From the NCBI GenBank assembly GCA_938003855.1, contig CALKXD010000223.1, positions 1 to 57,514 on the forward strand: 57,514 bases of DNA, given 5' to 3'. Below, piece after piece: positions 1-57,514 of the stretch; position 1 is the first letter of the stretch; every line of letters starts with the position of its first letter. The notes under the pieces were generated by a model. The model had not been told where the DNA came from. It did not search any database and saw only the letters and a program-made list of their open reading frames with translations. The DNA comes from an uncultured Granulosicoccaceae bacterium (lineage in GTDB: Bacteria; Pseudomonadota; Gammaproteobacteria; Granulosicoccales; Granulosicoccaceae). The translations under genes were made by a program, and so were the position numbers.

Positions 1-69
1 GTGTAAACAAATAAATCTGGTATAGACGGGGGGTTGTTACCTGCTGTACCGGCGACAGAGTGACGATCA

Positions 70-2733
70 TTGATTGGTAAGATATTTAAAGTACTGCTGG
101 GTTTGTTTTTTCTGACAGTGGTTATAGTCGGGGTTGCCGGATACCTGACGTATAAGCGTCTGGAACCTAATCTGCCCGACATTGACGCACTGACCGAAAT
201 AGAATTGAGTGTCCCTTTATCTGTTTACACAAGGGATGCCAAGTTGATCGCTGAGTTCGGCGAGAAGCGTCGCGAGCGCTTGCTGATTGAAAACACCCCT
301 CAGGTACTTATTGATGCGGTGATTGCCTCTGAAGACGATCGCTTCTACGAACATCCCGGTGTGGATTATCAGGGGTTGATTCGGGCGGGAATCAATCTGT
401 TAAAAACCGGCCGCAAAGGGCAGGGCGGAAGTACCATCACCATGCAGGTGGCGCGCAACATCTACCTGTCCCCGGAAAAAACCTATGTGCGCAAGATCAA
501 CGAGATATTGCTGGCCTTGAAAATAGAGCGCCAAATCAGCAAGGCGTCAATTTTGGAGCTTTACCTTAATATCCCCTATCTCGGTAACCGTGCCTATGGC
601 GCAGCTTCTGCGGCTAAGGTGTACTACGGCAAAAAAGTCTCGGAACTCACTCTGGCCGAAGCGGCAATGATTGCCGGGCTGCCGAAAGCCCCGTCGCTAT
701 ACAATCCAATAGTTAATCCACAAAGAGCACTGGTACGGCGCAACTATGTATTGCGTCGCATGCGTGAACTGGAAAAAATTACCGGTGAGCAGTACCGGGA
801 GGCGATTGAGGTGCCGGTTACCGCCAGGCTACATCGCACAGCGACAGAATCCGAGGCGGGATACGTCAGCGAGATGGCGCGTGCGCAAATGGTCGAGTGG
901 CTTGGGCCTAACGCCTACACCGGAGGCTATAAGGTGTATACCACGATTGACAGTCGACATCAGTCGGCGGCCAATGCGGCGCTGCGCAATGCGCTGCAGG
1001 ATTATGAGCAGCGGCACGGCATGCGATTGCCTGGCAGGGCCACTAAGCGCGATATCGAGTCACAGGAAAACATCGACGAGCTGCTGGCCAATATGCCATC
1101 GCATGGCGATCTGCAGTCAGCGCTGGTGGTAAAGACCACCGATACCACCGCGGTGGCCGGTTTGCAGGGGGGCGAGTTAATAGAAATTTCCTGGGAAAAC
1201 ATGCAATGGGCTTCACCCAGAAGTGAAACTGACCCGGAGCAACCCGCATTCACCAAACCCTCGGAAATACTCACCCCGCTCGATGTGATCTACGTGCGCA
1301 AAACAGCAAGTGCGCCGACAGAAGGCGAAGAAACGCAGGCTGGTGCAAAAGATGGCTACAGCTATGCGCTGGCGCAAATGCCCGATGTGGAAGGGGCGCT
1401 GGTCTCTCTTGATCCGACCACCGGCAAGGTGGTTGCGCTGGTTGGTGGTTACGACTTCTACCGCAGTAAGTTCAATCGGGTGACGCAGGCCTACCGTCAG
1501 CCTGGCTCGAATTTCAAACCGTTTATCTATTCGGCAGCACTGGAGTATGGCGATACTGCGGCCACAATCTACAATGACACCCCTGTTGTGCTTGAAGATA
1601 ATGTTCTGGAAGATGAGTGGAGACCACGCAACTATTCCGGGCGCTTCTTCGGTCCGACTCGGTTGCGTGAGGCGTTGGTTAAATCGCGTAACCTGGTCTC
1701 GATCAGGCTGTTGCAAGAGCTTGGTATCCCGCGTGCGGTCCGCTACTCGAAGCGATTTAACTTCGAAGCACGCAGCCTGCCACGCAATTTATCCCTGGCG
1801 CTTGGTAGCGGTGATATGACGCCAATTCAACTGGCATCCGGCTACACGGTCTTTGCCAATGGCGGGTACTTTATTCCACCCCGCTTTATCGAAAAAATTG
1901 TCGATAGCGACGGTGAGGTGGTTTACCAGGCCGCACCGGTGGAAAAATGTGAGACCGAGGAAGATTGCGACAGGATCCTACAGGCCATTGGCAGCAGTGC
2001 CGTGGTGGAGGATGTGGCCGTAACCAATGATGAAGCCACCGGGTTGCCGATTGCAGCCGCGCTGGATGTTGTGGAAGCCGAGGGAGAAATTCCAAAAGCC
2101 CCACAAATGGTAGTGGCGCGGCGAGTCATTGATGAGCGCAATGCGTTCATTATGCGGTCAATTATGCGTGAGGTAGTCACGCGTGGAACCGCGAAGCGGG
2201 CATTGGCATTGGGTCGCAACGATGTGGCCGGTAAGACCGGCACTACTAATGATCTTTATGATGCGTGGTTTACCGGCTTCAACAGCTCGCTGGTCGCGAC
2301 GGCCTGGATAGGCTATGACGAACAGCGATCGTTAGGACCGAGGGAAAGCGGCGGCGTTGCCGCTCTGCCAATGTGGGTAGACTATATGCGCACCGGTTTA
2401 GAGGGCGTGCCTGAAGATCAGGAGTATCAGCCGGAAGGTGTGGCGACGGTGCGCATTGATCGAAAAACCGGAAAGCTTGCGGTTCCCGGCAGCGACAACT
2501 CCTACTTTGAGTTTTTTCGCGAAGAAAATATTCCACTCGACACGGCGGAACCCGTCAAAAAAGTGGTTCCAGCAGTAATAACCACAGCGCCGGTACCAGT
2601 CACCAACACGGTGAGTGGCTCATCGCAGCCGGAAGTGATGTTGACTGAGACACAGCCTGTTATCCGGCAGCCGCAGGTGGTGCCAGCACCACCACCGCCC
2701 AGCCAGAAGAAAAAGCTGGAGCAATTGTTTTAG
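70..2733 (+). CDS. mrcA: Penicillin-binding protein 1A (bifunctional transglycosylase/transpeptidase)
   Basis: Class A PBP that polymerises and cross-links peptidoglycan on the periplasmic face of the inner membrane. One N-terminal membrane anchor (about residues 5-25) is followed by a GT51 domain with EDDRFYEHPGVD (catalytic Glu) and GGSTITMQVARN, and then a transpeptidase domain with the SxxK box QPGSNFKP, the KSRN box and the GKTGTTND box. At 887 aa it is slightly long for the family, with a Pro/Gln-rich C-terminal tail ending KKKLEQLF. The start is TTG; the in-frame region upstream is closed and no ATG fits. It is convergent with hemE. Normally this gene sits beside pilM-Q; what lies upstream is outside the window. 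Confidence 0.95.
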   Translation: MIGKIFKVLLGLFFLTVVIVGVAGYLTYKRLEPNLPDIDALTEIELSVPLSVYTRDAKLIAEFGEKRRERLLIENTPQVLIDAVIASEDDRFYEHPGVDYQGLIRAGINLLKTGRKGQGGSTITMQVARNIYLSPEKTYVRKINEILLALKIERQISKASILELYLNIPYLGNRAYGAASAAKVYYGKKVSELTLAEAAMIAGLPKAPSLYNPIVNPQRALVRRNYVLRRMRELEKITGEQYREAIEVPVTARLHRTATESEAGYVSEMARAQMVEWLGPNAYTGGYKVYTTIDSRHQSAANAALRNALQDYEQRHGMRLPGRATKRDIESQENIDELLANMPSHGDLQSALVVKTTDTTAVAGLQGGELIEISWENMQWASPRSETDPEQPAFTKPSEILTPLDVIYVRKTASAPTEGEETQAGAKDGYSYALAQMPDVEGALVSLDPTTGKVVALVGGYDFYRSKFNRVTQAYRQPGSNFKPFIYSAALEYGDTAATIYNDTPVVLEDNVLEDEWRPRNYSGRFFGPTRLREALVKSRNLVSIRLLQELGIPRAVRYSKRFNFEARSLPRNLSLALGSGDMTPIQLASGYTVFANGGYFIPPRFIEKIVDSDGEVVYQAAPVEKCETEEDCDRILQAIGSSAVVEDVAVTNDEATGLPIAAALDVVEAEGEIPKAPQMVVARRVIDERNAFIMRSIMREVVTRGTAKRALALGRNDVAGKTGTTNDLYDAWFTGFNSSLVATAWIGYDEQRSLGPRESGGVAALPMWVDYMRTGLEGVPEDQEYQPEGVATVRIDRKTGKLAVPGSDNSYFEFFREENIPLDTAEPVKKVVPAVITTAPVPVTNTVSGSSQPEVMLTETQPVIRQPQVVPAPPPPSQKKKLEQLF

Positions 2734-2822
2734 CGTAGAACCGGTTAGTTTATCCGGCGGGAAATTAACCCCGAAGATCATTGATCAAAGCGGGCTGATT
2801 AATGATCTATGGGGCGTTCTGC

Positions 2823-2844
2823 CGGTGGCGGCGAGTCGCCACCG
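2823..2844. terminator. Hairpin between convergent PBP1A and hemE genes
   Basis: A perfect 8-bp stem (CGGTGGCG / CGCCACCG) with a 6-base loop lies in the 156-bp gap between two convergent genes. Neither side has a U-run, so it is not a canonical intrinsic terminator. A role in ending transcription from either side is inferred from position only. Confidence 0.35.
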
Positions 2845-2889
2845 TACTGCAATCGTTGAGATTAGGGCAAAGTCCCGCTGTCCGGGTTT

Positions 2890-3951
2890 CTAGTCGGCGT
2901 GAAATGCCGGGCTTAGTTCGTGGACTGTCTCGATCATGAATTCAACGTTGTCAGGATCAATATACTGGTGGATGCCGTGGCCAAGATTAAAAATATGGCG
3001 CTCTCCCGCCCCGTAACTCTCCAGCACCCGGTGTACTTCCTCCTTAATTTTTACCCGCGATCCATACAGAACACCCGGATCCAGATTGCCCTGTAGTGCC
3101 ACACGATCCTGTGTTAGCGCACGCGCGTCGCGCAAATCTACTGTCCAGTCAACACCCACAGCATTGCAGCCGGTGCGGGCAATATCGGGTAGCCACATGC
3201 CGCCGTTTTTAGTAAACAGTGTGATCGGAATCGAGGCGTGCGACTCGCGCAGGGCGGTGACTATTTTTTGCATATAGTGCAGTGAAAAAGCCTGGTAGGC
3301 GCGTGGCGTAAGAATGCCACCCCAGGTGTCAAACACCATCAATGTCTGTGCGCCGGCATCTGCCTGAGCTCGCAGGTAGGCGATAGTCGTGGAGGCGATT
3401 TTTGACAGCAGCAAGTGCAGCGCGTTTTCATCACCGTACATCAGCTTTTTGATATGAACATATTCTTTACTACCGCTTCCCTCAACCATGTAAGTGGCTA
3501 CTGTCCAGGGGCTGCCGGCAAAGCCGATCAGTGGAACACTGTCGTTGAGTTCCCGTCGAATAAGGCGCACGGCATCCATAACGTAGCGCAATTCGGTTTC
3601 GGGATCTGGTGTTGCCAGTTGCTTTATGTCTTCCGGGGTACGGGTCGGGTTTTTAAATCTTGGTCCTTCGCCAGCGGCAAAGTAGAGTCCCAGGCCCATG
3701 GCGTCCGGCACCGTTAGAATGTCTGAAAACAGAATTGCCGCGTCGAGGCTGAAGCGCCGGATTGGCTGCAAGGTAACCTCACAAGCGAGATCAGGCGTGC
3801 TGGCCAGCGTCATGAAATCGCCAGCGCGCTGCCGTGTCTCCAGGTATTCGGGCAGATATCGACCTGCCTGTCGCATGATCCAGATCGGAGTACGATCGAC
3901 TGGTTTGTTGTTCAGTACGTCGAGCAGGCGGGTGTTTTTTATCGAGTGCAA
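2890..3951 (-). CDS. hemE: Uroporphyrinogen decarboxylase
   Basis: Cytoplasmic heme-biosynthesis enzyme that removes four carboxyl groups from uroporphyrinogen III to give coproporphyrinogen III. The N-terminus carries the family signature [15 protein letters not shown], and the conserved [16 protein letters not shown] and NLGHGIHQ motifs are present. The length of 353 aa is typical. The start is TTG, one base after the gltD stop, with a GGAG about 10 nt upstream inside gltD, so it is probably translationally coupled to gltD. A gltD-hemE pairing is known in Pseudomonas-type gammaproteobacteria. Confidence 0.97.
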
Positions 3952-3952
3952 C

Positions 3953-5443
<1,491 letters not shown>

Positions 5444-5547
5444 TCATCTGCGAAAAGCCGGGCTATCCGTGTGCCTTGTGCAGCAGAGAAATAAACCAGT
5501 GCCACGGTTGAATCGGTGGGGCGCAGTGCCCTGAAATAGCAGGCTGG

Positions 5548-5997
5548 TTATGCGCCGAGCTTTGTTTTGATCAATGCACTGACGGCAGACATATCTGCCC
5601 GGCCTTGTAGCTGCGGCTTGAGTATTCCCATAACCTTACCCATATCTCGTATGGTAGTGGCGCCGGTCTGTTGGACGGCAGCGTCAATAAGGGCTTGAAT
5701 TTCTTCTTCAGGGAGGGCCTGCGGCAGATAGGTCTGGATGATCTCCAGTTCTGCCTGCTCGACTTCAGCCAGGTCGGCGCGATCACCTTTAGTGAACTGC
5801 TCGATGGACTCTCGTCGTTGCTTTGCCATTTTATCGAGAATGACGATCATGGCGGGGTCGTCTGTTTCCAGGCGCTGGTCGACTTCCCGCTGCTTGACGG
5901 CGGCTGAGATGAGTCGCAGCACACCCAGGCGAGCTTTGTCGCCGCTTTTCATGCACGTCTTTGTGTCAGCCAGGATAGCGGCTTTGATGTCGGACAT
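5548..5997 (-). CDS. yqeY: GatB/YqeY domain-containing protein
   Basis: A 149-aa protein made only of the YqeY domain, related to the C-terminal tRNA-binding region of GatB amidotransferase. Its helical character and the sequences MKSGDKARLGVLRLI and YLPQALPEEEI are typical. The exact function is unknown; it often sits beside rpsU and primase in the macromolecular-synthesis region, as here. It starts 9 bp downstream of rpsU and is surely co-transcribed with it. Confidence 0.93.
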   Translation of the reverse strand: MSDIKAAILADTKTCMKSGDKARLGVLRLISAAVKQREVDQRLETDDPAMIVILDKMAKQRRESIEQFTKGDRADLAEVEQAELEIIQTYLPQALPEEEIQALIDAAVQQTGATTIRDMGKVMGILKPQLQGRADMSAVSALIKTKLGA

Positions 5998-6006
5998 GCC
6001 TGGCGT

Positions 6007-6222
6007 CTAGTAGAGGCGTACGCGTCGTGAAACTTCTTTCGAAAGTTTCTTCTGATGGCGTTTTACTGCGGCGGCCGCTTTGCGCTTGCGCTCGGTAGTT
6101 GGCTTTTCGTAGTACTCACGACGACGTGTCTCTGTCAGTACACCAGCTTTCTCGCAAGAGCGCTTGAAGCGGCGCAAAGCGATTTCAAAGGGTTCGTTCT
6201 CTTTAACGCGTACAGATGGCAT
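6007..6222 (-). CDS. rpsU: 30S ribosomal protein S21
   Basis: A small basic ribosomal protein (71 aa) of the 30S subunit, implicated in translation initiation. It opens [20 protein letters not shown] and ends in a Lys/Arg-rich tail, as in all S21 proteins. It is divergent from tsaD, the conserved gammaproteobacterial arrangement, but dnaG and rpoD do not follow; yqeY does. Confidence 0.98.
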
Positions 6223-6307
6223 GTTTCGGTTTTTCTCTTCTTGCGCATTTGCGCTGCTGTTCTTTGTTGGTGTAGCGTGACGCCAACGGGCTTTGCTTAG
6301 CCCATTA

Positions 6308-6335
6308 ATTATAAGGGTTTATGCTGTACAAGCAA
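6308..6335 (-). promoter_or_regulatory. Candidate sigma70 promoter for rpsU
   Basis: On the minus strand a perfect TATAAT (plus 6308-6313) lies 16 bp downstream of TTGCTT (plus 6330-6335). The transcript would begin shortly before a small GGGCT...AGCCC stem at plus 6285-6302, roughly 80 nt upstream of the rpsU start. The -10 match is strong and the -35 match is weak. Confidence 0.45.
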
Positions 6336-6387
6336 GTAATCGACCCGGATTTGATCAGATTAACCCGATTAGCATGGAAAATACCTT

Positions 6388-7431
6388 TTGAAAGTACTGG
6401 GAATAGAGACCTCGTGCGACGAAACCGGGCTGGCTTTGTACGATACCGAGCAAGGGTTGCTCGCGCATGTGTTACACAGTCAGGTGGCCACACACGAATC
6501 CTACGGCGGCGTGGTACCCGAAATCGCTTCGCGCGACCACATCCGCAAATGGGTCGGCCTGACTCGCGAGTGCGCCGCACGGGCGGACATGAAAATAAAG
6601 CACATAGACGCCGTTGCCTACACTGCAGGCCCGGGGCTTGCCGGTGCCTTGTTCAGCGGTGCGGTGGCGGGTCGTACCCTGGCGTGGACCCTGGGGATAC
6701 CAGCCATCGGTGTGCACCACATGGAGGCACATCTGTTAGCGCCAATGCTGGAGCCGGAGAGTCCTGACTTTCCGTTTATTTGTTTGTTGGTATCTGGTGG
6801 TCACACACAGTTGGTGCGGGTAGACGGGCTTGGGCAATATCTCCTGCTTGGCGACACACTGGACGATGCGGCAGGTGAAGCCTTCGATAAGACCGCGAAA
6901 ATGCTGGGTCTGGGCTATCCCGGCGGGCCAAGGCTAGCCAAGGCGGCGGAGTCGGGAGATGCGCAGAAGTTTGTATTTGCGCGCCCGATGACCAACCGGC
7001 CAGGGCTGGATTTCAGTTTCAGTGGTTTGAAAACCGCCGCCATCACGGCGTTCAACTCAGCGCATAGGGACAGTGCCGTGATAAACGATATCGCCGCCGG
7101 TTTTCAAGCCTCGGTGGTAGAGACACTGTGTATTAAATGCCGCCGAGCGCTGCAACAGGAGAATCTTCGAAATCTGGTGGTGGCGGGAGGGGTGGCATCC
7201 AACACACGATTGCGTGCGGCCTTGCAGCAAACCGTTGATGATGTCGATGGAGAGTTATTCTGTCCGCGTCTGGAGTTTTGTACCGATAACGGGGCCATGA
7301 TCGCGCTGGCAGGTGCCTTGCGGTTGCAGGCCGGTGAGTCAAGTAACACGGAGATCGTGATCCGGCCGCGTTGGCCGTTGTCGGAGATGCAGCCTCCACA
7401 GCGTGCGAGCGGTGCCTCGGGCATGCGTTAA
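6388..7431 (+). CDS. tsaD: tRNA N6-adenosine threonylcarbamoyltransferase
   Basis: Catalytic subunit of the complex that transfers threonylcarbamoyl to A37 of ANN-decoding tRNAs (t6A). Visible motifs are [12 protein letters not shown], the metal-binding [31 protein letters not shown] and FSFSGLKTA. The 347-aa length is typical. The start is TTG; an ATG 15 bases upstream is out of frame and closes after five codons, so TTG fits best with known N-termini. It is divergent from rpsU. Confidence 0.96.
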
Positions 7432-7589
7432 GCAGGTGTGGGTGCGCCAGAGATTGCTGCCACGGTGGTGCTCAAATACCAGTAGTCGGCGCACAGACTG
7501 TCAGCTAGTCCCCGCCAGTAACTGCTGCGTGGTGTCGATTTGTTGAGCGCGTGATCCTTGAAGTCAGCCCTAGGATGGCCGGTGTATCA

Positions 7590-8183
7590 CTATTTTCCGG
7601 TAGCGCCAATCTTCGGTTCTGTGCCTTTAATCAGGCGGCTGATGTTGGCTTTGTGACGCCAGAATACCAGTACAGCGATTGCCAGGCCGCAAACCACCAG
7701 TGCCATTGAACGGGTTGTGATCCAAAGATACAACGGCAGCAGCGCGAGACTGACCAGTGCGGCCAGTGAGGAGTAGCGGAACGCCAGGCTGACGGCCAGC
7801 CAGCTTGCCACGGTGAGCAATCCAACCAGCCAGTAGATGCCGAAGATAGCACCGAACCCGGTCGCTACACCCTTGCCGCCTTTGAACTGAAAAAACACTG
7901 GAAACAGATGGCCCAGCACCGCAGCGAGCGCGGTCAGGCCGACATAGAGCGGGTCGATAGCCAGAGCCTGCGCGGCAAACACCGGGACAAATCCTTTAGC
8001 GGCGTCGCCGATCAGAGTGATGGCCGCTGGCACTTTGCCGCCAACGCGCAGCACGTTGGTTGCTCCGGGGTTGCCTGAGCCCTGAGTGCGCGGGTCTTCA
8101 AGGCGCATAAGTTTGCAAACGATAATTGCTGTCGATATGGAACCGATCAGATATCCCAGTAATGGAAAAAGTAGTTGCATCAA
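7590..8183 (-). CDS. plsY: Glycerol-3-phosphate acyltransferase PlsY
   Basis: Inner-membrane enzyme that acylates glycerol-3-phosphate at sn-1 from acyl-phosphate, the first step of phospholipid synthesis. It carries the signatures GSGNPGATNVLR and FKGGKGVATGFG and about five hydrophobic segments in 197 aa. It lies near tsaD as in many gammaproteobacteria. The 158 bp between tsaD and this gene holds nothing recognisable (folB, often found there, is missing). Confidence 0.96.
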   Translation of the reverse strand: MMQLLFPLLGYLIGSISTAIIVCKLMRLEDPRTQGSGNPGATNVLRVGGKVPAAITLIGDAAKGFVPVFAAQALAIDPLYVGLTALAAVLGHLFPVFFQFKGGKGVATGFGAIFGIYWLVGLLTVASWLAVSLAFRYSSLAALVSLALLPLYLWITTRSMALVVCGLAIAVLVFWRHKANISRLIKGTEPKIGATGK

Positions 8184-8238
8184 GTGAGGTTGCTCTGGTG
8201 CTGCGGTCAGTTGCTATTATGCGGTATAAACATCTGAG

Positions 8239-9195
8239 GTGGCTAAAAAGGCCACAATACCTGTTTCCCGAACTGCGAGCCTAGTGGTGTATCAACAAGA
8301 AAAAGACTGCTTCGGCATCGATACCCGTCTGGTGGTGAAAACCAACACAAGGGCTAGCAGCGATTATCACCGGTTTTCAGAGGTCTGCGATATTATTGCA
8401 GATCGCATGTACGAGCGACTGGGGCTACTCAGTCAGTCACCGAAACGGATTCTGGATCTTGGCACCGGTGACGGGCGTCATTTATCCGTGTTGAAAAAAA
8501 TGTTTCCTTCAGCACTGGTGGTTGGTGCCGACATCTGCCATCAAGGGTTAGCCTCCTGTCGGCAGCAGCGGTCGCTGCTCTCCCGGGTGACCGGGAACCA
8601 TGCCGGGCTGGTCTGTCTCGACGCTGCCCAGCCGCAGCCCTTTGAGTCAGGCGCCTTCGATCTTATTGTCTCAAACCTGCTGCTTCCCTGGGTGCACCCT
8701 TGCGAAACTTTCGCAAAAGAGTTAAACCGCCTGCTCAGCAGTGACGGTGCTTTTTTCGTGTCATCGGTGGGGCCGGATACGCTGATCGAACTGCGCCACG
8801 CCTGGCAGCAGATTGACTCGGCGGAGCACGTCAACGCTTTTCTCGATATGCACGATCTTGGCGATGTGTTGCATGGCGCAGGCATTACAGATCCGGTGAT
8901 GGACACCGAAAGATTGCAAGTGTCTTTCACATCGGTACACAAGTTGTTAGATGAACTGGTACATACCGGATGCACTAACGTGCTTTATGGTCGGCGAAGA
9001 GGTTTAACCAGCGCCGATGTTCGAGACCGTCTTGCCAGCCACTACAGCAGTGCGCCTGCTGGTGAGGTCGATGAGGAAAAGGTTTATGCCACATTGGAGG
9101 TGGTTTATGCGCATGGCTGGAAAGGCAAGCCTGTCTTGCCAGCAGGACAGCAGGTCGTCAATCTTGACAGTCTGCGGAAAAAACTCGCTAAGTAG
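8239..9195 (+). CDS. SAM-dependent methyltransferase, BioC-like
   Basis: Class I SAM methyltransferase (318 aa). Motif I ILDLGTGDGRH (about residues 74-84), an acidic VVGADI segment, and FDLIVSNLLLPWV followed by SSVGPDTLIELRHAW match the BioC / NDUFAF5 family. Members of that family methylate malonyl-ACP in biotin synthesis or act as complex I assembly factors. No biotin genes are adjacent, so the substrate is open. The start is GTG. It is divergent from plsY with 55 bp between them. Confidence 0.75.
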   Translation: MAKKATIPVSRTASLVVYQQEKDCFGIDTRLVVKTNTRASSDYHRFSEVCDIIADRMYERLGLLSQSPKRILDLGTGDGRHLSVLKKMFPSALVVGADICHQGLASCRQQRSLLSRVTGNHAGLVCLDAAQPQPFESGAFDLIVSNLLLPWVHPCETFAKELNRLLSSDGAFFVSSVGPDTLIELRHAWQQIDSAEHVNAFLDMHDLGDVLHGAGITDPVMDTERLQVSFTSVHKLLDELVHTGCTNVLYGRRRGLTSADVRDRLASHYSSAPAGEVDEEKVYATLEVVYAHGWKGKPVLPAGQQVVNLDSLRKKLAK

Positions 9196-9419
9196 TATTT
9201 TCACAGCAGCTTTACTTGCCGATAGCGCTTTTAGTGCTTATCATCATTACAGGAATTACTGAAATTTCACCGCTGCGGTGTAGATGGTGTCTGTGTACCC
9301 GGGTAGTTAAATCCAAACAATCCTTTCAAAGCGTAACCTGCCATCCTTTGGCAACGCTCATGAGTGATTGAGCGAAGTGTAATGGTGCGTTAACATGCAG
9401 GGTTAAAGCCTGCAGGGCG

Positions 9420-9929
9420 GTGGTATTGGTTGTCAGTCAGCAAAATAGCGAAACGGGAGTCACCCAGATCGTCGTGACTGGTAACAAGTCGATGAGCTGG
9501 CGCGCAAATGTGCTGTTGGCGGCATCACTTGGGGCTGTCAGTGCGATTTTTGGCGGTGGCATTGCTCTGTTCGGGTTCTGGCTGGTTCTGCCATTTGCGG
9601 GACTGGAATTTTTACTGGTGGTGTACTGCCTGAGTGTTGCGTACCGTAAGCTCGGGTTTACAGAAGTGATCTCCCTCGAAGAGGCGTTCGTAATAGTAGA
9701 GTCAGGTTACCGGCATCCCGACAACCGGGTAGAATTGTCGCGTCACTGGGCAAGATTAGAATTCGATAATCCATCCAGTTTGTTCGAGGTGGGGACGCTA
9801 GTTATTAGAGCTGGCAACAGATCGCTCGAGGTGGGGCATCTGCTGAATAAAGAAGACAAAATAAAATTGCACAGGGAGTTGCAATTAGAGTTAGGAATGG
9901 ACTCATCGACACTTAGGCTGATGTCGTGA
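9420..9929 (+). CDS. DUF2244 integral membrane protein
   Basis: A 169-aa protein with two closely spaced hydrophobic segments (about residues 28-72) followed by a soluble domain. This is the DUF2244 pattern, a family commonly encoded directly upstream of the cytochrome oxidase subunit II gene, as here. Function is unknown; a role in oxidase assembly is suggested by context only. The first start is GTG; an internal ATG at 9492 (MSWRANVLL) is an alternative that would still keep both membrane segments. Confidence 0.75.
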   Translation: MVLVVSQQNSETGVTQIVVTGNKSMSWRANVLLAASLGAVSAIFGGGIALFGFWLVLPFAGLEFLLVVYCLSVAYRKLGFTEVISLEEAFVIVESGYRHPDNRVELSRHWARLEFDNPSSLFEVGTLVIRAGNRSLEVGHLLNKEDKIKLHRELQLELGMDSSTLRLMS

Positions 9930-10062
9930 TTGAACACAGTTGTGCTGAAGTTGAAATACCTGATAGATCCTGATTTATCCACAAACAATTTTTTCTGGCC
10001 CCCTATCTAAAGGGGACCAGCAAGCTAGAATCCTACATTATTTGAAATTGGAGAAGGCACCG

Positions 10063-11241
10063 ATGAGGTCCCCAATGTTATTTGTACTTCGCTGGCTGGG
10101 TGTGGTTTCAGCCGCGTTGGCAGGTCAGAACGCTTTTGCTGCACTCGGCGACGTCAACATGACGGTGGGTGTTACACCCATTAGTCAGGAAGTCTACGGT
10201 TTGCACATGCTTATCTTCTGGATCTGCTGTGTGATCGGCGCGCTGGTCTTCGCCGTGATGTTTTACTCTATCTTTAAGCATCGCAAATCGAAGGGCGCCA
10301 AGGCCGCTGATTTCCACGAAAGCACGATGGTTGAAATCGTCTGGACTGCAGTACCTCTGATCATTCTGGTCGCGATGGCTATACCAGCGGCTCGCACGCT
10401 GATAGCGATGGAGGATACCAGCAACGCAGATGTCACGGTCAAAGTGACTGGCTATCAGTGGAAGTGGCATTACGAGTATCTTGATTCCGGTGTCAGCTTT
10501 TTCAGTTCGCTCGATGCGGAGCATGCGGCAGCGCGGCAAGTTGGCTCCGGCGTTGACGTCAGCCAGTTTGAGCACTATCTGAAGGAAGTCGACAACCCGT
10601 TGGTGCTGCCGGTGGGCAAGAAAGTGCGCTTCCTGCACACAGCATCCGATGTGATTCACTCCTGGTGGGTGCCTGATCTGGCTGTCAAGAAAGACGCTAT
10701 TCCGGGTTTCATCAATGAAAACTGGGCGCTCATAGAACAAGAGGGTGTGTACCGGGGCAAGTGCGCCGAGTTGTGCGGTCGTGATCACGGGTTCATGCCA
10801 ATTGTGGTCAACGCTGTTTCCGAAGAAGAGTTCGATGCCTGGATCGCTGAGCGCGCTCCAGTCGAAACAATGGCAGACGCGGGTGCACAGACAGTAGCCG
10901 CGACGACAGAAGACGACGATGCAGATCGGGAGTGGGCCCTCGAAGAACTGATGGCTCGTGGCGAGCCGGTTTATGCGGCTGCCTGTGCCGCCTGCCACCA
11001 GGCCAATGGTCAGGGTGTCCCCGGGGCATTCCCAGCTATTGCCGGCAGCGCGGTTGTCACGGGTCCGGTGGATGCTCACATCAAGACGGTTTATGTCGGT
11101 GTTGCGGGCTCTGCAATGGGCTCCTTCGCGAATCAGCTCAACGATGTTGATATGGCGGCTGTGCTCACCTATCAGCGAAATGCCTTTGGTAACACCGTTG
11201 GCGACACTATCCAGCCTGCGGCCATTAAAGCACTACGCTAA
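10063..11241 (+). CDS. coxB: Cytochrome c oxidase subunit II with fused cytochrome c domain (caa3 type)
   Basis: It accepts electrons at the CuA centre and passes them to subunit I. In order: signal/first hydrophobic segment, two membrane helices, then a cupredoxin domain with the CuA ligand set (HSWWVPDLAVKKDAIPGF and CAELCGRDHGFM). About 130 residues follow with CAACH and a distal Met, i.e. a class I cytochrome c. The fusion marks it as caa3 type, able to oxidise heme electron carriers through its own c domain. The ATG at 10063 is chosen because GGAGAAGG precedes it; an in-frame TTG at 10042 is less likely. Confidence 0.95.
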   Translation: MRSPMLFVLRWLGVVSAALAGQNAFAALGDVNMTVGVTPISQEVYGLHMLIFWICCVIGALVFAVMFYSIFKHRKSKGAKAADFHESTMVEIVWTAVPLIILVAMAIPAARTLIAMEDTSNADVTVKVTGYQWKWHYEYLDSGVSFFSSLDAEHAAARQVGSGVDVSQFEHYLKEVDNPLVLPVGKKVRFLHTASDVIHSWWVPDLAVKKDAIPGFINENWALIEQEGVYRGKCAELCGRDHGFMPIVVNAVSEEEFDAWIAERAPVETMADAGAQTVAATTEDDDADREWALEELMARGEPVYAAACAACHQANGQGVPGAFPAIAGSAVVTGPVDAHIKTVYVGVAGSAMGSFANQLNDVDMAAVLTYQRNAFGNTVGDTIQPAAIKALR

Positions 11242-11283
11242 CCAGACAGAATACCTTAGAACTCGCTTCAATCGGAGGCACAT

Positions 11284-12867
11284 ATGAGTACTGCAACAGC
11301 AGAGCATCACGACCATGATGACCATCACGGTCCTGCCAAAGGCTGGACCCGGTGGCTTTACACAACAAATCATAAGGACATCGGCACGTTGTATCTGCTG
11401 TTTTCCCTAGTGATGTTTTTTATCGGCGGCGGTATGGCGCTGATTATCCGGGCTGAACTGTTTCAGCCAGGCTTACAGATGGTTGATCCATTGTTTTTCA
11501 ACTCAATGACAACCATGCACGCACTGGTGATGATCTTCGGTGTGGTGATGCCAGCGTTTGTCGGGCTGGCCAACTGGATGATCCCGATGATGATCGGTGG
11601 TCCGGATATGGCACTGCCCAGATTGAATAACTGGAGCTTCTGGATAATGCCATTCGCATTTCTGTTGCTGCTGTCTACGTTATTCATGGAAGGTGGTGGC
11701 CCGGCAGGCGGCTGGACGCTCTACGCGCCATTGTCGCTGCAGGGCGGAGACAATCTGGCATTTGTCATTTTTGCTATTCACTTCATGGGTATTTCTTCCG
11801 TGATGGGGTCGATCAACATCGTGGCTACCATTTTCAACATGCGAGCACCTGGCATGACACTGATGAAAATGCCGTTGTTTGTCTGGACCTGGCTGATCAC
11901 CGCCTACCTGTTGATCGCGGTTATCCCGGTTCTGGCCGGTGCCGTTACGATGCTGCTGACAGATCGCTACTTCGGCACCAGCTTTTTCAGTGCAGCGGGC
12001 GGTGGTGATCCGGTAATGTTCCAACATATCTTCTGGTTTTTCGGTCACCCTGAAGTGTACATTCTGATTCTTCCTGCGTTCGGTATTATCTCCAGCATCA
12101 TCCCGACTTTCGCGCGCAAGCCACTTTTTGGTTATGCCTCGATGGTCTACGCGACCGCCTCAATTGCGTTTCTGTCTTTTATTGTATGGGCGCACCACAT
12201 GTTTACGGTTGGGATGCCCTTGGCGGGCGAAATGTTCTTTATGTTCGCCACGATGATGATCTCTGTACCCACCGGTGTGAAGGTGTTCAACTGGATTGCG
12301 ACCATGTGGCGCGGTTCAATGACCTTTGAAACTCCCATGTTGTTCGCGATTGGATTTCTGGTCATGTTTACCATTGGCGGATTATCCGGTCTGATGCTGG
12401 CCATCACCCCGGCTGATATCCAGTACCACGATACCTACTTTGTGGTGGCGCACTTTCACTACGTTCTAGTGCCTGGTGCTATCTACTCGATCATGGCCGC
12501 AACGTATTACTGGATGCCTAAGTGGACGGGCAATATGTACGACGAGAAATGGGGAAAAATCCATTTCTGGGTATCAACCGTGTTCCTGAATGTATTGTTC
12601 TTCCCCATGCATTTTGTTGGTCTTGCCGGAATGCCTCGACGGATCCCGGACTACAGTATGCAGTTTGCAGACTGGAATGCCGTGGCAACAATCGGTGCGT
12701 TTGGTTTTGGTTTCTCTCAGTTGATCTTTGTCTACGTAGTGCTGAAGTGCATGAAAGGCGGCGAGAAGGCAACCACTGAGGTTTGGGAAGGTGCTGACGG
12801 GCTGGAATGGACAGTGCCTTCACCGGCGCCGTACCACACCTTCGAAACACCTCCGCCAATTCGATAA
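11284..12867 (+). CDS. ctaD: Cytochrome c oxidase subunit I
   Basis: Catalytic heme-copper subunit (527 aa, 12 membrane helices) that reduces O2 and pumps protons. Metal ligands are visible: [11 protein letters not shown] (low-spin heme), [17 protein letters not shown] (CuB His and the cross-linked Tyr), HHMFTVG, and [13 protein letters not shown] (heme ligands). The E of GHPEVY marks an A-type proton channel. A His/Asp-rich N-terminus precedes the first helix. The ATG lies 42 bp after coxB with GGAGG upstream. Confidence 0.98.
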
Positions 12868-12912
12868 TAAAAGTATTCGCAGCGGAGCAGTCCGCTGCGA
12901 ATCCGGTATAGC

Positions 12913-13029
12913 ATGAGCAATAAAAACTCCAACAACTACAGGGTGCCTATCATTCTGGCCGTCGTTGCTGTGTGCTTTTACGTAATGAGCATTGTTATGC
13001 AGTATCTAAATAATGGGGCAGTGACTTGA
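12913..13029 (+). CDS. Small cytochrome oxidase-associated membrane peptide (38 aa)
   Basis: An ATG-initiated 38-codon ORF between ctaD and ctaG. A polar Asn-rich N-terminus (MSNKNSNNYR) is followed by one hydrophobic helix (VPIILAVVAVCFYVMSIVM) and a short tail. Its stop shares bases with the TTG start of ctaG (TTGA overlap), which argues for real, coupled translation. Short single-helix proteins at this position are known in proteobacteria as cytochrome oxidase small assembly proteins; the match here is by position, size and topology. Confidence 0.7.
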   Translation: MSNKNSNNYRVPIILAVVAVCFYVMSIVMQYLNNGAVT

Positions 13030-13616
13030 GCGAATCTGATAGTAACGACACGTCTACCACTTTGGGGATCCGCAAAGCGCACTTAACTCTGTCCGGCAAG
13101 TTATGTCTGCTGGGTATTGGAATGTTTGGTTTTGGCTATTTAATGGTGCCGCTTTACGATATTATTTGTGATATCACCGGCTTGAATGGTAAAACCTCAT
13201 CCGTGGCGGTTTCCGCCCCGCGATCCGATGGCGCGGCAGTAGACCGGCTGGTCACTGTCGAATTTGTCTCAGTAGTAAATTCTTCTGCGGCGTGGAGCTT
13301 TAAGCCCACCAAGACATCGATGCAAGTGGTCCCGGGACGGTCATACACCGCTTCCTATGAAGTCGTTAACTTAAACGGACGTCCTGCTGTCGGGCAGGCG
13401 GTGCCTAGTGTTGCGCCTTCATCGGCCGCCAAATACTTTAATAAGATAGAGTGTTTTTGCTTCACCAGTCAGGAGTTCGATACTGGTGGGCGCAAGGAAA
13501 TGCCATTGGTGTTTTTCATTGAAGAAGATTTACCCAGAAGCATTGATACAGTGACGCTGTCTTATACCTATTTCGATACAGGCGAACCAGTCGCTGTCAG
13601 CTTGTCTGATAGCTAA
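13026..13616 (+). CDS. ctaG: Cytochrome c oxidase assembly protein CtaG/Cox11
   Basis: Membrane-anchored copper chaperone that delivers Cu to the CuB site of subunit I. One N-terminal helix (LCLLGIGMFGFGYLMVPLYD) leads into a periplasmic Ig-like domain containing the copper-binding CFCFTSQ and a C-terminal LPRSIDTVTLSYTYFD. The 196-aa length is normal. The TTG start overlaps the upstream 38-aa ORF by 4 nt. Confidence 0.95.
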   Translation: MSESDSNDTSTTLGIRKAHLTLSGKLCLLGIGMFGFGYLMVPLYDIICDITGLNGKTSSVAVSAPRSDGAAVDRLVTVEFVSVVNSSAAWSFKPTKTSMQVVPGRSYTASYEVVNLNGRPAVGQAVPSVAPSSAAKYFNKIECFCFTSQEFDTGGRKEMPLVFFIEEDLPRSIDTVTLSYTYFDTGEPVAVSLSDS

Positions 13617-13638
13617 AATTATAACGGAACGATCCACT

Positions 13639-14502
13639 ATGAGCTCTCCGAGTACTTATTACATTCCACATGAGGCCAAGTGGCCTATTGTTGGATCAAT
13701 TGCACTATTTGCCTTTTTTGCCGGCTTTGCTTTTCTGTTGAATGGCGGTGGCTGGATCATTATGGCGCTTGGTGCGGCCTTGTTGATCTACATGATGGTG
13801 CGTTGGTTTGGTGATGTTATTACCGAGTCAGAGAACGGCACTTACAGCCCACAGGTCGATGTGTCATTTCGAATGGCGATGATGTGGTTTATCTTTTCGG
13901 AAGTGATGTTTTTCGGAGCTTTCTTCGGGGCGCTTTTCTACGCCCGCGTGTTTTCCGGTCCTTGGCTTTCGGGCTTGGGTGAAGGTGGTGCTGCGGCAAC
14001 CAATGCGGTTCTGTGGTCGGGCTTTGACTACGTTTGGCCGACCAACGGTCCGGCGGCGCTGGGTGGTGAATACGCCAAGATGGGCTGGTTTGGACTGCCG
14101 GTGATTAATACATTAATTCTGTTAACCAGCGGCGTGACCTGCACAATCGCCCACCATGCGATTAAAGAAGGCAATCGCCAGAAAATGGTGAGATGGCTGC
14201 TGGCCACTGTGGTTTTGGGTTTTCTATTTGTAGGCTTGCAAGCGCTCGAGTACTGGGAAGCCTATAGCCACCTGAACCTGAAGCTGACTACTGGAATATA
14301 CGGCTCGACTTTCTTCATGCTGACCGGTTTCCACGGTTTTCACGTGACGATGGGAGCGATCATTCTACTGGTGGTGATGCTGCGTGGCACCCGCAAACAT
14401 TTCTCGGCAACCAATCATTTTGCGTTTGAGGCTGCGGCCTGGTATTGGCACTTCGTTGACGTGGTGTGGTTAGGGTTGTTTATCTTTGTGTACATCCTTT
14501 GA
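13639..14502 (+). CDS. ctaE: Cytochrome c oxidase subunit III
   Basis: A seven-helix core subunit (287 aa) that stabilises subunit I and its oxygen/proton uptake. It carries the conserved MMWFIFSEVMFFGAFFGALF, EYWEAY and FHGFHVTMGA segments and ends WYWHFVDVVWLGLFIFVYIL, typical of CoxC/CtaE. It lies 22 bp after ctaG and is followed by a strong terminator, so it ends the first oxidase transcript. Confidence 0.97.
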   Translation: MSSPSTYYIPHEAKWPIVGSIALFAFFAGFAFLLNGGGWIIMALGAALLIYMMVRWFGDVITESENGTYSPQVDVSFRMAMMWFIFSEVMFFGAFFGALFYARVFSGPWLSGLGEGGAAATNAVLWSGFDYVWPTNGPAALGGEYAKMGWFGLPVINTLILLTSGVTCTIAHHAIKEGNRQKMVRWLLATVVLGFLFVGLQALEYWEAYSHLNLKLTTGIYGSTFFMLTGFHGFHVTMGAIILLVVMLRGTRKHFSATNHFAFEAAAWYWHFVDVVWLGLFIFVYIL

Positions 14503-14518
14503 CAGGACGAACATAAAG

Positions 14519-14548
14519 AAAAAAGGGCGCAACTAGCGCCCTTTTTTT
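14519..14548. terminator. Intrinsic bidirectional terminator after ctaE
   Basis: A 6-bp GC stem (GGGCGC / GCGCCC, loop AACTA; 14525-14541) is flanked by an A-run on the left and a T-run on the right, so it can end transcription from ctaE on the plus strand and from the DUF2909 gene on the minus strand. Confidence 0.9.
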
Positions 14549-14581
14549 ATGCAGTGGCTTCAGTGTTGGAATTTGTTACTG

Positions 14582-14794
14582 TTACATCGGGCCGGGCTTA
14601 ACCGGCAGGAACCCGAGCATTCCGGCGATAACAATGATAACTATTGCCACAATCGACAGGCCGATACGCCAGGTGAGAGCCTTTACGGTACGTTTTTTAG
14701 TGCCGTCGTCCTTGACCAGAAAAAACAAGCCCGAAAACAGGCTGCCGATAATGGCCAGTAATAGTAAAACGATTATAAGTTTGACGAGCAGCAT
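14582..14794 (-). CDS. DUF2909 twin-transmembrane protein
   Basis: A 70-aa protein with two hydrophobic helices separated by a charged loop (VKDDGTKKRTVKALTWR), matching the DUF2909 family found beside cytochrome oxidase genes. Function is unknown. The start MLLVKLIIV at 14794 is preferred to an upstream in-frame start (14824) because the extra residues do not look like family N-termini. It is divergent from SURF1 with 33 bp between them. Confidence 0.75.
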   Translation of the reverse strand: MLLVKLIIVLLLLAIIGSLFSGLFFLVKDDGTKKRTVKALTWRIGLSIVAIVIIVIAGMLGFLPVKPGPM

Positions 14795-14827
14795 AAAATT
14801 CTCGCAAAGCTGTGAGTGTAGCACGCC

Positions 14828-15580
14828 GTGGTGAATCGAATTACCGGCGCGCCGGTATCGACAAGGCTGCTTCGTGGTTCGGGGCTTATTGTCACGTTGA
14901 CAACGCTGACTTTAATTGCGGTTTTTGCAAAGCTCGGTATGTGGCAACTGGACAGGGCAGCAGAAAAAAAATCCATGCTGCAGGCGTCACTGCTGGCTGG
15001 TAGTGCCGCACCAATGTCGGCTTTGCCGGATGGCGACCTCACCCCGATGCGCTATCGAGAGTTCTTGTTACGAGGCAGGTTCGACACTGATCATCAGTTT
15101 TTACTCGACAACAGAATCCGTGACAAGCAAGCGGGCTTCGAGGTGATGACACCGTTTGTCACGGAAGGCTCCGGAACGACTATCCTTGTCAACAGAGGTT
15201 GGCTGGGACACGATGGAAATCGCAACCTGAAGACCCGAATTGATGTTTCAGACGTAGATAGTGTCGTAGTGAGTGGCGTTTTAACCATGCCCTCTAAAGG
15301 TTTTACGCTTGGTGCGTCGATTGACAGCAGTCAATCGAGTTGGCCCAAAATTATTCAATACGCCGACTACGAGACCGTCGCCACGGTGCTGAATGTGGAG
15401 TCACTAGCGTCTGCGGTGCTGGTATTAGCTGCGGATCAGCCGTGGAGTTACGCGTATAATTGGCAGCCGGTGGCCAATGGGCCTCAGAAGCACTACGGAT
15501 ATGCCTTTCAGTGGTTTGCAATGTTGCTTGCTGTTGTCATTATTTTCGTCTATCTCAACTTTATAAAGAAAGATGACTGA
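14828..15580 (+). CDS. SURF1 family cytochrome oxidase assembly protein
   Basis: An inner-membrane protein (250 aa) with a helix near each end and a large periplasmic region between them. SURF1/Shy1 proteins help insert heme a into subunit I. Typical features are KLGMWQLDRAAEK after the first helix, LLDNRIRDKQAGFEVMTPF, ILVNRGWLG, and HYGYAFQWFAMLLAVVIIFVYL at the C-terminus. The start is GTG. It overlaps the next gene by 8 bp. Confidence 0.92.
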   Translation: MVNRITGAPVSTRLLRGSGLIVTLTTLTLIAVFAKLGMWQLDRAAEKKSMLQASLLAGSAAPMSALPDGDLTPMRYREFLLRGRFDTDHQFLLDNRIRDKQAGFEVMTPFVTEGSGTTILVNRGWLGHDGNRNLKTRIDVSDVDSVVVSGVLTMPSKGFTLGASIDSSQSSWPKIIQYADYETVATVLNVESLASAVLVLAADQPWSYAYNWQPVANGPQKHYGYAFQWFAMLLAVVIIFVYLNFIKKDD

Positions 15581-16196
15581 ATCAGAATCTGAGTTGAAAG
15601 CACGTGCGGTAAGTCGCCGCAAACTACTTGCGCTGATGGGTATTTACGCAGCGCCCCTGGTTGCGGCGTGGCTGTGGTTTGCCTACGTAAAAAACAACCA
15701 GGGTGCCGGTGTTTCTGTCAATGGTGAGCTTATTCAGCCTGCCGTGCCGCTGCAGCGCTTTGACCTGGTAGATGCCCAGGGCGTTTCGTGGCCACTTGAG
15801 GCCTTGCAGAAAAAGTGGAGCATGGTGTATTTCTCTGAGGACGGTTGCAAAGAGGCCTGTGAAACGAGCTTGCACAACATGCGTCAGGTGAGATTATCGA
15901 CCGGTCGCCGTATGGACCGGGTGCAGCGTATACTGGTAACAACGGACGTTCAGACGATGGACGGCCGGCTGTCACAGGCTGCAGAAGGACTATCTGTCGT
16001 GGGTGGTTCCGTTGAGCAGGTACTGACATTGAAGCAACAAATTAACACCGCTCAGCAAGGCATGAGCGAATGTAACAATTGTATTTACCTTGTAGATCCA
16101 TTTGGCAACGTTATGATGAGGTTCTCTCCTGAACTCGATCCCGCCAAGATGTACAAGGATTTAAAACATCTGCTGAAAGTTTCGCGGATCGGCTAG
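15573..16196 (+). CDS. Sco-like thioredoxin-fold membrane protein
   Basis: A 207-aa protein with one N-terminal helix (LLALMGIYAAPLVAAWLWF) and a periplasmic thioredoxin-like domain. The motif GCKEAC gives a CxxxC pair, as in Sco1 copper/thiol proteins, but not the standard CPDVC. A second CxxC (CNNC) lies near residue 165. Genes of this kind sit between SURF1 and ctaA/ctaB in Pseudomonas-type clusters. A role in CuA assembly or redox maintenance is inferred. Confidence 0.7.
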   Translation: MTESESELKARAVSRRKLLALMGIYAAPLVAAWLWFAYVKNNQGAGVSVNGELIQPAVPLQRFDLVDAQGVSWPLEALQKKWSMVYFSEDGCKEACETSLHNMRQVRLSTGRRMDRVQRILVTTDVQTMDGRLSQAAEGLSVVGGSVEQVLTLKQQINTAQQGMSECNNCIYLVDPFGNVMMRFSPELDPAKMYKDLKHLLKVSRIG

Positions 16197-16218
16197 CAAT
16201 TCGATCAGGATAGATAAG

Positions 16219-17151
16219 TTGGCTACACAATCAAACAATGAAACAAGTGCAATTCAGACAGCGTCGCTGCCCTCAGATTCGATAAGGCTGCGAGACTATC
16301 TGGAACTCACCAAGCCCAAAGTGGTGTTGTTATTGGTATTTACCGCTATTGCCGGTATGGTGCTGTCGGTTCCCGGCATGCTTCCGCTGCAGGAAACGGT
16401 TTTTGGCATACTCGGCATCGGACTGGCGGCAGCATCGGCAGCAGCTATAAACCATGTGGTCGATCAGCATGCAGATGCTCAGATGAATCGCACCCGCAAT
16501 CGACCTCTGCCGAAAGGTAACCTCAGTACGGCTGAGTGTTTATGGTTTGCCTGCGGGATCGGCGTGCTGTCGATGATTCTGCTGGTGGTGTTCGTGAATA
16601 CCTTAACTGCGGTGCTGACGTTCTTCTCGCTGATCGGGTATGCCTGCGTGTACACCATGTATCTGAAGCGTGCGACGCCTCAGAATATCGTTATTGGTGG
16701 TGTGGCTGGTGCTATGCCGCCGGTGCTGGGATGGGCTGCCATTACCGGCGAGGTGACTGCCGAATCACTGCTGCTGTTTTTAATTGTCTTTATCTGGACT
16801 CCGCCGCATTTCTGGGCGCTCGCTATCCACCGAAAAGACGACTACGCAAAAGTGAATATTCCGATGTTGCCGGTGACCCATGGCAACAAATACACCCGGC
16901 TGCAAATTCTGCTCTATACCATCTTGCTGGTGTTGATTACTCTGGTGCCCTACCTGATCCACATGAGCGGCTTGCTTTATCTTGCGGCAGCGATCGGGTT
17001 TGGCGGTTGGTTTCTGGTGCATGCCTTGCGAATTCAGAATGCCGATAATCCGCGTCAGCCCATGCGAATGTTTGTTGTGTCAATACAGTATCTGATGGGT
17101 GTATTTGCCGCATTGCTGATCGATCATTACGTGCCGGTTTTCTTCTCCTGA
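16219..17151 (+). CDS. ctaB: Protoheme IX farnesyltransferase (heme O synthase)
   Basis: A UbiA-family membrane enzyme (310 aa) that adds a farnesyl group to heme B, giving heme O. The first Asp-rich motif NHVVDQHADAQMNRTRNRPLP and the second region DDYAKVNIPMLPVTHG are intact, with about nine helices. The start is TTG, 22 bp after the Sco-like gene. No ctaA (heme A synthase) gene precedes it, although this is the usual place for it. Confidence 0.96.
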   Translation: MATQSNNETSAIQTASLPSDSIRLRDYLELTKPKVVLLLVFTAIAGMVLSVPGMLPLQETVFGILGIGLAAASAAAINHVVDQHADAQMNRTRNRPLPKGNLSTAECLWFACGIGVLSMILLVVFVNTLTAVLTFFSLIGYACVYTMYLKRATPQNIVIGGVAGAMPPVLGWAAITGEVTAESLLLFLIVFIWTPPHFWALAIHRKDDYAKVNIPMLPVTHGNKYTRLQILLYTILLVLITLVPYLIHMSGLLYLAAAIGFGGWFLVHALRIQNADNPRQPMRMFVVSIQYLMGVFAALLIDHYVPVFFS

Positions 17152-17462
17152 TACCCGTGTAACCCGAAAGCCGTTTTCCGGTCGCGCTGCGGACCGGTGG
17201 GTGCTGGTTCCTGCGACGTGGAGCCTTCCTCTTTGCGCCCGACATGAGTTCAGTTGATGCAGCAAGGTTCCTGTTGCTGTTTGACGACCCGGGATGCGTT
17301 AACCTGACACGTTGGAAATAACTGTGGACCGGTGAATTTACCCTCGACTCCTTCACAGTTCCAATGCAGCTCTTTTGATAACTTGATCCCAGAATGAAGA
17401 AGTTCCGCCTGGCCTGAGCTGTCAGCGGGTAACTGTTAAATTTGTGCAATTCCGGGATTAAT
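17152..17462. other. 311-bp intergenic region after ctaB
   Basis: No gene is recognised. A hairpin at 17178-17197 (CCGGTC / GACCGG, 8-base loop) lies 27 bp after the ctaB stop. It has no U-run, so at best it is a weak transcript end. Confidence 0.4.
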
Positions 17463-18482
17463 ATGAACAGAATGTTTCGCTGGTCGGGCGTGGCCGTGGC
17501 GATTAGCAGTGCGGCGGCATTTGCATCCGCTGAGGTGGAATCGTTCGGCAGTTTTTCAACGGCAGTACCTGAAACACGCCTGTTTGGAGGCAGCGGTTCG
17601 CAACTTCGCTGCGACCTGTTTTTCACGATGGCTGACTCTGAGCGCTGGGTCGCGCCGAAGGGCAGTCTGGTAGAGCAGAGTGTGCCGGCATTCGTATGGC
17701 AGTTCTCCGGGTTGCTGCCGGTTGGCGACTACCGTAAAACACTGGCAGTACATAGTCACTACACCGATACTCAGGAGCGATCCTGGGAAGACGTTCAGGA
17801 GGTGTTGTATAACGGCCTCAGAGCAGAGGGAGCGCGTGAATTCGAGGCGAAGATCGCTTACGCAGGTGCTTACGCGTTCGCGCCCCGCTGGACCGATGTG
17901 CAGTTGGTTGACGTAGCCGACCCCACCCGCGACAAGCATTCGGTTCTCTACGATGTGATCTATCGGGAGCCCGCGCCAAAAGGCGTCTCAATTGATGATT
18001 ACAGAGCCCTGGTGCGAGAACTGATGGATGACCCTGAGCGCGTGACATTGCAGGATATACGCGGTGTCGTCGATGCGGCCGATGCGGTCAAAGACGGGAA
18101 GCCCATTGTCACTGCCGGGTTGTCAGCAGGTGCCGTCACGCCAGCCGAAGTTGCGCTACCAGCCGCACTGGATAGGGTTGGCGATTCCGTTGAGCCGACT
18201 GGAGTGGTCGTTGATCTCTCTGGTATCGAGGTGGATGGTCAGTTGATCGAAAAACCAGTCCCGGAGATGGAAAAACCCATGACGCCCACGACCTTGGAAC
18301 AACAGCAATCGGTGCAACCGTCCGGTGTTGAAGTGCCTGTTGTGCATCCGGCACAAATGGATGAGCAGTCACGCAGCATCTTCCCGCCGGAAACGATGCC
18401 TGACAGCGCCGGAGAGGGCGTCTGGATGGAACTCGAGGACGGGTCTATGGTGCTGAAGAAAGTGGACGAGATAATTAACTAG
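17463..18482 (+). CDS. Exported protein of unknown function
   Basis: A 339-aa protein starting MNRMFRW with a Sec signal peptide probably cut after AFASA. The first two thirds are a globular region rich in Trp/Tyr; the rest (from about residue 205) is Pro/Glu/Val-rich and low complexity, with a C-terminal EDGSMVLKKVDEIIN. It is not recognised. The ATG at 17463 is favoured over an in-frame TTG at 17442 because it places the signal peptide at the very N-terminus. The final TAG codon uses the first base of the palindromic repeat that begins at 18482, so the original C-terminus may have differed. Confidence 0.7.
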   Translation: MNRMFRWSGVAVAISSAAAFASAEVESFGSFSTAVPETRLFGGSGSQLRCDLFFTMADSERWVAPKGSLVEQSVPAFVWQFSGLLPVGDYRKTLAVHSHYTDTQERSWEDVQEVLYNGLRAEGAREFEAKIAYAGAYAFAPRWTDVQLVDVADPTRDKHSVLYDVIYREPAPKGVSIDDYRALVRELMDDPERVTLQDIRGVVDAADAVKDGKPIVTAGLSAGAVTPAEVALPAALDRVGDSVEPTGVVVDLSGIEVDGQLIEKPVPEMEKPMTPTTLEQQQSVQPSGVEVPVVHPAQMDEQSRSIFPPETMPDSAGEGVWMELEDGSMVLKKVDEIIN

Positions 18483-18639
18483 TGCCCATCCAGAAAAAAC
18501 TGCTACTGCGTACCACTTAGGCACGCAATTTTTTACCGACTACAGGTAGTTACTTAAGAGCAACTAAGCGCCTACCTGTGGTAGGCAAAATCTCACGCAC
18601 CTGAATGGTCCTCGCGACGCCCTGTTACTGGATAGGCAC
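18482..18639. repeat. Palindromic MITE-like repeat, copy 1 (complete)
   Basis: The ends are near-perfect inverted repeats: GTGCCCATCCAG on the left and CTGGATAGGCAC on the right (one mismatch). Both are flanked by TA (CTA on the left, TAG on the right). The two halves pair along most of their length, for example CTACAGGTAG near 18540 against CTACCTGTGGTAG near 18572, so the whole 158 bp is one long imperfect palindrome. The left 84 bp match the right edge of the window (57431-57514) with about 10 differences. It has no coding capacity, and the size, ends and TA flanks suit a MITE mobilised by an IS630/Tc1-type transposase (inference). Confidence 0.8.
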
Positions 18640-19483
18640 TAGCAATGATTACCCCCTGCCTTGAGTTTTTCGGTTTGCGGTCGACGTGCTGCGGGTCAGC
18701 AAATAGGGTTTGTCGTCCGGTGGGTCTGCTCAAGAATGTGCGACTGTTGAGCGGCCTTTGGCGGCGGGTCTGCAAAATGCCATCGTGCGGCGTGCAATGT
18801 GACCATCTGAAAACCCCGGCTGACAAATCACAACATCTGCGGCGCAGACTCCATAGCACAGGGGCAGTAGTCCCGTCGCTTCAACCTCTGTCAGGTGCGC
18901 CACTGATTTTGTCGCATCGAGGAGAGCCGGCAGAGTCATAAAGGCCCTGTCGCAGAGCGCACGTCATCCTATAACTATGCGTGTTGGTTATACCCGCTGC
19001 AGGTTGACCACAACGCTACAATGTTTCCCTGGGTTTGTCTGTTTTTTAACTCGCCAGCGGAAATCACGCCTCTGGCGCGCTACAATCGCGCTTCGATCCG
19101 GTCTGTTATCGGGTAAGGCCACAACAGTCGGTGAAATATGCCACCTATGTTACAATCGCAGCTATACGCTCCATGAATCGTCCCCATCTGAACTTACCGC
19201 CCGGCCGGTTTGCATGATGCAAAGCCCCGGTTGCTGCATCAAGCGCGATCGGAGTAAACCCCGACTTCACGCAAATCATTGTTGTTGTCGGTGAGGGTGA
19301 TTACGGGACAGCTTTCTTAAATTTGACGGTAGTGTATTTATATTGTAAAACTCAGGCCCGTAAACTAAGTTATTTGATGAAAACATACGCAAATTTGTTT
19401 GAATCGTATTTGCTGGTCAAATTGAATTACTACATATTGGTCCGGCAAACACGCACTCTTATTGGTCCTACTGGAGGAACACT
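18640..19483. other. 844-bp stretch without a recognisable gene
   Basis: Short open frames exist on both strands but none has convincing composition, a ribosome site or a familiar sequence. It contains a perfect 15-bp palindrome TTTGCATGATGCAAA at 19209-19223, three TACAAT-containing segments (near 19016, 19080 and 19152), and an A/T-rich stretch from 19310 on that leads into the binding-protein gene. It probably holds the control region of the polyol operon and perhaps decayed sequence. Confidence 0.5.
19323..19351 (+). promoter_or_regulatory. Candidate promoter of the polyol transport operon
   Basis: TTGACG (19323-19328) and TAAAAC (19346-19351) are spaced 17 bp apart, about 130 bp upstream of the binding-protein ATG. 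Downstream are two similar boxes, CAAATTTG (19390-19397) and TCAAATTG (19417-19424), 27 bp apart. These could be sites for the operon's AraC-type regulator, but that is a guess from spacing. Confidence 0.3.
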
Positions 19484-20770
19484 ATGAAATCAGTTTTCAA
19501 AACCGCTCTCGCCCTGGCAGTTGGAGTCGCAACCGCGACTACTGCGTCTGCTGCGGATGAGCTTACTATTGCGATCGTTAACAACGGTCACATGATCAAC
19601 ATGCAGAAAGTCGCTGAGGCCTACACGGCTGACACCGGCGTGAAACTGAATTGGGTTTCACTGGAAGAAGGCGTACTGCGTGAGCAGGTTACTTCTGACA
19701 CGGCAACTGGCGGTGGTCAGTACGACATCATCAACATCGGTATGCAGGAAGCACCTATCTGGGGCGCTGCAGGCTGGATTGAGCCACTGACTTTCGGCGA
19801 CGACTATGACGTAGAAGACATCCTTCCTGCGATGCGTGCCGGTCTCTCCCACGAAGGTACTCTGTACGCAGCACCTTTTTACGGTGAGTCTTCAATGGTT
19901 ATGTACCGTAAAGACCTGACTGACGCTGCTGGCGTAACTATCGCCGACAACGACACCTGGGAAAACGTTAAAGCTGCAGCAGCGGCGATCCATAAGCCAG
20001 AAGATGGTGTTTATGGTGCGTGCTTGCGCGGTAAGCCTGGTTGGGGTGACAACGGTGCTTTCATCACTACTGTTGCTAACTCTTTCGGTGCTGCATGGTT
20101 CGATAAAGACATGCGTCCACAGCTTGATTCTCCAGAGTGGAATGCTGCGGTCAACTTCTATGTTGATCTTCTGAGCAGCTACGGTCCTCCGGGTTCAGAA
20201 GGTAACTCCTTCAACGAAATCCTGGCTCTGTACAACGAAGGCAAATGTGGTCTGTGGATCGACGCTACTATCGCTGCTTCTTTCCTGGAAGTAGACGGTG
20301 TTGCTTACGCACAATCGCCAAACGCTGGTAACCCTGTTGGTGCCAACTGGCTTTGGGCATGGGCAATGGCAGTTCCTGCCGGTTCACCTAACGCTGAAGC
20401 TTCTATGAAGTTCATCGAATGGGCTACTTCTAAAGAATACGTCCAGGCTGTTGGTAACCATCCTGACTTCGGTTGGGGTTCAGTTCCGACTGGTCAGCGT
20501 GCTTCAACTTATGCCATTCCTGAGTTCCAGGCAGCCGCAGCATTTGCTGAAGCTGAAATGGCAGCTATCAATTCAGCTGCTCCAGAAGCAACTGAGCTGA
20601 AGCCATACCAGGGTGTACAGTTTGTAGCTATTCCGGAATTCCCGGAAATCGGTGGTGCTTTTGGTCAGGAAATGGCAGCTGCTCTTTCTGGTGCCAAGTC
20701 AGTTGAAGAAGCACTTGCTGCTGCTCAGAAAGCTGCTGACTCTATCATGAAGGAAGCAGGTTATTACTGA
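19484..20770 (+). CDS. Polyol/sugar ABC transporter substrate-binding protein
   Basis: A periplasmic solute-binding protein (428 aa, family 1) with a clear signal peptide (MKSVFKTALALAVGVATATTASA). Its closest recognisable type is the sorbitol/mannitol-binding SmoE/MtlE group, supported by the neighbouring mannitol dehydrogenase. The ATG has a strong TGGAGGA site. Codons ending in T are noticeably more frequent than in neighbouring genes (for example runs of GCT, ACT, GGT), the pattern of a very highly expressed gene. It is followed by a terminator before the permease genes. Confidence 0.9.
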   Translation: MKSVFKTALALAVGVATATTASAADELTIAIVNNGHMINMQKVAEAYTADTGVKLNWVSLEEGVLREQVTSDTATGGGQYDIINIGMQEAPIWGAAGWIEPLTFGDDYDVEDILPAMRAGLSHEGTLYAAPFYGESSMVMYRKDLTDAAGVTIADNDTWENVKAAAAAIHKPEDGVYGACLRGKPGWGDNGAFITTVANSFGAAWFDKDMRPQLDSPEWNAAVNFYVDLLSSYGPPGSEGNSFNEILALYNEGKCGLWIDATIAASFLEVDGVAYAQSPNAGNPVGANWLWAWAMAVPAGSPNAEASMKFIEWATSKEYVQAVGNHPDFGWGSVPTGQRASTYAIPEFQAAAAFAEAEMAAINSAAPEATELKPYQGVQFVAIPEFPEIGGAFGQEMAAALSGAKSVEEALAAAQKAADSIMKEAGYY

Positions 20771-20798
20771 GTAAGCCCCGGCTCTTAAGTAAGACCTA

Positions 20799-20832
20799 AA
20801 GGCCCGGCGGCACTACCGCCGGGCCTTTTTTT
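20799..20832 (+). terminator. Terminator/attenuator between binding protein and permeases
   Basis: A 10-bp perfect GC stem (GGCCCGGCGG / CCGCCGGGCC, loop CACTA) is followed by seven T. It lies 30 bp after the binding-protein stop and 110 bp before the first permease. It would lower transcription into the membrane components, a usual way to make binding protein in excess. Confidence 0.92.
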
Positions 20833-20941
20833 GCAACCTGATTACCCATCAATGTTTAAGTCGTTCTACACCGCTTTCGTATTTTTTTCGAACGTACCTT
20901 TAAACTAAAAACTCCCGCAGTCCTGCAAGGTTTAAAGCGCT

Positions 20942-21883
20942 ATGGCAAAAAGAACACTCCCCCGCCTACTTCAAACTCCAGCTGTGGTGCTGCTGCTGCT
21001 CTGGATGCTCGTTCCACTTAGCATGACGTTGTTTTTTTCGTTCATTCGCTATGTACTGAACAGCTTTAATCGCCCCGAATGGACCTCACCGTCGTTGAGT
21101 AACTGGCGTGGCTTCGGTAACTACGAGTACGTTTTATTTAACGCCAAAGATTTTTGGTTCGCTGTGCAAAACAGCCTTTTTATTGTCGTCAGTATTCTGC
21201 TGCTTACCGTGGTTTTGGGTCTGGCGCTGGCGATGCTGGTTAACAGATCATTTCCAGGTCGCGGCATCGTACGTGTTCTGCTTATTTCCCCCTTCTTTGT
21301 CATGCCTGCGGTCAATGCGGTGCTGTGGATCAACATGATCCTCGACCCTGTTCTGGGCCTTAACGGAATTGCAGTGGCCGGGATAAACGAGATCGTCAAT
21401 GGATTAAAAGACTTTCCGGTGCTTGGGGCGTTTTTCTCGCTGTGGCCTGAGATCGTGCCGATGTCTTTTCGGGCGACTCAAACATCAGCCTACGCGGTAA
21501 TCATTATGGTGACGTGGCAATGGACACCGTTCGCTGTACTTATTTTCATGACGTCACTTCAATCCGAAGACGAGAGTCAGAAAGAAGCAGCGATTCTCGA
21601 TGGCGCAACGGCATGGTCGCGATTCCGCAATCTGACCGTCCCGCACCTGGCCAGGCCAATTGCAATTGTCGTGATGATTCAGTCTATATTTCATCTGTCT
21701 CTGTATGCGGAGATCGAAATCGTTAGTCGAGGCAACGGAAACAAGAATTTGCCGTATCTGATTGGCGAGTTCACATCAAACAACATTGGCGCAGCTAGTG
21801 CCACTGGCATCTTCGCCGTAATACTTGCGAACATCGTAGCGATCTTTCTGCTGCGTATGGTTGGCAAGAACATGATGGATTAG
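20942..21883 (+). CDS. Polyol/sugar ABC transporter permease 1
   Basis: An inner-membrane permease (313 aa, six predicted helices) of the MalF/SmoF type. The EAA-like coupling loop EAAILDGATAWSRFRNLTVPHL sits in the C-terminal third, where it contacts the ATPase. It pairs with the next permease, 9 bp downstream. The substrate class is inferred from the operon. Confidence 0.93.
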   Translation: MAKRTLPRLLQTPAVVLLLLWMLVPLSMTLFFSFIRYVLNSFNRPEWTSPSLSNWRGFGNYEYVLFNAKDFWFAVQNSLFIVVSILLLTVVLGLALAMLVNRSFPGRGIVRVLLISPFFVMPAVNAVLWINMILDPVLGLNGIAVAGINEIVNGLKDFPVLGAFFSLWPEIVPMSFRATQTSAYAVIIMVTWQWTPFAVLIFMTSLQSEDESQKEAAILDGATAWSRFRNLTVPHLARPIAIVVMIQSIFHLSLYAEIEIVSRGNGNKNLPYLIGEFTSNNIGAASATGIFAVILANIVAIFLLRMVGKNMMD

Positions 21884-21892
21884 GGCACAGAC

Positions 21893-22729
21893 ATGGCAAC
21901 AGTCTCTCAAACATCACGATTTGGAAATATGTTCTGGACCATCCTTGCATGGGTCATAGCATTATTATTCTTCTTTCCCATCTTCTGGATGATTTTCACC
22001 AGTTTTAAAACTGACGCCGATGCGGTGAAGCCGGAGTTTCTTTTCTCCTTCACGCCGACGCTCGAAAATTATGTCAACATGACCGAGAACTATGACTATT
22101 GGCGTTTTGCGATTAATTCGGTCATTACCTCTACCTTCGCGACGCTGCTCGCGTTAGTTGTGGGCATACCGGCTGCCTATGCGATGGCATTTGACCCGAG
22201 CCGCCATACCAAGGATATCCTTGTCTGGATGCTCTCCACAAAAATGCTGCCGGCAGCCGCAGTACTCTACCCGATGACATTCCTGACGAAAAACTTCCTG
22301 GATATATTCGATACGCATTTCCTGGTGATCGTTGTGCTTTGCCTGATTAATCTGCCTATTGTGATCTGGATGTTGTTCACCTACTTCAAAGAGATACCCA
22401 AGGAAATTATAGAAGCAGGCAAAATGGACGGGGTGACTACCTGGGGTGAGATCAAAGATATTCTGATCCCGCTGGCCTGGGGTGGCGTCGCCTCAACAGC
22501 TCTGCTCACGTTTATATTTTGCTGGAACGAGGCTTACTGGACAGTGCGACTAACCACCACAGAGGCCGCAACGCTTTCAAAACTGATTGAAGGTAATCGT
22601 GCACCCGAAGGTCTCTTTTTTGGTCGTTTGTCAGCAGTATCGACAGCAGCGGTCGGGCCGATCGTGGTACTGGGTTGGTTCTGCCAGAAACAATTGGTGC
22701 GTGGCCTGACGTTCGGAGCTGTTAAGTGA
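21893..22729 (+). CDS. Polyol/sugar ABC transporter permease 2
   Basis: The second permease (278 aa, six helices), MalG/SmoG type. Its coupling loop is EIIEAGKMDGVTTWGEIKDILIPLAWGG. It lies 9 bp after the first permease and is co-transcribed. Together with the binding protein and the ATPase at 25164 it makes a full importer. Confidence 0.94.
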   Translation: MATVSQTSRFGNMFWTILAWVIALLFFFPIFWMIFTSFKTDADAVKPEFLFSFTPTLENYVNMTENYDYWRFAINSVITSTFATLLALVVGIPAAYAMAFDPSRHTKDILVWMLSTKMLPAAAVLYPMTFLTKNFLDIFDTHFLVIVVLCLINLPIVIWMLFTYFKEIPKEIIEAGKMDGVTTWGEIKDILIPLAWGGVASTALLTFIFCWNEAYWTVRLTTTEAATLSKLIEGNRAPEGLFFGRLSAVSTAAVGPIVVLGWFCQKQLVRGLTFGAVK

Positions 22730-22860
22730 GCATGCCCGCTTCTGCCGCAGACACAGTCGTTATCGCCGGCGCCGCTGGTAGAGCGGCTGTTGTTTGTATT
22801 GGCCCATTTGTCGAAGTAACGCGGCGCAATGATGTCTACGGCGTAGAAGTACGCAGTTAG
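22726..22860 (+). CDS. Possible 44-codon ORF filling the permease-AraC gap
   Basis: A GTG that overlaps the permease stop (GTGA) opens a frame of 44 residues, with an ATG two codons in (22732), ending 4 bp before the AraC gene. The product begins MSMPASAADTVVIAGAAGRA and has no recognised domain. The fit to the gap suggests either a small coupled gene or the residue of a lost gene. No strong ribosome site is visible, so this is tentative. Confidence 0.3.
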   Translation: MSMPASAADTVVIAGAAGRAAVVCIGPFVEVTRRNDVYGVEVRS

Positions 22861-22864
22861 CATT

Positions 22865-23758
22865 ATGTCGATTATCGAACCCGAAATTGAAAAGGTTGAT
22901 CGAAGTACACGATCCATACGCTACCTTGAGCACGGGTGGCCATCGGATTTGTGCCGCTGGCACGCCCACGAGGAATACGAACTCCACCTGGTTGTCGAAA
23001 CACGCGGTAAGGCCTTTGTAGGCGACTACATCGGCGACTTCAAAGCCGGTGATCTGTTCATGACGGGGCCTAACCTGCCGCACAACTGGATTACTGATCA
23101 GGTGTGGTCCAAGCGGGTAGATATTCGCGACATGCTGATCCAGTTCAGCCATGAAAGCGTCGAAAAACTCGCTGACGGTTTCCCGGAATTTTCGCAGGTG
23201 CTTAAGTTGCTGCAACTTGCTCAGTCAGGTATCTATTTCGAAGGCTTCAATCCGACTTTTGCGCGCGGCCATATGGAATCCATACGCGACAACAGAGGTG
23301 CGGAGCGTATTCTTGCGTTTGTGCGGTTTCTAGTGCGACTCAACGAGCACGCAGAAAAAAAGGCGCTCTCTATTACCAAGTTAATCCAGCCTGAAGGTGG
23401 CAGTAAGCAAGCGCGCATCGCTCAGGTGGTAGACCATGTAACTAAGAATTTCTTTGAAGTAATCTCAGTTGCTCAAGCCGCGGAGATGGCAAACATGACA
23501 GAGATAACCTTCAGTCGGAATTTCCAGGCAGTAACCGGGCACAGTTTCGTGGATTTTTTAAACCGTATCCGTATTGGTCAGGCGTGCGGAATGCTCTACG
23601 CCTCTGATGATCAAATTACCTCGATTGCACAGGAATCAGGCTATAAGAATCTTGCTAATTTCAATCGGCATTTCCTCAAAGTGAAGGGAATGACACCATC
23701 AGAGTATCGAGAGACAGCGCGCAAAGATCTAACACCTGATCAAGGGGTCTCTTTATGA
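22865..23758 (+). CDS. AraC-family transcriptional regulator
   Basis: A 297-aa regulator. The N-terminal cupin-like effector domain (RWHAHEEYELHLVVETRGKAF, FMTGPNLPHNW) is followed by two C-terminal helix-turn-helix motifs (ISVAQAAEMANMTEITFSRNF and ITSIAQESGYKNLANFNRHF), ending KGMTPSEYRE. Its place inside the polyol operon makes it the likely activator of that operon, with the polyol as effector (inference). It overlaps the dehydrogenase gene by 4 bp (ATGA). Confidence 0.92.
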   Translation: MSIIEPEIEKVDRSTRSIRYLEHGWPSDLCRWHAHEEYELHLVVETRGKAFVGDYIGDFKAGDLFMTGPNLPHNWITDQVWSKRVDIRDMLIQFSHESVEKLADGFPEFSQVLKLLQLAQSGIYFEGFNPTFARGHMESIRDNRGAERILAFVRFLVRLNEHAEKKALSITKLIQPEGGSKQARIAQVVDHVTKNFFEVISVAQAAEMANMTEITFSRNFQAVTGHSFVDFLNRIRIGQACGMLYASDDQITSIAQESGYKNLANFNRHFLKVKGMTPSEYRETARKDLTPDQGVSL

Positions 23759-25176
23759 ATAGCGCTGTACCCAATCCAATTTCGGCAACCGGCTACGAAA
23801 GATCAGCCTGCCAGGTGGGTGTGGTTCATTTGGGCTTCGGGGCGTTTCATCGCTCCCACCAGGCGGTCTATATTGACGACTATCTGGACATGTCAGGGGA
23901 TTTGCGCTGGGGCATTGCCGCTGTCAACTTGCGCGAGTCCGAAGCCGGCCATTTTAAAAATGTTGAGCAGGACTATATTCGTCACGACGGGTATTTCTTG
24001 AAATCGTACTCTGCCGATGGCGAAGCCAGTTTGCGTCGAGTGCGCAGTCATGTGCAGTTCGCCGATTGGAGTCTTGCCAAACTCGACAGTGAAGCCCTGC
24101 TCTCCTTGCCTTCGGTTCATCTGGTGACGATAACCGTTACCGAAAGCGGCTACTACACCGACCCCAATGGTGATCTCAATCTAGCCGACCCGACTATAAA
24201 AGCAGAGGTGTCAGGAGCAAAATCCGAAAGTGTTTATGCCTACCTGCGTGCGGCTATTTCGCAACGTGCCGCGTCGACTGGCGCGCCGCTGACGATAGCG
24301 TGTTGCGACAATATACGGCAAAACGGCAAGATGCTGGGGAGCAACCTGCTCGCTTATCTCACCGCCTGCAACGAAACCGACCTGGCGTCCTGGGTCAAGA
24401 GCAATGTCTCTTTTCCATGCTCGATGGTGGATCGAATAACGCCACGCAGCCCATCCGAACTCTCAGACGAAATATCAGCGCTGGTCGGTGCCCCGGTAAC
24501 ATCGCCGGTGATGGCGGAGGACTTTACGCAGTGGGTATTGCAATCGCAGGCCTCAGCAGACATGCCCGAACTCGACAGAGTCGGGGTGACGGTGACCGCA
24601 GACGTAGACGCCTATGAAGAAACAAAAATACGGGTACTCAATGGCGGCCACACGGCATTGGCTTATCTGGCGGCGCTCGAAGGTGTAGAGACCTTTGACG
24701 CGGCGATGCGAGTCCCGCATCTGCTGGAACATTTCCGGAATTTTGAGACCGAAGAAGTACTGCCGGCACTGACACTTGATCTGCCTTTCTCCAAGGCGGA
24801 ATATCTGGAAAAAATTATCCTGCGCTTTGGCAATGCCGCCATTGGTGACACCGTTGCACGAATATGCGCAGATGGCATGGTTAAGTTCCCCATCTTTATC
24901 CGCCCGACCCTCGAAGGCTGTTTAAAGCAAGGGATCATGCCGGTTTATTCTATCCGCAGTATCGCCAGCTGGTATGTGTTCGCGATTCATGTCAATGCGG
25001 GCAAAATAGGGTTCAAGTATGACGAACCCGCCTGGAACGATCTTAAAGCAATGCTGGGTTCAGACGCTTTCATCGTAAATCGACAACTGTGGGGCGACTT
25101 GCCCGAGACCTATCCCGAATTCGCCGAAACCTTGCGGCACGAAATAAAACAAATGGAGTCAAAATGGCCAATCTGA
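23755..25176 (+). CDS. Mannitol dehydrogenase family protein (polyol 2-dehydrogenase)
   Basis: A cytoplasmic NAD(P)-dependent long-chain dehydrogenase (473 aa) that oxidises mannitol or a related polyol to the 2-ketose, or reduces fructuronate. It has an N-terminal Rossmann region (GVVHLGFGAFHRSHQAVYIDD) and the catalytic KxxxxNxxH in KIRVLNGGHTALAYL. With a sugar-alcohol importer in the same operon, oxidation of an imported polyol is the likely job. It starts at the ATGA overlap with the AraC gene and overlaps the ATPase gene by 13 bp. Confidence 0.93.
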   Translation: MNSAVPNPISATGYERSACQVGVVHLGFGAFHRSHQAVYIDDYLDMSGDLRWGIAAVNLRESEAGHFKNVEQDYIRHDGYFLKSYSADGEASLRRVRSHVQFADWSLAKLDSEALLSLPSVHLVTITVTESGYYTDPNGDLNLADPTIKAEVSGAKSESVYAYLRAAISQRAASTGAPLTIACCDNIRQNGKMLGSNLLAYLTACNETDLASWVKSNVSFPCSMVDRITPRSPSELSDEISALVGAPVTSPVMAEDFTQWVLQSQASADMPELDRVGVTVTADVDAYEETKIRVLNGGHTALAYLAALEGVETFDAAMRVPHLLEHFRNFETEEVLPALTLDLPFSKAEYLEKIILRFGNAAIGDTVARICADGMVKFPIFIRPTLEGCLKQGIMPVYSIRSIASWYVFAIHVNAGKIGFKYDEPAWNDLKAMLGSDAFIVNRQLWGDLPETYPEFAETLRHEIKQMESKWPI

Positions 25177-26201
25177 CGCTGCGCGGCGTGCGCAAAAGCT
25201 ATGGTGATGTCCAGGTTATGCATGGCGTCGACCTCGATATCGTTGATGGTGAGTTTGTCGTCTTTGTCGGTCCGTCCGGTTGTGGAAAGTCGACCCTGCT
25301 GCGCATGATAGCCGGTCTGGAAGAAATCTCCGGCGGGTCTGTGTCCATCGGTGACACAGAGGTTAATGAAGTGCCGGCCTCAAAGCGCGGCGTGGCGATG
25401 GTGTTCCAGAGCTACGCTCTGTACCCGCACATGACGGTCTACAAAAACATGGCCTTCGGCCTGAAGCAGGCAAAGACCGACCCTGCCGAAATCGATAAAC
25501 GCGTGCGCGCTGCGGCCGAAATCCTGCAGATTACCGACTACCTTGATCGCAGTCCGCGCAATCTGTCGGGTGGACAGCGTCAGCGAGTAGCAATCGGGCG
25601 TGCGATTGTTCGTGATCCGGAGGTGTTCCTGTTCGACGAGCCACTGTCAAACCTTGACGCAGCACTGCGTGTCCAGACCCGTCTGGAGATCGCACGTCTG
25701 CACGAGCGACTTCAGACCACGATGATTTACGTGACACACGATCAGGTCGAAGCGATGACGCTTGCCGATAAGATTGTGGTCCTGCGGGATGGCCGCATTG
25801 AACAGGTCGGATCGCCGATGGAACTCTACGAACGCCCGGAGAATGCCTTTGTTGCGCAGTTTATCGGTAGCCCCAAAATGAACTTTTTCTCGGGCTCGGA
25901 TCTCGCACCTGCCGGCAGCGGCATACTTGGTCGGGAAGTCACCGAAGGCCTGCAAGTGGGTTTGCGCCCTGAGCACCTTGTTGTTGCAGACCCTGCCAAT
26001 ACCATCGTCGAAGGCACTCTTGAACTTGTCGAGAACCTGGGTGAGTATGCGCTGGTCCATTTGCTTACAGCAACAAACGTAGAGTTTATCGCCAAAACAG
26101 AAAAGCCACCTGCCGCTGCTAAAGGGGACACCATCGGTTTTGGTCTTAAAGCGGATCTTGCTCACTTTTTCGATAAAAGCACCGGCGCACGTGTGGAATA
26201 A
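25164..26201 (+). CDS. Polyol/sugar ABC transporter ATP-binding protein (MalK/UgpC type)
   Basis: The ATPase of the importer (345 aa). Walker A is GPSGCGKST, the Q-loop lies in MVFQSYALYPHMTVYKNM, the signature is LSGGQRQRVAIGRA, Walker B is VFLFDEPLSNLDA and the switch is THDQVEAMT. A C-terminal TOBE/regulatory region of about 110 aa follows (VGLRPEHLVV). The start ATG at 25164 has GGAG 5 nt upstream, inside the dehydrogenase gene; the in-frame extension further upstream is spurious. Confidence 0.95.
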   Translation: MANLTLRGVRKSYGDVQVMHGVDLDIVDGEFVVFVGPSGCGKSTLLRMIAGLEEISGGSVSIGDTEVNEVPASKRGVAMVFQSYALYPHMTVYKNMAFGLKQAKTDPAEIDKRVRAAAEILQITDYLDRSPRNLSGGQRQRVAIGRAIVRDPEVFLFDEPLSNLDAALRVQTRLEIARLHERLQTTMIYVTHDQVEAMTLADKIVVLRDGRIEQVGSPMELYERPENAFVAQFIGSPKMNFFSGSDLAPAGSGILGREVTEGLQVGLRPEHLVVADPANTIVEGTLELVENLGEYALVHLLTATNVEFIAKTEKPPAAAKGDTIGFGLKADLAHFFDKSTGARVE

Positions 26202-26245
26202 ACACTAATGGGCTAATCGTGCGCCACCTGTCGGCGCTGTTTGCT

Positions 26246-26268
26246 AACCGCTGAATCATGCAGCGGTT
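26246..26268 (+). terminator. Hairpin downstream of the polyol operon
   Basis: AACCGCTG / CAGCGGTT forms an 8-bp stem with a 7-base loop 45 bp after the ATPase stop. A second, perfect palindrome follows at 26317-26335 (GTCGGTAC gcc GTACCGAC). Neither has a good U-run; a transcript-end or mRNA-stabilising role is inferred. Confidence 0.4.
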
Positions 26269-26432
26269 GCAACACCTCTTTACCCGCAATATCCCCCGTA
26301 ATTTGCAAGGCCCGTTGTCGGTACGCCGTACCGACATTTACACAAGTTGCTGTACACTAAATCCCCGTTGGTGCCTGACTTCTGAATCCTGACAGTGCCA
26401 GCGATGCTGGTTTACCCGGTAATACCGGTTGG

Positions 26433-26843
26433 TCAGGCCCAGCCCAGCTGTTTTAACGCATAGCCATCGTTCCATATTTTAGTCATGTGCTTAATTTTTC
26501 CGCCGTCGAATTGCATGGCGTAGACATAGTCCGACGCGACTGTTTTGCCTGTCGGCGGCACCGGGCCCTCGCCACTGTGTGTACCGTGAAATACCCCGAA
26601 CACGGTGACAACCTGACGCTCTTCATCAACAGATTGTGATTTGATCTCATAGTGTCCGTCGGGCATCGGTACCAGCAGGCCCGACATCCAATCGCAATAG
26701 GCTGCAAGTGTCGTGACATCGGCAAGCGCATCTGCCTGAGCCGAGAAGCCGGCATCTGCGTGGCAATAGGCGCTGCACACCTGCCATCCTTTGCCGGATT
26801 CACAGGCGTCGAAAAATGACATTGCGGTATCGTGAATGCTCAT
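26433..26843 (-). CDS. SnoaL-like / NTF2-fold protein
   Basis: A 136-aa single-domain protein of the SnoaL/ester-cyclase NTF2-like superfamily (ARYED-type cone fold expected). Features include CDWMSGLLVPMPDGHYEI and DYVYAMQFDGGKIKHMTKIWNDGYALKQLGW. A very strong ribosome site (AAAGGAGG) precedes the ATG. It stands alone between two operons. The substrate is unknown, and NTF2-fold members range from enzymes to binding proteins. Confidence 0.8.
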   Translation of the reverse strand: MSIHDTAMSFFDACESGKGWQVCSAYCHADAGFSAQADALADVTTLAAYCDWMSGLLVPMPDGHYEIKSQSVDEERQVVTVFGVFHGTHSGEGPVPPTGKTVASDYVYAMQFDGGKIKHMTKIWNDGYALKQLGWA

Positions 26844-27264
26844 CGCTATAACCTCCTTTCATGTCCAAAAAGTAGTCGGGGCCTAGTACCTGCAACCGCC
26901 CGGTTGCCCTTAAAAAGCCGGCACGCCCTTCTAATCAACTCCGTTGAATCGTCAGTATTCACCGCTCACACAAGATACGCAGGTGTCACATGACAACAGT
27001 AACCTTGCAGATCATCGATAAGCGGTTGGTTCGCTGACGCCGTCGATTGCGGCGTTGAGTCTCTGTTAAGACAGAACTGTTAAGGGTTTTACAGCGCTCC
27101 GGGGTGTTGCGTTGCGGGCGGGCAACGGAACACGCTGAGACGGCATGCCGTTTGTTTTTCATCACAAAATCACACAACATACAATTGCGCGGTTAACCGG
27201 CTGCCACTGCCTGCGGCAGTCAGGCCACTGAAGACGTCACAGCAACAGCAACGGAATCTTGAGC
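26844..27264. other. 421-bp intergenic region
   Basis: It lies between the divergent SnoaL-like and GFA-family genes. No gene is recognised. A small stem (CGTTGC / GCAACG, 27110-27127) is the only structure noted. Confidence 0.4.
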
Positions 27265-27660
27265 ATGGATAAATACAGCGGTGGTTGCCAGTGCGGGTGC
27301 GTTCGATTGATCGCAACCGGTGTACCGTACCGGGTTGGAGTCTGCCACTGTCTAGACTGCCGCAAACACCACGGAGCAGTTTTCTATGCGGCGGCGGTGT
27401 TCGCGGAGGACGCGGTATCCATAGAGGGCGAAACCCGTGGCTATCGCGGGCGACATTTCTGCCTGCGCTGCGGGGGTGCTGTGTTTGCACGCAGCGATGA
27501 TGAGATCGAGATTCATCTGGGCACGCTGGATGTTCCGGATCAACTGCTGCCAACCTACGAAAGCTGGACAGTACGGCGGGAAGCCTGGTTGCGTCCGATA
27601 CCGGGGGCGGCACAATACGATCGAGGCCGCCATTCGAACGGCCGGTCAGAACCTGAGTAA
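27265..27660 (+). CDS. GFA family (Mss4-like zinc fold) protein
   Basis: A 131-aa zinc protein of the glutathione-dependent formaldehyde-activating enzyme family. Cys pairs are placed as expected: GCQCG near residue 8, CHCLDC near 29, and CLRCGG near 70. Family members bind Zn and some bind S-hydroxymethylglutathione, but most are uncharacterised. A formaldehyde link is tempting beside methyltransferase genes but is unproven. The ATG at 27265 is preferred to the TTG two codons upstream. The C-terminal QYDRGRHSNGRSEPE tail is polar. Confidence 0.85.
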   Translation: MDKYSGGCQCGCVRLIATGVPYRVGVCHCLDCRKHHGAVFYAAAVFAEDAVSIEGETRGYRGRHFCLRCGGAVFARSDDEIEIHLGTLDVPDQLLPTYESWTVRREAWLRPIPGAAQYDRGRHSNGRSEPE

Positions 27661-27701
27661 AAGTCAGTAGCTGTTGCGTGTGATGCGTGCGGTGTGACGG
27701 C

Positions 27702-28835
27702 TTACGTTATTGGCAGTATCGATACTACACCTTCGCGAAGTGTTCCATCACTGCACTCAACAATGACAACGTTGCCTGCGTCACGGTAGTTTTTTTCAAG
27801 CATGCCCAGTGCAATATTGCTTTTCAGTCGTGGCGACCAGACTGCGGTGGACAGGTATCCTGCGTATTGATCGTCAACAGTGAGTCGCCAGGTGTTGGCG
27901 CAGGGCGGGCATTTATCACCATCGAACACCACGCCACGAATGGATCGCGCCGGGCCTTGTGCGCGTATTTCGGCAAGCGCGTCTTTACCTATAAATTCCA
28001 GATCGGGGTCAGTACTGCAATACTTGTCCATGTCGCACTCGATCGGGTTGTTTTCATTGTTGAATTCGTTGCCATAGGACAGCAAGCCTCCTTCCACCCG
28101 CTCGATCAGATTCGGGCAGCCGGGGGCAACAGCAAATGGCTGACCCGCTTCCCACAGTGCGTCCCACAGATCCAGTCCAAGGGCTGAGTTGTCCAGGTAG
28201 ATTTCGAATCCACCCTGCTTGCTGTAGCCGGACCGTGCAACAAGCATGGGATGGCCGCGAAAGTCGAGCCAGGCAAAATTAAAGAAGCGGATGTCATGCA
28301 CCGCGCTGCCGAATACGGCCTCCATTAATGCATCTGCCTTGGGTCCTTGTACGGCCAGTGGTGAGACATCGGGTTCTCTCAGCTCAACATTATGCCCGTA
28401 GCCCAGCGCCAGTCCTTTAGCCCACAGCAGCACATCGGAATCAGCAATCGATAGCCAGAAATGATGGTCGTTATGTTTCAGTATCACCGGGTCATTAAGC
28501 ATGCCGGCCTGCTGGTCGATCAAGGGTGCATAGAGACATTGCCCTGCCCGTGCCTTGCGCAAATCTCTAGGGGTCATCAGTTGAGCCAGATGACCGGCAT
28601 CCGGGCCTTTCAGTTCAACCTGTCGCTGGCAGCTGACATCCCACAATTGCACGTGCTCGCGCAAATGCCAGTAGTCTTCTTCGATAGAGCGACCAAATCC
28701 TTTTGGCAGCACGGTATGATTAACTATCGAATAGTCACTGACACCCAATGCCTCCACTCTCGGGGTGTACGGTGTAGAGCGCTGGCGTCTGGAGACAGCG
28801 AGTTTGGCGGTGCGTTGTATAGCAGCAGATTCCAT
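27702..28835 (-). CDS. GcvT-family folate-dependent methyltransferase, DmdA-like
   Basis: A 377-aa aminomethyltransferase-fold protein. Segments resemble the dimethylsulfoniopropionate demethylase (DmdA) branch more than glycine-cleavage T protein: RRQRSTPYTPRVEALGV at the N-terminus, YWHLREHVQLWDVSCQRQVE, LMTPRDLRKARAGQC, SIADSDVLLWAKGLALG, PDVSPLAVQGPKAD, and ARSGYSKQGGFEIY. It would move a methyl group from a methylated substrate to tetrahydrofolate in the cytoplasm. Whether the substrate is DMSP or a methylamine-type compound cannot be decided. It is the last gene of the leftward operon, 17 bp after the transthyretin-like gene. Confidence 0.8.
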   Translation of the reverse strand: MESAAIQRTAKLAVSRRQRSTPYTPRVEALGVSDYSIVNHTVLPKGFGRSIEEDYWHLREHVQLWDVSCQRQVELKGPDAGHLAQLMTPRDLRKARAGQCLYAPLIDQQAGMLNDPVILKHNDHHFWLSIADSDVLLWAKGLALGYGHNVELREPDVSPLAVQGPKADALMEAVFGSAVHDIRFFNFAWLDFRGHPMLVARSGYSKQGGFEIYLDNSALGLDLWDALWEAGQPFAVAPGCPNLIERVEGGLLSYGNEFNNENNPIECDMDKYCSTDPDLEFIGKDALAEIRAQGPARSIRGVVFDGDKCPPCANTWRLTVDDQYAGYLSTAVWSPRLKSNIALGMLEKNYRDAGNVVIVECSDGTLREGVVSILPIT

Positions 28836-28852
28836 CTTTTGTTATTTCCGTC

Positions 28853-29227
28853 TTATGTCGCTTCCGGCATCGCACCGGACCACCATACGGAGTACGAATG
28901 AGGCGCCAGCATCATCGGGATGTGATATTTTTCAGCCGGATCAGGCAGCGATAACCTGATCACAACCACCTCCATAATCTGGAAACCATCGTCCGGCAGA
29001 TGTTTGTTTAGAAAGTAGTCCCGTGAATAAAAAACAAGCTCATAGTCGGCAGACGGATTGCCAGTTGGGATTTCCACGGTCTCAGAGATACGGCCCTGCT
29101 CGTTGGCGTGGACATCAAAAACCAGTGCGGCCTCGGTCGGCGAGTTACGCCGAAAGCACTGCACGCGAATACCGGCGGCATGCGAGCCGATAACAGCGTC
29201 GAGAACATGTGAAGATATGGTGGCCAT
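28853..29227 (-). CDS. Transthyretin-like / hydroxyisourate hydrolase-like protein
   Basis: A 124-aa transthyretin-fold protein. The N-terminal SSHVLDAVIGSHAAGIRV and the later KYHIPMMLAPHSYSVWWSG match hydroxyisourate hydrolase (HIUase), including the two active-site His. The family's diagnostic C-terminal YRGS is replaced by a VWWSG-containing tail and the Arg of that motif is missing. It may therefore act on something other than 5-hydroxyisourate. No other purine-degradation gene lies nearby. The ATG at 29227 is preferred to the GTG four codons upstream (29239). It starts about 180 bp downstream of the TPP enzyme. Confidence 0.8.
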   Translation of the reverse strand: MATISSHVLDAVIGSHAAGIRVQCFRRNSPTEAALVFDVHANEQGRISETVEIPTGNPSADYELVFYSRDYFLNKHLPDDGFQIMEVVVIRLSLPDPAEKYHIPMMLAPHSYSVWWSGAMPEAT

Positions 29228-29406
29228 GGTGTTATCCACTGAGTCTGGTTTACGGTTGTAAAAATAGGTTTTATGAGCGTTTGTTTTTATAGCTTATTGG
29301 TCACTTGATCAATCTGTAGCGTTACTGGCAGTGTCTGATCCGTCTACAGTTGTCTGTGTTTTCGCCGGCAACCAATCACCGGGGTCTGCGGTTGAAGTTA
29401 ACGGGT

Positions 29407-31128
29407 TCATTCTATTGACGCCTTGTCCCGCTTGCTGGTTGTGGCCAGAACAATCGGGCTGATATGTCCTTTGGTTTTAACGTTGACGCAAGCGGTTTTA
29501 CCGCTGGCAATGGCCCGTTGCACAGCCGCAATCAGATCCTCTCTTTTAGTAACCAGTTCACCGTGGCCGCCAAGGCCTTCAAACATAGTATGAAAGGGAA
29601 TATCACGGAAATCGGTGGCGAAGTGTGTCTCGCTGGCGAACAGGCGTTCCTGTTGCTGCGAGATACAGTCGAGGCCACCGTTGTTATCAATCACAACAAC
29701 AATCGGCAGTTTCTCCTGGAACGCCGCCTCTACGCTTAACCCGCCGGATAAAAAAGCACCGTCGCCACTGATCAGTACAATGTTGCTGCTGCGGTTGTTC
29801 AGCTTGGCGGCAATCGCAAATGACACGCCAACACCCAGCATGCTAAAGGTACCGGGATGCAGAATGTTGCCCAGCCTGCGGCCCCGCCATCCAGCGATGT
29901 TCACGGCGATCTCTGACCAGAAATGCGTATTACCGCCGTCGATAACCAGCCAGTCGTCATCAGTCATCGCATCTTGTACATCGAGTGCCAGTTGCAATGG
30001 ATGTATCGCGCCCCCCAGGGCTTTCTCATCGGGGATATCGGCCACCATTTTCCCGACCCATGCGCCTCGACGTTGTTTGTTGTCGTCGAACCAGCCTGGA
30101 TTCAGGCTCCAGTCACCGCTGCTGTGCAGCTCAAGCAAGGCATCCAGGAACGCTCCGGGGTCACTCAACAGTACTTCATCGGCCGACCGGTTGAGGTCTA
30201 GTTCTTCATGTGATCCGTTTACGCAAATAAGCGTTGTGGTGTGAGGGAAGAACGGTGGATTGCCAAAATTCATCTGGTTGTCGAGCCGTGCGCCAATGAC
30301 AATAGCAACGTCGGATTGCTGCAATGCATACTCGGATGGATGATACTGATGTATGTCTGCCAGTCCCATATAGGCTTCGGATTGCTCCCCAAGCAACTTT
30401 TGGTGATAAGGTACATTGAACACCGGAATCCGTAACAACTTACCGACCGCTTCCAGTTTTTGTTCTGCACCGGACCACCAGACACCGTGCCCGCCAATCA
30501 GGATAGGTTTTCTGGCTTGCGCAATGCACGAAAGCACCGCCGCAAGGTCATCAGGGTTTGGCCAGGCTTTGGGGGCGGCACGTTTTGCATGATTGAACGG
30601 CCGTTCGTCACGTTGAACAGATGCATCAAAAGAACTGAACATGATATCGACCGGCACGCTCAAATGAACCGGACCGGGATAGCCGCTGGTGGCAATCTTA
30701 TAAGCGCGATCTACAAATTCAGGGATACGCTCACCGTGCGTTACTTCAATACTGTGCTTGGTGAGTGGCGCTGCAATAGCAACATCATCTATTTCCTTGA
30801 ACCCGCCTGCCCCTTTTCTTTTTAATGTGCTGGAGCCGGTAACAAAAATTACCGGAGATCTCTCCCCCCAGGCTTCCATCATTGCGGGTATCGCATTGGC
30901 AAAACCTTCCGGCCCGACCAGACACACGGCGGGCTCACGGGTTATGCGGGTAAAGCCATCAGCAAGGTGGCCGGCCACTTGCTCATGAGGTGAGTTGATC
31001 ACCGGTATCTGACATTCCATAAACCCTTCGAGTGCGGGATTGCAAAACCCGCCACTGAGAGTAAACACCTGTTTGACGCCTTTTTCATGAAACGCTCGCG
31101 CCAGTAAGTTGCCGCCACGGATGTGCAT
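29407..31128 (-). CDS. Thiamine pyrophosphate-dependent enzyme (acetolactate synthase-like)
   Basis: A 573-aa ThDP enzyme with three domains. The N-terminal PYR domain has the catalytic Glu in NSPHEQVAGHLADGFTR, a central domain (about 190-330) contains KPILIGGHGVWWSGAEQ, and the C-terminal PP domain has the Mg/ThDP motif SGDGAFLSGG...VVIDNNGG. It belongs to the acetolactate synthase/benzoylformate decarboxylase/carboligase superfamily. The exact reaction is unclear, and no small regulatory subunit is adjacent, which argues against branched-chain synthesis. It sits in the ABC-importer operon, so it likely acts on a 2-oxo acid or aldehyde from the imported solute (inference). Confidence 0.85.
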   Translation of the reverse strand: MHIRGGNLLARAFHEKGVKQVFTLSGGFCNPALEGFMECQIPVINSPHEQVAGHLADGFTRITREPAVCLVGPEGFANAIPAMMEAWGERSPVIFVTGSSTLKRKGAGGFKEIDDVAIAAPLTKHSIEVTHGERIPEFVDRAYKIATSGYPGPVHLSVPVDIMFSSFDASVQRDERPFNHAKRAAPKAWPNPDDLAAVLSCIAQARKPILIGGHGVWWSGAEQKLEAVGKLLRIPVFNVPYHQKLLGEQSEAYMGLADIHQYHPSEYALQQSDVAIVIGARLDNQMNFGNPPFFPHTTTLICVNGSHEELDLNRSADEVLLSDPGAFLDALLELHSSGDWSLNPGWFDDNKQRRGAWVGKMVADIPDEKALGGAIHPLQLALDVQDAMTDDDWLVIDGGNTHFWSEIAVNIAGWRGRRLGNILHPGTFSMLGVGVSFAIAAKLNNRSSNIVLISGDGAFLSGGLSVEAAFQEKLPIVVVIDNNGGLDCISQQQERLFASETHFATDFRDIPFHTMFEGLGGHGELVTKREDLIAAVQRAIASGKTACVNVKTKGHISPIVLATTSKRDKASIE

Positions 31129-31170
31129 AACTCTACTCCTAATGGTTTGTCGAGTAGCCGGTGACTGTAA

Positions 31171-32091
31171 CTACCACGCTGCTTCCCTGGATAACACGAT
31201 ACCTGTCAGTACACTGTTATAGGGCGCTGACAATCCCGCACGCGCAGCGACCACAGGCACCATGCCATTGATGGCATCAATCTCTGAAGGGCGCCTGGCC
31301 AGATGATCAAGAAACATAGACGGTTTTGCGTCGCCGACTTTGTTGCCAAACGCGGTGACATACTCAACGGGGTTGTCAAAGCTTAAATTTACCTTGTTGT
31401 TCACGGCGACCTGCCAGGCTTCGCTTGCACAGGTTTGCGAAATAGTCGTTGCGTGTGGATCATCAAGCAGTTCTTTAACGCTTTTCCCGAACACAGTACA
31501 GGGGGCGCTATAGGCGACATTGCAGATAAATTTCTCCCAGATTAATTGCTCGATATCCTGATAAGCCGTGGTGTTAAAACCAGCCTCCCGCCATAGTGCG
31601 GCGATCGGCTCTACCTGGCTTTGGCCGTCTGGTGTCATTGAGCCGATACGTATCATCTTCATGGCGGTGTGGATGATATGACCGGGAGATTTAATCGAAG
31701 CGCCGAAACCTTCGGCCACACCAAGCAGCACACGCCCGGCAGGCAGATATTGCGCAATGCGCTCTCCTGCACCCAGTCCATTTTGAATCGTAAGTACCAT
31801 CGTTGCCGGGGTCAGAACCGGGGTGATCATTTTTGCCGCTGCCGCCACGCCCGATGCTTTAGTCGCAATAATAAACAGGTCGACCGGTCCAATGTCGTCA
31901 ACCGTGTCGGCGATCTGAATGTTGTTTATCAGTCGATCACCACTGGCTCCTTCCACCCGCAACCCGTTCTGACGAATAGCCTTGGCGTGCTCTAACCAGG
32001 GTTCAATCGCCCGGACATCATGGCCGGCATCAGCCAATAGTGCCGCATAGATAGAGCCCATTGCACCCACACCAACCACAACGATTTTCAT
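31171..32091 (-). CDS. Ketopantoate reductase family (ApbA/PanE) oxidoreductase
   Basis: A 306-aa NADP-dependent reductase. The N-terminal Rossmann motif is VVVGVGAMGSIYAALLADAG, the middle carries VLTIQNGLGAGERI, and the C-terminal helical domain has EKFICNVAYSAPCTVFG and RPSEIDAINGMVPVVA. Fold membership is clear; true ketopantoate reductase activity is doubtful, because paralogs of this family commonly serve catabolic operons. It lies 10 bp after the ATPase gene of the importer. Confidence 0.88.
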   Translation of the reverse strand: MKIVVVGVGAMGSIYAALLADAGHDVRAIEPWLEHAKAIRQNGLRVEGASGDRLINNIQIADTVDDIGPVDLFIIATKASGVAAAAKMITPVLTPATMVLTIQNGLGAGERIAQYLPAGRVLLGVAEGFGASIKSPGHIIHTAMKMIRIGSMTPDGQSQVEPIAALWREAGFNTTAYQDIEQLIWEKFICNVAYSAPCTVFGKSVKELLDDPHATTISQTCASEAWQVAVNNKVNLSFDNPVEYVTAFGNKVGDAKPSMFLDHLARRPSEIDAINGMVPVVAARAGLSAPYNSVLTGIVLSREAAW

Positions 32092-32101
32092 CGCTTCATC
32101 C

Positions 32102-34159
32102 TTAATGTTTTAACGGGGAAGTATTAAATAGTGGCAAGTGGCAACGTATCGCATGGCCATTCTCACTGTGCTGCCACGGGGGCGTTTGCGTGTTGCATTG
32201 CTCACCCAGGCTCATCGGACACCGTCGCTGAAACGCACAGCCCCGGTCCGGTGGTGATAACTCTAGAACATCGTCAGCGATTAACGTCGGGGTGGTGTCG
32301 GGATCAGGCTCCAGTACCGCGCCAAGTAATACATCGGTATAGGGGTGCGAGGGATGCGTGTAAACAGATTGTGCCGGACCGATTTCACACAGTCTGCCTT
32401 GATACAATACCGCCACCCGGTCTGACAGTGCGCGAACCACGGCCAGGTCGTGCGATACAAATACATAACTGGTGTGGCTTTGTCGGCGCAGATCGTCAAG
32501 CAGGTCAAGCACTGCTGCCTGAACAGACACATCCAGCGCGGAAGTCACCTCATCACAAAGCACCAGATCAGGTTCGGCGGCAAACGCACGTGCGACAGCG
32601 ACGCGTTGTTTTTCGCCGCCGGAAAGCTGGCTTGGCAGCCGGTCCATATAATGCCCCGCCAGGCGTACCCGGTCCAGCAGTTCTACCGTGCGCGCTTTAA
32701 GTGCCGCACCTTTCAACCCGAAATACAACACCAGCGGTTGCGCCAGTATTTCTGCGACCGTTTGCCTGGGGTTTAAGCTCTCGTCAGGGTTCTGGAAAAT
32801 GATCTGCACACGTCGTAACTGCTGCGGGCTGCGCTTCTCGACGCTGGCCGGCAATGCGTCCTCATTTTGCCAGATGATGTCGCCGGATAGCGGGGACAGC
32901 AAACCGGCGATTGATTTCAGGATTGTCGATTTGCCAGATCCTGACTCACCAACTAACCCGAGTGTTTCACCTTGTAGCAGACGAAAGTTAATATCATCTA
33001 CGGTCGGTGTTGATGACGGCTTTCGGCCCAGCACCTGGTCCATCAGTCCGGGCTTTGCGTAGCTGATGGTTATTTCTTTGAGTTCCAGTGTGGCATCGCC
33101 TGTGTCAGCCAGTATCCGCGCACTGCGTTGCTTGTCTCCGGCAAGAGCCAGGTTTTTTGCTTCTGCATAGAAATGACATCTGACTGCCTCACCACTGGCG
33201 AGTGATTGCAGCGGTGGTCGTTCACTGGTGCATCGCGGTTTTGCTAATGCACATCTTTCGGCGAAAGCACAGGCATTGCCGGTCTCACCCGGCGCTGGTG
33301 GTCGACCATCCAGCGCACGTGGCAGAGTGGCGTCTTTGAGTCTGGGTATAGAAGCAAGTAAACCCCGGGCGTAGGGGTGTATGGGATCCAACAGTATCTG
33401 CCGTGCGCTGCCTTGCAGTACGATCTCACCGGCATACATCACCGCGACACTGTCGCACACGCGAGCTATGGCACCCAGATCGTGGCTGACATACACCATT
33501 GCCATGCCGGATTGCCTGGCAAGCTCACTGAGTAGTTCCAGTATGTGCGCCTGCGTAGTTACATCCAGCCCGGTGGTGGGCTCGTCCAGTAAAAGCACCG
33601 AAGGCTCACCCGCCAGTGCCATGGCTATTGCGACTCGTTGTTGCTGACCACCGGATAGTTCATGCGGGTAGCGGTTGACTAGTGTCAATGGATCCGGCAG
33701 ACGCACTTGCTCCAGCAGTTCCACCACGCGACTGCTGTGTTGTACGGCTGGCAGGCTGCTGTGCAGTCTTAATGCTTCAGCGACTTGCCGGCCGATGCGT
33801 CGTGTCGGAGTCAGGGACTGCCCCGAATTTTGCGGAATTAGAGCGATGTGGCCGCCACGCACCTGCTCCAATTGATCTCTGGTCTGGGTAAACATGTCGT
33901 CTTCACGAAAACAGGCCTGCCCGTTCAGCACGCGAAGACCGCGTTTTAAATAGCCCATCGCAGCCAGTGCCAGAGTGCTCTTACCGGAACCACTCTCGCC
34001 AACCAGGCCGACAGACTCGCCGGCGTAGATTTGAAGATCAATGTTTCTCAGGACCGCAAGCGTTGTGCCTTTTTTACCGGTGAAACCTATCGACAGATCT
34101 TTAATTGCCACCAACGGGGCAGTTTGAGAATTCGCACTCTCTGGCCGGGAGCTGGACAT
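32102..34159 (-). CDS. Dipeptide/oligopeptide-type ABC transporter ATPase, two fused ATP-binding domains
   Basis: A 685-aa protein in which both ATPases of a Dpp/Opp-type importer are joined. The first domain has GESGSGKSTLAL, the signature LSGGQQQRVAIAMAL and LLLDEPTTGLD; the second has GESGSGKSTILK, LSGGEKQRVAVARAF and CDEVTSALDVSVQ. Each ends with the Cys-rich oligopeptide C-terminal region (CAFAERCALAKPRC and CAFQRRCPMSLGEQC). A single fused gene replaces the usual DppD and DppF pair, as in YejF-like systems. It lies 3 bp after the permease gene. Confidence 0.94.
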   Translation of the reverse strand: MSSSRPESANSQTAPLVAIKDLSIGFTGKKGTTLAVLRNIDLQIYAGESVGLVGESGSGKSTLALAAMGYLKRGLRVLNGQACFREDDMFTQTRDQLEQVRGGHIALIPQNSGQSLTPTRRIGRQVAEALRLHSSLPAVQHSSRVVELLEQVRLPDPLTLVNRYPHELSGGQQQRVAIAMALAGEPSVLLLDEPTTGLDVTTQAHILELLSELARQSGMAMVYVSHDLGAIARVCDSVAVMYAGEIVLQGSARQILLDPIHPYARGLLASIPRLKDATLPRALDGRPPAPGETGNACAFAERCALAKPRCTSERPPLQSLASGEAVRCHFYAEAKNLALAGDKQRSARILADTGDATLELKEITISYAKPGLMDQVLGRKPSSTPTVDDINFRLLQGETLGLVGESGSGKSTILKSIAGLLSPLSGDIIWQNEDALPASVEKRSPQQLRRVQIIFQNPDESLNPRQTVAEILAQPLVLYFGLKGAALKARTVELLDRVRLAGHYMDRLPSQLSGGEKQRVAVARAFAAEPDLVLCDEVTSALDVSVQAAVLDLLDDLRRQSHTSYVFVSHDLAVVRALSDRVAVLYQGRLCEIGPAQSVYTHPSHPYTDVLLGAVLEPDPDTTPTLIADDVLELSPPDRGCAFQRRCPMSLGEQCNTQTPPWQHSENGHAIRCHLPLFNTSPLKH

Positions 34160-34162
34160 AGG

Positions 34163-35062
34163 CTATATCGGCGCTTTCTGGGCGCGGTCGATCCCCAGCG
34201 CTTTAGCTAGTGCATCGGCGGTTAGATTAATACCGATGATAAGCGACGAAAGAGCGATCACCGGCCCCAGCACGCCCCAGGGCGCAAATGACATAAACCC
34301 TCGTGCGTCGGCAATCATCAAGCCCCAGTCGGGCGTTGGAGGTGAAACGCCAAACCCCAGAAACGATAATGAAGAGAATGCCAGCAGCATCCACGACCAG
34401 CGCATCGCGCCCTCCACCAGCAGGGCATCGCGCACGTTAGGAAAAAGCTCGTGCCAGATAATACTGAGCTTGCCGTGCCCGCGAGCTCTTGCTGCTTCAA
34501 CAAAGTCTCGCGCTACCACATCATGCGTTGCAGCACGGGCGATACGAATAACAGGAATACCATAAAAGAAAGCCAGTGTCGGTATAAGTACGCCAACGCC
34601 GGTACCGAAGGTGACAATAAGCACCAGCATTTTCAGTATCCACGGCAACGATAAAAACGCGTCTACGATACGCATGAGTATTTCATCGAGTCGGCCACCC
34701 GCTAAACCAAGAAAGATACCGGTAAACCCACCCCATAGCACCGCAACGGGTGTGGCGATGCCGGTAACCAACAGTGCTTCACGTCCACCCAGTAGCGTTC
34801 TGCTGAATACATCCCGTCCCAGATGATCATTGCCCAGCCAGTGCACAGGGCCGGGTTGCTGCAACATTTTTAACGGGTCCAGATCTCGATAATCAAAGGG
34901 CGCTATGTATGGCGAAATTATCGCCAGCAACAAATGCACGACCACCAGAAACAATCCGATAGCACCGGACGGGCGCGATACGATATCCCCTGCCACCCGT
35001 ATTACACTGGTGAACGTCGAATGCCTTGCCATAGAAACTGCCGCGCCCGTCATTTCGATCAA
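34163..35062 (-). CDS. Dipeptide/oligopeptide-type ABC transporter permease (DppC-like)
   Basis: An inner-membrane permease (299 aa). The N-terminal helix (IGLFLVVVHLLLAIISPYIAPF) and the GNDHLGRDVFSRTLLGGREALLV element are typical of DppC/OppC. The coupling loop is VEAARARGHGKLSIIWHELFPN. It overlaps the DppB-like gene by 4 bp (ATGA). Confidence 0.93.
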   Translation of the reverse strand: MIEMTGAAVSMARHSTFTSVIRVAGDIVSRPSGAIGLFLVVVHLLLAIISPYIAPFDYRDLDPLKMLQQPGPVHWLGNDHLGRDVFSRTLLGGREALLVTGIATPVAVLWGGFTGIFLGLAGGRLDEILMRIVDAFLSLPWILKMLVLIVTFGTGVGVLIPTLAFFYGIPVIRIARAATHDVVARDFVEAARARGHGKLSIIWHELFPNVRDALLVEGAMRWSWMLLAFSSLSFLGFGVSPPTPDWGLMIADARGFMSFAPWGVLGPVIALSSLIIGINLTADALAKALGIDRAQKAPI

Positions 35063-36015
35063 TGCCTGATCTGTGCGGTCCGCAGTCGCGGATTAGCCAG
35101 CATCGTCAGTAAGTCGGCCAACAGATTAACTGCCACGTAGACCGTTGCGATAATAAGCGCGATAGCCTGCGTTACGGGTAAGTCGCGATCAGAGATAGAA
35201 TCGATCATCATCCGTCCCAGGCCGGGATAGTTAAAGACAGTTTCTATAACAACCACACCACCGAGTAACCAGGCCACAGTCAGTGCGACCACGTTGATGG
35301 TCGGCAACAGGGCATTTGGCAACACGTGCCTGAACACCATCTGCCAGTATGGTACTCCTTTGAGTACAGCCATCTGCACGTAGTCACTGGCCATGGTTTC
35401 TATCACTGACGAACGAACGGTGCGTAATATATGCGCCGTCATTACCATTGCCAGCACAGCGATTGGCAAAAGTATCTCTGGAAAGAACTCACTCACCGGG
35501 GCCCCCGCCGACGTCAGTACAATACCGGGCACCCAGCCAAGCCAGACGCTGAATACCAGTATCAGCAACGTTGCCGTAACAAACTCAGGAATAGTCATCG
35601 CAAAAATGGTTAGTGTCGAGATAATCAGGTCTGCTGGCCGGTCACGGTTCAACGCACTGACCACACCGAGAAACAACGCCAGCGGTATTCCAACCACCAG
35701 CGCACAGGCGGCCAGTAGTAAGGTGTTTTTAAGGCGATCACCAACCAGGGTGGCAATGCTTTTCCTGCCGGTCGCCGAGACTCCCAGATCACCGCGCACG
35801 GCTCCGGACGCCCAATCAAGATAGCGCGCCGATGCAGAGCGATCGAGGCCCAGTTCGGTGCGGCAGTTTTCCAGCAGCTTGCCTTGTGCTTCACGTTCAA
35901 GGTAAGCCGTGCACGCATCGCCCGGCAGGATCTCCACACCGGAAAATATGATCAGCGACACCAGAAACACGGTGACGATCCCCAGCAACACACGCCGGGC
36001 GAGCATTCTCAACAT
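35059..36015 (-). CDS. Dipeptide/oligopeptide-type ABC transporter permease (DppB-like)
   Basis: The companion permease (318 aa, six helices). DppB/OppB features are the N-terminal LARRVLLGIVTVFLVSLIIF, GDLGVSATG, the coupling loop ASDYVQMAVLKGVPYWQMVFRHVLPNAL, and ETVFNYPGLGRMMIDSISDRDLP. It lies about 100 bp after the binding-protein gene. Confidence 0.94.
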   Translation of the reverse strand: MLRMLARRVLLGIVTVFLVSLIIFSGVEILPGDACTAYLEREAQGKLLENCRTELGLDRSASARYLDWASGAVRGDLGVSATGRKSIATLVGDRLKNTLLLAACALVVGIPLALFLGVVSALNRDRPADLIISTLTIFAMTIPEFVTATLLILVFSVWLGWVPGIVLTSAGAPVSEFFPEILLPIAVLAMVMTAHILRTVRSSVIETMASDYVQMAVLKGVPYWQMVFRHVLPNALLPTINVVALTVAWLLGGVVVIETVFNYPGLGRMMIDSISDRDLPVTQAIALIIATVYVAVNLLADLLTMLANPRLRTAQIRH

Positions 36016-36111
36016 GGTGAATGCTCACCGCGGTGTGGCGACGGTTTTATGGTCGCAGCGGTTGTCCGGGGAAAGATCACTAGAGTGCCATGTATGATTG
36101 TCAGCGGGCAA

Positions 36112-37602
36112 TCACTTAACAGTGATCTTATGCCAGCGCACAGCGTCGTTTTTTACTTCGTCAAGGTTTCCGACGCGCGCCGTCGTACCGACCAGTTTGG
36201 TGACGTGGTAGGGAATCAATGTGCCTGCAGTTTCCCAGAGATGCTCCTGCAGCTGGATATAGATCGCCTTGCGTTTTTCAAAATCCAGTTCGCGACGTGC
36301 GCTTGCCAATAGTTCATCGAAGGCCGGGTCATTGTAATAGGACTCATTCCACTTGGCGGTACTGAGATAGATTTCGTGCAGCGCCTGATCCGCTGGCCGC
36401 TCGTTCCAGCGTGTCGCAGAGACATCTTTTTTCATCCACACTTCGCTCCAGAAACCATCGCTGGGTACCTGTTTTATATTCACCCGGATACCCGCTTGTG
36501 CCGCTTGTTGCTGATAGGCCTCGGCAAGTATTGGCCAGGTCGGTTCCAGTGTGGCTACGTGTACGTCAACATCGATACCGTCGGGGTAACCGGCTTCAGC
36601 TAACAGCGCTTTAGCCTGTGCTATGTCTTGTTCGCAGGTCATAGCAGCGCGGTACTGGTCGTTCGGCTCGACCGGTGTGTCACAGGCAACGACTGCCCCG
36701 CCACCGGTGACCAGATCAACCAGCGCCTGACGGTCTGCCGCCAATCGAACTGCTTTTCGCACTTTCACATCATCAAAGGGTTTGACGTCTGTGCGAAACA
36801 CCAGGCCGCGCCAGTTGCCGGTGGGAATTGCCTGTATGTTAAATTTGTCACTGCTATCAAGCATCACACGCTGCTGTGCCGTAATGCCGCGCTCCATATC
36901 AATCTGACCGCCCAGCAGTGCCTGCAAACGGGCCTGCCCGTCGGCGATGCCGATTACCTCCATTTTCTCTACACCCGGAGCGCCTTCGTAGTAATCCATA
37001 TTGGCTGCCAGAACGGTGGTGCCCTGCGCATCAAATTTCTCCACCTTGAAAGGACCGGTACCAATGCCCGTACTGGCAATGGAATCACCACTTCCTTCGG
37101 GGATCATGCGCAGGCGGTAGTCCATTAGCTGCAGCGGCATATCTGCAAACGGAGTGTTCAGTGTTAACACCAGTGTGGTGGCATCCGGGGCTTCGGCTTT
37201 TTCGATCATTTTTACCGCCGATCTGGCCGGGCTGTCAGATTCGGGGTCGAGCACCCGGCCCAACGAATACAGTGCATCGGCAGAATCAAACTCCGACCCG
37301 TCGTGAAACCGGACACCTTCCCGCAGCTTTAGCGTCCACACCGTGGCGTCTTCATTGGAGGTCCACTCGGTGGCAAGGTCAGCGCTCGGTGAGCCGTCGA
37401 GTCCGGGGCGCACAAGTCGGTTCATGATTTTCTCGGTGATCTGGAATACCCGACCTTTAGCAATGGGATCAAGACTGGAGGCATCACCGAAACCCAGTTC
37501 GTGCGCCTGCCGAAACGTGCCGCTGGTTTCTGCAAGCAAATGGGTGTTTAGCCCCAACGTTGAGATGGCTGCGATCGCAACCACGCCGATAGCTTTACTC
37601 AT
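36112..37602 (-). CDS. ABC transporter substrate-binding protein, family 5
   Basis: A periplasmic binding protein (496 aa) of the oligopeptide/nickel class (SBP_bac_5). The signal peptide is MSKAIGVVAIAAISTLGLNTHLLA. Typical blocks are RLVRPGLDGSPSADLATEW, WTLKLREGVRFHDGSEFDSAD and GTGPFKVEKFD. The ATG at 37602 has a GAGGAAA site 7 nt upstream; the longer frame reaching 37665 has no signal-peptide logic. It is the first gene of the leftward operon. The ligand is unknown; this class binds peptides, metals, glycosides and various small solutes. Confidence 0.93.
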   Translation of the reverse strand: MSKAIGVVAIAAISTLGLNTHLLAETSGTFRQAHELGFGDASSLDPIAKGRVFQITEKIMNRLVRPGLDGSPSADLATEWTSNEDATVWTLKLREGVRFHDGSEFDSADALYSLGRVLDPESDSPARSAVKMIEKAEAPDATTLVLTLNTPFADMPLQLMDYRLRMIPEGSGDSIASTGIGTGPFKVEKFDAQGTTVLAANMDYYEGAPGVEKMEVIGIADGQARLQALLGGQIDMERGITAQQRVMLDSSDKFNIQAIPTGNWRGLVFRTDVKPFDDVKVRKAVRLAADRQALVDLVTGGGAVVACDTPVEPNDQYRAAMTCEQDIAQAKALLAEAGYPDGIDVDVHVATLEPTWPILAEAYQQQAAQAGIRVNIKQVPSDGFWSEVWMKKDVSATRWNERPADQALHEIYLSTAKWNESYYNDPAFDELLASARRELDFEKRKAIYIQLQEHLWETAGTLIPYHVTKLVGTTARVGNLDEVKNDAVRWHKITVK

Positions 37603-37697
37603 GAAAGATTTCCTCACGGTTCGAAAATTGGGTTTGTCGGTGGCAGCGCTGGCACCCGGCCGCACCGATCAAACGCGTATTTAGAGTAACTTTGTGT

Positions 37698-37751
37698 GAT
37701 CTCTATAATTAGTCCGATCGCTAGAATTAGTCCGATCTCTAGAATTAGTCT
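37698..37751. repeat. Three 18-bp tandem repeats upstream of the importer operon
   Basis: The units are 37698-37715, 37716-37733 and 37734-37751. The consensus is GATCTCTAGAATTAGTCC, with one or two changes per unit. Each holds a partial palindrome CTA-GAAT-TAG. The array is about 100 bp upstream of the binding-protein start and about 110 bp beyond the end of the LysR gene. The direct-repeat arrangement suggests a multi-site operator or a local tandem expansion. Confidence 0.85.
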
Positions 37752-37860
37752 GCGAGTCCCGGCGACTGCCAGACCGGCCGGAATCTTCGCCCGTCCACTT
37801 TCAACCCTGCAGACCATCATTGACAAACGACAATATCGGCCGGCATGGGTTAATAAATTT

Positions 37861-38790
37861 TTATGTGTCAGACTGGCCGGCACCACGTTCAAGGCTTACG
37901 GGGGTAGACTGCGCCTCTTGTAACAGCCAGTTACAGACAGCATCAACTTCGGGCGTAGATCGGGCGCCGTGCCGGGTTAACAGGTTGTATGAACGCGTTG
38001 GAACCAGATTGACATCAAACGGGCGCAGCAACCTGCCTGCGGCAACCTCGGCGTCAAGAAACGGAAACGTGCCCAGGGCAACGCCCTGCCCGTCAATCGC
38101 CGCCTGCACGGCGATATTGGAATCCATGACTACGACTTCATCACGAAAAGACAGATTGCTTTCGCCGGCAAGATCCAGCCACGCCGTCCATTCGCTGCGA
38201 TCTCGCTGGTGAATAATCGGAAAACGGGCAAGGTCGATGGGGCGCACTAGAGGTTCATGCCGCTCTGCCAGTGACGGACTGACGACTGCGGCGTATACCA
38301 CAGAGAACAGCCTGGTGACTTCCAGCCCATCCCACTGGCCGGTTCCCCAGTCTACGGTAATCATGCTGTTGACAGATTCTACGCTGGTGATACGAGGCGA
38401 GTGATCGAGTTGCAGTTCGATGTCCGGGTGCGCTCTGCGAAATCCGGACAACCGTGGAATTAGCCAGCGGGTGCCAAAGATAGGGCCGACCGCCAGTGTG
38501 ACTGCCTTGGTTGCGGGCGATACGTGGGTTTCGATCTCGGTGCGAATATCGGCAAACGCACGTCCTAACACCAGTGCGAGTGAACGTCCGGCATCAGTCA
38601 ATACCACCGCGCGGGTTTTTCTGATAAACAACTCACAGCGCCATTCTCTTTCCAGTTCACGGATCTGATTAGACACCGTGGTGGGGCTGACGAATAGTTC
38701 CTCGGCGGCATCCTTGAAGCTCAAACGGCGGGCTGCGGCCTCGAAGGTGCGCAGAGAATTGAGCGGGAGCCTGAATTTATGCTTTGCCAC
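37861..38790 (-). CDS. LysR-family transcriptional regulator (GcvA-like)
   Basis: A 309-aa regulator. The N-terminal winged HTH (LPLNSLRTFEAAARRLSFKDAAEELFVSPTTVSNQIRELE) and a type 2 periplasmic-binding effector domain are complete. The N-terminus and spacing resemble GcvA-type regulators. It is divergent from the MttB gene (73-88 bp gap) and upstream of, in the same direction as, the importer operon, so it may control both. The start codon is GTG. Confidence 0.92.
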   Translation of the reverse strand: MAKHKFRLPLNSLRTFEAAARRLSFKDAAEELFVSPTTVSNQIRELEREWRCELFIRKTRAVVLTDAGRSLALVLGRAFADIRTEIETHVSPATKAVTLAVGPIFGTRWLIPRLSGFRRAHPDIELQLDHSPRITSVESVNSMITVDWGTGQWDGLEVTRLFSVVYAAVVSPSLAERHEPLVRPIDLARFPIIHQRDRSEWTAWLDLAGESNLSFRDEVVVMDSNIAVQAAIDGQGVALGTFPFLDAEVAAGRLLRPFDVNLVPTRSYNLLTRHGARSTPEVDAVCNWLLQEAQSTPVSLERGAGQSDT

Positions 38791-38878
38791 GGGCTTATGC
38801 TATGGAGCAAGTTTTCTTTATTTATACACCAGAGAACTATGATTTGTCCATGCGACTGATTCGGTGGATGCTGTGACG

Positions 38879-40432
38879 ATGTCTACTGCCAACCAGACAG
38901 CCTCAAAATCACCGCCAGCCGCCAGAAAAAGGCGACGTGGCAAAAACATCAGACCCGTTGCAACGGCCAACACCCGCGTCAGCGGTGGTCGATACGCCCC
39001 GCTGACGCCTGATCAACAGCAGCGTATTCACCAGGCCGCACTGTCCATTCTCGATACTATCGGGATCGCCGAGATGCCTGACTACGCGATCAAAACCGTG
39101 TTGGACAATGGCGGCAGGCTGTGTGCGGGCAAGCGCGTGTGCTTCCCGCGCGAGCTGGTCGAGCGCGCCCTCGGCGGTGTAAAAAAGGACATCGTGCTGC
39201 ATGGTCGAAAGCCCGGACAAGCGTTAACGCTGGGCGGCAAAAATGTCTACACCGGTACCGGTGGGGCTGCTCCGCTTATGATTGATCTCGACACTGGCGA
39301 GTACCGCGACTCCACTCTGCTCGACCTCTACAACGCAGCGCGCCTGGTGGACACATTAGACAACGTGCATTTTTTCAGCCGATCGATGGTCGCCCGGGAT
39401 ATGCCGGATGCGCTTTCTCTGGATGTTAATACCGCCTATGCCTGTCTGGCCGGCACCAGCAAGCACATTTTAACCAGCGTCTCTACTGGCGCAAACGTTC
39501 AGGCCGTCAGCGATATCTGCTTTACCCTGGCAGGGTCTGAACAGGCGTTTCTGGAGGCGCCGTTTTTATCGCTTAATATTAATCACGTGGTATCTCCATT
39601 GCGTTTTTCTGCAGAAGCCTGCGATGTGCTGACTGCCGCAGCACGCATTGGCATACCGGTGCACGTCAATACGTTTGCGCAACTCGGTGCCTCCAGTCCG
39701 GTGACTATCGCCGGCTGCCTTGCACAGACCATGGCCGAATCATTGGCGGGGCTGATCTATGCATGGCTGGTTAACCCGTCAGCGTCTGTGATCTTCGGCC
39801 CGCGTCCGATGGTGACCGATCTTCGTACCGGTGCGGTGGCGGGTGGGTCGGGAGAGCAGGCGCTGCTGACTGCGGCGGCGGCGCAGATGTCGCAGTTCTA
39901 TGGTCTGCCTGATTCAACCATCGCCGGTGCCAGTGACAGCAAAATTGCCGACGCACAAAGCGGCTACGAAAAATGTCTGTCGGTAAGTCTTGCCGCTCAG
40001 ACCGGCTGCAATCTGATCACTCAGGCCTGTGGTATGCAGGCGGGTCTGATGGCATGTTCGTTCGAAAGCTATGTTATAGACAATGACATGCTGGGCGCTA
40101 TTTTACGGTCGATGAGCAAGATCGACGTGTCAGATACCACGCTGGATGTCGACACGGTCCGCAACGTCGTCAATGGCGACGGTCACTATCTGGGTCAGTC
40201 AGAAACCCTCAAGCGCATGCAAACTGATTTTTTATACCCGGATATTGCGGACCGACGCGATCACGCCGCCTGGGCCACCGGTGGGTCACCGGACAGTCGC
40301 AGTGTGGCCAATGCCCGCGCGCGACAAATACTGCAACAGCACTACCCGAAGCACATCAGCGATGCGCTGGATACAGTGCTGCGTGCAGAGCACCGGATTC
40401 TTCTGCCGCGCGATAAAATGACCGGGCCATGA
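38879..40432 (+). CDS. Trimethylamine methyltransferase (MttB) family protein, non-pyrrolysine
   Basis: A TIM-barrel methyltransferase (517 aa from this start). Family features include LTPDQQQRIHQAALSILDTIGI, GTGGAAPLMIDLDTGEYRDST, and the C-terminal ARARQILQQHYPKHISDALDTVL. The frame is uninterrupted, with no in-frame TAG, so it lacks pyrrolysine, as in the glycine-betaine methyltransferase (MtgB) branch. Known members pass the methyl to a corrinoid protein; none is encoded in this window. The N-terminus is Lys/Arg-rich. The first possible start is GTG at 38864; ATG at 38879 is chosen as the likelier. Its stop overlaps the next gene by 4 bp. Confidence 0.88.
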   Translation: MSTANQTASKSPPAARKRRRGKNIRPVATANTRVSGGRYAPLTPDQQQRIHQAALSILDTIGIAEMPDYAIKTVLDNGGRLCAGKRVCFPRELVERALGGVKKDIVLHGRKPGQALTLGGKNVYTGTGGAAPLMIDLDTGEYRDSTLLDLYNAARLVDTLDNVHFFSRSMVARDMPDALSLDVNTAYACLAGTSKHILTSVSTGANVQAVSDICFTLAGSEQAFLEAPFLSLNINHVVSPLRFSAEACDVLTAAARIGIPVHVNTFAQLGASSPVTIAGCLAQTMAESLAGLIYAWLVNPSASVIFGPRPMVTDLRTGAVAGGSGEQALLTAAAAQMSQFYGLPDSTIAGASDSKIADAQSGYEKCLSVSLAAQTGCNLITQACGMQAGLMACSFESYVIDNDMLGAILRSMSKIDVSDTTLDVDTVRNVVNGDGHYLGQSETLKRMQTDFLYPDIADRRDHAAWATGGSPDSRSVANARARQILQQHYPKHISDALDTVLRAEHRILLPRDKMTGP

Positions 40433-41121
40433 ATACCCCGATGAACATCGTTGCTGTTGGTGGCGGAGGTTTTACCCACAATCAGGATCCGCAACTCGAA
40501 GACTATCTACTTGCGATGTGTTGTTCGGACCGCCCTAAGATTGGCTTTATCGCAACCGCAAGTGAAGACAACCCGGATAAAATTAAACACTTCTATCATC
40601 GCTTTAGCACCGCAGCCTATAAAACGAGCCACCTTGAACTGGCGGGCGATAGCGGTGATACTGCCAACTGGGTGCTGTCTCAGGATATCATTTACGTGGG
40701 CGGAGGAAACACCGGAAACATGCTGTCTCGCTGGCAACAACACGGGTTAGCCAATGCCTTGTTACAGGCCGGGCACCGTGGCGTAATTCTGTCTGGTGTC
40801 AGTGCTGGTGCGGTATGCTGGTTTGACTATGCCCTGTCTGACAGCGCCGGCAATGGCCTGAAGCCACTCGATGCTTTAGGCTTTGTTAAAGGCAGCTGTT
40901 GCCCGCATTACTCTACCGAGCTTCACCGGCAACCGGCCTTCGAAGATCTTGTCTCTTCCGGCGAGATGCCGCAGGGCATCGCCATAGATGATGGCGTTGC
41001 TGTTCACCTGTGTGATGGTCACCCTGTAAAAATTGTATCAGCAAGGACTGGCGCTAAAGCCTATCGGGTCAGTGCTGATTCCGGGGGCGCAAAAACAACG
41101 GTACTGCAGGACCTTGTCTGA
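40429..41121 (+). CDS. Peptidase E-like (S51) protein
   Basis: A 230-aa cytoplasmic protein with a class I glutamine-amidotransferase-like fold. The nucleophile elbow is SGVSAGAVCWFD, the strand before it is DIIYVGGGNTGNMLSRW, and a C-terminal IAIDDGVAVHL supplies the remaining conserved region. The family contains Asp-dipeptidase PepE and cyanophycinase-like enzymes. It is translationally coupled (ATGA) to the MttB gene, so it may release an amino acid or cleave an acyl-peptide form of the methylated substrate (inference). Confidence 0.85.
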   Translation: MNTPMNIVAVGGGGFTHNQDPQLEDYLLAMCCSDRPKIGFIATASEDNPDKIKHFYHRFSTAAYKTSHLELAGDSGDTANWVLSQDIIYVGGGNTGNMLSRWQQHGLANALLQAGHRGVILSGVSAGAVCWFDYALSDSAGNGLKPLDALGFVKGSCCPHYSTELHRQPAFEDLVSSGEMPQGIAIDDGVAVHLCDGHPVKIVSARTGAKAYRVSADSGGAKTTVLQDLV

Positions 41122-41205
41122 CTCAGTGCAACCTTCAGTGCATGGCATCTCCAAATCAACTGCCGGTTGGTACCGGTATTCTACGAAGACACAGGAGGAA
41201 ACAAA

Positions 41206-42144
41206 ATGAAGAGAATATTCTCTGGAATAGCAGGCTTGTTGCTGCTACCGGCGCTGGCGTTGGCCGATAGCTACCCCGGGAAAAATGTCGTTTATCAGAT
41301 CACTTTCAATCCCGGTGGAGGATCAGACATACGGGCAAGGCAACAACAACCTGCGCTCGAGGCTGATCTTGGTGTCAAAGTTCCAATTCAGTACAAACCC
41401 GGTGGTGGCGGGTCACTTGGCTGGGCCGAGCTGGTAAAGAAAAAACCCGATGGTTATTTTATGTCCGGTATCAATATACCGCATATCATATTACAGCCGC
41501 TGGCACGCGATAACGCCGGCTATAAAACAGAGCAGATTGAACCCGTCATTCTATTCCAGCAGATTCCGTTCGGAATTTCAGTTTTGGCAGACTCACCGTT
41601 TAAAACACTGGACGAATTGATCGCCTATGCAAAGGAGAACCCCGGTGCGGTTACCATCGGCGGGTCCGGCACCTGGGATGCTACTCACATCGCTCACCTG
41701 CAGTTTGAGCAAATGGCTGGCGTTAAATTCACCTACGTACCTCATAAGGGCGGCAAACCAAAGCAAACCGCATTGCTTGGCGGCCACACGATGGCAAGCT
41801 GGTTTGGTGTCAGTGAATGGCTTCCCTACGGTGACAAAGTCCGCAATCTGGCGGTAGCAACCAGCGAGCCTGTAGAAACCAATCCTGATCTGCCAACTTT
41901 TAAATCGCTGGGTTACGATTTGTACTCGTCGGTGTATCACGGTGTTGGTGTCCCGGCAGGCACGCCTGACGATGTAGTTATGCGTCTGCAGGAGTCATTT
42001 ACAAAAATTGCCAATGACCCGGAAGTCCGTGCACGTAAGCTCAAGGACGGAATACTTCCTATTGCGATGAGTGGTGCCGAAGCAAAAAGCCTGATCGCAC
42101 AGCGCAAAGAAGTATGGGCGCCGATCGTCGAGGAATTTAAATAA
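41206..42144 (+). CDS. Tripartite tricarboxylate transporter substrate-binding protein (TctC family)
   Basis: A periplasmic binding protein (312 aa) with signal peptide MKRIFSGIAGLLLLPALALA. It shows the TctC/Bug features YPGKNVVYQITFNPGGGSDIRARQ, PGGGGSLGWAELVKKKPDGY and PGAVTIGGSGTWDATHIA. ATG 41206 has AGGAGGAA 6 nt upstream, clearly the true start. It is 84 bp after the S51 gene and 16 bp before the permease. TctC proteins bind carboxylates; the ligand here is unknown. Confidence 0.93.
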   Translation: MKRIFSGIAGLLLLPALALADSYPGKNVVYQITFNPGGGSDIRARQQQPALEADLGVKVPIQYKPGGGGSLGWAELVKKKPDGYFMSGINIPHIILQPLARDNAGYKTEQIEPVILFQQIPFGISVLADSPFKTLDELIAYAKENPGAVTIGGSGTWDATHIAHLQFEQMAGVKFTYVPHKGGKPKQTALLGGHTMASWFGVSEWLPYGDKVRNLAVATSEPVETNPDLPTFKSLGYDLYSSVYHGVGVPAGTPDDVVMRLQESFTKIANDPEVRARKLKDGILPIAMSGAEAKSLIAQRKEVWAPIVEEFK

Positions 42145-42160
42145 CAGGCGCTAATGCTCC

Positions 42161-44149
42161 ATGTTTGATGGCTTGATAACGGGCGCTGCTCATCTGGCAG
42201 TGCCCACCAACCTGATGTTTCTTTTTCTGGGCACAGCGCTGGGCATAGTGTTTGGCGCTATTCCGGGGTTGACGGCGACCATGGGACTAGCATTGCTGGT
42301 GCCGTTTACGTTCACTATGGAACCGGCTACCGGTCTGTTGATGCTGGCAGGTATCTACATCGGTGCAATGTATGGAGACGCTATTCCAGCCATTCTTATT
42401 AACACCCCCGGGACGCCGGCCGCCATTGCGACCACCTTCGATGGTTACCCGCTGTCACAGAAAGGCATGGCGCAGCATGCGCTGGTTGCAGCCGCATTTG
42501 CATCATGCTTCGGTGGGATCATCGCCAACATTATTCTAGCCACCGCCGCTGAACCTCTGGCAGAGATGTCGCTTAAGTTCGGACCGGCAGAGTATTTCTG
42601 GCTTGGCATATTCGGCCTGACGATTATATCGGTGCTGTCGAGTGGCAATCTGCTAAAAGGTTTTATCACCGCCACGGCCGGATTGCTGTTGTCCTCGGTC
42701 GGCATGGCATCATTGAGCGGTGAAGTCCGACTGACCTTCGGTTTCCCGGAACTCCAGGGAGGCATCGGTCTGGCCGGTGCGTTGATCGGTTTTTTCTGCC
42801 TGCCCGAAATATTATCCAATGTGATTGGCAAGCGCCGCGAAACCTATTCCGGGAAGCAAGTGCAGCCGTCCATGAAGGTAATCGTCGAAACCACGCTGGA
42901 TCTGCTCAAGCGGCCGGTGCTGATGATTCGGTCATCATTGATTGGCCTGGTGGTCGGTGTCGCACCGGGGGCCGGAGGCAATATTGCCAGTATGGTCTCC
43001 TACAGCGAGGCCACCCGGTGGGAGAAAAGACCGGAAGAATTCGGTACAGGGACAACGCGCGGTGTTGCGGCCTCCGAAGCGGCAAACAGTGCTATGGCAC
43101 CGGGGTCACTGATACCGCTGCTGACACTCGGCATACCGGGTTCGCCGCCCGCAGCTGTCATCCTCGGCGCACTGATGCTGCACGGCATGCAGCCGGGCAA
43201 TGATTTGTTTGCCGTGTACGCAGATGTGACCTATGCGTTTATCACCGGTCTGGCAGTGGCATCTATTGCAGTATTAATTCTGGGTACAGCAGGTTCATTC
43301 ATCTACGCCAGAATCATCAACGTACCGTCCCGCACCTTAGCGCCATTGATTCTGGTCATGACGGTGCTGGGCTCCTACGCCATCCGCAATAATCTGCTGG
43401 ATGTCTGGGTAATGTTGATATTCGGCATCATCGGATTGATCCTTATCCGTTTGCGATATCAGCCGGCGCCGCTGGTTCTGGGCATTATATTAGGCCCCTA
43501 TATTGAAAACGGCCTGATTCAGTCGATGATGATCGGCGGCGCCTCTGGCAGCGTGTTGTCTTACATGACACTGAGGCCCATCAGTCTGTTTCTGATCGGT
43601 CTTTGCGTACTGTCTGCTGCATGGCCACTGTTTGCTGCGTTCAAACGATCCAGGTCAACTCCCGCCGCTGACAAGGAACCAGGCAAAGAATCCGGTGCCC
43701 GCCTGATCAACAGTGATCTCATTATGGGCGTTGTAGCATTGGTGATCGCGGCGATTGTACTTGTCTCGACACGCGATCTGAGCCGATACGGCGGTGTTTT
43801 TGTCTACAGCTGTGCAGCGGTACTGACCGTGCTGGGTATTGTCACTTTGGTAAAAGGCTTCGTCAATGGCGACAAAGTCCCGTTCTTTGAGTCGGCCATC
43901 GAAAAAAAACGCATCAGCAGTGGCCTGGTGTTGCTGGCGCTATTTTTGGTCGCGGTGCCGTTGACAGGCTTTTTAACGGCAAGTTTTATATTCTATATTC
44001 TGATGAGTCTGTCATTGCGTGAAGGTTCACCCGGATTGAAGGTGGCGATAACACTGTTGACACAGGCCGCCGTGGTGACCGGCGCATTGTACTGGCTGTT
44101 TTATTCTGTATTGCAAGTGCCTCTACCCGGGCCCGTCTGGCTAAACTGA
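42161..44149 (+). CDS. TctA-TctB fusion permease of the tripartite tricarboxylate transporter
   Basis: A 662-aa inner-membrane protein. Residues 1 to about 500 are TctA (IPGLTATMGLALLVPFTF, NTPGTPAAIATTFDGYPL, GVAPGAGGNIASMVSY, LGIPGSPPAAVILGALMLHG). About residues 520-660 form the small four-helix TctB unit (DLIMGVVALVIAAIVL...VPLTGFLTASFIFYILM). Normally these are two genes; here they are one frame joined by a polar linker rich in Lys/Glu. With TctC it completes a secondary importer. Confidence 0.92.
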   Translation: MFDGLITGAAHLAVPTNLMFLFLGTALGIVFGAIPGLTATMGLALLVPFTFTMEPATGLLMLAGIYIGAMYGDAIPAILINTPGTPAAIATTFDGYPLSQKGMAQHALVAAAFASCFGGIIANIILATAAEPLAEMSLKFGPAEYFWLGIFGLTIISVLSSGNLLKGFITATAGLLLSSVGMASLSGEVRLTFGFPELQGGIGLAGALIGFFCLPEILSNVIGKRRETYSGKQVQPSMKVIVETTLDLLKRPVLMIRSSLIGLVVGVAPGAGGNIASMVSYSEATRWEKRPEEFGTGTTRGVAASEAANSAMAPGSLIPLLTLGIPGSPPAAVILGALMLHGMQPGNDLFAVYADVTYAFITGLAVASIAVLILGTAGSFIYARIINVPSRTLAPLILVMTVLGSYAIRNNLLDVWVMLIFGIIGLILIRLRYQPAPLVLGIILGPYIENGLIQSMMIGGASGSVLSYMTLRPISLFLIGLCVLSAAWPLFAAFKRSRSTPAADKEPGKESGARLINSDLIMGVVALVIAAIVLVSTRDLSRYGGVFVYSCAAVLTVLGIVTLVKGFVNGDKVPFFESAIEKKRISSGLVLLALFLVAVPLTGFLTASFIFYILMSLSLREGSPGLKVAITLLTQAAVVTGALYWLFYSVLQVPLPGPVWLN

Positions 44150-44258
44150 CCACAACCACTGTCGTTGTGCACCCGCAGCGCAGCGGCAAGCTGATACGCG
44201 ACTACCGTTGTGACGTTAGATAAATCCGGGGGCTTGCATGGTGTTGTCGCTGCTGCAG

Positions 44259-44963
44259 CTACAATGTTCGGGAGCAGCAGCGTTCAAAGGTTGCTCTGGC
44301 CAGTATTTCATTGGTGTCAAAGCAACGCACAGGCATATCGGTCTGGTTTACGATCAGCGGTATCTCGGTACAGCCAAGTACCACCCCGTCAATTCCCGGA
44401 TAGCTATCGATAATGCCGAGTATGTCCTGCTTTGTGTCGTCAGTGATGCGGCCATTGCACACTGACATGATCGCTTGTGTGATCAGCGCCTGATGGGAAA
44501 TCGACGGAATGATGGCTTCTATCCTGCGGCGCTTAAGATACGGAATATAGCTGCCCGACTTCAACGTGCTTGTGGTGCCGAGCAAAAGAATCCGGTGTGC
44601 CCCTGCCAGCTCCACAGCGCGTGCGGTTTCTTCTAGAATATTCATCACCACCGTGTTTGCGTGGCGGATCACAGAGTCAATGTGTATGTGAGCGGAATTA
44701 CACGGTATAGCCAGCAACTGCATGCCGGCGTTTTCAAGCAGAGTAACGCTGTTCAGCAGGTACTGTTTTAGTTCGTCATCGACGCCTGCCTCCACGTTAT
44801 CCGGCGACGGAATATTATGAATCAGCATCTCCGGGTATTGATAGTTATGTTCGGCCCCCATCTCGCGCTGGAACAGTTTAATGACTCGCAGATAAAAGGC
44901 GGCAGACGCCTCTGGCCCCATGCCACCGAGCACGCCGATTTTCAAATAGTGGTGAGTATTCAC
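44259..44963 (-). CDS. Aspartate/glutamate racemase family protein
   Basis: A PLP-independent racemase-fold protein (234 aa). The N-terminal GVLGGMGPEASAAFYLRVI and the two catalytic Cys, in AIPCNSAHIH and VLGCTEIPL, are intact. It could racemise an amino acid or, like maleate isomerase and other family members, act on a dicarboxylate. It is convergent with the TctAB gene and divergent from the ABC-cNBD gene, so its link to either is loose. Confidence 0.9.
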   Translation of the reverse strand: MNTHHYLKIGVLGGMGPEASAAFYLRVIKLFQREMGAEHNYQYPEMLIHNIPSPDNVEAGVDDELKQYLLNSVTLLENAGMQLLAIPCNSAHIHIDSVIRHANTVVMNILEETARAVELAGAHRILLLGTTSTLKSGSYIPYLKRRRIEAIIPSISHQALITQAIMSVCNGRITDDTKQDILGIIDSYPGIDGVVLGCTEIPLIVNQTDMPVRCFDTNEILARATFERCCSRTL

Positions 44964-45487
44964 TGGTAGTCCGCTTCATCTGACTTTGCCTGATCATAAC
45001 AGCAACCCGATCATCACCGCGCGCAAATACCAACCCGCTGAAAGGCACCATACTGTGTACTGCCATAACCATTCTTTGGCAAACCTCAGTTACGTCAAGG
45101 TAATGCCTCTGGCAAATCTGCCGCCAGGCCTCCCTGCCCTTTGGCCGGTCGCCTTGCTCTTGATCGCAAGGGCAGTATATCCACCTTGCGCAGGCGTTTC
45201 AGTAATCGTCAATGCGGCATTACCGTTCTGTTGCATCGCACTAGCGTCAGAGCCATATAACCCGCGCTATTGTCGGGGTTTGTTGAACGCAACGGTGGAT
45301 TACGACGGAAAGTGATGCGGCTGATATACTATGTATTAGGCGGGTTAGGTATGATCAGCGTTCTTCTGCCTGGCGTCGCTTGTCCACACGGGTCAGTTGT
45401 CTGTCATTAAAGTGCCGGTCCGGGTTTCGCCACCGGACTGGCTACAGCACACGGTTCTGTGCAACTACGGTGAAGGTTAATTGTTTT
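44964..45487. other. 524-bp intergenic region
   Basis: It is shared upstream region of the racemase (minus) and the ABC-cNBD gene (plus). No gene is recognised. A stem GTCCGG / CCGGAC (45418-45438) lies 50 bp before the ABC-cNBD start. GAAGG about 11 nt before the ATG is a weak ribosome site. Confidence 0.4.
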
Positions 45488-48400
45488 ATGGAAAAAAGCC
45501 TTTTTAGATTTATATGGAAATACTCGAAAGTTGACCAACTGGTTCTGCTGGCGATCACGTGTCTGACATTCCCGATGCTGTTTATTTCACTGGAGCTGCC
45601 AAAACGCATCATTAACGATGCAATTGGTGGTTCAGGCGAAGATGTGACAGTACTGGGTATTACGCTGGCTCAGGTTCCTTTCCTGCTGATACTTTGCATC
45701 GCTTTCTTGTTGGTTGTCCTGCTTAGCGGTCTGCTTAAAATGCGTCTCAATACCATGAAGGGCGTGTTGGCTGAGCGATTGCTCCGGCGTTTCCGATACC
45801 AGCTGCTGACTCGTATTTCACGTTTTCCACGGCCTTACTTCAGAACCACCAGCCAGGGAGAATTGGTATCGATGGTCACCTCAGAGGCGGAGCCTATGGG
45901 GGGAATGATGGGCGACATGATCTCCCAGCCGATTTTACAGACCGGTCAAATGCTTACCATTCTTGGGTTTCTTTTTGCACAGAGCTTCTGGTTCGGTCTG
46001 GCATCTATCGCCTTGATCCCGTTTCAAGCCTGGATCATTCCAAGGCTTCAGCGGCAGATAAATGCTCTCAACAAAGCGAGGATTCAAGAAGTACGGATGC
46101 TGGCGTCCGATATCGGTGAGACCGCTGCAGCGGTCAGTGATATCCGCACCAACGGTGGCTTGCGGCACCGGATGTCGTTGTTTTCGATGCGACTGGGCAA
46201 TCTTTTCGGGATTCGCTTCCAGATTTATCAAAAGAAATTCTTCATGAAATTTCTAAACAACTTTCTCAATCAGCTGACACCGTTTTTTTTCTATGCGGTT
46301 GGCGGTTACCTGGTGATAAAAGGTGAGATAACCATTGGCGCACTGATCGCGGCTTTGGCGGCCTACAAAGACTTATCGTCACCGTGGAAGGAACTACTCG
46401 CCTATTATAATCAAACGCAGGATATGTCGCTGCGCTGGCAGGTGGTCACTGAGCGCTTTGCACCCAAACCACTGGTCAACGATGCGCTGTTCGACGGCGT
46501 ACCTGAATCTATTGCAAGCCTGGCCGGGCCTATCGAAATACAAAACGTCACGGTGCGCGATGAAGACGGTCAGCCGGTGCTGGAAGATATCAACCTCAGT
46601 ATTCCACAGGGCGCCCGTGTTGCGATTCAAACCAACAACGAAACCTCAGCACTGGCCTTTGCCGATCTGCTGACACGTGAAGTGATCCCGCTGCGGGGGA
46701 CGGTACAGATTGCCGGCCATAACCTCAACGACCTGCATCAGGCAGTGATCGCCAACCGGATCGGGTATGCGCATTCAAAACCACATCTGCTGAAAGGCAC
46801 GCTGGGAGACAACCTGCTGATGCCATTCAAACATGAACCCGCAGGCAGCTCACAGCCCACCGGCGAGCTAACTTCTCTACAGACAGAATCTGCCCGTGCC
46901 GGTAATACAGTTGACCCGTTCGACGTCGACTGGGAAGCACCCGGTGCAATAGACTTCAGATCCCCCGACGATATTCGTGAATGGTGGTATCAGCTTATCG
47001 AAGCCATGGGGATTGACGACTTCATGGTACGCCGGGCGCTGCGCTCGCGCTTAGTGCCGGGTGCTCAGCCAGAGTTTGAGGCCACCATTGTTAGCCTGCG
47101 TGACGAGGTCGCGGACCGACTGGCGCAAGCCGGTATGGGGGATATTGTTTATGAGTATCATCCGCAGAAATTTAATTCGGCCTCACCGCTGGGCAGCAAT
47201 TTACTGTATGCGCTGCCAACCCGCATGTTAACGCAGGAATCCTTATCGAAAGAACCGTACTTTTTGCGGATGCTGCGCAATGCCGGTATCGAAGAAGAAA
47301 TAGCACTGATGTCTGTCAGCCTGATTGACGGGCTGACTGCCACGTTCGGCAATGACGGTACGGACCATCCTCTGTTTCGGCGGCTGGGTATCGATGACAC
47401 TCTGTACCAGCGACTCGGCAGTATCTCTTCGAAAAGACGCGAGGTTGGTGATGCGGGCTTGTCCTCTGAAGAATTTGCGCTGCTGATCACGGTGCCGTTT
47501 GCGTTCTCCGCAGAGCAGATGGGCCCCGTTTTCAGCGAAGATTTCAAGCAGCGTATACTGCAGATTCGCATGAGCAGCGCCACGCAAATGGTCGGGGAAA
47601 TGGACGGTCTTTTTGAAACCATCGACCGCCAGCGCTATATTCCGGTGATGACGGTGCTGGGTAATTTACTGTTTGGCCGGATATCCCGAATGGCGGGCGC
47701 CCGCGAAAGAGAGATCGAAGACATACTCGTCGAGGTCCTGACTGCACACGGGTTAAGACGCCTGGCAGCGCAATCAATCTACGATCTGGAAACAACACCG
47801 GGAGGCGATAACCTGCCCGCGGTCTTCCGCGAGCGCGTCGCCTTCAGCCGCGCCGGTATCAAGAAGCCCGACATCCTGATACTGGGCAATGCGCTGGCAA
47901 GCCACGATGACACAGCACGGGAGTTAACCCGTGAACGAATCAGTAAACTGATGCCGGACTCGACCAAAATATTTATAGAAAAGCAGTTCCTTAATCCCGA
48001 CGCCTATGATCTGTTTGTTGAACTGAGCGACGGCAGAATCAAAGGCGACACCGCCCCGGCCGACCCGCAGGATGCTGATGCCCGGCAGGATCTAAACAAC
48101 AAAGTACAAGCGGTGGCACAAGCCGAACTGTTTGCCAATCTCGATCTGCGACAACAGCGACTGCTGGCGTTCAGTAGTCAGTGGTTCAGCGTTAAAGCCG
48201 GACAGGTGATCTATCAGGCCGGGCAGAAAGCTGATGCGGCCTATTTGTGCGTAAAGGGGCTGTCGGGTTTGTACTGGACGGACGACAGTCGCAAAAAGCG
48301 TTTAATCACAGAAGTGGCCCCGGGACGACTGATCGGCGACTTATCAGTCATTATCAAAGAGCGTCGGCAGGTCGATCTGGTTGCTATCGAAGATACCCTG

Positions 48401-48574
48401 TTTCTCCGAATTGGCGCGACCGAACTCATGGCGGTGATCGAAAACGACGCAATGGTGGCAAGCAGTCTGCTGCGAACCGTCTCCGGTCATTTAACCAACG
48501 TGGTGGACAACATTCGCAATGTGCGCAATTTTGCCATCGAGCGCGGCGTCGATTTTTCAGAGTTCGACAACTAA
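45488..48574 (+). CDS. ABC-exporter-like protein with degenerate ATPase and C-terminal cyclic-nucleotide-binding-like domain
   Basis: A 1028-aa protein. Residues 1 to about 330 resemble the membrane domain of type IV ABC exporters (about six helices; FRYQLLTRISRFPRPYF, GELVSMVTSEAE). From about 345 an NBD begins (IEIQNVTVRDEDGQPVLEDINLSI), but the Walker A place (about 377-390) reads AIQTNNETSALAF with no GK[ST]. The Q-loop place reads YAHSKPHLLKG. The signature place reads LPAVFRERVAFSRA, and the Walker B place reads DILILGNALASHD with no catalytic Glu. About 300 residues are inserted between Q-loop and signature. Residues about 880-1028 look like a Crp-type cNMP domain. ATP hydrolysis is improbable; a sensor or scaffold role is inferred. 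Convergent MFS gene downstream. Confidence 0.85.
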   Translation: MEKSLFRFIWKYSKVDQLVLLAITCLTFPMLFISLELPKRIINDAIGGSGEDVTVLGITLAQVPFLLILCIAFLLVVLLSGLLKMRLNTMKGVLAERLLRRFRYQLLTRISRFPRPYFRTTSQGELVSMVTSEAEPMGGMMGDMISQPILQTGQMLTILGFLFAQSFWFGLASIALIPFQAWIIPRLQRQINALNKARIQEVRMLASDIGETAAAVSDIRTNGGLRHRMSLFSMRLGNLFGIRFQIYQKKFFMKFLNNFLNQLTPFFFYAVGGYLVIKGEITIGALIAALAAYKDLSSPWKELLAYYNQTQDMSLRWQVVTERFAPKPLVNDALFDGVPESIASLAGPIEIQNVTVRDEDGQPVLEDINLSIPQGARVAIQTNNETSALAFADLLTREVIPLRGTVQIAGHNLNDLHQAVIANRIGYAHSKPHLLKGTLGDNLLMPFKHEPAGSSQPTGELTSLQTESARAGNTVDPFDVDWEAPGAIDFRSPDDIREWWYQLIEAMGIDDFMVRRALRSRLVPGAQPEFEATIVSLRDEVADRLAQAGMGDIVYEYHPQKFNSASPLGSNLLYALPTRMLTQESLSKEPYFLRMLRNAGIEEEIALMSVSLIDGLTATFGNDGTDHPLFRRLGIDDTLYQRLGSISSKRREVGDAGLSSEEFALLITVPFAFSAEQMGPVFSEDFKQRILQIRMSSATQMVGEMDGLFETIDRQRYIPVMTVLGNLLFGRISRMAGAREREIEDILVEVLTAHGLRRLAAQSIYDLETTPGGDNLPAVFRERVAFSRAGIKKPDILILGNALASHDDTARELTRERISKLMPDSTKIFIEKQFLNPDAYDLFVELSDGRIKGDTAPADPQDADARQDLNNKVQAVAQAELFANLDLRQQRLLAFSSQWFSVKAGQVIYQAGQKADAAYLCVKGLSGLYWTDDSRKKRLITEVAPGRLIGDLSVIIKERRQVDLVAIEDTLFLRIGATELMAVIENDAMVASSLLRTVSGHLTNVVDNIRNVRNFAIERGVDFSEFDN

Positions 48575-48604
48575 CGCCGCCAGACCGACAGCCGGGTTTA
48601 ACAC

Positions 48605-49834
48605 TCATGGATAACCTCTGCCTTCAATCGTAGCAAGGTTCAGATCAGTGTAGCGCTTAACCGACCTGAGCCGGCTGCATAACGTCGTCGAAAATGACGC
48701 TAGAAAACACAGCATCACAAGTATCAGGCCGGTGGCGGTGGAGGTAGCGCCAACGACCGCGCCGGCGACAATCGCCGCTAGCGGTCTGACCCCATAGATC
48801 GCTGTCTGAATGACTGCGTTGACTCGCCCGAGTAGCTCGGGTGGTGTCACCAGTTGCCGAATAGAATTCTGTGTTACCAGCCACATCGACGGTCCGAAGC
48901 CGAGTAAAAAACAGGCTGCGTAGACGGGTATCGCCGATCCATTCACGGGGATCGCAATCAGCGCCGCACTGGCAACCACAGAACTGGCCGGGCCGAATAA
49001 CAGAATCAGATTCGGAGGTATCACCGGTGATAGCCGTCCGACAGTCCATGCACCCAGTATTCCTGCCAGTCCGAAGGCTGACAACGCGACGCCGAATGTA
49101 CCCGCATCAAGCCGGTACTGATTGACAATTAACGGCACCATCATAACCAGCAGCGCGGAGAACGCCATGTTCCAGAACAAAGAACAGATCGCAATCGGCC
49201 GCAGAACGTCGTTATTGATCACGAAGTAAGCCCCCGTGACGATGCGCTGGACAATGCCCTCAGGTGCTTGCCTGTGTGGTGCTGTTACCGGTAGCTTGCG
49301 GATAAACGCACAGGCTGTAAGCCCGCCACACGCCGCTGCCGCAAAAAGCCCGGTAGCGTTTGCTTCAGATATCAGTAAACCAATGGTCAGTGGTACCGCA
49401 AACGAGGTAACGGCTCTAGGGATTTCAAAGCGGGCATTCGCTTGAGCCAACTGGTCCGCCGCGGTGATTTTCGGGAGCACGGACAGACTCACGAGTACAA
49501 ACAAAACAATGCCGAACCCGCCGAGTGTTACGGCAATGCCAAACCACAGCAGGTTTTCCAGCAGGATACTGACTGCCGCTCCGGCAAACCCTGTGGCTGA
49601 AATTAACGTTGCGGCAACGGCTGTTGATTGAGACCGGTAGCGATCGACAATCAGTCCGGACGGTAGCGAACCGAACAAGTGCGCTATCGACTGTGCAGCC
49701 ACAAGCAGGCCGATGGTCTCAACGGAGGCATTGAACACCAGCGCGGCGATCAGGGGGACAGACACCAGTGCAATCTGATCGGCCAGATGCATTCCATACG
49801 CGGCTGCTGTGAGACGATTGAGAATTGTCATCAT
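48605..49834 (-). CDS. MFS transporter, EntS/MFS_3-like
   Basis: An inner-membrane transporter (409 aa, 12 predicted helices). Features include the cytoplasmic loop LPSGLIVDRYRSQ between helices 2 and 3, SVLPKITAADQLAQANARFE, and STPPELLGRVNAV-like text (RQLVTPPELLGRVNAVIQ). These place it with the EntS-type drug/siderophore exporter branch. The substrate is unknown. AGGG lies just upstream of the ATG. It converges on the ABC-cNBD gene with 30 bp between the stops. Confidence 0.88.
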   Translation of the reverse strand: MMTILNRLTAAAYGMHLADQIALVSVPLIAALVFNASVETIGLLVAAQSIAHLFGSLPSGLIVDRYRSQSTAVAATLISATGFAGAAVSILLENLLWFGIAVTLGGFGIVLFVLVSLSVLPKITAADQLAQANARFEIPRAVTSFAVPLTIGLLISEANATGLFAAAACGGLTACAFIRKLPVTAPHRQAPEGIVQRIVTGAYFVINNDVLRPIAICSLFWNMAFSALLVMMVPLIVNQYRLDAGTFGVALSAFGLAGILGAWTVGRLSPVIPPNLILLFGPASSVVASAALIAIPVNGSAIPVYAACFLLGFGPSMWLVTQNSIRQLVTPPELLGRVNAVIQTAIYGVRPLAAIVAGAVVGATSTATGLILVMLCFLASFSTTLCSRLRSVKRYTDLNLATIEGRGYP

Positions 49835-50166
49835 GGTTGACCCTTGCGTTAAGTCATTTCACTGTACTGACAAGTGACGGACAGGTCGTACGGATTCCTG
49901 CGAAGTTTGCCTGGCGTCGCCGTGTAGCAGCCAAACCAACTGGCTGTAGCCGCTGGCAGAGCAAGGGTTTTCTGCCGCGTTGACAGCTGTGTACAGGGCC
50001 AGTCCGATGTGCGCTGGATGGCACTGTCAGAGGGGTATTTGTTGATCACCGCGGGTCGCCGGGTGGTGTGTCCCGGGTGATTATTTTCACAACAATTGAC
50101 AGCCTGCTGTTTTCAATTCAATGTTGCCGCTTTAATCCACCCTGTGCGATATTCCGGAACTCTTAG
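49835..50166. other. 332-bp intergenic region
   Basis: It lies between the divergent MFS and aminotransferase genes. No gene is recognised. TTGACA near 50096 is a possible -35 box for the aminotransferase, but no good -10 follows at the right spacing. Confidence 0.4.
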
Positions 50167-51537
50167 ATGTTTAAAAACGACCAGCTCACTCAGTGGGATC
50201 AGGACCACTTTTTCCACGCCTCTACGCATCTTGGCCAGTTTGCACGCGGCGAGATGCCTAATCGCATCATGACCGGTGGTGACGGCGTCTACATTACGGA
50301 CCGCGAGGGCGTCAGGCTACTTGATGCGTTTGCCGGACTCTACTGTGTGAATGTAGGCTACGGCCGCAGTGAAGTCTCGAACGCCATCGCCGCGCAGGCT
50401 CAGGAGCTCAGTTACTACCACTCCTATGTCGGTCACGGCACAGAGGCATCCATAACACTCGCGAAGATGATCATCGACCGTGCTCCGCAGCACATGAGCC
50501 GGGTGTATTTCGGCTTGTCCGGATCTGATGCCAACGAAACCAACATCAAGCTGATCTGGTACTACAACAATATCCTTGGCCGCCCTCAGAAAAAGAAAAT
50601 CATCTCGCGGTGGCGTGGCTACCACGGGTCGGGCCTGATGACAGGCTCCCTGACGGGGCTGGAGTTATTCCATAAGAAATTTGATCTGCCACTGGCCAAT
50701 GTGCTGCACACTGAAGCGCCCTACTACTACCGTCGCACCGACCGATCCTTAAGTGAGCTGGAATTTTCATCACAGTGCGCTGCCAAACTCGAAGCGATGA
50801 TCCTCGAAGAAGGCGCTGACACCATTGCGGCGTTCATCGGTGAGCCTGTTCTGGGGACCGGCGGGCTGGTGCCGCCACCGGAAGGATACTGGGCCGCCAT
50901 CCAGCAAGTGCTGCAAAAGTACGACATCCTGTTAATTGCCGACGAGGTAGTTACCGGTTTCGGCAGGCTTGGCAGTATGTTCGGGGCCATGCACTATGGT
51001 ATCAAGCCTGACATTATCACTATCGCAAAAGGTCTGACGTCGGCCTATGCGCCGTTGTCCGGCAGCATTCTATCCGACGCGTTCTGGAAGGTGCTTGAAG
51101 ACGGCACCGACGAATACGGGCCGATTGGTCACGGTTGGACCTACTCGGCGCACCCGATCTGCGCCGCCGCCGGGGTCGCCAATCTGGCGCTAATTGATAC
51201 ACTCGGCCTGGTGCAAAACGCAGCGAGCACTGGTGCCTATCTGCAGGCATCTATGAAAAACGCACTTGGTGACCACCCGCATGTCGGCGATATTCGGGGT
51301 GAAGGCATGACCTGCGCTGTCGAGTTAATTGACAACAAACAATCGGTGCAGTCTTTTGATGCAGCGCGAAAAGTCGGGCCTGCCGTTGTGGCCGCGATGC
51401 TCAAACGCGGTGTCGTAGCCCGCGCAATGCCACAGGGGGATATCATTGGTTTTGCACCACCGTTGTGCCTGTCGGAGCAGGAAGCCGATCTCATCGTTGC
51501 GGCCACCACCGAATCGGTTGTCGAGGTGCTGGGCTAG
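50167..51537 (+). CDS. Class III aminotransferase (omega-amino acid/amine:pyruvate type)
   Basis: A PLP enzyme (456 aa, fold type I). The PLP-phosphate region is YFGLSGSDANETNIKL, the Asp that binds the pyridine nitrogen is in LLIADEVVTGFGRLG, and the Schiff-base Lys is in ITIAKGLTSAYAPLSG. The N-terminal FHASTHLGQFARGE and GWTYSAHPICAAAG fit the beta-alanine/taurine/putrescine:pyruvate group. The amine donor is unknown. The next gene, an MFS transporter 69 bp away, may import its substrate. Confidence 0.92.
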   Translation: MFKNDQLTQWDQDHFFHASTHLGQFARGEMPNRIMTGGDGVYITDREGVRLLDAFAGLYCVNVGYGRSEVSNAIAAQAQELSYYHSYVGHGTEASITLAKMIIDRAPQHMSRVYFGLSGSDANETNIKLIWYYNNILGRPQKKKIISRWRGYHGSGLMTGSLTGLELFHKKFDLPLANVLHTEAPYYYRRTDRSLSELEFSSQCAAKLEAMILEEGADTIAAFIGEPVLGTGGLVPPPEGYWAAIQQVLQKYDILLIADEVVTGFGRLGSMFGAMHYGIKPDIITIAKGLTSAYAPLSGSILSDAFWKVLEDGTDEYGPIGHGWTYSAHPICAAAGVANLALIDTLGLVQNAASTGAYLQASMKNALGDHPHVGDIRGEGMTCAVELIDNKQSVQSFDAARKVGPAVVAAMLKRGVVARAMPQGDIIGFAPPLCLSEQEADLIVAATTESVVEVLG

Positions 51538-51606
51538 AAATCCCCCGACACACCCGTCGACTATTGATGATCAACCTCTATAATTCTGTGCCCGGCAAGG
51601 ACCGTT

Positions 51607-52866
51607 TTGCAGCCTGTGCAAACTGACGCCCGCTACACCGTGATGCCGGCACTTCTGGTGTTGTCTTTCTGTTTGCTGACAACCGCCTTGAGCCGTGGTG
51701 CCGGTGAATCTTTCAGTGTGTTCCTGCTGCCGCTGAGTGAGCATTTTCAGTGGGAGCGTGCTGCAGTCGCGTCTGTCTACTCGGTCTATATGGTGGCACT
51801 CGGGGTCGGCTCACTGCTGGCCGGACTGACATTTGATCGCTTTGGTGCGCGCTTCAATTACCTGTTTGGTTGCGGCTTGCTGGCTCTGGCCTACGGGCTT
51901 GCCGGAAACCTCGACAGTTTGCTGCAGTTTTACCTGGTACTGGGTGTCTGCGGTGGCCTGGGTGCTGCCATGGTGGGTATCATCCCCTCGCAAAGTCTGA
52001 TCTCCAGATGGTTTGACCGACGGCTGTCCACGGCCTTGTCACTCGCCTATGCCGGGCAAGGGCTGGGGACCCTTTGCATGGTGCCGGTGGCGCAGCTACT
52101 GATCGAGCAGCGAGGTTGGTCTTCCACCTACAGTACCGCCAGTATTCTGTTTATTGCGTTGTGGCTGCTGGTCGCTGTACTGCCGTGGAAGACGATATCG
52201 TCCGGTGCACACGACAACCCTAGAAAAACCCAAAACGGTAAACCGATTTCCGGAATGTCTCTGCGTGACGCGTTAAAAACCCGCGCGTTCTGGGGTTTTT
52301 TCGGTATCTTCGGGTTTACCGCTATCGGCATATTTGGAATCAGCCTGCAAACGGTGGCCTATTTGATCGAACAGGGTTTCAGTGAAGTCCATGCGGCATT
52401 GGCATTTGGTACTATCGGGATGCTGAGCTTTGCTGGAATGGCGCTGACCGGGCTGGCCGCCGACTACTGGCCAAAGCATCTGGTCGCAACGGTAAGCTAT
52501 AGCCTGAGTTTTGTCGGCATTGCCGCCGCCGTGCTGTTGCAGTGGTACCCGGGCTGGTTGCTGCTGTCGGTTTTTGTGCTGGCGTTCGGGCTGTCTGCCG
52601 GTGCGCGCGGGCCGATTATCACAACGCTTATGGCACAGACTTTTACCGGCAAAGGTCTGGCCTCCATTTACGGAGCGGCAAATCTTGGTCAGGGGGTTGG
52701 TGCCGCGACCGGTGCTTTCAGTGCAGGCTTATTGTACGACCTGTCCGGCGGTTATAATACGGGGTTTGCGTTGTGCGCACTGTTTACGTTATTCGGCGCT
52801 CTGCTGTTCTGGCTGATCCCGGAAATCCGTTATGCAGAGAACCGACCACAAGTGAGTGTGGTGTGA
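51607..52866 (+). CDS. MFS transporter, monocarboxylate/OFA-like
   Basis: A 12-helix transporter (419 aa) with GESFSVFLLPLSEHFQWERA in helix 1, LAGLTFDRFGAR in the 2-3 loop, and a second half starting SLRDALKTRAFWGFFGIFG. It resembles the monocarboxylate/oxalate-formate antiporter group. The start is TTG, with AAGG 6 nt upstream; an in-frame ATG 12 codons later (51643) is an alternative that leaves the first helix intact. It is probably in one transcript with the aminotransferase. Confidence 0.88.
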   Translation: MQPVQTDARYTVMPALLVLSFCLLTTALSRGAGESFSVFLLPLSEHFQWERAAVASVYSVYMVALGVGSLLAGLTFDRFGARFNYLFGCGLLALAYGLAGNLDSLLQFYLVLGVCGGLGAAMVGIIPSQSLISRWFDRRLSTALSLAYAGQGLGTLCMVPVAQLLIEQRGWSSTYSTASILFIALWLLVAVLPWKTISSGAHDNPRKTQNGKPISGMSLRDALKTRAFWGFFGIFGFTAIGIFGISLQTVAYLIEQGFSEVHAALAFGTIGMLSFAGMALTGLAADYWPKHLVATVSYSLSFVGIAAAVLLQWYPGWLLLSVFVLAFGLSAGARGPIITTLMAQTFTGKGLASIYGAANLGQGVGAATGAFSAGLLYDLSGGYNTGFALCALFTLFGALLFWLIPEIRYAENRPQVSVV

Positions 52867-53017
52867 TCACAACGCCCGCCGGTGCAGCTTCTGCATCCCT
52901 GTTTTACTCTAAATAAACCATCAGTCTATATTGCTCGAGGTTTGTGCTGGCATAAAAAGTTGAACAATCGCTTGCCCCTGTTTATCTGCGCGACTTTGCA
53001 CCGCAGTATCAACCCGC

Positions 53018-54625
53018 TTAGCTATTATCCTGCAGAATAAAATCAGCGCACCGGTCTGCGATCATCATTGTCGGGGCGTTGGTGTTGCCTGATGTCAGCG
53101 CAGGCATTATCGAGCAGTCTGCCACTCTCAGGTTCTCGACACCCCTGACGCGCAATCTGGTATCGACCACGGAATGCCTGTCTGATCCCATGCGACAAGT
53201 GCCCGCCGGATGGAAGATGGTTCGGGCATGGGATCGTATGGCCTGATCAAGCGTGTTTGATCCTGCCGACGTGCTGACTGAGGCATCGGGCCAAACGGCT
53301 TTTCCGGTGATTTCTTTTAACGGTGATTGCTCGAATATCTGCTCAGCAAGGCGGATGCCTCTGCGCAAAGTGTCGATATCCTGTTCACTGTCGAGAACGT
53401 TGGCCTGGAACAACAGCGAGTCGTCCGGATCGGCCGATCTGAGCATCAGCTTGCCACGGGAAACCGGGCGCATCGTCATGGGATGAACCTGTGCCGCGTG
53501 AAACTCGAGCGGTGGCCGCCCCGGTGCACCGGGCGCGAATGGCGCAAAATTAAACTGCACATCAGGCCGGCCATCACCGGTGGTGTCGACACAGGCACCG
53601 GCGCTGAGCAGGTTTGAGGTCAACAGACCTTTATTGCGAAAAAAATAGTTAACGCCGTGCTTAAGCGCCTGCAATCCCCGGTCAGCACCAAACAAGCCCC
53701 TGGCGTTCTGCAGTGTCCGTGTAACCGGTGTGCCAACGTGATCCTGGTAATTTGCACCAACCTCGGGGGAGTCATACACGGCATCAATACCCAGTGAACG
53801 CAGCGATTTTGCAGGGCCTATCCCGGACAGCAGTAATAGCTTCGGGCTATGGAAACTGCCGGCGGTTAAAACAACCTCGTTGCGAGCGCTGACGCGGACC
53901 GGATCACCCTGCACCGTCCTGGCCTCAACCGCTACCGCCCGTCCCTGTTCGATCCTAACGCCAGTGGTTTCCAGGCCAGTGAGTACCTGCAGGTTGTCTC
54001 GATGTAGTTCGGGTGTTAGAAAGCAATGCGCTGCAGATTGGCGCTGGCCGTCATGAGCGGTTACCTGATACCAGCCTGCCCCGTGCTGGGTTGCCCCGTT
54101 GAAATCGTCTGTGAAAGATATTCCCGCGTTGTTGGCGGCTTCTATAATCGCCGCTGATACCGGATGCTTCGCCTGCGGGTCGGCGACAATCAGTTTGCCG
54201 TCAGAGCCGTGATAGGCATCCGACAGGCGGGTGTTGCCTTCCTGCCGCTTGAATACCGGCAGTACGTCTTTGTAGGCCCAGCCATCACAGCCGTGCAGTG
54301 CTGCCCAGTCGTCATAGTCCTGATGCTGGCCGCGCATATAGATCATGCCATTTACTGATGACCCGCCGCCTATCACGCGCCCCTGAGGAACCGGAAAACG
54401 TTTGAGATCAAGGGTGGCATCGGGCTCGGAGACTATGGCATTGGCATCTTTGCTTTGCAGTACTTTGAAAAAAGTGGCGGGAATATGGATCCAGCGATTT
54501 GAATCGGTGCGGCCTCGCTCGATCAGAGCTACCGTCTTATTGCTCTGCGCTGCCAGACGTGCCGCCACGACACAGCCGGCAGAGCCGCCGCCGACGACGA
54601 TATAATCAAACTGCAGAGTCTTCAC
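53018..54625 (-). CDS. GMC-family FAD oxidoreductase (choline dehydrogenase-like)
   Basis: A 535-aa flavoprotein. The N-terminal FAD motif is VVGGGSAGCVVAARLA, the GMC signature 1 is GRVIGGGSSVNGMIYMRG, signature 2 is GSFHSPKLLLLSGIGP, and the C-terminus has HPAGTCRMGSD and the active-site region LTSGNTNAPTMMIAD. It oxidises an alcohol to an aldehyde or acid; choline, polyethylene glycol or other alcohols are all possible. The start is GTG, overlapping the stop of a short upstream frame (GTGA). Confidence 0.93.
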   Translation of the reverse strand: MKTLQFDYIVVGGGSAGCVVAARLAAQSNKTVALIERGRTDSNRWIHIPATFFKVLQSKDANAIVSEPDATLDLKRFPVPQGRVIGGGSSVNGMIYMRGQHQDYDDWAALHGCDGWAYKDVLPVFKRQEGNTRLSDAYHGSDGKLIVADPQAKHPVSAAIIEAANNAGISFTDDFNGATQHGAGWYQVTAHDGQRQSAAHCFLTPELHRDNLQVLTGLETTGVRIEQGRAVAVEARTVQGDPVRVSARNEVVLTAGSFHSPKLLLLSGIGPAKSLRSLGIDAVYDSPEVGANYQDHVGTPVTRTLQNARGLFGADRGLQALKHGVNYFFRNKGLLTSNLLSAGACVDTTGDGRPDVQFNFAPFAPGAPGRPPLEFHAAQVHPMTMRPVSRGKLMLRSADPDDSLLFQANVLDSEQDIDTLRRGIRLAEQIFEQSPLKEITGKAVWPDASVSTSAGSNTLDQAIRSHARTIFHPAGTCRMGSDRHSVVDTRLRVRGVENLRVADCSIMPALTSGNTNAPTMMIADRCADFILQDNS

Positions 54626-54702
54626 TGCGGAAATATCACCGGAACGGGCTGGTGCCTCTGGTGCCCCTGGTGCCCCTGGTGTTTCTGAAAGCTATTTTCC
54701 AT
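54622..54702 (-). CDS. 26-codon leader ORF before the GMC oxidoreductase
   Basis: An ATG (54702) opens a 26-residue frame beginning MENSFQ that contains three to four GHQ/RHQ-type units, encoded by a 9-bp tandem repeat, and ends IFPQ. Its TGA stop overlaps the GTG start of the oxidoreductase. The exact stop/start overlap suggests coupled translation. It has no known homologue type. It could be a regulatory leader or chance. Confidence 0.4.
   Translation of the reverse strand: MENSFQKHQGHQGHQRHQPVPVIFPQ
54649..54684. repeat. 9-bp tandem repeat, four units
   Basis: The units CTGGTGCCT, CTGGTGCCC, CTGGTGCCC and CTGGTGTTT run head to tail, 24 to 60 bp upstream of the GMC oxidoreductase start. 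Unit number could change by slippage without altering the reading frame of the leader ORF, since 9 is a multiple of 3. Confidence 0.85.
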
Positions 54703-55200
54703 TTTAATATTACTCGCGTCAGGCAGCATCAGTGATTATCTCTGGTATTTTTACATAGCGGCGGGTTGCCTGCATCAGTCATAAGGCAAGCCGGTGTCGG
54801 GGTATGGTGCTTTCAATCAAGTACCCTGTGGCATCAGGTCAGTGGCCGGGACAGTCTGTTTGTTCAGCGGCAACACGTAAAAACGCGGCAACGCCAGTCG
54901 TCCCGGGTGCATAGTAGGCGGCAAAACAGGGAAATTGGCTGTCTCGTTAGTATTTGTCCACTTCTGATGGTTAAATTCCTAGTCGATCAAACAAGCTCAA
55001 TCGAAGAGGCTTTTCCGTTGACCGCGTGCCTCTTATACTGACAGCCGATTGATGTACGGATCTGGCCGTGACCACGCTACGCCGCTACGATGAGTGTGAG
55101 GTGCGTTGCCAGGCAATGGTAACTCAACCTGCCCGTGGCAACAGACGGCAAACCAGCACTGCAGCAGAGTTTACAAATGACACCGTTTAAGGAACAGGAA
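54703..55200. other. 498-bp intergenic region
   Basis: It lies between the divergent GMC oxidoreductase leader and the 3-hydroxyisobutyrate-dehydrogenase-like gene. Only short frames are present, with no recognised product. A frame open from 55135 is the upstream extension of the next gene and is probably untranslated. Confidence 0.4.
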
Positions 55201-56082
55201 ATGACAAAAGTTGGATTTATCGGGCTTGGCAACATGGGGCTGCCGATGGCGAAAAACCTGCAGGCAGCGGGTTTCGAGGTTGTCGGGTTTGATCTCAGCG
55301 ACACCGCGCGCAATGGCGCTGAAGCGGACGGCATTGATGTGGTAACCACTGCAGTCGGCGCGGCGGAGAATGCCGATATTGTCATCACGATGCTGCCCAA
55401 TGGCGACATCGCGAAATCTGTCGCTGAAGAGCTGTTATCCATCATGCCCGCCGGTCGCCTGTTGATCGATAGTTCTACCATTGATGTCGCCTCTGCACGG
55501 GATATCCACAGCCTGGCCCGCACCAGCGGTATGCTGTGCCTTGACGCGCCGGTATCCGGTGGCGTCGGCGGTGCTTCTGCAGGCACCCTGACATTTATGG
55601 TCGGGGGCAGCGCCGAGGCTTTTGACGCGGGTAGATCCTCACTGGACATCATGGGGCAGAAGTCAGTGTTCTGTGGTGATGGTGGTGCTGGTCAGGCTGC
55701 CAAAATTTGCAATAACATGCTGCTGGGTATCTCCATGATCGGTGCGTGTGAAGCATTTGCACTGGCAGAGAAACTTGGTTTGGATCAGGCCAGTTTGTTT
55801 GACGTGGTGTCAACCTCATCTGGCAGTTGCTGGTCAGTCAATACCTATTGTCCTGTTCCCGGCGTCGGGCCGCAAAGTCCGGCAGACAACAATTACCTGC
55901 CCGGGTTTGCAGCGTCATTGATGCTCAAGGACCTGAATCTGGCAATGAATGCCGCAAGTGCAGCCGGTGCCACCACAACCATGGGCGCTGAAGCAACAGC
56001 GCTGTATAAAAAGATGAACGAACTCGGTCAGGGCGAGCAGGATTTCTCCGCTATGATCAACCTGCTTGGTAAGCTAACCTGA
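55201..56082 (+). CDS. mmsB: 3-hydroxyisobutyrate dehydrogenase-like NAD(P) oxidoreductase
   Basis: A beta-hydroxyacid dehydrogenase (293 aa). The N-terminal Rossmann motif is VGFIGLGNMGLPMAKNL, the substrate loop is DAPVSGGVGGASAGTLTFMVGG, and the catalytic Lys lies in GGAGQAAKICNNMLLG. A C-terminal helical region includes KDLNLAMNAA. The type fits MmsB of valine degradation, though tartronate-semialdehyde reductases look similar; no mmsA neighbour is present. The ATG at 55201 directly begins the Rossmann fold and is preferred to upstream starts. Confidence 0.85.
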   Translation: MTKVGFIGLGNMGLPMAKNLQAAGFEVVGFDLSDTARNGAEADGIDVVTTAVGAAENADIVITMLPNGDIAKSVAEELLSIMPAGRLLIDSSTIDVASARDIHSLARTSGMLCLDAPVSGGVGGASAGTLTFMVGGSAEAFDAGRSSLDIMGQKSVFCGDGGAGQAAKICNNMLLGISMIGACEAFALAEKLGLDQASLFDVVSTSSGSCWSVNTYCPVPGVGPQSPADNNYLPGFAASLMLKDLNLAMNAASAAGATTTMGAEATALYKKMNELGQGEQDFSAMINLLGKLT

Positions 56083-56297
56083 TCCCTTAATCTAGAGCGC
56101 TTTGCACCCCGATGTGTTCTGGCTGATAGTATCACTAAATGTATAGGTGACTGGCCAAACAGGGTCGCAAAGACTTCAATCACCGTAAGGTGCCACAATG
56201 CCACAGTGCTATTCAGCGGGTCATCGCAACATCGCTGATTCGCTTTCGTCCATCGCAAACTCATCACGGTTTTTCAGCGTAGTAACCTACTAACAAT

Positions 56298-57221
56298 ATG
56301 ATTGAAAAAGTAGCAATTCTGGGCGCTGGCGCATTAGGGGCTGTGTATGCCAGTATCTTTCACCAGGCAGGTATCACCACCAGATTAGTCGCCAGAGGGG
56401 AGCGGTATCATAGGCTTCTGCGTGAAGGGTTCTATATAAATGAGGTGCATCGTCAGGTGCCGGTCCTTGACGTTGCTGACTCTGACGCTTGCTTCTCCGC
56501 AGACCTTATAATAGTGGCCACCAAGTATCATGATCTTGCCGATGCACTACCCGATCTTGCCGGGCTGGTTCATTCCAAAACAATTTTTATCTCACTGCTG
56601 AACGGGCTTACCAGTGAGTCTATTATCGGACAATCGTATGACAGTAATAACGTCCTGCTGTCTATTGCAATGAATCTGGATGCTCGCCGCGAAGGCAACA
56701 GAATTTATCACTCACGACCACCGTTGTTAATCTTTGGCGACGCCTGCAATCTGAATCCCGGATCCAGAGTGCTGGCAGTCCAGGACGTACTCGATAAGGC
56801 TGGCATCAGCTACCAGACGCCAGTCGACATGCAGCGATCGGTTTGGTGGAAATTTATGGTAAATGTAGGAATGAACCAGTCGTCTGCAGTGACGGGCGCT
56901 ACCTATGGCCGCTATAAATCAGAACCCGCTCTGCGCTGGTTAAAGGAATCACTGATGCGGGAAGTCATTGCAGTGGCTCAGGCAGAAGGAGTTGACTTGA
57001 GAGAAGAAGACGCAACCAGCTTCTATGAAACCCTGGATATCATCGCCGGGGACGGCAAGACGTCAATGCTCCAGGATATCCAGGCGTTGCGAAAAACCGA
57101 AGTAGATATGTTTGCACCTGTGGTAATAGAACTGGGCCAGAAACACCGTATCCCCACACCGGTCAACGAGACTATTCTGACGGTGATACGTTCGCTGGAA
57201 ATGCAGTACAGCGATGCTTGA
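56298..57221 (+). CDS. Ketopantoate reductase family (ApbA/PanE) oxidoreductase
   Basis: A 307-aa NADP-dependent reductase with VAILGAGALGAVYASIF at the N-terminus, LLNGLTSESIIGQ in the middle, and WWKFMVNVGMNQSSAVTGATYG plus KTSMLQDIQALRKTEVDMFAP in the C-terminal helical domain. The Lys and Asn of the WKFMVN region match the family's active-site positions. It is one of two family members in the window and diverges from the other (31171-32091). Whether either makes pantoate is unclear. 215 bp separate it from the upstream dehydrogenase. Confidence 0.88.
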   Translation: MIEKVAILGAGALGAVYASIFHQAGITTRLVARGERYHRLLREGFYINEVHRQVPVLDVADSDACFSADLIIVATKYHDLADALPDLAGLVHSKTIFISLLNGLTSESIIGQSYDSNNVLLSIAMNLDARREGNRIYHSRPPLLIFGDACNLNPGSRVLAVQDVLDKAGISYQTPVDMQRSVWWKFMVNVGMNQSSAVTGATYGRYKSEPALRWLKESLMREVIAVAQAEGVDLREEDATSFYETLDIIAGDGKTSMLQDIQALRKTEVDMFAPVVIELGQKHRIPTPVNETILTVIRSLEMQYSDA

Positions 57222-57356
57222 GTCAGCCGTTTAGTGAATCATCTCTGTGCGTGCAGTACGTTTATCCTGCGCCCGGATTAGTAGCACGCGCATGAAGCTG
57301 TGCAACTGTTCAATGCGTAACAGCGCATCCTGACTTCCAGCGTGGCTGCGTTAACC

Positions 57357-57421
57357 GTGCCGGGTATTCTATCCGGCAAATAAGCAGAGCCAACCCCTGC
57401 TGCTGTAAAATACCCGGGCAC
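57357..57421. terminator. Inverted repeat downstream of the PanE-like gene
   Basis: GTGCCGGGTATT (57357-57368) and AATACCCGGGCAC (57409-57421) pair with one bulged base around a 40-nt loop that itself holds a GCAG/CTGC stem. It lies just before the repeat copy at 57431. It could end the transcript of the PanE-like gene, though no U-run follows. Confidence 0.4.
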
Positions 57422-57430
57422 CATTAATTA

Positions 57431-57514
57431 GTGCCCATCCAGCAACAAGCGCTACTGCGTACCACTCAGGCACGCAATCTTTTGCCGACCACAGGTAGTT
57501 ACGTAAGAACAACT
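57431..57514. repeat. Palindromic MITE-like repeat, copy 2 (cut by the window edge)
   Basis: It begins GTGCCCATCCAG after a TTA and matches the left 84 bp of the element at 18482 with about 10 substitutions and no gaps. The right half lies beyond the window. As with copy 1, the flanking dinucleotide is TA. It follows a convergent or intergenic position after the PanE-like gene. Confidence 0.8.

Follow-up and report, generated by a model that had tools for sequence, protein, structure and literature searches.

ABC exporters are generally viewed as machines driven by ATP, and the locus described here raises the question of what such a machine does once its ATPase motifs have been lost. The window, a 57,514-nucleotide stretch of DNA from an uncultured Granulosicoccaceae bacterium, carries on its forward strand a 1028-aa ORF (45488..48574, +) that encodes a motif-dead ABC exporter homolog in which the helical subdomain is triplicated and the C terminus carries a cNMP-binding domain. 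The coordinates, strand, and 1028-codon length given for this ORF in the original prediction, which was made from the sequence alone, are correct. An in-frame TTG at 45380 provides an alternative start upstream of the ATG at 45488; we take the ATG as the start because homologs begin MEKSL.

Exporter fold and loss of the ATPase motifs

The transmembrane domain (TMD; aa 1-322, 45488..46453, +) contains six TM helices and is assigned from Pfam (ABC_membrane, aa 39-290, 2.2e-16), the AF2 model, and VIA-align. No other part of the protein is as strongly conserved: the TMD has the most invariant alignment columns, and the coupling-loop residues G124, E125, and E211 are almost or wholly invariant. 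The Pfam ABC_tran match is partial (21.7 bits against a cut-off of 25), and none of the 25 NCBIfam matches listed reaches its cut-off, the best being MsbA at 110.6 against 602 bits. A PDB sequence search aligns type IV exporters to aa 71-445 and 764-851, flanking an insertion, and the Pfam matches include no peptidase family such as C39. The full AF2 model, which is of a monomer only (pLDDT 81.6, pTM 0.67), aligns with type IV exporters over ~410-430 residues at a VIA-align Z of ~25 and an rmsd of 3.4-5 Å, and its NBD aligns with that of ComA over 227 of 239 residues at a Z of 24.4. These values bear out the ABC-exporter fold originally proposed. The top structural matches are heterodimeric exporters.

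Alignment with canonical exporters and with homologs shows that all of the ATPase motifs named in the original prediction are replaced. In the N-terminal half of the NBD (aa 345-431, 46520..46780, +), which has lost Walker A and the Q-loop Gln, the Walker A position (aa 381-389, 46628-46654, +) reads VAIQTNNETSALAFADLL, without the G, K, or S/T pattern, and the Q-loop reads IGYAHSKP, with Q changed to H at aa 429. LPAVF replaces the LSGGQ signature at aa 776 (47813-47827, +). Further downstream (47873..48043, +), Walker B reads LILGN (47876-47890, +) and has lost both its Glu and its Asp, the latter a loss additional to those first described; the D-loop, ASHD, retains its Asp, and the switch region, IFIEKQF, has Glu in place of His.

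These changes recur in an ortholog set of 95 distinct sequences from Granulosicoccaceae and roseobacters. Not one sequence of the set has the Walker A Lys or Gly pattern, the Walker B Glu, the switch His, or LSGGQ (0/95 for each), while the Walker B Asp is kept in 43/95 (roseobacter lineages) and the D-loop Asp in 79/95. The roseobacters fall into two subclades, with a sensor pocket of GDL or GEL type, and both are motif-dead. Motif loss is clade-wide and not an accident of one MAG; the motif losses, whose conservation had been left as a question, are shared by 95/95 sequences of the window clade and are graded in the wider family. Loss of catalytic motifs is also what would be expected of a decaying pseudogene or an assembly artifact, but this explanation is ruled out by the dN/dS values and the breadth of the orthologs. 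The frame is open in almost all of the some 95 orthologs that carry the losses, and in close species pairs dN/dS is far below 1 in all domains (~0.02-0.09 in most, the N-terminal NBD core included; maximum 0.19, in one pair). The gene is thus intact and under purifying selection rather than decaying, in agreement with the original view that it is not a pseudogene. Selection has preserved the scaffold while the ATP residues have drifted.

Additional helical subdomains and the sensor domain

The Q-loop (aa 429) and the signature (aa 776) are separated by ~350 residues, ~270 more than in ordinary exporters. Invariant columns form the pattern xENI(L)xFG ... (I)xxxR at three places in the protein, and profile-profile comparison with hhalign relates the three units to each other, with E-values of 4e-14 for units 2 and 3 (7.5e-10 in an earlier, narrower alignment), 3.7e-7 for units 1 and 2, and 1.1e-6 for units 1 and 3. 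As controls, 90 column shuffles gave a best E-value of 5e-3, and other segments of the protein gave 0.1 or worse. Copy 1 (aa 425-553, 46760..47146, +) contains the pair N442/R538, copy 2 (aa 554-708, 47147..47611, +) the pair N571/R694, and copy 3 (aa 709-795, 47612..47872, +) the pair N726/R788. All three Asn/Arg pairs are invariant in 95/95 sequences of the clade, and these residues are found in 47-49 of 49 sequences of the wider family. Copy 3 is the helical subdomain at its canonical place and includes the signature helix in its degenerate form. The ~270 additional residues, first reported as a large insertion, are thus two further tandem copies of the helical subdomain of this NBD, an element that ordinarily touches the coupling helices and the partner NBD. 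No description of such an architecture, or of a triplicated helical subdomain, was found in the literature searched, which was covered in part.

Modeling of the insert by itself is consistent with this assignment. The insert-only AF2 model (pLDDT 84) is matched by few solved chains, with a Z of 3.4 at best; ABC transporters account for 11 of the 14 chains listed as matching, and aa 559-703 align to the helical subdomains of BmrA (424-495), PCAT1 (569-640), and E. coli CydDC (422-492). It had been suggested that a structure might reveal an ATP site supplied by the insertion. We reject this possibility: there is no sign of such a site, Foldseek with the insert-only model returned nothing at E <= 0.001, and the weak resemblance to ABC helical subdomains is joined by no other confident match. 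Continued use of ATP through a non-canonical site is highly improbable. The D-loop Asp and, in the roseobacter lineages, the Walker B Asp that survive could be read in its favor, but the Walker A Lys and Gly pattern, the Walker B Glu, and the switch His are missing from every ortholog, and the insert offers no confident fold of its own.

The Crp-like sensor predicted at the C terminus is likewise present, as a cNMP-binding domain (aa 868-1000, 48089..48487, +) with a core of G950, D951, and R960 and a Pfam PF00027 match above cut-off (aa 901-987, 4.5e-13). In the phosphate-binding cassette, G950 and R960 are each conserved in 94/94 orthologs, and the residue after the pocket Gly is acidic in 94/94 (Asp in 65, Glu in 29). 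The domain may bind a nucleotide-type ligand, either cAMP or cGMP or, perhaps, ppGpp. The host genome contains 8 class III cyclase genes, so that a ligand may be available, and the ligand should not be taken to be cAMP because the corresponding domain of HetC binds ppGpp in vitro. The sensor is fused in some family members, as it is here, and in many others it is encoded by a separate adjacent gene of ~160 aa, so it probably works with the ABC part. The mixture of fused and separate sensors among paralogs reflects repeated fusion or fission. One locus in the host genome itself (L022:4016-7207, contig C238) and the loci L031, L036, and L037 have the ABC part and the cNMP domain as separate neighboring genes.

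Relatives and genomic context

The closest sampled homologs come from the same family, Granulosicoccaceae, and are 61-72% identical. A scan of one genome per species detected related sequences at more than 550 places; the 80 best of these are 47-69% identical and come from Granulosicoccus and roseobacters, together with a few differently labeled MAGs. When the wider family was searched with a model of the insertion, matches were found in 31 of 398 sampled Pseudomonadota genomes, in 31 of 149 genomes from the family of G175 (a roseobacter-type genome), and in 28 of 48 genomes of the window's own family; no further genome of the window's own class matched in the 398-genome phylum sample. In a quick tree, whose outgroup placement is unsafe, the window clade is recovered as a single, well-supported group. 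The sequence relationships suggest gene transfer between Alpha- and Gammaproteobacteria. Some roseobacter sequences (L041, L122, and L114) are as near to the window protein as those of its own family. Ruegeria pomeroyi also has a homolog (L111).

Members outside the window clade differ in how much of the ATPase they have kept. L126, L128, and L137 retain Walker A (GxxDSGKS) and Walker B (LLVVDE) and are without LSGGQ or the Q-loop Gln. The original prediction had considered that homologs might carry canonical Walker motifs at shifted positions; near-canonical motifs do exist in these distant members, but they stand at the same alignment columns, and no canonical motif was found at a shifted position in the clade. 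Other members are intermediate, so that degeneration in the family forms a gradient with complete death only in the window clade. A distant subfamily (L143, L145, L147, L148, and L149; family code f83) shares the insertion, but its signature region is rearranged and the Walker B acids are absent. Relatives consisting of the TMD only, with no NBD and 297-437 aa long, occur in Granulosicoccaceae and on roseobacter plasmids (L154:14734-16044 on Phaeobacter inhibens pP80_b, L190:10288-11493, L188:9282-10307, L187:2332-3363, and L189:9314-10204), suggesting that the TMD may have an NBD-free role. The Phaeobacter gene sits among copper and cytochrome genes.

The number of family members per genome bears on the main mechanistic rival, in which the protein would pair, as a degenerate half, with another ABC subunit that supplies the working ATP site, and the heterodimer would continue to export at the expense of ATP, as in TmrAB, TAP, or TM287/288. 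In a composite ATP site, Walker A/B come from one half and the signature from its partner. The half described here offers neither Walker A/B nor a signature, so both composite sites would be broken. Many relatives do have at least two family members per genome, including a pair side by side at L032 in G005, and heterodimeric exporters are the best structural matches; degenerate halves are, moreover, common and useful (PMC7756269). Against this, the three other family members of the host genome are all degenerate, leaving no competent partner within the family, both roseobacter subclades are dead, and a member of this clade is the only family member detected in G014 (95% complete), G004 (93%), and G022 (91%), in a comparison in which several genomes are incomplete MAGs. 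Taken together, we consider a heterodimer with a live partner quite unlikely. Roseobacter-family genomes that carry the family mostly have two members, and the GDL-type and GEL-type members may work as a pair.

The window gene is surrounded by unrelated catabolic and transport genes and has no glycan neighbors. Upstream of it, positions 38864-44149 encode an MTTB-family methyltransferase, an S51 peptidase, and a TctC/TctA-like tripartite tricarboxylate transporter pair, in what looks like an ordinary catabolic block. Most close orthologs are also orphans without glycan neighbors, so that membership in a glycan operon is not obligate in the window clade. Three window-clade orthologs (L026, L040, and L152) adjoin glycan genes, and since the window gene and most orthologs are orphans, the link to glycans rests on these three and on paralogs. 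In Rhizobium, Sinorhizobium, Azospirillum, and several Granulosicoccaceae, relatives lie in clusters with glycosyltransferases and a polysaccharide deacetylase, accompanied by GNAT or methyltransferase genes, a nucleotide-sugar dehydrogenase, and an Opp-type importer; an adenylate cyclase is present in 8 of the strongly matching loci examined, from Rhizobium, Sinorhizobium, and others, some loci in this context comparison coming from a single genus.

The gene order of the S. meliloti 1021 cluster (pSymB 823-846 kb) agrees with SMb21252-SMb21271, and the cluster is probably the "PPP" locus, the SMb tags being assigned by gene order only. A Tn-seq study reports that nine genes in the SMb21252-SMb21271 interval are required for PPP, an uncharacterized surface polysaccharide that confers protection against phazolicin (PMC10128002), and a response to predation is seen for genes in this interval (PMC10315480). 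In S. meliloti 2011, the homolog lies beside the cNMP gene at ~841.5-845 kb of pSymB. Near codon 122, the homologous ABC gene of S. meliloti contains a run of C whose length varies (L196, pSymB ~842.1 kb). Comparison of L196 (strain 1021) with L218 (strain 2011), L213, L217, L151, and L214 gives 7 C in strains 2011, RMO17, and R14, with an open frame of 922 aa, 8 C in 1021 and AK57, and 6 C in ml59 (frame broken). The variation could be due to phase variation, to inactivation in individual strains, or to sequencing error.

The orphan position of the gene in most genomes would also suit a pure signaling receptor or scaffold, in which the TMD would detect a ligand in the envelope or hold partner enzymes in place, with their activity set by the cNMP domain and nothing passing through the protein. 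Every energizing residue is gone, and the NBD with its extra helical subdomains would give a binding surface. The conservation of the TMD and of G124, E125, and E211, however, also fits a moving, transporter-like core, and we regard this explanation as somewhat unlikely.

A proposed nucleotide-regulated module and its counterparts

The reading we prefer, with a probability of roughly 45%, is that this is a membrane module that works independently of ATP, is regulated by a nucleotide, and has a type IV ABC half-exporter as its ancestor. A module running from the sensor to the TMD is favored because the ATP half-sites are missing and the sensor pocket Gly and Arg are conserved in 94/94 orthologs; with both half-sites missing from the subunit, ABC mechanics imply that a homodimer could not run the ABC cycle. 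The TMD and the NBD scaffold have been retained from the half-exporter, the ATP sites have been lost, and the NBD scaffold has grown through triplication of its helical subdomain in tandem. A nucleotide-type ligand would bind the C-terminal cNMP domain. The three helical subdomains, together with the intact coupling loops, would relay the resulting conformational change to the TMD, and the TMD would gate or recruit something, most plausibly an inner-membrane glycan or glycolipid step. Ligand binding, the direction of control, the cargo or partner, and homodimerization are the parts of this scheme that we infer. A further proposal, which we put forward tentatively, is that in this family of exporter-derived membrane proteins a second-messenger sensor has replaced ATP control, the result being an ATP-independent channel, flippase, or recruiter that is gated by a cyclic nucleotide or ppGpp and built on an NBD with a triplicated subdomain.

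Here a conserved clade keeps a whole ABC machine under selection with neither ATP site, and the wider family displays intermediate stages of the loss in living species, down to proteins of the membrane part only. The family also places a candidate nucleotide-regulated membrane step in surface-polysaccharide clusters, one of them with S. meliloti phenotypes. The question of what an ABC fold is capable of in the absence of ATP is now directly testable in tractable rhizobia and roseobacters.

A comparison with known systems shows both shared features and significant differences. The six-helix TMD, coupling loops, and NBD core are shared with type IV ABC exporters such as MsbA, BmrA, TmrAB, TM287/288, PCAT1, and ComA. 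Unlike these, the window protein is without Walker A, the Q-loop Gln, LSGGQ, the Walker B acids, and the switch His, and adds two helical subdomains and a C-terminal cNMP domain. In CFTR and SUR, an ABC scaffold has been turned into a channel or regulator. Degenerate-site exporters of the TAP, MRP, CFTR, and SUR types have likewise lost catalytic residues while retaining function (PMC7756269), but each of them retains one or more sites that are competent or bind nucleotide, whereas the window subunit keeps no site residue. HetC of Nostoc, a peptidase ABC exporter, is similar in being an ABC exporter fused to a cNMP-type domain, which is required in vivo and binds ppGpp in vitro (PMC10986499). 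In HetC, however, the cNMP domain is N-terminal and accompanied by a C39 peptidase, and the ATPase is needed, whereas the window protein has a C-terminal sensor and a dead ATPase. The rhizobial relatives, including that of the probable S. meliloti PPP locus, have the same TMD, NBD, and triplicated helical subdomain, and their next gene encodes a cNMP protein; they differ in having ~27-28% identity to the window protein, an unfused sensor, a partly degenerate NBD, and a place in an operon-like cluster.
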